A stretch of 32,866 nt of DNA from a virus. Shown here piece by piece: positions 1-32,866 of this stretch. Where the stretch lies: the IMG/VR virus record IMGVR_UViG_3300044633_000308, positions 1 to 32,866 of that record. One strand, written 5' to 3'. Numbering within the stretch: position 1 is the stretch's first letter; each line of letters begins with the position of its first letter. A program made the position numbers and the translations under genes. The notes below the pieces were generated by a model. That model did not search any database, was not told the DNA's origin, and saw only the letters and a program-made list of their open reading frames with translations.

Positions 1-71
1 ACTATAATCTATCCTGACTTTGCCTATGCTGACCCGTAGGATTTAAGTTAGGATTTTTTAATTTAAACATT
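1..71 (+). promoter_or_regulatory. Structured leader of the recombination operon, left copy (promoter lies off the left edge)
   Basis: This is the 3' part of the leader described in full at 32022-32122. It keeps the terminator-like pair 11-18 (ATCCTGAC) with 47-54 (GTTAGGAT, one G-T wobble), followed by a T-tract that ends 12 bases before the ATG at 72. The stem-1 5' arm is missing because the window begins too late. The sequence is identical to the right-hand copy, while the following coding sequence differs by about 10%. Confidence 0.6.
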
Positions 72-515
72 ATGTCAAAAGATTTATTTCAGTTAATGCG
101 CCAACAAGAGATTGACACGCAAAACTTCCTTCCAAACCGACTTGAGATCCAGCTATCTGCAAAAACATTTATTAAAGAAGTGTTGGATGCTGGCGAGATT
201 GACAAAATTGAACTATTAGCACAAGCCAAAAGAATGGGCGAAGCGTTAGATGTTATTAATGCAGAACTTATAAAAGTTATCCCACAAGAGAACTTTGAAG
301 CGTTTGGACTTAAAGGCACATTCCGAAGCGGAGGAGAAACCATTAACTTCAAAGATTGCGAAGTTTGGAGCGACATCAACCGAGAACTTAAAGAACGTGA
401 GGACTTACTAAAGTTAGCTTTGAAATCGCAAAACGAAATATACGATGCGGCTGGAGTTCAAGTGCCAAAAGTTAGTACAACGCCACGAAAAAGTAGTATG
501 GCTATATCATTTTAA
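72..515 (+). CDS. Gp157-like helical protein upstream of the ERF recombinase (function unknown)
   Basis: A 147-residue soluble protein with no signal peptide or membrane segment. It is rich in predicted helix, with charged heptad-like stretches around residues 30-65 and 100-125. The middle part (GTFRSGGETINFKDCEVW, then a charged ERE-rich helix) recalls small proteins that precede ERF or RecT recombinases in Bacteroidota phages and are sometimes called Gp157-like. That link is by pattern only. It is the first gene behind the structured leader and sits 28 bases before the ERF gene, so a role in recombination or end processing is likely but not shown. A second copy at 32123 differs at eight residues. 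Confidence 0.6.
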   Translation: MSKDLFQLMRQQEIDTQNFLPNRLEIQLSAKTFIKEVLDAGEIDKIELLAQAKRMGEALDVINAELIKVIPQENFEAFGLKGTFRSGGETINFKDCEVWSDINRELKEREDLLKLALKSQNEIYDAAGVQVPKVSTTPRKSSMAISF

Positions 516-543
516 AACAATAATTAATTAAATATCTTATCTT

Positions 544-1038
544 ATGAAAAACATTGCAACCGCTTTACTAAAAGCACAGTCAGAAATGAGCAACGCCAAA
601 AAAGGCGCAGTTAATCCATTTTTTAAAAGCAAATACGCAGATTTAAACGCAATCCGGGAGGCAGTAATACCAACGCTAAACGCAAACGGTATTTCGGTCC
701 TTCAGCCGATTGTTCACGTGGATGGCAAAAACTTTGTTAAGACTATTTTGCTGCACGAAACTGGAGAAATGATGGAATCATTAACGGAAATAGTTTATAA
801 CAAAATAAACGATGCACAAGCGCAGGGATCGGGAATAAGCTACGCCCGTAGATATTCTCTGCAATCATTCGTTTGCGTGGGCGCAGATGATGACGATGGG
901 CAAAAGGCAGTTGAGCCAAAGCCGAACGCTACAACTGAAATACTAAAAAAGGCAAAAGAGGGAGGCTTTTCATTGGATCAGGTTAAAACCAAATACAACA
1001 TAACACAACAACAAGAAACAATTTTTATTAATCTTTAA
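544..1038 (+). CDS. erf: ERF-family single-strand DNA annealing protein
   Basis: ERF proteins anneal complementary single strands during phage recombination, genome circularisation and repair. The 164-residue product carries the family hallmarks: NPFFKSKYADL at residues 24-34, then AIREAVIPTLNANGISV. GSGISYARRYSLQSF follows around 96-110, then an acidic ADDDDGQKA. A short C-terminal tail of about 40 residues follows; many ERF proteins have a longer one. It sits between the Gp157-like and SSB-like genes, a common recombination cassette. The start at 544 gives the usual N-terminus and lies in an A/T-rich leader without a Shine-Dalgarno box. Confidence 0.93.
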   Translation: MKNIATALLKAQSEMSNAKKGAVNPFFKSKYADLNAIREAVIPTLNANGISVLQPIVHVDGKNFVKTILLHETGEMMESLTEIVYNKINDAQAQGSGISYARRYSLQSFVCVGADDDDGQKAVEPKPNATTEILKKAKEGGFSLDQVKTKYNITQQQETIFINL

Positions 1039-1048
1039 TTTTTTATTT

Positions 1049-1336
1049 ATGGCACAATCTTATTATGGTTCAATCGATTTTAGTAAATTAATTGAGCAGG
1101 CAAAATCGGGAAACAAGGCTTTTACAAAATCCGAAAACGGAAAAATCTATTTAAACGTGCGAATGTACGTTAACGATGAAGTAGATAAATTTGGAAACAT
1201 CGCATCCTTTCAATCAAACTTTAAAGGAGCAACAAAAGAGGAGAAGTTTTATTTTGGAAATATGAAGGAATCAACTCCGATGGAGGCGCAAGTTGAATCG
1301 GTTGACGTACCTGAAACAGATGACTTACCATTCTAA
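1049..1336 (+). CDS. Small SSB-like protein with acidic C-terminal tip
   Basis: A 95-residue protein that ends in TDDLPF, closely resembling the acidic tip through which bacterial single-strand DNA-binding proteins recruit RecQ, RecO and other repair proteins. The body (for example GKIYLNVRMYVNDEVDKFGN) is short and beta-like, compatible with a minimal OB fold, but I recognise no full SSB domain. The position directly after ERF (10-base gap) and before NinB supports a role in ssDNA handling. The call rests on the tip and the neighbourhood. It could also be a small partner protein that only mimics the SSB tip. Confidence 0.6.
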   Translation: MAQSYYGSIDFSKLIEQAKSGNKAFTKSENGKIYLNVRMYVNDEVDKFGNIASFQSNFKGATKEEKFYFGNMKESTPMEAQVESVDVPETDDLPF

Positions 1337-1343
1337 TTAAAAA

Positions 1344-1373
1344 ACGCCTCGTTAATTCGGGGCGTAATTTTTT
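1344..1373 (+). terminator. Intrinsic terminator after the SSB-like gene
   Basis: An 8-bp stem pairs 1344-1351 (ACGCCTCG) with 1358-1365 (CGGGGCGT), with one T-G wobble and a 6-base loop. A T-rich tract follows at 1368-1373. It lies in the 41-base gap between the SSB-like and NinB-like genes, so it may reduce transcription into the latter. Confidence 0.75.
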
Positions 1374-1377
1374 ACTT

Positions 1378-1818
1378 ATGAAACACAAAATAATTTCCAG
1401 CGTAGAGAACGGAAATCTTAAACGCAACCGAGAGCAAGTTAAACAAGCGATTGCAGAGTTTGAGGGTAAGAACATTGTGATTACTATTGAGAAACTTAAA
1501 AAGAGCCGATCTAACAATCAAAACGCATTTTATTGGGGCGTTGTTATTCCGATTGTACAAAGTGGTTTAAAAGATGCTACGGGCGAGTTTAGAAGTGCGG
1601 ATTCAATTCACTACGGGATATTGCTTCCATTGTTTGCTCCTATTAATGAGATTGTAAATATTGATACTGGCCAAGTGTTATCGGAGAAAATTAGTTCCAG
1701 CGAAATGAGTACGGTCCAGTTTATGGAGTACGTTATGGAGGTTCAGAAATGGAGTGCTGAATTTTTAGGAGTTGATATCCCAAATCCTAACGAGGAAATT
1801 TTATTGAATTTAGATTGA
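1378..1818 (+). CDS. ninB: NinB-like recombination protein
   Basis: The 146-residue product resembles the NinB/Orf family of phage recombination mediators, which bind ssDNA and can replace RecFOR functions. Visible signatures are KSRSNNQNAFYWGVVIPIV near residues 41-59, a middle segment that shapes the substrate surface, and a C-terminal FLGVDIPNPNEE. Helical MEYVMEVQKWSAEFLG precedes that end. It follows the SSB-like gene after a terminator. Its own stop codon overlaps the -33 element of the next promoter (TTG at 1815-1817). With the NinG-type nuclease at 3863 it completes a lambda-like recombination set. Confidence 0.8.
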   Translation: MKHKIISSVENGNLKRNREQVKQAIAEFEGKNIVITIEKLKKSRSNNQNAFYWGVVIPIVQSGLKDATGEFRSADSIHYGILLPLFAPINEIVNIDTGQVLSEKISSSEMSTVQFMEYVMEVQKWSAEFLGVDIPNPNEEILLNLD

Positions 1819-1844
1819 TTATTTAGAATTTATTTTTATATTTG
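1815..1844 (+). promoter_or_regulatory. Strong Bacteroidota-type promoter for the replication operon
   Basis: A -33 TTG at 1815-1817 and a -7 TATATTTG at 1837-1844 are separated by 19 bases, matching the known flavobacterial consensus TTG-N(17-23)-TAnnTTTG exactly. The -33 box lies in the stop codon region of the NinB-like gene. Confidence 0.85.
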
Positions 1845-1950
1845 CGTAATAATGTATTGGTGGATACGTTATATTTACAAAACATAAAATTTAATCGCTT
1901 AAGGGAGTAGTTGCCACCACAACGAAACCTAAGCGATTTTTTTATTTATT
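1845..1950 (+). promoter_or_regulatory. Structured leader with interlocked stems and a terminator before the replication operon
   Basis: About 106 bases separate the -7 box from the ATG. Stem 1 pairs TGGTGG (1858-1863) with CCACCA (1914-1919). Stem 2 pairs AATCGCTTA (1893-1901) with TAAGCGATT (1930-1938), a perfect 9-bp match that runs into a T-tract ending at 1943, seven bases before the start codon. The arms alternate, so both stems together would form a pseudoknot. Stem 2 alone is a long-loop intrinsic terminator. The same order of elements occurs at 29541-29626 and 32022-32122, which suggests transcription attenuation or a small RNA. Confidence 0.65.
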
Positions 1951-2544
1951 ATGGCAGAAAACAAAAAATCATTTGTACTATATTCAGATAGTCAAGGTTT
2001 AATAAATCAACTTCCAGATGATGTTGCTGGTAGGTTGCTAAAGCATATTTACGCTTACGTAAACGATGAAAATCCAACAACAGATGAATTGCTTTTAAAT
2101 ATTGCATTTGAGCCAATTAAGATGCAATTAAAAAGGGATTTGATAAAGTACGAAAAGAAGCGTGAGCAATGGAGTGAAGCGGGTAAAAAATCCGCAGAGC
2201 AACGAGCGTTAATAAAATCCAACGAAAGTCAACGAACGTTAACGAACGTTGATTCCGTTGCAACGGTTTCAACTGTTAATGATAATGTTAATGTAAATGT
2301 TAATGTAATATCTAAAGATATTAATATACCAACTTGGGATTTGTTTTTAGCCTACGGTAAAGAAAAAGAACCAAGCGTAAAAATATCCGCATTAAAACAC
2401 AAATACGATGCGTGGGTTGTTAATGGATGGAAAAACGGAAATGATAAACCAATTAAGAATTGGAAATCCGCTTTATTGCAAACACTATCTTACATCGAAA
2501 AGGAACAAAAGCCAAAAGATAACCATATACCATTAAGAATATGA
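1951..2544 (+). CDS. DUF6291-like protein, probable replication initiation or loader role
   Basis: The N-terminal 80 residues (KSFVLYSDS, LPDDVAGRLLKHIYAYVND, then FEPIKMQLKRDLIKYEKKREQW) match a pattern I know from the DUF6291 family of Bacteroidota phages. These usually occupy the replication-initiator position. A linker rich in K, S and N follows, including an NVNVNVN run encoded by a short DNA repeat. A C-terminal domain (TWDLFLAYGKEKEP, then KNWKSALLQTLSYIE) resembles the terminal helices of DnaD/DnaT-like helicase-loading proteins. It is the first gene behind the attenuated leader and overlaps the next gene by 4 bases. Function is inferred from position. Confidence 0.65.
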   Translation: MAENKKSFVLYSDSQGLINQLPDDVAGRLLKHIYAYVNDENPTTDELLLNIAFEPIKMQLKRDLIKYEKKREQWSEAGKKSAEQRALIKSNESQRTLTNVDSVATVSTVNDNVNVNVNVISKDINIPTWDLFLAYGKEKEPSVKISALKHKYDAWVVNGWKNGNDKPIKNWKSALLQTLSYIEKEQKPKDNHIPLRI

Positions 2545-3038
2545 GCTGGAAAGAAGATAACGCCATTAAACGCATTTACAACGTGTTTAAGCGAAGCAAA
2601 GTTTACCAAGAAGATGTTAACGCACTAAAGTTAATTTCAAATAGTATCGATGAACAGGATAAAAGTATTGCAAACGATAATTTATTATTCGCTAAATTAC
2701 TTTCAATCCAGCTTAGGCAAAATTTAGAGCATTACGGATCGATGGAAGTAGCATTAAAAAAAATTGATGACGAACTAAAAAGGCCTTTGAACTATCATTC
2801 TCAAATATTACATAAAAGTTTTAATCAAGTTGAATTTGATACTTATTTAAAATCTATTGGGATTAATGTTAATTTCGTACACTCAAATGCGGATGCTAAA
2901 AACAACGAGGATATAATAATTAAGCAACAAAAGGAAATAGCTAAAAAGTTTATAAAGGATTGGAGTTTTGAGGCAGTTGAAAAATCATTTTACAAAACCG
3001 CAAATCAAATAATTAAAAACATAAATTACTATGAATGA
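2541..3038 (+). CDS. Hypothetical replication-module protein
   Basis: A 165-residue, mostly helical, soluble protein rich in lysine and asparagine that I do not recognise. It overlaps the DUF6291-like gene by 4 bases (ATGA) and the downstream ATPase gene by 8 bases. The three are thus translationally coupled and probably act together. Lying between a putative initiator and a RecA-like ATPase, it could be a loader or adaptor. No zinc motif, P-loop or membrane segment is visible. Confidence 0.55.
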   Translation: MSWKEDNAIKRIYNVFKRSKVYQEDVNALKLISNSIDEQDKSIANDNLLFAKLLSIQLRQNLEHYGSMEVALKKIDDELKRPLNYHSQILHKSFNQVEFDTYLKSIGINVNFVHSNADAKNNEDIIIKQQKEIAKKFIKDWSFEAVEKSFYKTANQIIKNINYYE

Positions 3039-3861
3039 TATAAATTTTGATGATCTAATGCAAGAGGCACCGGTTGAATTTAATTTTAGCCAACTAGAAA
3101 ACGATTGCTTTGTTGATTTATCACTAGAGATGCCAAAACCCGAAATTTTACTTTCAATCGGCCAGCACGAATATAAAAATAAAATGTACGATACTGCGAT
3201 AATGACCGCTGGAGAGTTTTCGGCAATAGTTGCAGAATCAAAAGCAAAGAAATCTTTTTTAAAATCGGGATTGATAGGTTGCTACATTGGTGGTAATGCA
3301 TCAACACTATTCCCAAACATTAAAAGCCATCGAGATAAAGAATATCAAATACTGGATTTTGATACTGAACAAGGGAAATTTTACACTCAAAGAACTTTTA
3401 GGCGAGTCCAGGATATTAGCGGATCAGTTTATGAACATTACAAAGGTTATGCAACAAGAAGTTTATCATCCGCTGAAAGGTTAGGACTTATCGATTATTG
3501 CCTTAAAAACCAAAAAACACTTTACAAAAAAGAAGTTAAGTTAATTGCTATTGATGGGATTGCCGATTTAGTGGAAAACACCAACGATATTGTAATGAGC
3601 AAACAAGCTAGTGATTTTATTTTGAAGTGGACCAACGATTATAACATCCACGTGATAGCAATTATACACAAAGCGGCAAGCACCGGAAAACCTTTAGGAC
3701 ACTTGGGAACTTATGTACTAAAAAAGGCGGAGACTGTTATAAACCTAGACGTAAATTCAGATCGCAGCGTTACAGTTACAAATCCCTACTCACGCGGTTA
3801 TCATTTTGAACAATTTAGTTTTGATATTAATAAAAACGGACTCCCGTACTTAATTGAATAA
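3031..3861 (+). CDS. RecA/RepA-like P-loop ATPase with a degenerate Walker A
   Basis: The 276-residue product has the layout of RecA-fold helicase or RadA/RepA-like ATPases. A divergent phosphate loop, GEFSAIVAESKAKKSF, spans residues 61-76. A Walker B strand, LIAIDGIADL, lies around 171-180, and a later strand IHVIAIIHK near 206-214. The usual GxxxxGK[ST] is replaced by AESKAKKS, so the glycine before the catalytic lysine is missing. A similar AKxxK[TS] form is, as I recall, common in this Bacteroidota phage family. It probably drives or loads the replicative helicase. It sits between the coupled upstream gene and NinG. Confidence 0.7.
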   Translation: MNDINFDDLMQEAPVEFNFSQLENDCFVDLSLEMPKPEILLSIGQHEYKNKMYDTAIMTAGEFSAIVAESKAKKSFLKSGLIGCYIGGNASTLFPNIKSHRDKEYQILDFDTEQGKFYTQRTFRRVQDISGSVYEHYKGYATRSLSSAERLGLIDYCLKNQKTLYKKEVKLIAIDGIADLVENTNDIVMSKQASDFILKWTNDYNIHVIAIIHKAASTGKPLGHLGTYVLKKAETVINLDVNSDRSVTVTNPYSRGYHFEQFSFDINKNGLPYLIE

Positions 3862-3862
3862 A

Positions 3863-4420
3863 ATGCCAAGATGCCTAAACTGCAAAAGTAAATTTACACC
3901 AGCTCGTTTTCTGCAAAAGTTCTGCAACGATGATAAATGCCTTGACGCTTCGATTAAGTACGCTAGAGCGAAAGTAAAACAAAATGCGAGTAAAGTATGG
4001 CAAAAAGAAAAACAATCGCTTAAAACGACCTTAAAAACTCTAACGCAATTAGAGGCAGAGGCTAAAAAATCATTTCAAAAGTTTATTCGGTTGAGAGATG
4101 CGGATTTGGATTGTATTTCCTGCGGAGTAAAAACCACCGAGTTATGGGATGGCGGACATTATAAAAAAGCCGAGATTTATTCCGGAGTTATTTTCAACGA
4201 AATGAATTGCCACAAACAATGCCGCAAGTGCAATAGATTTTTAAACGGAAATGAATTGAATTATAGACTAGGTTTGATTGCTAGATACGGAGAAGTATAC
4301 GCAAATGATATTGAGCAACTGGCAAATGATACTCGGCAGATGAAGTTCTCACGTGAGCAGTTAATTGCTAAAAAGTTACAGTACGATATTAAGTGGAAGG
4401 AACTGTTAAAATTGAAATAA
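3863..4420 (+). CDS. ninG: NinG/Rap-like recombination nuclease
   Basis: NinG (Rap) proteins cut Holliday junctions and other branched DNA during phage recombination. This 185-residue product has an N-terminal zinc pair set (C4, C7, C21, C26) and a lysine-rich coiled linker at 35-65. The HNH-like core follows: FQKFIRLRDADLDCISCG (71-88), WDGGHY (95-100), FNEMNCHKQCRKCN (111-124) and GNELNYRLGL. The ATG at 3863 is preferred to the TTG at 3854 because it starts directly at the conserved MPRCLNCK. The gene begins two bases after the ATPase stop. Together with ERF and NinB it gives a full recombination kit. Confidence 0.88.
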   Translation: MPRCLNCKSKFTPARFLQKFCNDDKCLDASIKYARAKVKQNASKVWQKEKQSLKTTLKTLTQLEAEAKKSFQKFIRLRDADLDCISCGVKTTELWDGGHYKKAEIYSGVIFNEMNCHKQCRKCNRFLNGNELNYRLGLIARYGEVYANDIEQLANDTRQMKFSREQLIAKKLQYDIKWKELLKLK

Positions 4421-4458
4421 AATTAGGTTGATAAAAAAATTTAATTAATCTTTACGAA

Positions 4459-4713
4459 ATGAAAATCAGCGATTTAAATTTGACTAATATTCCGGAGGTC
4501 TCAAAATTGGGTAGGCCCTATCGATGCCTGCTAGTTTCTAAAAATTTACAAGTTTCCTGCAAATGGATTAAAAAGGTTGAACATTGGCACTGGTATTATT
4601 TTTTTATTTACACCGACGATTTGAACCTATTTGGATTTGAATTTGATTACAATGATAATTTTGTGCAGAAGTTTAATCACGAGGCAACTCGTAAAATATT
4701 AGATAATTTATGA
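4459..4713 (+). CDS. Hypothetical early protein, 84 aa
   Basis: Not recognised. A small protein rich in aromatic residues (WHWYYFFIYTDDLNLFGFEF in the middle) that looks beta-rich and soluble rather than membrane-bound. Its stop overlaps the ATG of the next gene (ATGA). The 38-base gap before it has a TTG at 4428-4430 and a poor -7 match (TCTTTA), so a weak promoter is possible but not claimed. Confidence 0.6.
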   Translation: MKISDLNLTNIPEVSKLGRPYRCLLVSKNLQVSCKWIKKVEHWHWYYFFIYTDDLNLFGFEFDYNDNFVQKFNHEATRKILDNL

Positions 4714-4943
4714 ATGCAAAAGAAAAAGCAGAAAAATTAGTTAGTGATTTTTATAGTATAAATTGTAAATTAATAGAAGTTAAATATGGTTATGATATGG
4801 GAAATAGATACGATTTAGTTTTTCCTAAATGTAAACAATGCGCTTTAATAGCAGTTGATGAAATTTTAAATTTATGTTGGAATGGGAATTTAAAAGCTAA
4901 AGAATATTGGGAAGAAGTTAAAAAAGAAATTTTAAACTTATAA
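4710..4943 (+). CDS. Hypothetical early protein, 77 aa
   Basis: Not recognised. Small, helical and lysine-rich, with a KCKQCALIAVDEIL segment around residues 40-53. The C-terminal codons and stop belong to the first unit of a 32-base-period tandem repeat (4927-4983). It overlaps the upstream gene by 4 bases. Proteins of the type KAKELVxxF..CAxxAVDEI are common as small early genes in Bacteroidota phages, with no known role. Confidence 0.6.
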   Translation: MNAKEKAEKLVSDFYSINCKLIEVKYGYDMGNRYDLVFPKCKQCALIAVDEILNLCWNGNLKAKEYWEEVKKEILNL

Positions 4944-4983
4944 CCTTAAAATAAAAATAAATTTTAAACTTATAACCTTAAAA
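4927..4983. repeat. Short tandem duplication across a stop codon
   Basis: A 25-base unit containing TTTTAAACTTATAACCTTAA occurs at 4927-4951 and again at 4959-4983 (period 32). The first copy holds the last codons and stop of the 77-residue gene. The second copy forms the leader of the next gene. It looks like a recent slippage duplication. Confidence 0.85.
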
Positions 4984-4984
4984 A

Positions 4985-5230
4985 ATGGCTGATATATCAA
5001 AATGCTCCGACCACCTTTGCCCCTCAAAAGAAATTTGTTATAGGTTTACTGCACCAGCAGGATTTAGACAAACATACATTAACACCAATCGAGAAGCGGA
5101 TGAATACAACTGCGATTTATTTTGGCACAATGGCACTTGTAAATACTGCGGACAAAAAGAGGGAGTTCATAAAATGAGCTGCGAAACACATAAACAACAA
5201 ATTAACCTTTCACCACAAGATAAACCCTAA
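4985..5230 (+). CDS. Small cysteine-rich, probable zinc-binding protein
   Basis: An 81-residue protein with paired cysteines and histidines: C7, H10, C12 and C18 at the N-terminus, then a CKYCGQKEGVHKMSC region around 52-66 followed by ETH. This suggests one or two small zinc sites. No DNA-binding fold can be named. The start at 4985 follows directly on the second repeat unit, which acts as its A-rich leader. Neighbours are equally small early genes. Confidence 0.6.
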   Translation: MADISKCSDHLCPSKEICYRFTAPAGFRQTYINTNREADEYNCDLFWHNGTCKYCGQKEGVHKMSCETHKQQINLSPQDKP

Positions 5231-5244
5231 ATTTTGGGGTTTAT
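5220..5244. terminator. Hairpin at the end of the cysteine-rich gene (weak terminator)
   Basis: ATAAACCC (5220-5227) pairs perfectly with GGGTTTAT (5237-5244), and the stem extends inward by three further weak pairs. No T-tract follows on either strand. Termination strength is therefore doubtful, and the hairpin could instead protect or space the mRNA. Confidence 0.45.
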
Positions 5245-5262
5245 GTAACAACAAAAAGTAAG

Positions 5263-5505
5263 ATGACATTAAGAGAAAATTTTAGTAAGTATTGCGATAA
5301 TGTATATCAAGATAAAGAAGTAAATGCAGAATTTTGCGAACAAATAGCAGATGAATTTGCTATTGGATTTGCAGAGTGGTTCACAAACGAACAATCTCCT
5401 TATTCTATTATGAAAGGCAGTCAAGAGGTAAGATTTTCAGATTTCAGAAAAGAGTACACAGCAAAAGAACTATTAGAAATTTATAAAAAAGAAAATAACC
5501 TATAA
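5263..5505 (+). CDS. Hypothetical early protein, 80 aa
   Basis: Not recognised as a named family. An acidic, helical protein; the segment ADEFAIGFAEWFTNE followed later by YTAKELLEIYKKE is a pattern seen in many small early proteins of Bacteroidota phages. No membrane segment or cysteine pair. It starts 32 bases after the upstream gene. Confidence 0.6.
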   Translation: MTLRENFSKYCDNVYQDKEVNAEFCEQIADEFAIGFAEWFTNEQSPYSIMKGSQEVRFSDFRKEYTAKELLEIYKKENNL

Positions 5506-5540
5506 AACGGCATCAAATATAAAAAAGTGCCAATAATCAG

Positions 5541-5771
5541 ATGAAAAATAAAATTATGACGCCATTACATTACGATTCAGGGCAAGATTACGATTTAATA
5601 GATGTTGCACTTCATTACAACCTTAATTTTTTCCGATTTAATGTATTAAAATACATTTGCAGAGCAGGAAAAAAACAAAACGAGTTACACGATTTAGAAA
5701 AGGCAGTTGACTACCTCCAGAGGGAAATTAAAAATATTAGAGAAAAACAATTAAAAGAAATAGAAAAATGA
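5541..5771 (+). CDS. DUF3310 family protein
   Basis: A 76-residue protein with the DUF3310 signature: PLHYDSGQDYDLIDVA at the N-terminus, then FRFNVLKYICRAGKK and DLEKAVDYLQREI. Members are widespread in tailed phages and are sometimes annotated as nucleotide kinases without direct evidence. Two ATGs are possible, at 5541 and at 5556 (MTPLHYD). The second is closer to the usual family start. The stop overlaps the next ATG. Confidence 0.8.
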   Translation: MKNKIMTPLHYDSGQDYDLIDVALHYNLNFFRFNVLKYICRAGKKQNELHDLEKAVDYLQREIKNIREKQLKEIEK

Positions 5772-5941
5772 GTAACGAAATATTACCAATGCAAGTTTGG
5801 AAAAGTAAATACGCTGAAATATTTTACGAAATTTATGGCGGTTCGGAAAATGTAGTTGAAGCTTTTAACGCTCAAGATGTTTGGGATTGTATTAATATTA
5901 AAAAAACAGACTTAATAAAACATTATACATTAATTAAATAA
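5768..5941 (+). CDS. Hypothetical early protein, 57 aa
   Basis: A short open frame starting with ATGA overlap to the DUF3310 gene and ending eight bases before the next gene. The product has mixed charge and aromatic residues (QVWKSKYAEIFYEIYGG, then VVEAFNAQDVWDCI) and looks like a folded small helical protein. Family unknown. Support comes from the overlap, the lack of any other use of this gap, and protein-like composition. Confidence 0.6.
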   Translation: MSNEILPMQVWKSKYAEIFYEIYGGSENVVEAFNAQDVWDCINIKKTDLIKHYTLIK

Positions 5942-5949
5942 AACACACC

Positions 5950-6156
5950 ATGATAGCAGTACTAACAACAGACAAAAAAATCTTCCAACTTTACCTAATG
6001 CAAGAAAATTTAACTTTTAAAGATGCTAGGCAAATTTGCAGAAAAGATGATTTAGATAACACCGTTTACGATGATGTTATAGATTTAGATCCAAAGCAAA
6101 ATGTTACCGACTGGGTAAGAGTAAGAATAAAAAGTAAAACATTAGAAAATAATTAA
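5950..6156 (+). CDS. Hypothetical early protein, 68 aa
   Basis: Not recognised. A small acidic protein with a basic C-terminal stretch (WVRVRIKSKTLE). It lies in the run of small early genes. The last bases of the gap behind it contain TACATTTG (6157-6164), a -7-like match with no clear -33 box, directly before the lipoprotein start. Confidence 0.55.
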   Translation: MIAVLTTDKKIFQLYLMQENLTFKDARQICRKDDLDNTVYDDVIDLDPKQNVTDWVRVRIKSKTLENN

Positions 6157-6165
6157 TACATTTGA

Positions 6166-6408
6166 ATGATGAAACGAATTTTATTTATATTAGCAATAGC
6201 CTTATTTTCCTGCTCTGCAGATGAAACAAGCACAACTCCGCAAGAGGAAGCCGATTGCAGATGTTCGACAATTTTACAAGGCACAACTTATAATTTGCCA
6301 AGTGGAGAAGTTTTTACATCTGGAGTGATGGAAAACGATTGCACCGGAGTACAAAAAAACTTTACAAAACAAGGTATTTTAAGAGCAGGAGAAAAAATAT
6401 GTTATTAA
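6166..6408 (+). CDS. Small phage-encoded lipoprotein
   Basis: The N-terminus MMKRILFILAIALFSCSAD is a classic lipoprotein signal peptide: basic start, hydrophobic core, lipobox ending in C17. The mature part of about 64 residues has three more cysteines (C31, C33 and one near 60) and ends GEKICY, so disulphides in the periplasm are likely. Phage lipoproteins of this type often block superinfection or modify the envelope, which is inference here. ATG starts at 6166 and 6169 are equally possible. It is followed one base later by the sigma-like gene. Confidence 0.75.
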   Translation: MMKRILFILAIALFSCSADETSTTPQEEADCRCSTILQGTTYNLPSGEVFTSGVMENDCTGVQKNFTKQGILRAGEKICY

Positions 6409-6409
6409 T

Positions 6410-6847
6410 GTGATTGAACAACTTGCACAACGAGACAGCGACTGGCGATTGATGGCTTTCAAGATTACGAAAGACAAAGACCTTGCTGACGATATTGTGC
6501 AGGAGATGTATTTAAAAGCGCACACGTTCAAAAATATAAATAATTCGTACATTTACACCATCTTACGAAACTTGTTTTACGATAGTTTAAAGACAAAAGA
6601 AATACTAATCGATGACTTTACAAGGTTTGAGATTATTGATGATGAATACGTAACGCTCCCGGAGTTTGATGAACTTTCAAAGCGGCTAACTTGGTACGAA
6701 AAAACAATGTTTGTTTGCTCAACATTAGAGGGGCAAAGACCATTTTCAAGGCAAACAGGTATTCACATCCAAACAGTTCACAGAATTAATAAAATGGTAA
6801 AAGAGAAATTGATATGGCAAGTAAAAAACCAAAACTCGGAACAATAG
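6410..6847 (+). CDS. Small sigma-70-like factor
   Basis: A 145-residue protein with the two core parts of an ECF-type sigma factor. Region 2 is seen in DSDWRLMAFKITKDKDLADDIVQEMYLKA (residues 9-37, split here by known motif limits) and NSYIYTILRNLFYDSLK. A C-terminal helix-turn-helix like region 4 is seen in FSRQTGIHIQTVHRINKMVKEKL. Such genes regularly stand just before the terminase genes in Bacteroidota phages and may direct host RNA polymerase to late promoters. The start is GTG at 6410, because the stop of the lipoprotein gene ends at 6408. The AGTCTTA motif before three late genes is a candidate target. Confidence 0.75.
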   Translation: MIEQLAQRDSDWRLMAFKITKDKDLADDIVQEMYLKAHTFKNINNSYIYTILRNLFYDSLKTKEILIDDFTRFEIIDDEYVTLPEFDELSKRLTWYEKTMFVCSTLEGQRPFSRQTGIHIQTVHRINKMVKEKLIWQVKNQNSEQ

Positions 6848-7110
6848 TAAAAGAGATCACAGATGCAGTTGGAATTAAGCAATGTGCCAAATGTGAGGAC
6901 AGACAATTCACTATGGATAAATGGACTCACAAAAAGCCTATTTGTAAAATCGATTGTAAGGACTGCCAAGAGTTTAATAGTGATAATCCTAACATCCCAG
7001 CCTTATATCTTAAATACTTCGGCTTGGATAACACCAACACCAAAAGCGAAAAGATAATGGCGATAATGGTAAAGGATTTAGATAAATTATTTAACGATGG
7101 GGAGAACTAA
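6814..7110 (+). CDS. Hypothetical CxxC protein between sigma-like factor and terminase
   Basis: A 98-residue protein with CAKC near residue 24 and CKIDCKDC near 45-52, suggesting a small metal-binding site. It overlaps the sigma-like gene by 34 bases and the terminase small subunit gene by 14. The position between the two is conserved in type for many Bacteroidota phages, so it may belong to packaging or late control. I cannot name a family. Confidence 0.6.
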   Translation: MASKKPKLGTIVKEITDAVGIKQCAKCEDRQFTMDKWTHKKPICKIDCKDCQEFNSDNPNIPALYLKYFGLDNTNTKSEKIMAIMVKDLDKLFNDGEN

Positions 7111-7501
7111 ATACATAGAAACACCCGAAAAGCTAAAAGAGTACTTTCATTGCTATCAAAAGGAAACTAAAAACAATCCTTTTATAGTTAAAGATTGGGT
7201 TGGAAAAGATGCTTTGGAAGTTTACAAAGAAAAGGAACGACCTCTTACTATTGAGGGGTTTGAATGTTGGTTAGCAGATAATGATATTATTTCCGATTTA
7301 GGAGACTATTTAAGGAATAAAGATAACCGATACGATGATTATGCAACTATCTGTTCATATATTAAAAAACACACACGTAAAGACCAAATCGAGGGCGGGA
7401 TGGCTGGAGTGTACAATCCGAGCATAACTCAAAGATTAAACGGGTTGACCGAGCAAGTTCAAAATACTATAATTGCAGAGCAACCACTATTTCCGGACTA
7501 A
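7097..7501 (+). CDS. terS: Terminase small subunit
   Basis: A 134-residue DNA-packaging protein that should recognise the phage genome and regulate the large subunit. The N-terminus (TPEKLKEYFHCYQKE, PLTIEGFECWLADN) and the C-terminal KDQIEGGMAGVYNPSITQRL followed by NGL match the small-subunit family common in Bacteroidota phages (gp3-like). It overlaps the large-subunit gene by one base (TAATG) and the upstream gene by 14, so expression is tightly coupled. Confidence 0.88.
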   Translation: MGRTKYIETPEKLKEYFHCYQKETKNNPFIVKDWVGKDALEVYKEKERPLTIEGFECWLADNDIISDLGDYLRNKDNRYDDYATICSYIKKHTRKDQIEGGMAGVYNPSITQRLNGLTEQVQNTIIAEQPLFPD

Positions 7502-8664
7502 TGTTCATTCGAACCACAGTAATAAATAAAATACTTAATTTGACAAAATTTGTCAAAGGAATACAAGGAGGCACTTCAGCGGGGAAAACCTTTGGAGTGC
7601 TTCCTATTTTAATTAACCTCGCAACCAAAACAGAGTTAACCGAAATTAGTGTAGTCGCTGAATCAATCCCGCATCTCAAACGTGGTGCAATGAAAGATTT
7701 TAAAAAGATAATGAAAGAGACCGGCAGATGGTTTGACAATCGATGGAACGCAACCGATTTTAAATACACTTTTGCCAACGGTTCTCAAATAGAGTTTTTT
7801 TCAGCGGATAATGATGCAAAGTTAAGAGGTGCAAGGCGTGATTATCTTTATATGAACGAAGCGAACAATATGGTATTTCACGCTTATACCGAACTTGCCT
7901 CACGAACTAAATTAGGAGTTTATTTAGATTGGAATCCAACAAACGAATTTTGGTTCCACACCGAACTCCAAAACGATAGCGATGTAGATTTCATAATCGT
8001 AAACTATTTAGATAACGAAGCGTGTCCTGAATCAGCTTTAAACTTTATAAACAAAGCAAAGGTAAAGGCGTTAACTTCATCGTATTGGGATAACTGGTAC
8101 AAGGTTTACGGATTAGGGCAACTCGGAACCCTGGAGGGCGTTATATTCGAAAATTACGAGTTAATAGATACAATACCCACAGAGGCAAAGTTAATCGGTT
8201 ACGGGTTAGATTTTGGATATAGCAACGATCCGAGCGCACTAATCGAGGTTCACGAATACGATGGTAAAATAATTTGCAACGAGGTAATATATTCGACCTC
8301 ACTACTCAACTCCGATATAATAAACTTAATGAGCCACGATAAACGCCTGCCAATTTGGGCCGATAGTGCAGAGCCGAAAAGCATCGAGGAAATAAGGCGA
8401 GCAGGATATAATATTAAAGCGGTTGTAAAGGGTGCTGATTCAATTAATTTTGGGATTTCGGTACTGCAACAAAGGCAAATGTTAATCACAAAGTCAAGCG
8501 TGAACCTAATCAAAGAATTGAGAGCGTATAGTTGGGATGTTGATAAGACTGGCAAGAAACTTAACAAGCCGATTGACTCGATGAATCACGCTATTGATGC
8601 GCTTCGATACTTCGCGATGATGCAACTTGCAATTAAACCTACACGAAAAGTAATAATTACATAA
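7501..8664 (+). CDS. terL: Terminase large subunit
   Basis: The packaging motor and nuclease, 387 residues, PBSX-like type. The ATPase half has Walker A GGTSAGKT at residues 23-30 and a Walker B region RRDYLYMNEAN near 112-122. The nuclease half shows the acidic metal-binding segments GLDFGYSNDPSA, IWADSAEPKSI and NHAIDALRYFAMM. Length is typical. The gene starts within the stop of the small subunit and ends 29 bases before the first AGTCTTA motif. The packaging type (headful or cohesive ends) cannot be read from this alone; the variant overlap at the contig ends fits circular permutation. Confidence 0.95.
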   Translation: MFIRTTVINKILNLTKFVKGIQGGTSAGKTFGVLPILINLATKTELTEISVVAESIPHLKRGAMKDFKKIMKETGRWFDNRWNATDFKYTFANGSQIEFFSADNDAKLRGARRDYLYMNEANNMVFHAYTELASRTKLGVYLDWNPTNEFWFHTELQNDSDVDFIIVNYLDNEACPESALNFINKAKVKALTSSYWDNWYKVYGLGQLGTLEGVIFENYELIDTIPTEAKLIGYGLDFGYSNDPSALIEVHEYDGKIICNEVIYSTSLLNSDIINLMSHDKRLPIWADSAEPKSIEEIRRAGYNIKAVVKGADSINFGISVLQQRQMLITKSSVNLIKELRAYSWDVDKTGKKLNKPIDSMNHAIDALRYFAMMQLAIKPTRKVIIT

Positions 8665-8696
8665 ACAAAACGACAATTTTTAGTCTTATTAATATG
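8665..8696 (+). promoter_or_regulatory. Candidate late promoter or translation leader, copy 1
   Basis: ACAAA at 8665-8669 and AGTCTTA at 8682-8688, then five bases to the ATG at 8694. The same elements with the same spacing recur at 16009-16040 and 18802-18833. This copy and the third share TTTTAGTCTTATTAATATGA. It differs from the host-type TAnnTTTG box. Confidence 0.6.
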
Positions 8697-9398
8697 AGAG
8701 TAGTAATTCCAACAGATTTAAAAGAAATAACCCTATCGCAGTACAAGCGTTACCAAAAAGTCGTAGCCGACAATGCGGATGATGAAACGTACATTTGCAT
8801 TCAGATGGTTGCGATATTCTGTAACATAGAAGTTGCCGATGTGATGAAACTTCCAGCGCTGGAGTTTGCCGATATAGTAAAAACAATTTCGCAAACGCTC
8901 GACCAATCTCCTGCACTTACACGCACGTTCAAAATGAATGGCGTTAATTACGGATTTATTCCTAATATGGAACGAATCTCACTAGGGGAACACGCAACCA
9001 TTGACACGTGTATGGGCAAAGATGAACTCACAGAGTTGATGCTTTCAGTAATGTACCGACCGATAACGAAAAGCCTAAAAGTAAACGGAGAAAAATATTA
9101 CGAGATTGAGGAGTTTTCAGGCGATGAATCTCTTGCTTTAAATTTCAACGATACACCTATGCACATAGTTAGAGGCGCAATGGTTTTTTTTTGGAGTTTA
9201 TTCAGCGAATTATTACAGACTACCCTTTGCTCTATTCCCAAGATGGCAGCGAGGGAGAAGCTGAATTTGGAGGAAGTTTTACCGAACGCTGGGGATGGTA
9301 CCAATCTTTTATCACAATTGCAAGAGAACTTAAAATTAGAATTTCAGACGTTGGAAAAGAACCTCTTTTTGAATCACTCACGTTATTATCTTACTTGA
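8694..9398 (+). CDS. Tail assembly chaperone-like protein, zero-frame product
   Basis: A 234-residue protein in the first position after the terminase. The N-terminal 165 residues (LKEITLSQYKRYQ, then YRPITKSLKVNGEKYYEI and MHIVRGAMVFF) look like a Bacteroidota phage assembly protein of the gpG type. A run of nine T at 9184-9192 lies in codons 164-167 and can shift ribosomes to the -1 frame. The zero-frame C-terminus (LFSELLQTTL, then LPNAGDGTNLLSQLQENL) also looks protein-like, so two products with different ends are expected. Tail role is inferred from the frameshift design and the neighbours. Confidence 0.7.
   Translation: MRVVIPTDLKEITLSQYKRYQKVVADNADDETYICIQMVAIFCNIEVADVMKLPALEFADIVKTISQTLDQSPALTRTFKMNGVNYGFIPNMERISLGEHATIDTCMGKDELTELMLSVMYRPITKSLKVNGEKYYEIEEFSGDESLALNFNDTPMHIVRGAMVFFWSLFSELLQTTLCSIPKMAAREKLNLEEVLPNAGDGTNLLSQLQENLKLEFQTLEKNLFLNHSRYYLT
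9184..9192 (+). other. Probable -1 ribosomal frameshift site (T9)
   Basis: The zero frame reads GTT TTT TTT TGG, so the run contains the slippery heptamer T TTT TTT. The -1 frame is closed by a TAG at 9170-9172 and is then open to 9451. It has no ATG at all, and its only initiator-like codon is the TTG at 9191 inside the slip site. Both facts favour frameshifting over independent initiation. Confidence 0.65.
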
Positions 9399-9451
9399 TT
9401 GATGAAAGCAAAGAGGAAGCACGTAGAATAAAACAAACACAACAGAAATGA
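9191..9451 (+). CDS. -1 frame extension of the tail assembly chaperone (gpGT-like)
   Basis: An 86-codon frame ending at 9451 with clearly protein-like content: FTERWGWYQSFITIARELKI, then GKEPLFESLTLLSYLIDESK and a basic tail. The RWGWY...LA...PL.E.L.YL pattern is familiar from Bacteroidota phage tail regions. Fused by a -1 slip at 9184-9192 it would give a protein of about 252 residues sharing 166 with the zero-frame product. It overlaps that product for over 200 bases in another frame, so this DNA is dual-coding. The alternative is a TTG-initiated separate protein. It overlaps the next gene by 4 bases. Confidence 0.7.
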   Translation: MEFIQRIITDYPLLYSQDGSEGEAEFGGSFTERWGWYQSFITIARELKIRISDVGKEPLFESLTLLSYLIDESKEEARRIKQTQQK

Positions 9452-9909
9452 ACCAATACTACACTTGTTTAAACTTCATCCGAGATAGCATAAAAGATGC
9501 TCCTTTCGTTAATACAATCACGCAGGGAACGGATATAATCGATAATGTAAAGAAAAATATATTTCCATTAGCGCATATTAATATAACGAGCGCATCTGCA
9601 CCCGGACAAAGCAATACCTTTACTTTTGAGATTGCGGTCCTAGATATTCGCAACGTGTCAAAGGTAAAATCAAATAATAAGTTTCTAGGCAACGATAATG
9701 AGATTGACAATTTAAACACTTGCCACGCCATTATAAATTACGCCTTAACCAAAATGCAGTTAACGAGAAATGAGTTTGATATTGAGATTGAAAACGTTTC
9801 AGATTTAACGCCTATACTTTTAGAATTTACGAATATGTTAGACGGATGGAAAGTGGATTTAACGCTTTCTATTCCAAACAACGCAATGAGTGTTTGTTGT
9901 GAAGATTGA
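9448..9909 (+). CDS. Tail terminator or head-tail joining-like protein
   Basis: A 153-residue protein with the general look of small tail-completion proteins: N-terminal helix (YYTCLNFIRDSIKDAPFVNTI), central strands (FPLAHINITSASA, TFTFEIAVLDIRNVSK), and a C-terminal DGWKVDLTLSIPN. It precedes an HK97 gp10-like gene, the order seen in neck and tail-completion cassettes. The function is inferred from size, fold impression and neighbours, not from a named motif. Confidence 0.5.
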   Translation: MNQYYTCLNFIRDSIKDAPFVNTITQGTDIIDNVKKNIFPLAHINITSASAPGQSNTFTFEIAVLDIRNVSKVKSNNKFLGNDNEIDNLNTCHAIINYALTKMQLTRNEFDIEIENVSDLTPILLEFTNMLDGWKVDLTLSIPNNAMSVCCED

Positions 9910-10444
9910 TAACGTTCAGCAGGCTTTAAATGAGTTCGGAAAACTTGTTATTGATCGGGCGAAGTCTAACTTAAAGAAAGGAGGCAAATACGGTTCACAT
10001 AATACAAGTAACAAGTTGACCGACTCTTTGAGATTTGAAACAAAGGAAATGCCCAGAAGTATTGCATTTGATTTTTACGCTGAAAGCTATTGGAAGTTTT
10101 TAGATTATGGAGTTAAAGGTAAAATTTCAAGCGCCAAAGCACCTAACTCACCTTATAAGTACGGAAGTGGCAAAGGACCAAAAGGAGGTTTAAGACGTGC
10201 GATTGATAGCTGGGTAGTTCGCAAAGGACTTGCAGGAACAAGAGGCAAAGATGGGCGATTTACTACACGTAAGCAAATGGTATCAATGATAAGCCGAAGT
10301 ATCTATTTAAAGGGTACACCCGAAACAAAGTTTTTTAGAGAGGCGTTTGATACGAGTTACAAAAGTTTGGATGAAAATATAGTTGAGAAATACGGTTTGG
10401 ATGTTGAAACGTTTTTAAAGTTCACGTTAAAAGAAATAAAATGA
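9890..10444 (+). CDS. HK97 gp10-like head-tail completion protein
   Basis: A 184-residue protein similar in plan to HK97 gp10-type neck proteins: N-terminal helix (QQALNEFGKLVIDRAKSNLKKGG), then TSNKLTDSLRFE, a strand pair, and YWKFLDYGVKG, typical of the family. A Lys/Gly-rich loop follows. Near the end KGTPETKFFREAFD matches the usual C-terminal helix. It starts at GTG 9890 or GTG 9899, inside the previous gene. It should act at the connector between head and tail. Confidence 0.65.
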   Translation: MFVVKIDNVQQALNEFGKLVIDRAKSNLKKGGKYGSHNTSNKLTDSLRFETKEMPRSIAFDFYAESYWKFLDYGVKGKISSAKAPNSPYKYGSGKGPKGGLRRAIDSWVVRKGLAGTRGKDGRFTTRKQMVSMISRSIYLKGTPETKFFREAFDTSYKSLDENIVEKYGLDVETFLKFTLKEIK

Positions 10445-11532
10445 AAGTAATATTTGTTCGAAGTCCTTATAAAATTTTAGTTGATGAAGCTACGCAGGTT
10501 TATACTAAATGTGTAGTTGATATAGCTGACCCTTCTGGAGTGTTACCAACCAAAACCGTAACGCTAGAAAAGCAAATACCTGACACAGTTAATCGGGATT
10601 GCTGGTTTAATATTTCGCCTTACATAAAAGATGATATTGAGAACATCGCACCTAGCGCAATCACTCCAACGGATGAAGATGCTAATATGTGGCGATTAGT
10701 TACAGTTAATACCTATTGGAAAGTAGATTTAAACGATGAATGGACTTTATTAGAAGAACAAGCATTTGTCGCAGTAAATGGATATAACAATTATCAAGGC
10801 GGTTACAATCAATCATCAACGGAAGATGTTATTTGTTTAACAAATGCAGATGTGAATATTTACAGAGCCGATGACAACCAATATTTTAACGTGCTAGTTG
10901 ATTACAATAATAGCGATGGGTACGATTTGGTTTACCGATACAGAAATTTAGCCGGAACAACTATTGAAAACGTAGTTATATTTGATGCAGACGATGCGAG
11001 ATTAGGAGTTTTTATGTTAAAAGTACCTTATCGAACTGCAACGGCAGGACTTGAAAACGGAAATAGCGTACAGGTTAGATACGATACAAGCGGAGCAGTT
11101 CCAGCACAACCGTTCGTTTACTTCTTAAATGGGGATGATTGTCTTTACACTCCAATAAAATGCACGTTTATTAACTCAAAAGGTGGTTGGCAGTACTTAA
11201 CATTCTTTAAAGCACGTACAGATAGTTATGAAGTAAAGAGCAAAGGGTTTAATTTGTTAGCCGATGCAGTTGATTACAACCCATTAAGAGGGCAAAAGAA
11301 AGAGTTTAACTTCGATATGAAGCAAAGCGTTAAACTAAATACTGGGTGGGTGGATGAAAACACAATCGAGTTACTTGTTGAACTACTATCTAGCGAAACT
11401 ATACTACTCGATAACGAACCAGTTACCTTAAAAGACAAATCAATCCAAAAGAAAACTAGGTTAAGAGATAAGATGATTAACTACGAAATGAGTTTTGAGT
11501 ACGCATTTAACTTAATAAACGATGTAGATTAA
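10441..11532 (+). CDS. Structural tail protein (baseplate or distal-tail candidate)
   Basis: A 363-residue, beta-rich protein without membrane segments. The segment CTFINSKGGWQYLTFFKA near residue 240 is a pattern I associate with tail-tip structural proteins next to tape measure genes in Bacteroidota phages. The last 80 residues (WVDENTIELLVELLSSETIL) are helical. It overlaps the gp10-like gene by 4 bases and abuts the 822-residue tail protein with no gap. A baseplate or distal-tail role is inferred. Confidence 0.5.
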   Translation: MKVIFVRSPYKILVDEATQVYTKCVVDIADPSGVLPTKTVTLEKQIPDTVNRDCWFNISPYIKDDIENIAPSAITPTDEDANMWRLVTVNTYWKVDLNDEWTLLEEQAFVAVNGYNNYQGGYNQSSTEDVICLTNADVNIYRADDNQYFNVLVDYNNSDGYDLVYRYRNLAGTTIENVVIFDADDARLGVFMLKVPYRTATAGLENGNSVQVRYDTSGAVPAQPFVYFLNGDDCLYTPIKCTFINSKGGWQYLTFFKARTDSYEVKSKGFNLLADAVDYNPLRGQKKEFNFDMKQSVKLNTGWVDENTIELLVELLSSETILLDNEPVTLKDKSIQKKTRLRDKMINYEMSFEYAFNLINDVD

Positions 11533-14001
11533 ATGAAAAACGTTGCACTATACATTTATATCGACGAGTTAATTGATGACGTTATAACGCCAATTAGACA
11601 CCGTTTGGAATTGTTTGCGGATGAATCAATTTCCGTTACTTCATCCATTCAAAATTTTAGGGATTTAGGTAAGATTTTTACGGACTATTCAAAGGCATTT
11701 ACTATTCCGGCATCGAGCCACAATAACAAAATTTTATATCATTGGTACAATAGCGAAGTAGGAGCAACAATTATAGATAACCCTTTGAGTTTAACCGATG
11801 CATTTGACCATAGAATAACTTACTACGGTTATATTGAAATTGACACTATTCCTTTTAGGTTTGGAAAGTGGTCTTTAAAAGGAAGTAAGAAAACAGACAA
11901 TAAAATTGAAAGTTACTCGATTAATTTTACGGGTAATTTAGTGCAATTAAAGGAAAGGTTTAAGGCTGATAAATTAAACTCACTAGCTTACTTTGAGGAT
12001 GGCGCGAGAATTAGTTACTACGATGAGTTAAATCACCTTTACGACCTTACAAATGTTCAAGCAAGGGTTACGGATGATAATTATGATATACTTTACCCAT
12101 TAATAGGAACTAAAAGAAAATTATTTTTAGCAGCAGGAGCAACCGCAGCCGATAATATTTCAACTACTGCGGGAAAATTATTATTTAACGAGATATTTCC
12201 AGCGATACGAGTAACAAAAATTTTAGAGTATATTCAAGGCGCATACGGAATTACCTTTACTGGCGCATTTATTCAAAGTTTGACTTTTAGCAAATTGTTT
12301 CTTTATCTTAAAAATCAAGATGAATTTACGATTAGACCGGAACAATTAAAAATTGACTTTACTGCTAAAGCATCTGACACAATTATTGAAGATGTATTTG
12401 GCGCTTTTATAGACACAGAAATAGGAGCGGGGTTTGATGATTTAGATTTAACAACAGATTTATTGACTTATAATTTTAACGCTATAAATCAATTTTACAA
12501 TCCACCAGCAACACCAATTAACAATACAATTTTTATAAATAGAGAATTAAGTTTAAAAATTACAACAGCATCAACAAATCCCTACAATGTTTATGTTTAT
12601 AATAATGGAGTATTATTTACATCTACATTAAACCGAGTCGGAAATATAAATTACTTAATAAATGTAAGTAACGTTGGTCCAGAATATTTATTTACTTTTT
12701 TTGTAAGTTCGGAATTAGGTATAACTTTTACAAGTGAGTTAATTCAAAGAAAAAGAAGAATAGGTTTTTACTCGACTGGTGTATATTCTGAATATCAAAA
12801 ATTAACAGCCACAAGCCCATCACAAACAACAGTATCAAATATTGATATAAAATCATTTGTCCCTGATATAACCGTTGTTTCATTTATGGAGGGTTTGATT
12901 AAGATGTTTAATTTGATGGTAATACCAACATCTGACACTTCATTTAATTTACAACCGTTACCCGATTACTATTTAGACGGTCAGAACATCGATATAACGC
13001 AGTATGTGGATACAGATTCAATCGACATAAACCCTCCACAATTATTCAAACGTATATCGTTCAAATACCAAAAGTCTGAAAATGCTTTAAATGAAATTTT
13101 CAGAGGTTTATTCAACAAAGAATATGGCGACTTAAATTTTGAAAATCAAAATAGTGCATTTGCGGAAACTTACGAAGTAGCGTTACCTTTTGAAAATTTT
13201 ATGTTTGACCGCGAAACTGGAACGGATTTTATCACTGCGACAATGTTTAATAAAGATAATAACGCATACGTTCCAAAGCCGAGTTTAATTTATTGCAATG
13301 GGGTGCAGCCAGTAACTCCCGACATTAAAATATCAGATACTACAAATACAAATAACATATCGGAATATGTTAGGTTTAACAATGAGTTGCCTTTAGCAAG
13401 TACAGATTTAAGTTACGTTCAATCTTTAAATTGGGGTGCTGAAATTTCATCTTGGTTTTTAGATATTAATTTTACAGGATTATACGATAAGTTTTATAGC
13501 GGATACATTGAAAATCTATTTAACCAACGTACTAGAATACTTAAATTAAAAGCTATGCTTCCAACATCTTTGATTTGCTCAATTAAGTTAAAAGATAAAT
13601 TAATAGTTTCAAATAAACGATACATAATCAACACAATGACACCCGAACTAACAAGCGGCAAAACTTCCTTTGAGTTGATTTTAGATAATAGCGAACCATC
13701 GCAAATAGGAAGCGAGATTTTAAGATTAACAAACATTCAAACAATGACTCTTGACAATACAGCGCAATCAATCGAGTTGCAAGTATTCTTAAAAGACTTT
13801 GATTTGTGGCGTTCAAAACTAGCAACGGGATACTTAGTAGGGACTTACACAAGCGGTGGAAATGTTTACGAAGATGGGCTTTTAAATGTTGCAGTTCCAG
13901 CAAATACAACCGGAGTTAATCGAACTGACAATGTATTATTAGAGTACTTTGAAGGCGCAGTTTCAACAACTATTCAAATCCAAATCAATCAATATGCTTA
14001 A
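11533..14001 (+). CDS. Large tail structural protein (baseplate hub candidate)
   Basis: An 822-residue protein, largely beta, rich in N, T, Y and F. The N-terminus LFADESISVTSSIQNFRDLG followed by KIFTDYSKAFTIPAS is characteristic of a conserved large structural protein in flavobacterial phages. A middle part (VSFMEGLIKMFNLMVIPTSD) recalls hub-type domains. A role in the tail tip is inferred from size and from its place directly before the tape measure. The stop overlaps the ATG of a 44-codon frame. Confidence 0.55.
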   Translation: MKNVALYIYIDELIDDVITPIRHRLELFADESISVTSSIQNFRDLGKIFTDYSKAFTIPASSHNNKILYHWYNSEVGATIIDNPLSLTDAFDHRITYYGYIEIDTIPFRFGKWSLKGSKKTDNKIESYSINFTGNLVQLKERFKADKLNSLAYFEDGARISYYDELNHLYDLTNVQARVTDDNYDILYPLIGTKRKLFLAAGATAADNISTTAGKLLFNEIFPAIRVTKILEYIQGAYGITFTGAFIQSLTFSKLFLYLKNQDEFTIRPEQLKIDFTAKASDTIIEDVFGAFIDTEIGAGFDDLDLTTDLLTYNFNAINQFYNPPATPINNTIFINRELSLKITTASTNPYNVYVYNNGVLFTSTLNRVGNINYLINVSNVGPEYLFTFFVSSELGITFTSELIQRKRRIGFYSTGVYSEYQKLTATSPSQTTVSNIDIKSFVPDITVVSFMEGLIKMFNLMVIPTSDTSFNLQPLPDYYLDGQNIDITQYVDTDSIDINPPQLFKRISFKYQKSENALNEIFRGLFNKEYGDLNFENQNSAFAETYEVALPFENFMFDRETGTDFITATMFNKDNNAYVPKPSLIYCNGVQPVTPDIKISDTTNTNNISEYVRFNNELPLASTDLSYVQSLNWGAEISSWFLDINFTGLYDKFYSGYIENLFNQRTRILKLKAMLPTSLICSIKLKDKLIVSNKRYIINTMTPELTSGKTSFELILDNSEPSQIGSEILRLTNIQTMTLDNTAQSIELQVFLKDFDLWRSKLATGYLVGTYTSGGNVYEDGLLNVAVPANTTGVNRTDNVLLEYFEGAVSTTIQIQINQYA

Positions 14002-14128
14002 ACAAATACTAGATATGCTACAAATAGCAGAGGACTATAAAGGCAACGAAATAATCGAAATCGCAAAAGGCAAATATCAATATACAAATAATTGGGAATT
14101 ATTTAAAAAAGCAGCAAAATGGCAATAG
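13994..14128 (+). CDS. Hypothetical 44-aa protein between tail and tape measure genes
   Basis: A short frame that overlaps the end of the 822-residue gene by 8 bases and the start of the tape measure gene by 10. This bridges an otherwise unused 117-base gap. The product (QILDMLQIAEDYKGNEIIEIAKG) is a small helical protein. The position resembles that of small tape-measure chaperones. Support is the neat overlap at both ends and normal composition. Confidence 0.55.
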   Translation: MLKQILDMLQIAEDYKGNEIIEIAKGKYQYTNNWELFKKAAKWQ

Positions 14129-15999
14129 AAAAGGTTATTGATATAAAAATACAAGGCAACGCAGATGAGGCGGTTGGTTCTTTACGTTCGCAATTAAGAG
14201 CAGCGCAAGCGGATGTAGCGGAGTTATCGGCAAAGTTTGGAGCTACTTCACAACAAGCAGTAGAAGCTGCCAAACGTGCAGGACAATTAAAGGACCAAAT
14301 CGGCGATGCAAAAGCGTTAACAGATGCGTTTAACCCCGATGCTAAATTTAAGGCGTTAAGCAGTTCACTTGCTGGAGTTGCAGGTGGATTTGCTGCGGTG
14401 CAAGGTGGAATGGCTTTATTTGGTGCTGAATCTGCGGAAGTTGAAAAGACACTTTTAAAAGTTCAGAGCGCAATGGCACTATCTCAAGGACTTCAACAAA
14501 TAGGAGAAAGCGTAGATAGTTTTAAACAGTTGGGAGCGGTTATTAAATCGCTTAATATAGTTCAAGTTGCAAATAATTTTATTCAAACGGGTTCGATTGC
14601 ATTAAAAAAAGAGGATGTAATTGCAACAGCAGCGCAATCAACTGCAACAGTAGCGGCAACCGCAGCAACAAGTGCAGCAACAACGGGAATGAAGTTGCTA
14701 AGATTGGCAATAATAGGAACTGGAATCGGGGCGCTAGTAGTTGGATTGATTGCATTATACCAAAACTTTGACAAAGTTAAAGAGGTAGTTCTAAATTTTA
14801 TTCCAGGATTAGCTTCAGTAGGTAAATTCATCGGGGGTATTATTGATTCTGTTACGGATTTTGTGGGGGCTACTTCCGATGCTTCAAGAGCATTGGATAC
14901 AATGCGTGAGGCGGCCGACAAATCCCTTGCATTAAACAAAAAATATTTAGAGCAGCAAGGCGATCAATTAGATGAATTTACTAAAAAGAAAATTGATGCC
15001 AAAAATAGATATTTAGAGGCTTTAAAAGACGAGGGCAATTCTGAAAAGGATAGAGTTGAGTTAGCAAAAAGATTAAATAGAGAATTAGCGGCAGCCGATA
15101 AAGAGCGTGAAGATGAAAGAGAAAAGAAAAGAATAGCAGCAGAAAAAAAAGCGGCAGAAGATGCTAAGAAAGAAGAGCTTACAGATGCAGAAAAAAAAGC
15201 AAAAATAAAAGAATTAAATAAAAAGTTTAATGAAGAAAATGACAAAATACAAGGCGATTTTGACGTTACATCGTTAGAAAATTTAGACGCTGCAAATCAA
15301 GCAAAAAGAGAAAAAGACGCAAAATTTAAAGAAGATCAAATCGCCGCGGAACAACAATTTCAATTACAAACTGCACAAATAATTTATGATAGTGAAACCG
15401 CAAGAGATGAAAGAGCAGAGGAGGCACGTCAAAGAAGAATAGAGCAATTTCAATTAAATACTGATGCAGTTGCAAGTATTGCAAAAAGTGGCGAAAATTT
15501 ATTGGCATCTATTCAAGCCAACGGATTAGCAAGAGGAAAGGCGGGGCAAGCGGCAATGAAAGCACTTGCACTTGTTCAAATTGGTGCGGATAGTGCTATT
15601 GCATTTTCAAAAATGATGCAAGGTACTGAACAAAGTGCGGCTGGTGCAGCAAGTGGAGCACCCGGACCAGCAGCTCCGGCAGTTTATTTAGCAACTAAAA
15701 TAGCATTTTACGCTACTGGTACTGCAACTATTTTAGCAAACATAGCAAGAGCAAAAGCGTTACTTTCTGGAGGCGGTGGGGGCGGTGGCGCAGCACCATC
15801 GATGGCAGGAGCAGGTGGCGGTGGAGGCGGTGGCGCAGCACCACAATTTAACGTAGTAGGTAATTCAGGAGTGAATCAATTAGCGGGTATAATGGCAACT
15901 AATGAACAAACACCCGTTAAGGCTTATGTAGTGCCTAGCGATGTAACAACGGGGCAATCACTAGACCGTAACATCATTCGAAATGCCTCACTTGGTTAA
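14119..15999 (+). CDS. Tail tape measure protein
   Basis: A 626-residue protein that should set tail length and pass through the tail during DNA ejection. The N-terminus (VIDIKIQGNADEAVGSLRSQ followed by alanine-rich helices) is typical. A hydrophobic segment near residues 195-215 (LRLAIIGTGIGALVVGLIALY) is the usual membrane-interacting part; I give it here as two overlapping stretches. Long charged coiled coil covers about 260-430. Alanine- and glycine-rich sequence with two G-runs lies around 550-575. If the usual 1.5 A per residue holds, the tail would be near 90-95 nm. Confidence 0.85.
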   Translation: MAIEKVIDIKIQGNADEAVGSLRSQLRAAQADVAELSAKFGATSQQAVEAAKRAGQLKDQIGDAKALTDAFNPDAKFKALSSSLAGVAGGFAAVQGGMALFGAESAEVEKTLLKVQSAMALSQGLQQIGESVDSFKQLGAVIKSLNIVQVANNFIQTGSIALKKEDVIATAAQSTATVAATAATSAATTGMKLLRLAIIGTGIGALVVGLIALYQNFDKVKEVVLNFIPGLASVGKFIGGIIDSVTDFVGATSDASRALDTMREAADKSLALNKKYLEQQGDQLDEFTKKKIDAKNRYLEALKDEGNSEKDRVELAKRLNRELAAADKEREDEREKKRIAAEKKAAEDAKKEELTDAEKKAKIKELNKKFNEENDKIQGDFDVTSLENLDAANQAKREKDAKFKEDQIAAEQQFQLQTAQIIYDSETARDERAEEARQRRIEQFQLNTDAVASIAKSGENLLASIQANGLARGKAGQAAMKALALVQIGADSAIAFSKMMQGTEQSAAGAASGAPGPAAPAVYLATKIAFYATGTATILANIARAKALLSGGGGGGGAAPSMAGAGGGGGGGAAPQFNVVGNSGVNQLAGIMATNEQTPVKAYVVPSDVTTGQSLDRNIIRNASLG

Positions 16000-16008
16000 A
16001 AGTTTATA

Positions 16009-16040
16009 ACAAACAAATTTAATTCAGTCTTAAAGATATG
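16009..16040 (+). promoter_or_regulatory. Candidate late promoter or translation leader, copy 2
   Basis: ACAAA at 16009-16013 and AGTCTTA at 16026-16032, followed by five bases and the ATG at 16038. Spacing is identical to copies 1 and 3, although the bases between the elements differ. That divergence makes shared function more likely than a recent copy. It stands in the 38-base gap before the head genes. Confidence 0.55.
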
Positions 16041-17129
16041 CAAACGTACAAGGTAATATTAAACGAAAATGATGAGAGCGGAATTTACGCAATTTCGTTA
16101 GTGGATGATCCTGCAACAAAGGAGCTTTTTATTTCACTTAGTGCAGAGCAAACAGATATTCAACTTGCAACAGTAAGCGATGAAAAGAGAATCGTAGTAG
16201 GGCCGGTACTTATACCAAATCAATTAATAATGAGAAACGATCCCGATGGAGGCGAACCGTTTAACATTATGTTTGAAGCGGAAACGATTACAGAAATTCA
16301 CGAAAAGTTTATAAAAAATGGATTTCAAAATAATAGCACTATCGAACACGATGGTAAATTTATTGAGGATGTAACCTTTACGGAAACGTGGATAAAAGAG
16401 GATGAAGTACACGATAAATCAGTACTATACGGATTTAAGCAACCTATCGGAACTTTATTCGCAATGCAGAAAATAAATAACGACGAGGTTTGGAACGATT
16501 ATATTAAAACGGGAAAGGTAAAAGGCTTTTCAATTGATGGTACAAAATTCGGATTAGAGAAAATTAATTTAAATACTAACTATATGAATCTAGAAGCGAT
16601 TGCAAATGCAATTAAAGAGGGGTTTGCAGCGATAAAACTATCGAGCGATAACCCAACACCCGAAGTGGTGGATGTAAAACTAGCCCAAATGAAACTTAGC
16701 GATGGCGTTACAGTTTTAGAAGCGGCAAGTTTTGAAGCTGGGCAAGAAGTTATGATTGTAGCCGAAGATGGCACAACTACTCCTGCACCAGTGGGCGAAC
16801 ACGAATTAGAAGATGGCAACGTCTTGATAATTACAGAAGCGGGAATTATCGCTGAAATCAGAGTTAAAGAAATGGAAGCCGAAGAAGTGGAAATGAGTAA
16901 CGATGGAAAATTTGAAGCGTTGATTAAAACTATTGTGATGAACCTTTCTTCGGAAGTGGCTAAACAAATGAACGACTTGAAAGTTGAATTGAAAGCTGAA
17001 ATTTCAGAAGCTAAAGAAATTCAGTTGAGCGCAAGTACAAAAGCAAAACCCGAAGTTAAAGAATCAAAACCTTTCGAGGCGATGACAGCTTTGGAGCGAC
17101 ACAGAGAAATCAAAAAACAATTAAAATAA
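16038..17129 (+). CDS. XkdF-type capsid maturation protease fused to a scaffold-like region
   Basis: A 363-residue protein. Residues 1-180 match the XkdF-like prohead protease layout: YKVILNENDESGIYAISLVD, then STIEHDGKFIEDV near 93-105, TWIKEDEVHDKS, PIGTLFAM and the closing GKVKGFSIDG. The conserved His and Ser of the family fit these positions. Residues 190-363 are acidic and helical with coiled-coil character (for example VAKQMNDLKVELKAEISEAK), as expected for an internal scaffold that is cut away. It stands 19 bases before the major capsid gene, the usual place. Confidence 0.78.
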   Translation: MQTYKVILNENDESGIYAISLVDDPATKELFISLSAEQTDIQLATVSDEKRIVVGPVLIPNQLIMRNDPDGGEPFNIMFEAETITEIHEKFIKNGFQNNSTIEHDGKFIEDVTFTETWIKEDEVHDKSVLYGFKQPIGTLFAMQKINNDEVWNDYIKTGKVKGFSIDGTKFGLEKINLNTNYMNLEAIANAIKEGFAAIKLSSDNPTPEVVDVKLAQMKLSDGVTVLEAASFEAGQEVMIVAEDGTTTPAPVGEHELEDGNVLIITEAGIIAEIRVKEMEAEEVEMSNDGKFEALIKTIVMNLSSEVAKQMNDLKVELKAEISEAKEIQLSASTKAKPEVKESKPFEAMTALERHREIKKQLK

Positions 17130-17148
17130 CAACTAAAAACTAAAAAAA

Positions 17149-18168
17149 ATGGCAATAAGCTATACACCAGTAGACATTAGAGGGGTTGCAGTAGAACCAA
17201 TCCTTGAGGAAGTATTATTCGCAAATAAAACCATTAGCGATGGATACGTAACATTTAACGACAACATCAAAGCAGGTACAATCTTTACAGAGGCTGGAGT
17301 TGACGTAACTGCACAACTATACACAGGTAGTGCTTTGAGTTCAAGCGGATCAATCAACATTACAGACCGCACAATTACACCTACAAAATTAGAGTACAAG
17401 CAAACATTCTTACAAGAGGCTTTGCGTTCATCTCGTTTCAATCGTTCAATGAATCCGGGAGCGTTCAACATCGAATCAAGCGAGTTTGCTTCAACTGTTT
17501 TGGCAATGGTAGGACCAAACGTTTCACAAGATGCTGAATCAATTTTCTGGGGTGGTATTACAAGCGCAACAAAAACTGCTATTGCTGCATTAACTCCAAA
17601 CGCTGCACAAGGTTCAATCACTGCTGCAACACAAACTGCGGTTGCTGCCTTAACTGCTGGACTTATTGATGGAGTATTTGCAAAAGTACTTTACGACAAC
17701 GCTGCGGTTGGTGGTTATATCAAAGTAACTGGAACAACTGTAACATCAGGAAATATTGCAGGAGAAATGGCGAAAATCTTTGCTGCTATTCCTGCTGAAA
17801 ACTTAGAAGATACAGTTAGCCCAACAGTTATCTACTGCCCTAGAGCGTGGAAACAACTTTGCTACAACGCTAACAATGCGGTTGGTGCTGCGCAACAAGT
17901 TAACTTTGCAATTACTGGCGATAACTTCAATACTGCAAAAGTTTACTACAACGGAGTTGAATTGTTATTCGTTCCTGCTCCAAACAACTTGATGGCTTAC
18001 GCTCAAAGAAAAGCGGCAGTATCTTGGAATACGGATTTACTTGATGACGTAAACAGATTCGAAGTAGGTAAATTGGTTAACGATGGCGATGTTCAATTTG
18101 TACGTTCAATCTACACTTTGGCAGCGAACGTAGGACAAGCTACAAAAGGAGTACTTTACGGAGGATAA
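17149..18168 (+). CDS. Major capsid protein, HK97 fold
   Basis: A 339-residue shell protein. The N-terminal LEEVLFANKTISDGYVTF, the central QDAESIFWGG and the later PTVIYCPRAWKQLCYNAN fit Bacteroidota HK97-fold capsid proteins. FVPAPNNLMAYAQRKAAVSW and the C-terminal DVQFVRSIYTLAANVG fit as well. Codon use shifts to C-ending forms (TTC, TAC, AAC) and GCT compared with the neighbours, in keeping with high expression. Residues 137-149 and 157-169 are near copies of each other. A strong terminator follows at once, so this message probably accumulates alone. Confidence 0.88.
   Translation: MAISYTPVDIRGVAVEPILEEVLFANKTISDGYVTFNDNIKAGTIFTEAGVDVTAQLYTGSALSSSGSINITDRTITPTKLEYKQTFLQEALRSSRFNRSMNPGAFNIESSEFASTVLAMVGPNVSQDAESIFWGGITSATKTAIAALTPNAAQGSITAATQTAVAALTAGLIDGVFAKVLYDNAAVGGYIKVTGTTVTSGNIAGEMAKIFAAIPAENLEDTVSPTVIYCPRAWKQLCYNANNAVGAAQQVNFAITGDNFNTAKVYYNGVELLFVPAPNNLMAYAQRKAAVSWNTDLLDDVNRFEVGKLVNDGDVQFVRSIYTLAANVGQATKGVLYGG
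17557..17655 (+). repeat. Internal 39-base duplication in the capsid gene
   Basis: 17557-17595 (ITSATKTAIAALT) and 17617-17655 (ITAATQTAVAALT) are 60 bases apart and encode 13-residue units differing at three positions. The repeat probably forms or extends a surface loop or the E/A-domain edge. Confidence 0.8.
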
Positions 18169-18177
18169 GAAGTAACT

Positions 18178-18202
18178 AAGGGGGATTAGTTTCCCCCTTT
18201 AT
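18178..18202 (+). terminator. Intrinsic terminator after the major capsid gene
   Basis: AAGGGGGA (18178-18185) pairs with TCCCCCTT (18192-18199) around a 6-base loop, followed by T/A-rich sequence. The five G-C pairs make it stable. It would let the capsid message stop here, with partial read-through into the next gene. Confidence 0.8.
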
Positions 18203-18218
18203 TTTAAATAAAAATATT

Positions 18219-18749
18219 ATGGCATATTGTCCTATCACAGCGGGAAGGCTTTTGAATAATTGTAAAAATCAAAGAGGAGGTATTAAAAACCTTTACTTTG
18301 CGAATTACGATTCTTATGGTTTTGTAGTAGCTGCGCAAGCGGTTACAGATTTGGGAACTTTAGACGAAGTTTTTAAATATGAAGTAAAAGCAACTACCAA
18401 CGCATTAACAGAAACTGGCACAAGTTCAGAAGATAACGGAACTTATATGGTTGCTCAATCTTTGGCGGTTACGCTTCCAAAATTGGCGGCAGATTTACAA
18501 GCGCAGGTACAATTAATTTGTCAAGGCAGACCATTTGTATTTGTTGAAGATTACAACGGTAACATTCATCTAGTTGGATTGACCAACGGAACGATGAGCA
18601 ACTGTACAAAAGCTACTGGAGCAGCGGGTGGAGATTTATCAGGTTACACTTTGACAATCGCAGCCGAAGAGGGTTCATTATCTCCATTCTTAGATAATAC
18701 TACAAAAGCTGAATTGTTAACTTTTGTATCTGCAACGGTTGTTTCTTAA
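18219..18749 (+). CDS. Putative major tail tube protein
   Basis: A 176-residue protein beginning CPITAGRLLNNCKNQRGGIK followed by NLYFANYDSYGF. This N-terminus is familiar from abundant structural proteins of Bacteroidota phages that are usually taken as tail tube subunits. The rest is beta-rich (TYMVAQSLAVTLPKLAADLQ, then PFVFVEDYNGNIHLVG). It is isolated between two strong terminators, as expected for a protein made in large amounts. The tail assignment is inference; a head decoration protein would also fit the site. Confidence 0.55.
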   Translation: MAYCPITAGRLLNNCKNQRGGIKNLYFANYDSYGFVVAAQAVTDLGTLDEVFKYEVKATTNALTETGTSSEDNGTYMVAQSLAVTLPKLAADLQAQVQLICQGRPFVFVEDYNGNIHLVGLTNGTMSNCTKATGAAGGDLSGYTLTIAAEEGSLSPFLDNTTKAELLTFVSATVVS

Positions 18750-18771
18750 ATTTTAGCTTAACTTACTACTT

Positions 18772-18798
18772 AAACCCATCTTAATTGATGGGTTTTTT
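18772..18798 (+). terminator. Strong intrinsic terminator after the tail-tube candidate
   Basis: AAACCCATC (18772-18780) pairs perfectly with GATGGGTTT (18787-18795) around the loop TTAATT and runs into TTTTTT (18793-18798). Transcription of the portal block should therefore need its own start, and the third AGTCTTA motif follows directly. Confidence 0.9.
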
Positions 18799-18801
18799 GT
18801 T

Positions 18802-18833
18802 ACAAATCGATATATTTTAGTCTTATTAATATG
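18802..18833 (+). promoter_or_regulatory. Candidate late promoter or translation leader, copy 3
   Basis: ACAAA at 18802-18806, AGTCTTA at 18819-18825, then five bases to the ATG at 18831. It starts four bases after the T-tract of a strong terminator, so a promoter is needed at about this place. No TAnnTTTG box is present in the gap. This is the best positional argument that the motif is a promoter. Confidence 0.65.
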
Positions 18834-19139
18834 ATAGTCTTTAATGTAGCAACAAATCACACGTTTAAATGTATTCCATCTAGTTATAATGGTGGCGAGA
18901 TTGTGTTTAATTTACGTGATGAACTGAAAAATATTACCTATTCTATTGAATACGATAATGTTTTTTACCAAAACTTTCAATTAATAATCACATTTTCTGA
19001 TTTTCAAACCATCGAGGGGCAAAGTTTTGAGTGTACAATACTCGAAAATGATGCAATTACGTACAGAGGTAAGGCTTATTGTACTGCTCAAACAGATTTA
19101 GAAAACTACGAAATGAATAATGGCATATTAAAAGTATAA
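18831..19139 (+). CDS. Hypothetical late protein, 102 aa, before the portal
   Basis: A small beta-rich protein (NHTFKCIPSSYNGGEIVFNL, then YSIEYDNVFYQNFQLIITF) without signal peptide or membrane segment. It resembles short adaptor or minor structural proteins but I recognise no family. It is the first gene after a strong terminator and is followed by the portal gene after two bases. Confidence 0.55.
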   Translation: MIVFNVATNHTFKCIPSSYNGGEIVFNLRDELKNITYSIEYDNVFYQNFQLIITFSDFQTIEGQSFECTILENDAITYRGKAYCTAQTDLENYEMNNGILKV

Positions 19140-19141
19140 TT

Positions 19142-20872
19142 ATGTACGATAAACCAACGCAAAGAGTATTTGATATTCAATTAAGCAACTACATTCGCCC
19201 AGAAATTAAGGAAGTTCAGGGTAAAAAGTGGGTATTGAACGGCAGAAATAACGAATTTTACAAAACGATTATTGATGCTTATAACGGATCAACTACAAAT
19301 AGTGCTATAATTGATAGTTATGCCAATTTCATTTATGGTAAAGGCATCGATTCAAACGAGAAGTTAACCAAACCAAAGGAGTGGAGCGCATTAAATACCA
19401 TCTTTGATAAAAAGGAGTTAAGAAAAATTTGCAAAGATTTTGAGATGTTTGGCGAGGCTTCGGTTGAAGTGAAATACTTGAATAATGAAGTAAAAAAAGT
19501 TTACCACATAGCAAAGGAGAGAGTTGCTCCCGAAGTAGCCAACGAGGATGGGGATATTACGGGATATTGGTATAGTTATGATTTTTCAAATGTTCAAAAA
19601 TACAAGCCCGAAAGATATGACGCTTTCGGATTTGGAAGTGGTGGCGGTGAGCGGTCCGAGATTTACATTATCAAAGATTACCAAGTAGGACAATTTTACT
19701 ACTCCAATCCAAGTTACGTTTCCGGATTAAGTTGGGCAAAGTTTGAAGAGGAATTTCAAAACTATTGCATTAAGCATATTCAAAACGGTTTATCATTCGG
19801 CTACATTATAAATATGAATGCTGGAGTTCAAGCGAGTGAGATTGAAATAATGGAAACTACTCGCAGGATTCGTGAGAATTTAACGGGATCCAATAAAGCG
19901 GGGAATTTCTTTTTAAATTGGAACGATAATAAAGAAAGTGAGATTACAATTACAGCGTTGGATGTTAGCGAGGCGCACAAACAATATGAGTACTTAAGTG
20001 CTGAAGCTAGGCAACAACTTTGCACCGCTCACAAACTTACATCGCCAATGTTGGTAGGTATAAAAGAGGCAAGCGGATTCAGTTCAAATGCAGAAGAGAT
20101 TAAGGTTGGATTTGCTGAATTAATGATTAACGTTATAACGCCAAAACAAGAGATTATACTTGATGGCTTGATGGAAATACTATCGGCAAACGGTATTAGT
20201 TTAGATTTGCAGTTTTTAAGTTTAAGAAGTGAGGCTTCAACAATTACACCAACTGAAACAATAGTAACGCCAATTCAAATGGCTGCCGATGACTTTTCAG
20301 ATTTAGGCGAAGATATAGATTTAAACGAGTGGGAGTTGATTAGTGCCGATCCGGTAGACTACGACAAAGAAGATGAGAGAGATGCCGAGATGGAAAGGTT
20401 AAACTCTACAACGGTTAAATTGATGAATGTTGCAATGGAAGCGGTTAGTACTGGAACCGCACGAACTAAAAGCGTTTCAGAGCAAGACACAAAGCTTTAT
20501 ATTACACGTTACAGATATAGCGGCAATCCAAACCCCGAGCGTGAGTTTTGCAAAGCTATGATGCGAGCAAATAAGTTATACAGAAAAGAGGATATTGAGT
20601 TAATGAGCCAACGAAATGTTAATCCAGGATTCGGAATGCGACCAAACCCAAATCAACCTTATGATATTTTTCTTTGGAAAGGTGGCGGATTGCTTTCAGA
20701 GGCTTTCCCTTTTGGAACTTGCAAACATTTTTGGGTTCGAGAGATGTACAGAAAAATAGGAACTGGTAAAAATACAGCGGCTCAACCATCGACTCCAGCA
20801 GATGTAAGAAAAGCGGGAGAGATAGCACCAACAAACCCACAAAAAGTCTATATCGCACCTCACGATATGTAA
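19142..20872 (+). CDS. Portal protein with MuF-like C-terminal extension
   Basis: A 576-residue protein. Residues 1-360 show the portal pattern of Bacteroidota phages: NEFYKTIIDAYNGSTTNSAI, then SYANFIYGKGID, a clip/stem region, and helical EYLSAEARQQLCTAHKLTSP. The last 150 residues (ITRYRYSGNPNPEREFCKAM, then LYRKEDIELMSQ, WKGGG, CKHFWVREMYRK) resemble a MuF-like minor head domain with Cys/His residues that could bind metal. The fusion would link portal and minor head functions. The gene comes after the capsid gene, not before it, which is unusual. Confidence 0.8.
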   Translation: MYDKPTQRVFDIQLSNYIRPEIKEVQGKKWVLNGRNNEFYKTIIDAYNGSTTNSAIIDSYANFIYGKGIDSNEKLTKPKEWSALNTIFDKKELRKICKDFEMFGEASVEVKYLNNEVKKVYHIAKERVAPEVANEDGDITGYWYSYDFSNVQKYKPERYDAFGFGSGGGERSEIYIIKDYQVGQFYYSNPSYVSGLSWAKFEEEFQNYCIKHIQNGLSFGYIINMNAGVQASEIEIMETTRRIRENLTGSNKAGNFFLNWNDNKESEITITALDVSEAHKQYEYLSAEARQQLCTAHKLTSPMLVGIKEASGFSSNAEEIKVGFAELMINVITPKQEIILDGLMEILSANGISLDLQFLSLRSEASTITPTETIVTPIQMAADDFSDLGEDIDLNEWELISADPVDYDKEDERDAEMERLNSTTVKLMNVAMEAVSTGTARTKSVSEQDTKLYITRYRYSGNPNPEREFCKAMMRANKLYRKEDIELMSQRNVNPGFGMRPNPNQPYDIFLWKGGGLLSEAFPFGTCKHFWVREMYRKIGTGKNTAAQPSTPADVRKAGEIAPTNPQKVYIAPHDM

Positions 20873-20890
20873 CCTACAAAAAAAAGTATT

Positions 20891-21409
20891 ATGAATATTT
20901 GGCTACGAGAAAACGAATTGACAAAAAACACCTTACTAGGTGGCAATATAGATATTGATTTATACATCCCTTGCATTGCAGATGCACAACGAACAAGGCT
21001 TGAGGAAATTCTAGGGGAAACGCTATTCAATAAAATAGATGTAGACTTTGGAAACGACGATTTAAGCGGTTTATATCTTACTTTGTTTGATGATTACATT
21101 AAACCTTTTTTGATTCATCAGAGCGCAGTAGAATACCTTTTAGTAGGTGCTTACAAGATTACAAATAACGGTATTTATAAAACGCAACCCGAAAACACCG
21201 CAGCAGTTGACAAAACTGAAGTTGATTATTTAGTAAATAACCAAAGATTAAAAGCTGAAATGTATCAAGGGCGTTTAGAGCGTTGGTTAATGCTAAACGA
21301 ATTGCCAGAGTATTTAAGCGCAGACAGTCAAATCGTGCCTCCAGTTTACAATAAAAGTAGTATTTTAAATCGATGGTACTTTTTAGATCCAAATAACAAC
21401 TATTTTTAG
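20891..21409 (+). CDS. Head-tail adaptor, DUF6712-like
   Basis: A 172-residue helical protein. Its pattern (LREN.L....LGGNID, IPCIADAQRTRLEEILGETL followed by a loop, LTLFDDYIKPFLIHQSAVEY, YKITNNGIYK) matches adaptor proteins that dock under the portal (gp6-like, DUF6712 type). The place directly after the portal gene agrees. It starts 18 bases after the portal stop, with no overlap. Confidence 0.65.
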   Translation: MNIWLRENELTKNTLLGGNIDIDLYIPCIADAQRTRLEEILGETLFNKIDVDFGNDDLSGLYLTLFDDYIKPFLIHQSAVEYLLVGAYKITNNGIYKTQPENTAAVDKTEVDYLVNNQRLKAEMYQGRLERWLMLNELPEYLSADSQIVPPVYNKSSILNRWYFLDPNNNYF

Positions 21410-21410
21410 A

Positions 21411-21545
21411 ATGAGAAAAGTTGACAAGCGAACAGAGGACAATATAAAAAAACTAGAAAAGTATTTAAGCAATGAGAACAGTAAATTTCACGCACAAACG
21501 AGGGGATACATTTTACCAAACACCGATAAACATAAAGGTAAATGA
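21411..21545 (+). CDS. Hypothetical 44-aa basic protein
   Basis: A short frame starting one base after the adaptor stop and overlapping the next gene by 74 bases. The first 25 residues (KVDKRTEDNIKKLEKYLSNE) form a charged helix. The remainder lies in the dual-coding overlap. Its start codon placement is convincing, the rest less so. Confidence 0.45.
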   Translation: MRKVDKRTEDNIKKLEKYLSNENSKFHAQTRGYILPNTDKHKGK

Positions 21546-21792
21546 TGTTGATCTCGATTTAACTGGTGCAGTTATTTTGATGCAACTTAGAAAAGAACCA
21601 GGAGGCGTTGTTATGTTTACTCCAGCTTTAACTATTACCGATGCAGTAGGTGGCGACTTTCAAATCGATGAGCAAATTATCAATATTCCTGCGTGTACTT
21701 ACCAATATGACATTCAGATTACTTTAGCGGATGATACGGTTGTTACGTGGATTAGTGGATTGTTTATTATTAACGATGATATTTCAAGATAA
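21472..21792 (+). CDS. BppU-like N-terminal domain protein, baseplate or fibre adaptor
   Basis: A 106-residue beta-sandwich-like protein (NFTHKRGDTFYQTPINIKVN, then LDLTGAVILMQLRKEP and TYQYDIQITLADDTVVTWIS). The arrangement matches the small N-terminal domain of upper baseplate proteins, which anchors receptor-binding proteins. It is directly followed by the fibre gene with a one-base overlap, so it probably connects the fibre to the tail. Confidence 0.6.
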   Translation: MRTVNFTHKRGDTFYQTPINIKVNDVDLDLTGAVILMQLRKEPGGVVMFTPALTITDAVGGDFQIDEQIINIPACTYQYDIQITLADDTVVTWISGLFIINDDISR

Positions 21793-24245
21793 TGGCAGTA
21801 GATATAACGATTAACGAAACGATTGATTTAGTTGATATTACGGTTAACCCTAATATTATTGAGGTTAATGTAACTAGAACAAGCGGTGGCGGCGGTTCAC
21901 AAACACTAGCACAAACTTTAGTTTTAGGCAATGCAACGGGTGGCGAAAACATACTTATAAACGATGCCGATGCAATAGAATTAGAAAATACTTCTTTGCT
22001 TAAAAAGGGAACATACGATTTTGGTGGCGACGGTGGTATATCTCGGATTTGCTCGGTAGATTATGAAGATATGTGGCAAGCTGGAATAAGACACGTATTT
22101 GATAACAACGGACTTATAAGACACTCAACAAATTGCTTTGATGTAATACCTGATGAAACTTTTGATGTTACTTTAAGATTTAAAGTTGATTCACTTTGGA
22201 CTTTAGACGATGGTACTACTTACAAATGTACCGATGCAAGTACTGGCGCAGCGGTGTGGGAAATATACAATAATTTTATACCTAATTTAACGCAAGTCTT
22301 AACAGTTGGTGATTTAGTTGGTAATGCTTCGGGAATAGGTACAGATGTTTTTGTAACTTTTCAATTAGGAGATGCTTTAACTGAAAATTATTTAGCTACA
22401 CAGGGAGTGGGAACTGGTGGGTTATTTTTAGATAAAGATATTATATTCCCTAATAACTCTACAATTAGATTTCAAGCTGGTTTTGCTGATGATAATGGTA
22501 CCTCTCAAACGTTAGATTCTTATAGATTTACTACCGATGCACACGTTTATTATCAAGGTGCAGAAGTAACAGATATTACAATACAACCTGACGATTATTG
22601 TATGTTAAAATGTCTTGGAGTGGGCGGAGATGGCATACAAGTTTGGTTTTTAACAATAACAAACAAGTCAAGCGGTGGAGGAAGTGGCACAGTAACTTCC
22701 GTAGACCTTTCAATGCCTAGTGCTTTTACAGTTACAAATAACCCAGTTACTACAAGTGGTACATTAACTGTTACTGGTGCAGGAGCAGTATCTCAATACG
22801 TTCGTGGCGATGGTACTTTGGCTAATTTTCCAACTTCAAGCGGTGGCGGTTCATCATTATCTTTTTATCTTAATGGTTCAGTTTCACAAGGCACATTTGG
22901 AGGAGTTGCATTTAAAGAAATGGATAGAACACCAATTCTAGGTGCGGGTACAGATTTTACAATAAATGCAAATGGTTATATTCAATCTTTTATTACAGAT
23001 GCTGGAGTACCAAATCAATTAGAGATACCAGCAGGAAATTGGAATTTTGAAACCTATTTTAGTGCTTCAAGTAATGGTGGAAGCCCATCATTTTACGTTG
23101 AGTTATACAAATGGGATGGAGCAACTCTATCTTTAATTGCAAGTAGCTCTGCAACGCCTGAGAATATAACAGGAGGCACAAGTATAGATTTGTATGTTAG
23201 TGCTTTAGCAGTACCACAGACTGCTTTATTAGCAACTGATAGATTAGCAGTAAGAATTTATGTTACACATAGTGGAAGAACTATTACACTTCACACAGAG
23301 GACAATCATCTTTGTCAAGTAATAACAACCTTTTCAACTGGTTTAACTGCATTAAATGGACTTACAGCACAAGTACAGAATTTAGCAGTAGGAACAACAG
23401 GAACTGATTTTGCTATTAACTCTACCACAGCAACTCACACGTTTAATTTACCAACAGCAAGCGCAAGTAATAGGGGTGCTTTAAGTTCAGCGGATTGGAC
23501 AACATTTAACAACAAACAAAATACATCTACATTAATTTTTGATTCGATTCAAAAAGCTATAATGCGAGATAACTATTTTTGGTTTGTTCCTAATAGTATT
23601 TCAACGGGAGTAGCTGCTGGTTATGGTTATTCTGAAAGGTTAGGGGGAAATACATTTGCTATTGCTGGGAACGGTAATTTATTAAGAGGGTTAATTCCTT
23701 TTTCTTCAACTGCATCAGCAGGAACAATAGCATTTATGAGAAAAAATGATGGTATGATATTAACAGGTTTAGAGGTTGTATTTACTCGTAAAATTCAATT
23801 TAATTCTAACGTGTCAGGACAGCGTTTCTTTTGCGGAATAAGCAAAGGAAATCAATTTAGCCCACCTACCAACGTTGAGCCATCAACACTAACTGATATT
23901 GTGGGAGTTTGTCAGTTATCAAGTTCAACTAATATGCACGTTGTTCACAATGACGCAAGTGGAACAGCCACAACAATAGATTTAGGAAGTTCATATCCTT
24001 GTACCGATTCACAATACAATTACTATATTACAATTGAGCAAACAACGTCAAGTTATATCGTAACAGTTGAAAGGGTAACTATTGCAACTGGCGCAAGTAT
24101 CTCAACTACAAATACATTAGCAACAAATATACCTAATTATGCAACTGGGACTATTCAATTATTAACTTGGATTTCAAATAACGCAACAGCAGCAATAGCA
24201 AGTTATTTAGATGGTGGCGCAATAGGGAACGTAAAAAATCAATAA
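21792..24245 (+). CDS. Tail fibre / receptor-binding protein
   Basis: An 817-residue, T/S/G-rich protein of modular build. The N-terminal 40 residues (TINETIDLVDITVNPNIIEV) likely attach it to the tail. Linkers such as GTVTSVDLSMPSAFTVTNNP followed by VTTSGTLTV are found in many Bacteroidota phage fibres. GLTALNGLTAQVQNLAVGTT and NLPTASASNRGALSSADW mark the fibre shaft near residues 515-575. The last 240 residues should hold the receptor-binding domain. No peptidase or hydrolase motif is evident. The gene follows the BppU-like adaptor with a one-base overlap. Confidence 0.8.
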   Translation: MAVDITINETIDLVDITVNPNIIEVNVTRTSGGGGSQTLAQTLVLGNATGGENILINDADAIELENTSLLKKGTYDFGGDGGISRICSVDYEDMWQAGIRHVFDNNGLIRHSTNCFDVIPDETFDVTLRFKVDSLWTLDDGTTYKCTDASTGAAVWEIYNNFIPNLTQVLTVGDLVGNASGIGTDVFVTFQLGDALTENYLATQGVGTGGLFLDKDIIFPNNSTIRFQAGFADDNGTSQTLDSYRFTTDAHVYYQGAEVTDITIQPDDYCMLKCLGVGGDGIQVWFLTITNKSSGGGSGTVTSVDLSMPSAFTVTNNPVTTSGTLTVTGAGAVSQYVRGDGTLANFPTSSGGGSSLSFYLNGSVSQGTFGGVAFKEMDRTPILGAGTDFTINANGYIQSFITDAGVPNQLEIPAGNWNFETYFSASSNGGSPSFYVELYKWDGATLSLIASSSATPENITGGTSIDLYVSALAVPQTALLATDRLAVRIYVTHSGRTITLHTEDNHLCQVITTFSTGLTALNGLTAQVQNLAVGTTGTDFAINSTTATHTFNLPTASASNRGALSSADWTTFNNKQNTSTLIFDSIQKAIMRDNYFWFVPNSISTGVAAGYGYSERLGGNTFAIAGNGNLLRGLIPFSSTASAGTIAFMRKNDGMILTGLEVVFTRKIQFNSNVSGQRFFCGISKGNQFSPPTNVEPSTLTDIVGVCQLSSSTNMHVVHNDASGTATTIDLGSSYPCTDSQYNYYITIEQTTSSYIVTVERVTIATGASISTTNTLATNIPNYATGTIQLLTWISNNATAAIASYLDGGAIGNVKNQ

Positions 24246-24247
24246 TT

Positions 24248-24505
24248 ATGTACTATAAAAATTCAAAATACCAAATCTTTGATGCTGATAACAACCTTGT
24301 AATAATGCAAGAGGGAACAACGCAATATAACGCATATTTAGCGTATTTGCAGAACGATGGAGAGTTAATCGATACTGACTTTGAAATAGCAGTTAATGAC
24401 AGCGCAAATGTTAAAGATATCGTTATTGATTTACTTACAAAGCAAGTTGAAACATTGAGCGAAACAGAGAAAACAGATTTACTAGAAACAATTTTAAACA
24501 CCTAA
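24248..24505 (+). CDS. Hypothetical small protein after the fibre gene
   Basis: An acidic 85-residue protein (YQIFDADNNLVIMQEGTTQY, then a C-terminal helix ETLSETEKTDLLETIL). It begins two bases after the fibre stop. A fibre chaperone or assembly factor is a reasonable guess for this site, but no family is recognised. Confidence 0.55.
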   Translation: MYYKNSKYQIFDADNNLVIMQEGTTQYNAYLAYLQNDGELIDTDFEIAVNDSANVKDIVIDLLTKQVETLSETEKTDLLETILNT

Positions 24506-24506
24506 T

Positions 24507-24848
24507 ATGAAAGACTTAATTAAATCAATCCTAAGCGATGTTAAAAGTTGGAATAGAATATTAGTTAATCGTTGGCATTTACACGCACCAATCGCTTTAA
24601 TTGCGGGTTGCTTTATGTTTTGGCTACTAAAAGACACAATAAGCGACACTTATGTATCAACAGAAATAGCGTTTAAGATATTTGTACCTACATTTTTAGG
24701 AGGCATTTGCTTATGGTTGTTTGAAGCGTGGCAAAAGAAAGGGCGCATAATTGGAGAACTTGAAATGTTTGAGAGTAATAAGGACTTTATTGTCGGTTTA
24801 TTTTTCTTACTTTGCGGAATAGTAATAACTTTTTTTTATTTTTTGTAG
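24507..24848 (+). CDS. Holin candidate with three membrane segments
   Basis: A 113-residue membrane protein with hydrophobic stretches at about 27-43 (PIALIAGCFMFWLL), 58-72 (IFVPTFLGGICLWLF) and 93-112 (FIVGLFFLLCGIVITFFYFL). Charged loops separate them. Size and topology fit a holin that releases the endolysin encoded 400 bases downstream. The endolysin has no signal peptide, which requires such a pore. No family-specific motif supports it further. Confidence 0.55.
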   Translation: MKDLIKSILSDVKSWNRILVNRWHLHAPIALIAGCFMFWLLKDTISDTYVSTEIAFKIFVPTFLGGICLWLFEAWQKKGRIIGELEMFESNKDFIVGLFFLLCGIVITFFYFL

Positions 24849-24851
24849 TTT

Positions 24852-25265
24852 ATGGAATGGATTGTTAATAATTGGATGTTGATAGTAGGAGCAATAAGCA
24901 CTCCGATAGCTTGGGTATTTGGAGGTAAACAAGCCAAAGCGCAGGAAATAAAAAAAGGCGAAACTGATATAAAGAAAGGTAATGCCGATGCAGTTTCAGC
25001 AATGCAAGAAGTTTACAATAAATTCCTCGAAGATTATAAATTAAGAATGAGCGAGGTTATGACTGAACTTACAGAAGTAAAGGACAATTATAAGACGATG
25101 CAGAAGCAATTTAATGAAATGCAAATATCTTATCATAAAGACACCGAAAAGCATCGGGATTTATCTTCAAAATATACAGCTTTGGAAAAGGACTATGAGC
25201 AACTCAAAGGCTTGTATGATAAATTGAAAAAAGATTTTGACCAACAAAAAAAATTAGCAAAGTGA
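24852..25265 (+). CDS. Membrane-anchored coiled-coil protein of the lysis region
   Basis: A 137-residue protein with one N-terminal hydrophobic segment (MLIVGAISTPIAWVFGG, residues 9-25) and then about 100 residues of charged coiled coil (KDNYKTMQKQFNEMQISYHK onwards). It overlaps the endolysin gene by 4 bases. It could be a second holin-type or lysis-timing protein, or a structural anchor. The topology is clear, the role inferred. Confidence 0.6.
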   Translation: MEWIVNNWMLIVGAISTPIAWVFGGKQAKAQEIKKGETDIKKGNADAVSAMQEVYNKFLEDYKLRMSEVMTELTEVKDNYKTMQKQFNEMQISYHKDTEKHRDLSSKYTALEKDYEQLKGLYDKLKKDFDQQKKLAK

Positions 25266-25708
25266 AACTCGATGACAACGGTTACAAATTGATACAAGGG
25301 TTCGAGGGATTGTCTTTAGTTCCGTATTTATGTAGCGCAAAAGTTGCGACCATAGGGTGGGGAAATATTTTTTACCCTAGCGGAATAAAAGTTACGATGC
25401 AAGACAAGCCAATTAGTTTAGCGACTGCCTCGTGGATGTTTAGAACAATAGCGGATAGGTTTGCAGTTGATGTAGATAAAATGATTAAAGCAAATCTTAA
25501 TCAAAACCAGTTTAACGCTATTGTGTCTCTAGCTTATAATATCGGACTTGCTGGACTTGCTAAAAGTTCATTATTGAAAAAAGTAAATGCTAATCCTAGC
25601 GATCCGACAATTACAAACTCCTTTATGATTTGGAATAAAGCGGGTGGCAAAGTATTAAACGGACTTACTAAAAGACGTGCTATTGAAGCTAAATTGTATT
25701 TTGCATAG
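25262..25708 (+). CDS. Endolysin, GH24 lysozyme
   Basis: A 148-residue peptidoglycan hydrolase that cleaves the MurNAc-GlcNAc bond. The catalytic Glu is E15 in GFEGL, and T30 stands at the T4 Thr26 position in VATIGWGN. The spacing E-x8-C-x5-T equals E11-D20-T26 of T4 lysozyme, but the Asp position is Cys24, a variant known in other GH24 enzymes. The C-terminal NQNQFNAIVSLAYNIGLAGL and LTKRRAIEAKLYF are typical. There is no signal peptide, so export needs the holin. It starts with GTG at 25262, overlapping the previous stop. Confidence 0.9.
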   Translation: MKLDDNGYKLIQGFEGLSLVPYLCSAKVATIGWGNIFYPSGIKVTMQDKPISLATASWMFRTIADRFAVDVDKMIKANLNQNQFNAIVSLAYNIGLAGLAKSSLLKKVNANPSDPTITNSFMIWNKAGGKVLNGLTKRRAIEAKLYFA

Positions 25709-25725
25709 ATAAAAGGTTACATTTG
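25694..25725 (+). promoter_or_regulatory. Host-type promoter before the phosphoesterase gene
   Basis: TTG at 25694-25696 and TACATTTG at 25718-25725 with a 21-base spacer match the Bacteroidota consensus. The -33 box lies in the last codons of the endolysin gene. The message would start about 15-20 bases before the ATG at 25748, without a structured leader. Confidence 0.6.
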
Positions 25726-25747
25726 TTGAAACTAAACAACAAAAATT

Positions 25748-26767
25748 ATGGGCGTAAAAGGAAACCAAAACGCAGCAACCTACAAAAAAGATATTATATT
25801 ATCTTATTTGAAAAGATTTCCAAAAGCTACAACGATGGCTATTTCACGAATGATATTTTTTGAAAACCCTTTAGATTTTAAAACACTAGAGGGAGTTAGG
25901 GGAATGGTTAGACAGTACAGAAATGAAAGTAAAAATAAATCCATCACGCTAGAGGGAGTTAGAACAGCAGAGGAGAAGAAATTAGCAATGAGACAAATTT
26001 CCGAACTTCCTGAAAGCGATTACTCAAAATTAGAGCCTTTCATCATTCCAAAAGGACAAAACAATATTTTAGTTTTATCGGATATTCATTTACCGTATCA
26101 AGATAATCACGCACTTACACTAGCTTTGAATTACGGACTTGAAAACAAAGTAAACGCTGTTTATTTGAATGGCGACACGATCGATATGTACCAAGCGAGT
26201 AGATTTACAAAAGATAGGCGATTGCGGGATCTAGCTGGGGAGTTGGAAATGACTAGGGAGTTTTTAAAATTGGTACAAGGTATGTTTAAATGCCCGATTT
26301 ATTTTAAGATAGGAAACCACGAAGCGAGATGGGAGCATTATTTACAATTAAAAGCACCCGAACTATTAGGGATTGACGATTTTAAACTTGAGCAGATATT
26401 ACGCTTTAGAGAGTTTGGAGTAACTTTGGTAAAAGATAAGCAAATTGCAATGGCGGGGAAATTACCTATCTTACACGGACACGAATGGTATGGCGGTTTT
26501 GCGCCTCCGGTTAATCCAGCGAGGGGGTTATTTTTAAAAGCAAAAGAAAGCGCACTTGTTGGCCACCACCATCGCACTAGCGAACACACAGAAAAGACTT
26601 TAAGCGGGGAAGTAGTTACAACGTGGAGTACTGGGTGCCTTTGCGGACTTGAACCCGAGTATGCGCCTTACAATAATTATAATCATGGATTTGCTCACGT
26701 TAAAGTTGGAGGCGATGGCAATTACGAATTAAAAAACATCCGCATTATTAACTATAAAATCGTTTAA
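25748..26767 (+). CDS. Metallophosphoesterase with N-terminal helix-turn-helix-like domain
   Basis: A 339-residue protein. Residues 105-340 form a calcineurin-like phosphoesterase with all metal ligands visible: D112 and H114 (SDIHLP), D143 (NGDTID), N190-H191-E192 (GNHEAR), H243 and H245 (LHGHEW), and H273-H275 (VGHHHR). Residues 10-60 (SYLKRFPKATTMAISRMIFF, then LEGVRGMVRQYRNES) resemble a winged-helix domain, suggesting a nucleic-acid substrate. It has its own host-type promoter and lies between the endolysin and the spanin candidate. Nuclease or nucleotide phosphatase activity is possible; the substrate is unknown. Confidence 0.8.
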   Translation: MGVKGNQNAATYKKDIILSYLKRFPKATTMAISRMIFFENPLDFKTLEGVRGMVRQYRNESKNKSITLEGVRTAEEKKLAMRQISELPESDYSKLEPFIIPKGQNNILVLSDIHLPYQDNHALTLALNYGLENKVNAVYLNGDTIDMYQASRFTKDRRLRDLAGELEMTREFLKLVQGMFKCPIYFKIGNHEARWEHYLQLKAPELLGIDDFKLEQILRFREFGVTLVKDKQIAMAGKLPILHGHEWYGGFAPPVNPARGLFLKAKESALVGHHHRTSEHTEKTLSGEVVTTWSTGCLCGLEPEYAPYNNYNHGFAHVKVGGDGNYELKNIRIINYKIV

Positions 26768-26768
26768 A

Positions 26769-27266
26769 ATGAAATATTTACTACTTGCATTTCTTATTGT
26801 TTCCTGCGGAGCAAAAACAATTAACAAAGAGGAAAAGAAAACCGATAGTATTGCTACAACTATTGCAGTAGTGAAAACCGATAGCACTTCTATTGATAAA
26901 AAAGTACTCGTTTATGATGTTGAAACAGATGAAATCGTAATTGAAGCAGTTGACACAACCCAGCCAATCGAAATAACCAACAACGAGGGCAAAGTAACTA
27001 AATACAAAAACGCTCGTTTAAGCAAGAAAAAAAGAAAAGACAATACTATTGTAGTAAGTGAAAAGATAGTGGCTAAAATCGTTGTTGATTCAGCTAGTAA
27101 CGAGATTGAAGTTAATAAAGTTGAAAGCACAAAGATAGTTTACAAGGAGCAGTTTAACTGGAGTACTTTTATTTTGCAGTTTTATTGGTTATGGCTACTT
27201 ATAATTTTAATTTGTTATTTAGCTTACAGATATTACAAAGGAACTATTAAATTTCCGATGATTTGA
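26769..27266 (+). CDS. Unimolecular spanin candidate (lipoprotein with C-terminal membrane segment)
   Basis: A 165-residue protein with a lipoprotein signal (MKYLLLAFLIVSCGAK, acylated at C13). A long charged periplasmic region follows, then one hydrophobic segment near residues 135-153 (FILQFYWLWLLIILICYLAY) and a short basic end. An outer-membrane lipid anchor and an inner-membrane helix in one chain is the topology of u-spanins such as phage T1 gp11, which fuse the two membranes at lysis. The distance to the endolysin gene (one gene between) fits. The alternative is an inner-membrane lipoprotein. Confidence 0.65.
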   Translation: MKYLLLAFLIVSCGAKTINKEEKKTDSIATTIAVVKTDSTSIDKKVLVYDVETDEIVIEAVDTTQPIEITNNEGKVTKYKNARLSKKKRKDNTIVVSEKIVAKIVVDSASNEIEVNKVESTKIVYKEQFNWSTFILQFYWLWLLIILICYLAYRYYKGTIKFPMI

Positions 27267-27385
27267 TTCCACAGTACGAATGGATAAAAGAGGGTAAAGA
27301 CTGGGTGCGAATACAAATACCAGTCAACAAATGGAAAGGAATACCTCCGATTGAAGATGAAATAAAAAAGCCGCTAAATAAATAG
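27263..27385 (+). CDS. Possible 40-aa protein with TTG start, end of the late operon
   Basis: An open frame from TTG 27263, overlapping the spanin stop by 4 bases, to TAG at 27383-27385. The stop is inside the 3' arm of the terminator stem. The product (YEWIKEGKDWVRIQIPVNKW, then GIPPIEDEIKKPL) has strongly protein-like composition, with three tryptophans. There is no ATG in frame after the preceding stop, so it depends on TTG initiation or coupling. Confidence 0.45.
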   Translation: MIPQYEWIKEGKDWVRIQIPVNKWKGIPPIEDEIKKPLNK

Positions 27386-27393
27386 CGGCTTTT
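27366..27393. terminator. Bidirectional terminator closing the late and minus-strand operons
   Basis: AAAAGCCGCTA (27366-27376) pairs perfectly with TAGCGGCTTTT (27383-27393), an 11-bp stem with a 6-base loop. T-rich sequence lies on the 3' side of both strands. It stands between the convergent ends of the late operon and the minus-strand operon. Confidence 0.92.
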
Positions 27394-27447
27394 CTAATCT
27401 ATCAAACATCAAACATTATGAATGACAAATGTAGTAATTTATTTTAA

Positions 27448-27531
27448 TTACCAACAAACTAAAACGCCATAAGTTATTGCTACTAATAGAATGACTATTA
27501 AAAGCACCAACCCCTCGTTATTTTCTTTCAT
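27448..27531 (-). CDS. 27-aa single-span membrane microprotein
   Basis: The frame starts at 27531 on the minus strand, overlapping the 49-residue gene by 14 bases. It encodes a charged head (MKENNEG) and one hydrophobic stretch (LVLLIVILLVAITYGVLVCW). The layout is that of a small membrane peptide, as used by phages for lysis control, toxin-like effects or superinfection exclusion. Support is topology and operon position only. Confidence 0.5.
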   Translation of the reverse strand: MKENNEGLVLLIVILLVAITYGVLVCW

Positions 27532-27667
27532 TGTATTTTGTAGTTAAATATTCATAAGCTAATCGGTTACATTCTTTTGTACCTCCGATAACTTCAATCT
27601 TATACTTTTCAAGTTTTCCGTTATACGGTTCTCGTTTCTCTATTCCTTTTTTTGGTCTGCCTGCCAT
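27518..27667 (-). CDS. 49-aa basic protein with AT-hook-like N-terminus
   Basis: Starts at 27667 on the minus strand and overlaps the upstream gene by 28 bases. The N-terminus AGRPKKGIEKREP contains a GRP core with basic flanks, as in AT-hooks that bind the minor groove of AT-rich DNA. The rest (LEKYKIEVIGGTKECNRLAY, then EYLTTKYNERK) is helical. A small DNA-binding regulator is possible. The GRPKK form also occurs at the start of many unrelated DNA-binding proteins, so the call is cautious. Confidence 0.5.
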   Translation of the reverse strand: MAGRPKKGIEKREPYNGKLEKYKIEVIGGTKECNRLAYEYLTTKYNERK

Positions 27668-27849
27668 ATTAATTGATTTGATTGTTTATATTCCTTTGGT
27701 ATTTTATCGATAATCCGCACACGCCAGCAACCTATTGCATCCTGTTCAACTACTCGAAATTCAGATGGTAAAGTTACAATAGAATTATCATAGTGGCGTA
27801 CTATTATAAACTTCGGATTTTGAATTGTTTTAATGTGGGTTATTTTCAT
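27640..27849 (-). CDS. Hypothetical first gene of the minus-strand operon, 69 aa
   Basis: A small soluble protein, beta-like in the first half (THIKTIQNPKFIIVRHYDNS), ending in a basic, glutamine-rich tail. Not recognised. It is the lead gene of the only minus-strand operon. A -7-like TAGGTTTG lies only four bases before its ATG, suggesting a message with almost no leader. Confidence 0.6.
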   Translation of the reverse strand: MKITHIKTIQNPKFIIVRHYDNSIVTLPSEFRVVEQDAIGCWRVRIIDKIPKEYKQSNQLIWQADQKKE

Positions 27850-27853
27850 TTTG

Positions 27854-27916
27854 CAAACCTACAAATAAACTTTTATATAAAAAAATTTTTTTATTACAAT
27901 TTAGATTCTATATTTG
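27854..27916. promoter_or_regulatory. Divergent promoter region between the minus operon and the early small-gene operon
   Basis: On the minus strand TAGGTTTG occupies 27861-27854; on the plus strand TATATTTG occupies 27909-27916. Both fit the host -7 consensus. The expected -33 sites read TTT rather than TTG, within a very AT-rich core (27871-27896). The AT-rich spacer would be a natural target for the AT-hook-like protein encoded by the minus operon, which is inference. Confidence 0.6.
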
Positions 27917-27943
27917 CCCTATCAAACTTTAAAAACATTTATT

Positions 27944-28033
27944 ATGAACAGATTTCAAAAAAACGATTGGCAGTATTTAATTGCGTTTGGCGCAGCAGTA
28001 TGGTTTCTAACGCAAATAATATTTAGATACTAA
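27944..28033 (+). CDS. 29-aa membrane microprotein
   Basis: ATG at 27944, 27 bases after the -7 box, and a stop overlapping the next ATG (TAATG). The product MNRFQKNDWQYLIAFGAAVW plus a short hydrophobic, basic end is a single-span peptide with a positive N-terminus. The overlap and promoter position make it likely to be translated. Confidence 0.6.
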   Translation: MNRFQKNDWQYLIAFGAAVWFLTQIIFRY

Positions 28034-28233
28034 TGAAAACATTTAACCTTACTTCTTATCACACCGGTGGCATTATTAAAACCGTAAAAGCTAAATCATT
28101 TCTTGATGCTAAAAATGAACTTGAATCAAAAGGCTATGATTGCCAAGATGATTACTACCTAGAAACTATTGAGGAGCGTGCTAAAATTGATGCGCTTCCA
28201 TCACGAACAATTTACATTGACGAAATTAGATAA
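28033..28233 (+). CDS. Hypothetical early protein, 66 aa
   Basis: A small acidic protein (TGGIIKTVKAKSFLDAKNEL, then IEERAKIDALPSRTIYIDEI). Not recognised. It overlaps the upstream microprotein gene by one base and is followed two bases later by the next small gene, in one operon from 27909. Confidence 0.6.
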   Translation: MKTFNLTSYHTGGIIKTVKAKSFLDAKNELESKGYDCQDDYYLETIEERAKIDALPSRTIYIDEIR

Positions 28234-28235
28234 TT

Positions 28236-28448
28236 ATGAAAACAGCGATGCAAGAGTTATTCTCACGATTAGAAACAGAACATCCTAGTTTATTTAACAC
28301 GCACTCGGTAGATGGTAGAAATTTTATAAATAGTTATTACTGGTTTTTAGAACTAGAAAAGCAACAAATTATAGATGCCTTTGATGTAGCTTGTGAAGAT
28401 CAAAACAGAATAGGAAAAGAATATTATTTAGAAACATTTAAAAATTAA
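28236..28448 (+). CDS. Hypothetical early protein, 70 aa
   Basis: A helical protein (LFSRLETEHPSLFNTHSVDG, then YWFLELEKQQIIDAFDVACE and YYLETF). This pattern is frequent in small early proteins of Bacteroidota phages, none with a known role that I can name. No membrane or metal-binding motif. Confidence 0.6.
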   Translation: MKTAMQELFSRLETEHPSLFNTHSVDGRNFINSYYWFLELEKQQIIDAFDVACEDQNRIGKEYYLETFKN

Positions 28449-28452
28449 CATT

Positions 28453-28701
28453 ATGAATTACGATCACTTTGTATTAGGAGTTGGCAACAGTAGCCACCCA
28501 GCGAACCAAGAGGAAACAGAATTGGAGTTGACTATTGAGGAGCAAATGGAAAACGAGATTTGCGATTTAGAAAGCAAAATCAGAGATTTAACAAACCGCA
28601 TCAAATACCGAGAAGCGGTTAACAAGAAAATAGTTGAACTTTGCCAAGCGGTATGTGGCGACAATACTTATATTTTTAACAAACTAAAAGAAATTAAATA
28701 A
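28453..28701 (+). CDS. Hypothetical early coiled-coil protein, 82 aa
   Basis: The middle (ENEICDLESKIRDLTNRIKY) forms a leucine/isoleucine heptad coiled coil, with an acidic first third and a helical end. The stop overlaps the next start. No family recognised. Confidence 0.55.
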   Translation: MNYDHFVLGVGNSSHPANQEETELELTIEEQMENEICDLESKIRDLTNRIKYREAVNKKIVELCQAVCGDNTYIFNKLKEIK

Positions 28702-28928
28702 TGGAAGATTTAATCAAATTTCAAGCACAACAACTAAACGCATTAAGACAAGAAAACGAGCGTTTAAACAACGAACTCAAACAAGCTAGAGAATTAATGC
28801 AAGCACTTATAAACGATTGGGAGGTGCAAGATGCGGAAGTTTTAGACTTTCCTCAACTTGACCAGGCGACTAAAGTGTTTGACGAGATATTTCAAAACCC
28901 GATTCAGCAACTTAATAACTTATACTAA
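28701..28928 (+). CDS. Hypothetical early coiled-coil protein, 75 aa
   Basis: Residues 1-45 (LIKFQAQQLNALRQENERLN onwards) form a clear coiled coil. The rest is acidic, with a WEVQDAEVLDF segment. Next to another coiled-coil gene, so the two might pair. It overlaps both neighbours by one base. Confidence 0.55.
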   Translation: MEDLIKFQAQQLNALRQENERLNNELKQARELMQALINDWEVQDAEVLDFPQLDQATKVFDEIFQNPIQQLNNLY

Positions 28929-29083
28929 TGGACTACATCGCAGAAAACATCGTAGTACTTAGCTTTATAGCTGTGTACTTACTTCTTTTGATTGTGTTTA
29001 TTGTTTGTATGTTATTATTCCCCGATGAAATGATACAGGATATTGATTGGGAGGATAGATTTAAAGATAAAGACAATGGATAG
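28928..29083 (+). CDS. 51-aa single-span membrane protein
   Basis: A TAATG overlap with the previous gene and an 8-base overlap with the next frame it well. Residues 8-31 are strongly hydrophobic (VVLSFIAVYLLLLIVFIVCM) and the C-terminal 20 residues are acidic and cytoplasmic or periplasmic. It is one of three tiny membrane proteins around the divergent promoter region. Confidence 0.65.
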   Translation: MDYIAENIVVLSFIAVYLLLLIVFIVCMLLFPDEMIQDIDWEDRFKDKDNG

Positions 29084-29282
29084 AAGAAAAGATTACAGCC
29101 GATTAAAAATAACCATCATCGAGTTATGGTTTAGATTTGAGTACTTTGGTAGGCAAACATTTATTAACCGAATGGCGATTAGTTCTAAAAAACTTAATCG
29201 AATTATTGACGAGTGGGAGCAGAACGATGAATGTATTTTAGTTGAAAGTAAATTAAATAATACTGCAAAAAGTTATTTATGA
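29076..29282 (+). CDS. Hypothetical early basic protein, 68 aa, possible DNA-binding
   Basis: A basic protein (DRRKDYSRLKITIIELWFRF, then INRMAISSKKLNRIIDEWEQ) with helix-turn-helix-like spacing in the second part. I choose the ATG at 29076, which overlaps the membrane protein stop by 8 bases. The longer version from 29043 would overlap by 41 bases and add an unlikely N-terminus. Family unknown. Confidence 0.55.
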   Translation: MDRRKDYSRLKITIIELWFRFEYFGRQTFINRMAISSKKLNRIIDEWEQNDECILVESKLNNTAKSYL

Positions 29283-29527
29283 GCAAGCACAAAGACCAGC
29301 TAATGCATAAGCTAGTATGCTTATCGCATTTATTACTAGAGAATTTAGACGAATTGCAAGCGACAACTCCAAAGATGAAAAAAGCTAGATTAGATTTAAT
29401 CGCTTTGTTTGAGGAAATGAATAACGAGTTAGCAACAACCGATACGATTCTCAAAACGACTTATTTTAACGATATAAGTAAAAAAATCGATACAATTATT
29501 CGCAAAAATTTTGATGGTAATATGTAA
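29279..29527 (+). CDS. Hypothetical early helical protein, 82 aa
   Basis: A helical protein (HKLVCLSHLLLENLDELQAT, then LDLIALFEEMNNELATTDTI) joined to the previous gene by a 4-base overlap. The pattern resembles small early proteins of Bacteroidota phages of unknown role. Its end contains the -33 box of the helicase promoter (TTG at 29511-29513). Confidence 0.55.
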   Translation: MSKHKDQLMHKLVCLSHLLLENLDELQATTPKMKKARLDLIALFEEMNNELATTDTILKTTYFNDISKKIDTIIRKNFDGNM

Positions 29528-29540
29528 ATTACTATTATTG
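29511..29540 (+). promoter_or_regulatory. Promoter for the helicase-methyltransferase operon
   Basis: TTG at 29511-29513 and TATTATTG at 29533-29540 with a 19-base spacer. The -7 element differs from TAnnTTTG at one base, but the spacing equals that of the perfect promoter at 1815. Confidence 0.6.
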
Positions 29541-29626
29541 CAAAAGAAATCCGCCAAGATTGAATTTATAATTAACTCACTCTTTGCACTTGGCGGTCAT
29601 TGAGTGGGTTTTTTAATTTTAATATA
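29541..29626 (+). promoter_or_regulatory. Structured leader with interlocked stems and a terminator before the helicase gene
   Basis: Stem 1 pairs CCGCCAAG (29551-29558) with CTTGGCGG (29589-29596), 8 bp perfect. Stem 2 pairs AACTCACTC (29574-29582) with GAGTGGGTT (29602-29610), 9 bp with one T-G wobble, and runs into TTTTTT ending at 29614, 12 bases before the ATG. The arms alternate, giving an H-type pseudoknot with loops of about 15, 6 and 5 bases. This is the most compact of the three leaders. Confidence 0.7.
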
Positions 29627-30997
29627 ATGACAGAATATCAAAAGTTCTTAGAACAAAAAAGACATTCAATAGGAAACTTTGGATTTGAGGCAAATTACAT
29701 TCCAGAGATTGCTTTTGATTTTCAAAAGTATGTTATTGAAAAAGCTATTTTAAAAGGTCGTAGCGCAGTATTTTTAGATACTGGATTAGGTAAGACATTA
29801 GTGCAGCTTTCACTTGCTAAAAACATAGTAAATCACACAAACAAAAAAGTATTAATTCTTACTCCTTTGGCGGTTGCTTTTCAATTTATTTTAGAAGCTG
29901 AAAAGTTAGGTATTGAAGATATCGAATATTCAAAAGACGGAAAACATACTAAAAAAATTGTAGTTTGTAATTACGAGCGTTTGCATTACTTTAATGAAAA
30001 AGACTTTGAGGGTGTTATACTAGATGAAAGTTCGATACTTAAAAACTTTGATGGAAAGATTAAACAGGAAGTAACATCTTTTGTTAAGAAAATACCTTTT
30101 AGATTTTTATCTACTGCGACACCATCCCCAAATGATTTTATCGAATTAGGTACAAGTAGCGAGGCGCTAGGTTATATGGGTTATATGGATATGCTAGGAA
30201 AGTTTTTTAAAAACAATCAAAATAGCGTAGATAGTAATAACCGTAATATTGGTGAAAAGTTTTATTTAAAGCCTCACGCTGAAAAAGATTTCTTTGCATG
30301 GGTTAATCAATGGTCGATTATGGCAAAAATGCCAAGCGATTTAGGTTTTAGTAATGATCGTTATAATTTACCTAAATTGATTATAAATAAACATATTGTA
30401 GAAAATCAATCTTTATTTGACTTAGATGGTCAAATGAGTATGTTTGTTCCTATTGCTAAATCAATGACAGAAGTTAGACACGAACAAAAGCAAACAGAAG
30501 AAAAACGATGTGAAAAAGCTATTGAATTAGCGCAAGGAAAAACTAGCGTATACTGGTGTAACACAAACAACGAAAGCTCAATACTTAAACATTCAGATAA
30601 AAACGCAGTTGAAATAATTGGTTCTCAATCCATAGACAAAAAAGAAGAAATACTTTTAGCGTTTGCCAATGGTGATATAGAACGTTTAATTACAAAAGCT
30701 AAAATGACTTCTATGGGTTTAAATTGGCAGCATTGCAATCACTCGGTATTTTTTCCAACTTGGAGCTATGAACAATATTACCAAGCTATAAGACGTTTTT
30801 GGCGTTTTGGACAAACTAAAGATGTAACTATTGATTTAGTTGTTTCAGATGGACAAACAAGGGTATTAGAAGCCTTACAGCAAAAGACACAAAAAGCAAT
30901 CGAATTGCATAAAAATTTAACCGAAAATGTTAATCGTTCATTTGAACACAAAGTAAAAGAATTTAACAAAGAAATTATCAAACCTAACTTTATTTAA
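29627..30997 (+). CDS. SNF2-like DNA helicase/translocase
   Basis: A 456-residue superfamily 2 enzyme. Walker A is DTGLGKT (51-57), motif II LDESS (132-136, DExx form), and motif III STATPSPND (162-170). The C-terminal lobe has MTSMGLNWQHC and the arginine-rich motif VI AIRRFWRFGQTKDV. The pattern matches phage SNF2-type helicases that often sit beside a DNA methyltransferase. I choose ATG 29627; the upstream TTG at 29600 lies inside the terminator stem. Likely roles are DNA translocation in replication, repair or protection from restriction. Confidence 0.88.
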   Translation: MTEYQKFLEQKRHSIGNFGFEANYIPEIAFDFQKYVIEKAILKGRSAVFLDTGLGKTLVQLSLAKNIVNHTNKKVLILTPLAVAFQFILEAEKLGIEDIEYSKDGKHTKKIVVCNYERLHYFNEKDFEGVILDESSILKNFDGKIKQEVTSFVKKIPFRFLSTATPSPNDFIELGTSSEALGYMGYMDMLGKFFKNNQNSVDSNNRNIGEKFYLKPHAEKDFFAWVNQWSIMAKMPSDLGFSNDRYNLPKLIINKHIVENQSLFDLDGQMSMFVPIAKSMTEVRHEQKQTEEKRCEKAIELAQGKTSVYWCNTNNESSILKHSDKNAVEIIGSQSIDKKEEILLAFANGDIERLITKAKMTSMGLNWQHCNHSVFFPTWSYEQYYQAIRRFWRFGQTKDVTIDLVVSDGQTRVLEALQQKTQKAIELHKNLTENVNRSFEHKVKEFNKEIIKPNFI

Positions 30998-30999
30998 TT

Positions 31000-32013
31000 A
31001 TGAAAAACCAAGTAAAAGACCAAGTAGTTACAGACAAATACGCTATTTATAATAGCGATTGTATGTTAGTAATGCCAACTTTGGCAGATGAAAGTATTGA
31101 TCTTTCAGTTTATAGTCCTCCGTTTGCTGGATTATACAATTATTCAAGTAGTGAAAACGATTTTAGCAACTGCGAAAGCAAAGAACAATTTTTAGAACAA
31201 TATGAGTTTTTAATTTCTGAAATAGCAAGGGTAACAAAAAAAGGTCGTATAACTGCTGTTCATTGTACAGATGTATTTGACAATACTTGTAGGCTTTGGG
31301 ATTTTCCAAACGAGATTATTAGAATACATACAAAGTACGGTTTTGAATATCGTAACCGCATTACAATTTGGAAAGAGCCTTTAAAAGTTCGTATGCGTAC
31401 AATGGTCCAATCTTTAATGCATAAATTTATAGTTGAAGATTCAACAAAATGCTTTACCGCAATGCCTGATTATGTATTGATATTTACTAAAAAAGGTGAA
31501 AATGAAACTCCAGTAGTGCATCCTTACGGAATGAATCATTACGCTGGTGAAGTTCCAATACTTCCAAACATATTAAGAGCGTGGAATAACGCTAATAATT
31601 CTAATCTTAACGAGGTTGAATTATGGGAACATTTAAACAACATAAATGAAGATGATAAAATCACAAAATTGAATCATTATATTTGGCAACGTTACGCATC
31701 TAGTGTTTGGGATGATATTCGTATAGATAACGTTTTGCCTTTTAGAGATAGTAAAGAAGAAGATGATGAAAAACACGTGCATCCGCTTCAATTAGATGTT
31801 ATCGATAGGATTGTAGAATTGTATTCAAATCCTAATGAAGTTGTTTTAACTCCTTTTATGGGTGTAGGTAGTGAGGTTTTTAGCCCCGTTTCTATGGGTA
31901 GGAAAGCAATAGGTATTGAATTAAAAGATAGTTACTTTAAACAAGCTATTTTAAATTTAAAAGAAGCTGAGAAAAGATTTAAAGAAAAAATTAAACAAGA
32001 ACAATTATTTTAA
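31000..32013 (+). CDS. Beta-class DNA methyltransferase (probable N4-cytosine or N6-adenine)
   Basis: A 337-residue SAM-dependent enzyme. Catalytic motif IV SPPF (39-42) comes first and the SAM-binding motif I PFMGVGS (285-291, then GIEL) near the end, the beta-group order. SPPF is more typical of N4-cytosine enzymes, while adenine enzymes usually have DPPY/F. The target-recognition part should lie around 150-250. It starts two bases after the helicase gene. It could mark the phage genome against host restriction. No partner endonuclease is visible. Confidence 0.88.
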   Translation: MKNQVKDQVVTDKYAIYNSDCMLVMPTLADESIDLSVYSPPFAGLYNYSSSENDFSNCESKEQFLEQYEFLISEIARVTKKGRITAVHCTDVFDNTCRLWDFPNEIIRIHTKYGFEYRNRITIWKEPLKVRMRTMVQSLMHKFIVEDSTKCFTAMPDYVLIFTKKGENETPVVHPYGMNHYAGEVPILPNILRAWNNANNSNLNEVELWEHLNNINEDDKITKLNHYIWQRYASSVWDDIRIDNVLPFRDSKEEDDEKHVHPLQLDVIDRIVELYSNPNEVVLTPFMGVGSEVFSPVSMGRKAIGIELKDSYFKQAILNLKEAEKRFKEKIKQEQLF

Positions 32014-32021
32014 TATCTTTG
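32014..32021 (+). promoter_or_regulatory. -7 element of the recombination operon promoter
   Basis: TATCTTTG fits TAnnTTTG and lies directly after the methyltransferase stop. The -33 position reads TTA (31991-31993, 20-base spacer) instead of TTG, so the promoter is probably weaker than that at 1815. Confidence 0.6.
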
Positions 32022-32122
32022 CAAAACAATCTGGTCAGAGATTGAAAAAAAACTATAATCTATCCTGACTTTGCCTATGCTGACCCGTAGGATTTAAGTT
32101 AGGATTTTTTAATTTAAACATT
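32022..32122 (+). promoter_or_regulatory. Structured leader with interlocked stems and a terminator before the recombination operon (complete copy)
   Basis: Stem 1 pairs GGTCAG (32033-32038) with CTGACC (32080-32085). Stem 2 pairs ATCCTGAC (32062-32069; counted inclusively, with one wobble) with GTTAGGAT (32098-32105), followed by a T-tract to 32110 and the ATG at 32123. GTCAG (32034-32038) can instead pair with CTGAC at 32065-32069, which is the 5' arm of stem 2. That pairing would break the terminator, so this leader has a visible two-state switch. Confidence 0.65.
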
Positions 32123-32566
32123 ATGTCAAAAGATTTATTTCAGTTAATGCGCCAACAAGAGATTGACACGCAAAATTTCCTTCCAAACAAAAAAGAGATC
32201 CAGTTCTCCGCACAAACATTTATTAAAGAAGTGTTAGATGCTGGAGAGATTGACAAAATTGAACTACTAGCACAAGCCAAAAGAATGGGCGAAGCGTTAG
32301 ATGTTATTAATGCAGAACTTATAAAAGTTCTCCCACAAGAAAACTTTGAGGGGTACGGATTAAAAGGTACGTTCCGAAGTGGAGGCGAAACTATCAATTA
32401 CAAAGATTGCGAAGTTTGGAGTGATATTAACCGAGAATTAAAAGAACGTGAGGACTTACTAAAGTTAGCTTTAAAATCGCAAAACGAAATCTACGATGCG
32501 GCTGGAGTTCAAGTGCCTAAAGTATCAACAACGCCACGCAAAAGTAGTATGGCAATATCATTTTAA
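32123..32566 (+). CDS. Gp157-like helical protein, second (variant) copy
   Basis: A 147-residue variant of the protein at 72-515. Differences cluster at residues 23-31 (NKKEIQFSAQ against NRLEIQLSAK) and around the GYGLKG segment. The conserved remainder, including the charged ERE helix, shows that both alleles are intact. In a circular genome this is the same locus as 72-515 and should not be counted twice. Confidence 0.65.
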   Translation: MSKDLFQLMRQQEIDTQNFLPNKKEIQFSAQTFIKEVLDAGEIDKIELLAQAKRMGEALDVINAELIKVLPQENFEGYGLKGTFRSGGETINYKDCEVWSDINRELKEREDLLKLALKSQNEIYDAAGVQVPKVSTTPRKSSMAISF

Positions 32567-32595
32567 AACAATAATTAATTTTAATATCTTATCTT

Positions 32596-32866
32596 ATGAA
32601 AAACATTGCAACCGCTTTATTAAAAGCACAATCCGAAATGAGCAACGCCAAAAAAGGCGCAGTAAATCCATTTTTTAAAAGCAAGTACGCAGATTTAAAC
32701 GCAATCCGGGAGGCAGTTATTCCAACGCTAAACTCAAACGGTATCTCGGTACTACAGCCGATTGTTCACGTGGATGGGAAAAACTTTGTTAAGACTATTT
32801 TGCTGCACGAAACTGGGGAAATGATGGAATCTTTGACCGAAATAGTTTACAACAAAATAAACGATG
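32596..32866 (+). CDS. erf: ERF annealing protein, second copy, truncated by the window end
   Basis: The first 90 codons of a variant erf gene, open to the window edge. It has the same NPFFKSKYADL motif and only one amino-acid change in this part. The gap before it is one base longer than in the left copy. Like the preceding gene it is best read as the same locus from another haplotype. Confidence 0.85.
   Translation, partial: MKNIATALLKAQSEMSNAKKGAVNPFFKSKYADLNAIREAVIPTLNSNGISVLQPIVHVDGKNFVKTILLHETGEMMESLTEIVYNKIND

Follow-up and report, generated by a model that had tools for sequence, protein, structure and literature searches.

Analysis of an IMG/VR virus record revealed three leaders, each of which would act as an attenuator cassette close to its promoter, with termination of transcription governed by a loop-loop kissing interaction, a reading to which we assign a probability of about 50%. 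The window, meaning the whole stretch of DNA analysed, is record IMGVR_UViG_3300044633_000308 with its 32,866 bases, and all positions given here are those of the window. Judged by position and parts, the leaders are attenuators, and what is new in them is the kissing lock together with the many unrelated and exchangeable versions. A leader RNA of roughly 90 bases with this design stands at the head of many early operons in Flavobacterium-type phages. In related phages, 145 distinct leaders fall into 78 clusters that share no sequence by a 7-mer criterion, with almost none in shuffled DNA, and dozens of unrelated sequences building one shape point to an undescribed family of swappable on/off leaders.

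The three leaders (named A, B, and C) lie on the + strand, and every part claimed for them was located by reading the letters of the sequence. In leader A, a -7 promoter box of the Bacteroidota type (TATATTTG, 1837-1844) is followed by hairpin 1 (1851-1870), in which the arms AATGTAT and ATACGTT enclose the kissing loop TGGTGG (1858-1863); the fold and a blind topology scan recovered this hairpin as well. The terminator hairpin of leader A (1893-1938, stem 1893-1904/1928-1938), identified from sequence, fold, and covariation in the A superfamily, is topped by an apical subhairpin (GTTG-CCACCA-CAAC, stem 1910-1913/1920-1923) with the kissing loop CCACCA (1914-1919). Its sarcin-ricin-like internal loop is formed by AGUA (1906-1909) opposite GAAA (1924-1927). 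The T-tract (1937-1943) precedes the ATG (1951) of a gene assigned by Pfam and PHROGs to a DUF6291/primosomal-like protein (1951-2544). Leader B starts from a -7-like box (TATTATTG, 29533-29540) that deviates from TAnnTTTG, and its hairpin 1 (AATC, loop CGCCAA, GATT; 29548-29561) was found by sequence, fold, and the blind scan. Sequence and the blind scan also delimit the terminator hairpin (29574-29610, stem 29574-29582/29602-29610), which carries a bulged apical subhairpin (TGcAC-TTGGCG-GTCA, stem 29585-29589/29596-29599) with the kissing loop TTGGCG (29590-29595) and ends in a T-tract (29609-29614). The stem-1 arms read here are CCGCCAAG (29551-29558) and CTTGGCGG (29589-29596), and the kiss of leader B may extend to CCGCCAAG. 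The genes behind it (29627-32013, ATG at 29627) encode, according to Pfam, an SNF2/DEAD-type helicase (29627-30997) and an N6/N4 DNA methylase (31000-32013).

Leader C possesses a -7 box (TATCTTTG, 32014-32021) and a hairpin 1 (CAATCT, loop GGTCAG at 32033-32038, AGATTG; 32027-32044) that was recognized by sequence, fold, blind scan, and covariation. Its terminator hairpin (32062-32105, stem 32062-32070/32097-32105), defined by covariation and fold, includes an apical subhairpin (CCTATG 32074-32079 with CGTAGG 32086-32091) and the kissing loop CTGACC (32080-32085), and the T-tract occupies 32105-32110. The following gene (32123-32566, ATG at 32123) encodes a 147-aa protein of unassigned function by Pfam and PHROGs, and a gene for an Erf-type annealing protein comes next. 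A second copy of the 3' part of leader C lies at the contig end (1-71, + strand); positions 1-89 are 100% identical to the copy at the other end, and hairpin 1 is absent because the contig begins within the leader. The contig ends 1-814 and 32053-32866 are mutual repeats of only 92.3% identity, although the leader part is identical, and the two copies of the 147-aa gene differ mostly at third codon positions (28 of 43 differences). These ends probably stem from two strains whose genome is circular or permuted, or else reflect a diverged duplication.

The original prediction had described the same order of parts in all three leaders, with a partial repeat at 1-71, and both descriptions were borne out by the sequence. 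Its distances from the -7 box to the ATG (101, 106, and 86 bases) and its stem lengths are right in value but had been listed in the order C, A, B. The interlocked stems it had seen are real pairings, but they had been taken for a bare alternating stem pair and their loop nature had been overlooked; the structure is a kissing-hairpin terminator. In each of A, B, and C, the stem-1 5' arm is the loop of a small hairpin of its own at the 5' end of the transcript, and the stem-1 3' arm is the loop of the subhairpin that tops the terminator hairpin. The 6-nt loops of hairpin 1 (GGTCAG, TGGTGG, and CGCCAA) find exact complements in the terminator apical loops, which makes stem 1 of each leader a loop-loop kiss joining hairpin 1 to the terminator hairpin. 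Pseudoknot-free minimum-energy folds contain the two hairpins in leader A (z -3.6) and leader C (z -4.4), while the fold of leader B is approximate only (z -1.6) and differs in the inner pairing of the terminator loop.

The geometry of the whole leader set is well defined. Measured from the -7 box, hairpin 1 starts at a median of 5 nt downstream and the T-tract at a median of 90 nt, and the ATG follows the start of the T-tract at a median of 18.5 nt. The kiss spans 6-12 bp (median 8), its 3' end lies a median of 17 nt before the T-tract (IQR 14-19), and the linker is 86% A/U. The AGUA/GAAA internal loop surrounds the subhairpin in about a dozen clusters, including leader A, Croceibacter phage P2559S, and FCL-2, which marks the internal loop of the terminator as non-random; by its sequence it resembles the sarcin-ricin (bulged-G) motif and may adopt that motif in three dimensions. 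A linker tuned to the length of a coaxial stack of hairpin 1, kiss, subhairpin, and terminator, which would have argued for the simultaneous formation of all helices, was rejected on the negative correlation (rho -0.41).

The frequency of the topology was compared with that in shuffled DNA. The blind scan, which combined hairpin 1, loop-loop complementarity, and a terminator, placed leaders A, B, and C as the top three among 30 matches on the + strand of the window. The bare pattern of any stem with any kiss is common in shuffled DNA too, so matches were further required to follow a -7 box of the Bacteroidota type and to precede an ATG, two independent conditions. The coding strand of 198 related viral loci and the window then yielded 142 matches, 96 of them distinct; shuffles gave 8-9 and the opposite strand 5. 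Conversely, when 150 distinct promoter-terminator-ATG leaders were chosen blind to the kiss, loop-upstream complementarity reached p<=0.05 in 106 of them, compared with 7.5 expected from shuffled upstream sequence. A shuffling comparison had been proposed along with the original prediction, and its outcome is divided: an alternating stem pair by itself is matched in shuffles, but with the promoter at its usual place 146 distinct structures stand against 3. A chance alternation of stems thus accounts for the bare pattern; requiring hairpin 1 and the promoter position rules it out. Chance complementarity in AT-rich intergenic DNA, for which the abundance of the bare pattern in shuffles might speak, is hardly credible given these counts, the compensatory changes described below, and the restriction to phages (71 matches in 1.43 Mb of phage contigs versus 0 in 0.80 Mb of Flavobacterium, Pedobacter, and Sphingobacterium chromosomes by the topology scan); we consider it refuted by the counts.

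The 146 structures came from a scan in which no T-tract was asked for. Nevertheless, in 139 of them (95%) at least 3 of the 6 nt following the stem are T, as expected of an intrinsic terminator, which indicates that the terminator belongs to the conserved design. This observation bears on a further reading, in which the structures serve chiefly to shield the 5' end of the mRNA, to stabilise it, or to adjust translation, and the T-tract does not work as a terminator. The position of hairpin 1 at the extreme 5' end and the closeness of the ATG agree with such a role, but control of this kind would not need a T-tract right after the stem, and we regard it as very unlikely.

Covariation analysis demonstrated that the pairing is maintained while the letters change. 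For the C superfamily, an MAFFT alignment of 12 sequences has 98.1% of its cells paired, with compensatory changes at 20 of 27 pairs; its kiss is 100% paired though it reads GGTCAG, GGCTAG, or GGCAAG, and compensatory changes occur at 2 of 6 kiss positions. In the A superfamily, to which the phage 11b leader belongs, covariation is seen at 15 of 23 pairs, among them 3 of the 6 kiss pairs, and the kiss is 100% kept. Both superfamilies thus display two loops with conserved complementarity, the hallmark of a kissing-loop RNA, and in both of them pairing collapses in slid controls. Compensatory changes are present in hairpin 1, kiss, subhairpin, and terminator stem; the search for such changes in homologous leaders that the original prediction had called for was therefore positive in every helix, as judged with a pair-count control in place of R-scape. 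Its idea of independent sequences converging on one topology is likewise upheld by the 78 unrelated clusters, the compensatory changes, and the near-obligate T-tract. Across classes, sequence is conserved only in short internal-loop motifs.

The leaders change places between genes. Among close homologues of the leader C gene, some have the C leader and others the B leader, a third unrelated one (L035), or no leader at all, and the sequence downstream of the T-tract is unchanged by the swap. No recognisable leader is present at 8 of the 37 homologues, which indicates that the leader is dispensable at a given gene. In turn, the CGGGCAGG class was found before two different helicases, a DUF6291 gene, and a phage 11b gene, and the B class before the orf-C gene, the helicase gene, and a NUMOD4-HNH gene. 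Since one gene can bear unrelated classes and one class can precede unrelated genes, the leaders are exchangeable cassettes. Genes behind leaders encode helicases, PrimPol/DUF3987 proteins, replication initiation proteins, and DUF6291 proteins, but also NUMOD4-HNH and T5orf172 nucleases and small proteins without assigned function, so the proposed restriction to DNA-metabolism operons does not hold. Furthermore, NUMOD4-HNH homing endonuclease genes often have a kissing-loop leader of their own (L143:11896-12375, L013, L017, L032, L034, L035, and L201 at about 11595-11690), and these mobile nuclease genes may help to spread the cassettes.

At least one leader occurs in 36 of 41 related phage genomes or contigs, with 63 leaders in total. 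Clear examples are present in the cultured moomin phages tooticki, lillamy, and mumin and in the cultured phages 11b, FCL-2, Polaribacter P12002L, and Croceibacter P2559S; in P12002L, the gene after the leader is annotated as a primosomal protein. The topology scan found no leader in phi38:1, phi10:1, 6H, P12024S, or the first 79 kb of crAss001, nor in HK022 or TP901-1, two phages for which a Bacteroidota promoter model makes the test unfair. No Rfam family reached its gathering score within the window, and lax Rfam scans of leaders A, B, and C gave chance-level matches to other families only. Only topology is conserved, which explains why sequence-based family searches miss this class. In the literature searched, which left most subscription journals outside its coverage, no kissing-loop terminator leaders in phages were found, and an earlier description is possible.

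Several related arrangements were observed besides the main design. A second architecture (L153, L152, L020, L038, L091, L141, and L095) adds a further hairpin to the linker, and its terminator is compact, with an apical loop that is itself the kissing strand. In a third type (L057, L061, L084, L109, and L114), which precedes DUF6291-type genes or a neighbouring gene, the 5' kissing strand immediately precedes the ATG of a short ORF that crosses the terminator and starts with MKK or MKN, which suggests a translated leader peptide. Riemerella phage RAP44 (L424 at about 13863 and L425 at about 10625) has two long leaders with a T-tract, similar genes behind, and a 12-bp upstream-to-loop complementarity (TGTTAATCCAAG, TGTTAAACCATC); they are maybe a larger relative of the kissing-loop design. 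In Bacteroides phages B40-8 and B124-14 (L431 and L433), GCAACG near a -7-like box complements the terminator loop, a faint hint that the design reaches into Bacteroides phages. A prophage-like locus of Pedobacter sp. Leaf170 (L278, just upstream of 8001), with a GATTGACA/TGTCAATC kiss and a long terminator hairpin, was sighted by eye as a possible chromosomal example.

In the attenuation model, RNA polymerase would start a few bases upstream of hairpin 1, which would be the first element to fold and would present its loop. After the A/U linker, the terminator 5' arm and the apical subhairpin would be made, and the apical loop could then kiss hairpin 1. A length of about 17 nt is roughly what polymerase covers; given the median of 17 nt between kiss and T-tract, the kissing strand is expected to clear polymerase about as the T-tract is reached. 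Docking of the loops would compete with or assist terminator closure at this decision moment and so set read-through, and the default product is predicted to be a compact RNA of ~90 nt with structure at both ends. That the kiss promotes termination is our guess.

The geometry fits premature termination between promoter and gene, as in an attenuator in the broad sense. A classical attenuator with a mutually exclusive antiterminator was also considered and rejected, as no segment pairs with the terminator arms: the upstream segment complemented the terminator 5' arm at p<=0.05 in only 7 of 76 clusters against shuffled upstream controls (median p 0.61), and in the same test the kiss is significant in 64 of 76. 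Phage attenuation, as originally proposed, thus remains the best reading of the sequences, but its form with a competing helix is unsupported. The untuned linker and the homologues that lack a leader also count against the attenuation model. With no antiterminator found, the RNA by itself shows no off/on switch, and induction probably needs a trans factor; we infer that a phage or host RNA-binding protein, a modified polymerase, or a complementary RNA would decide read-through in vivo.

Alternatively, the terminated leader could be a trans-acting small RNA that controls copy number or superinfection, like the antisense RNAs of plasmids and phage P4. The finished RNA would kiss nascent leaders of the same class and alter their termination, with loop classes behaving as incompatibility groups. 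Such a role would explain the many unrelated classes at one locus, and antisense RNAs that control copy number usually rely on kissing loops for recognition. The same kiss hexamer is shared by 0 of 32 within-contig leader pairs, but with 2.0 expected this absence falls short of significance (P=0.11). Moreover, both kissing partners reside in one RNA, which explains the pairing without trans action. Covariance models of two leader superfamilies gave only a few weak, chance-level matches in 199 Flavobacteriaceae genomes, none of them with the kiss; with no convincing match there, a role in prophage immunity is unlikely. Taken together, we consider the trans-acting reading unlikely. A bolder combination, to which we give slightly less credence still, is an open-ended set of orthogonal kissing-loop terminators whose ~90-nt products serve in trans as class-specific dose or superinfection sensors and are traded as promoter-leader cassettes; if true, early gene expression would be tied to how many phage genomes a cell contains.

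The leaders form an apparently undescribed class of structured phage RNA and hint at a way in which phages infecting a major bacterial phylum could control the timing or dose of early gene expression. They also offer synthetic biology many natural, apparently orthogonal kissing-loop terminators, and the cultured phages 11b, FCL-2, P12002L, P2559S, tooticki, lillamy, and mumin make them directly testable.

The leaders resemble several known systems in part. In cobalamin riboswitches, docking takes place between the loop of the expression hairpin and that of another domain. Kissing-loop riboswitches possess a large conserved ligand-binding core, whereas the phage leaders have no such core and their sequences vary freely. 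The short P4 CI and P1 c4 RNAs of phages contain complementary segments and regulate early genes; unlike the leaders, they act in trans on separate complementary sites and are known from proteobacterial temperate phages. No match to the P1/P4 c4-type RNA (RF01695) at the Rfam gathering score exists in the window; c4 is listed in PMC2864571. The put RNA of HK022 (~70 nt, two stem-loops) makes polymerase terminator-resistant without dedicated phage proteins (PMC9378689); like the leaders, it is a short cis RNA that consists of two hairpins and follows early phage promoters. By analogy, the leader might bind RNA polymerase in cis and render it resistant to termination, its own terminator being part of the loading structure. 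The two hairpins, the similar total size, and the location just downstream of an early promoter agree with this; however, put is described with neither an intrinsic terminator of its own nor a kissing loop (PMC9378689), the leaders end in a T-tract before the gene, and their sequence conservation across classes is confined to internal-loop motifs, all of which makes a put-like function quite improbable. In the phage leaders, unlike put, the terminator forms the 3' half of the element. The pT181-type attenuator of a Staphylococcus plasmid shares with the leaders an upstream hairpin and an intrinsic terminator in the 5' leader, loop-loop kissing as the recognition step, and the capacity for orthogonal loop variants (PMC4878617). 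In pT181, however, the kiss is made between the sense leader and a separate antisense RNA, and the terminator 5' arm is sequestered by an antiterminator (PMC4878617), whereas in the phage leaders no antiterminator was found, both loops belong to one RNA, and one of them is the terminator's own apical loop.
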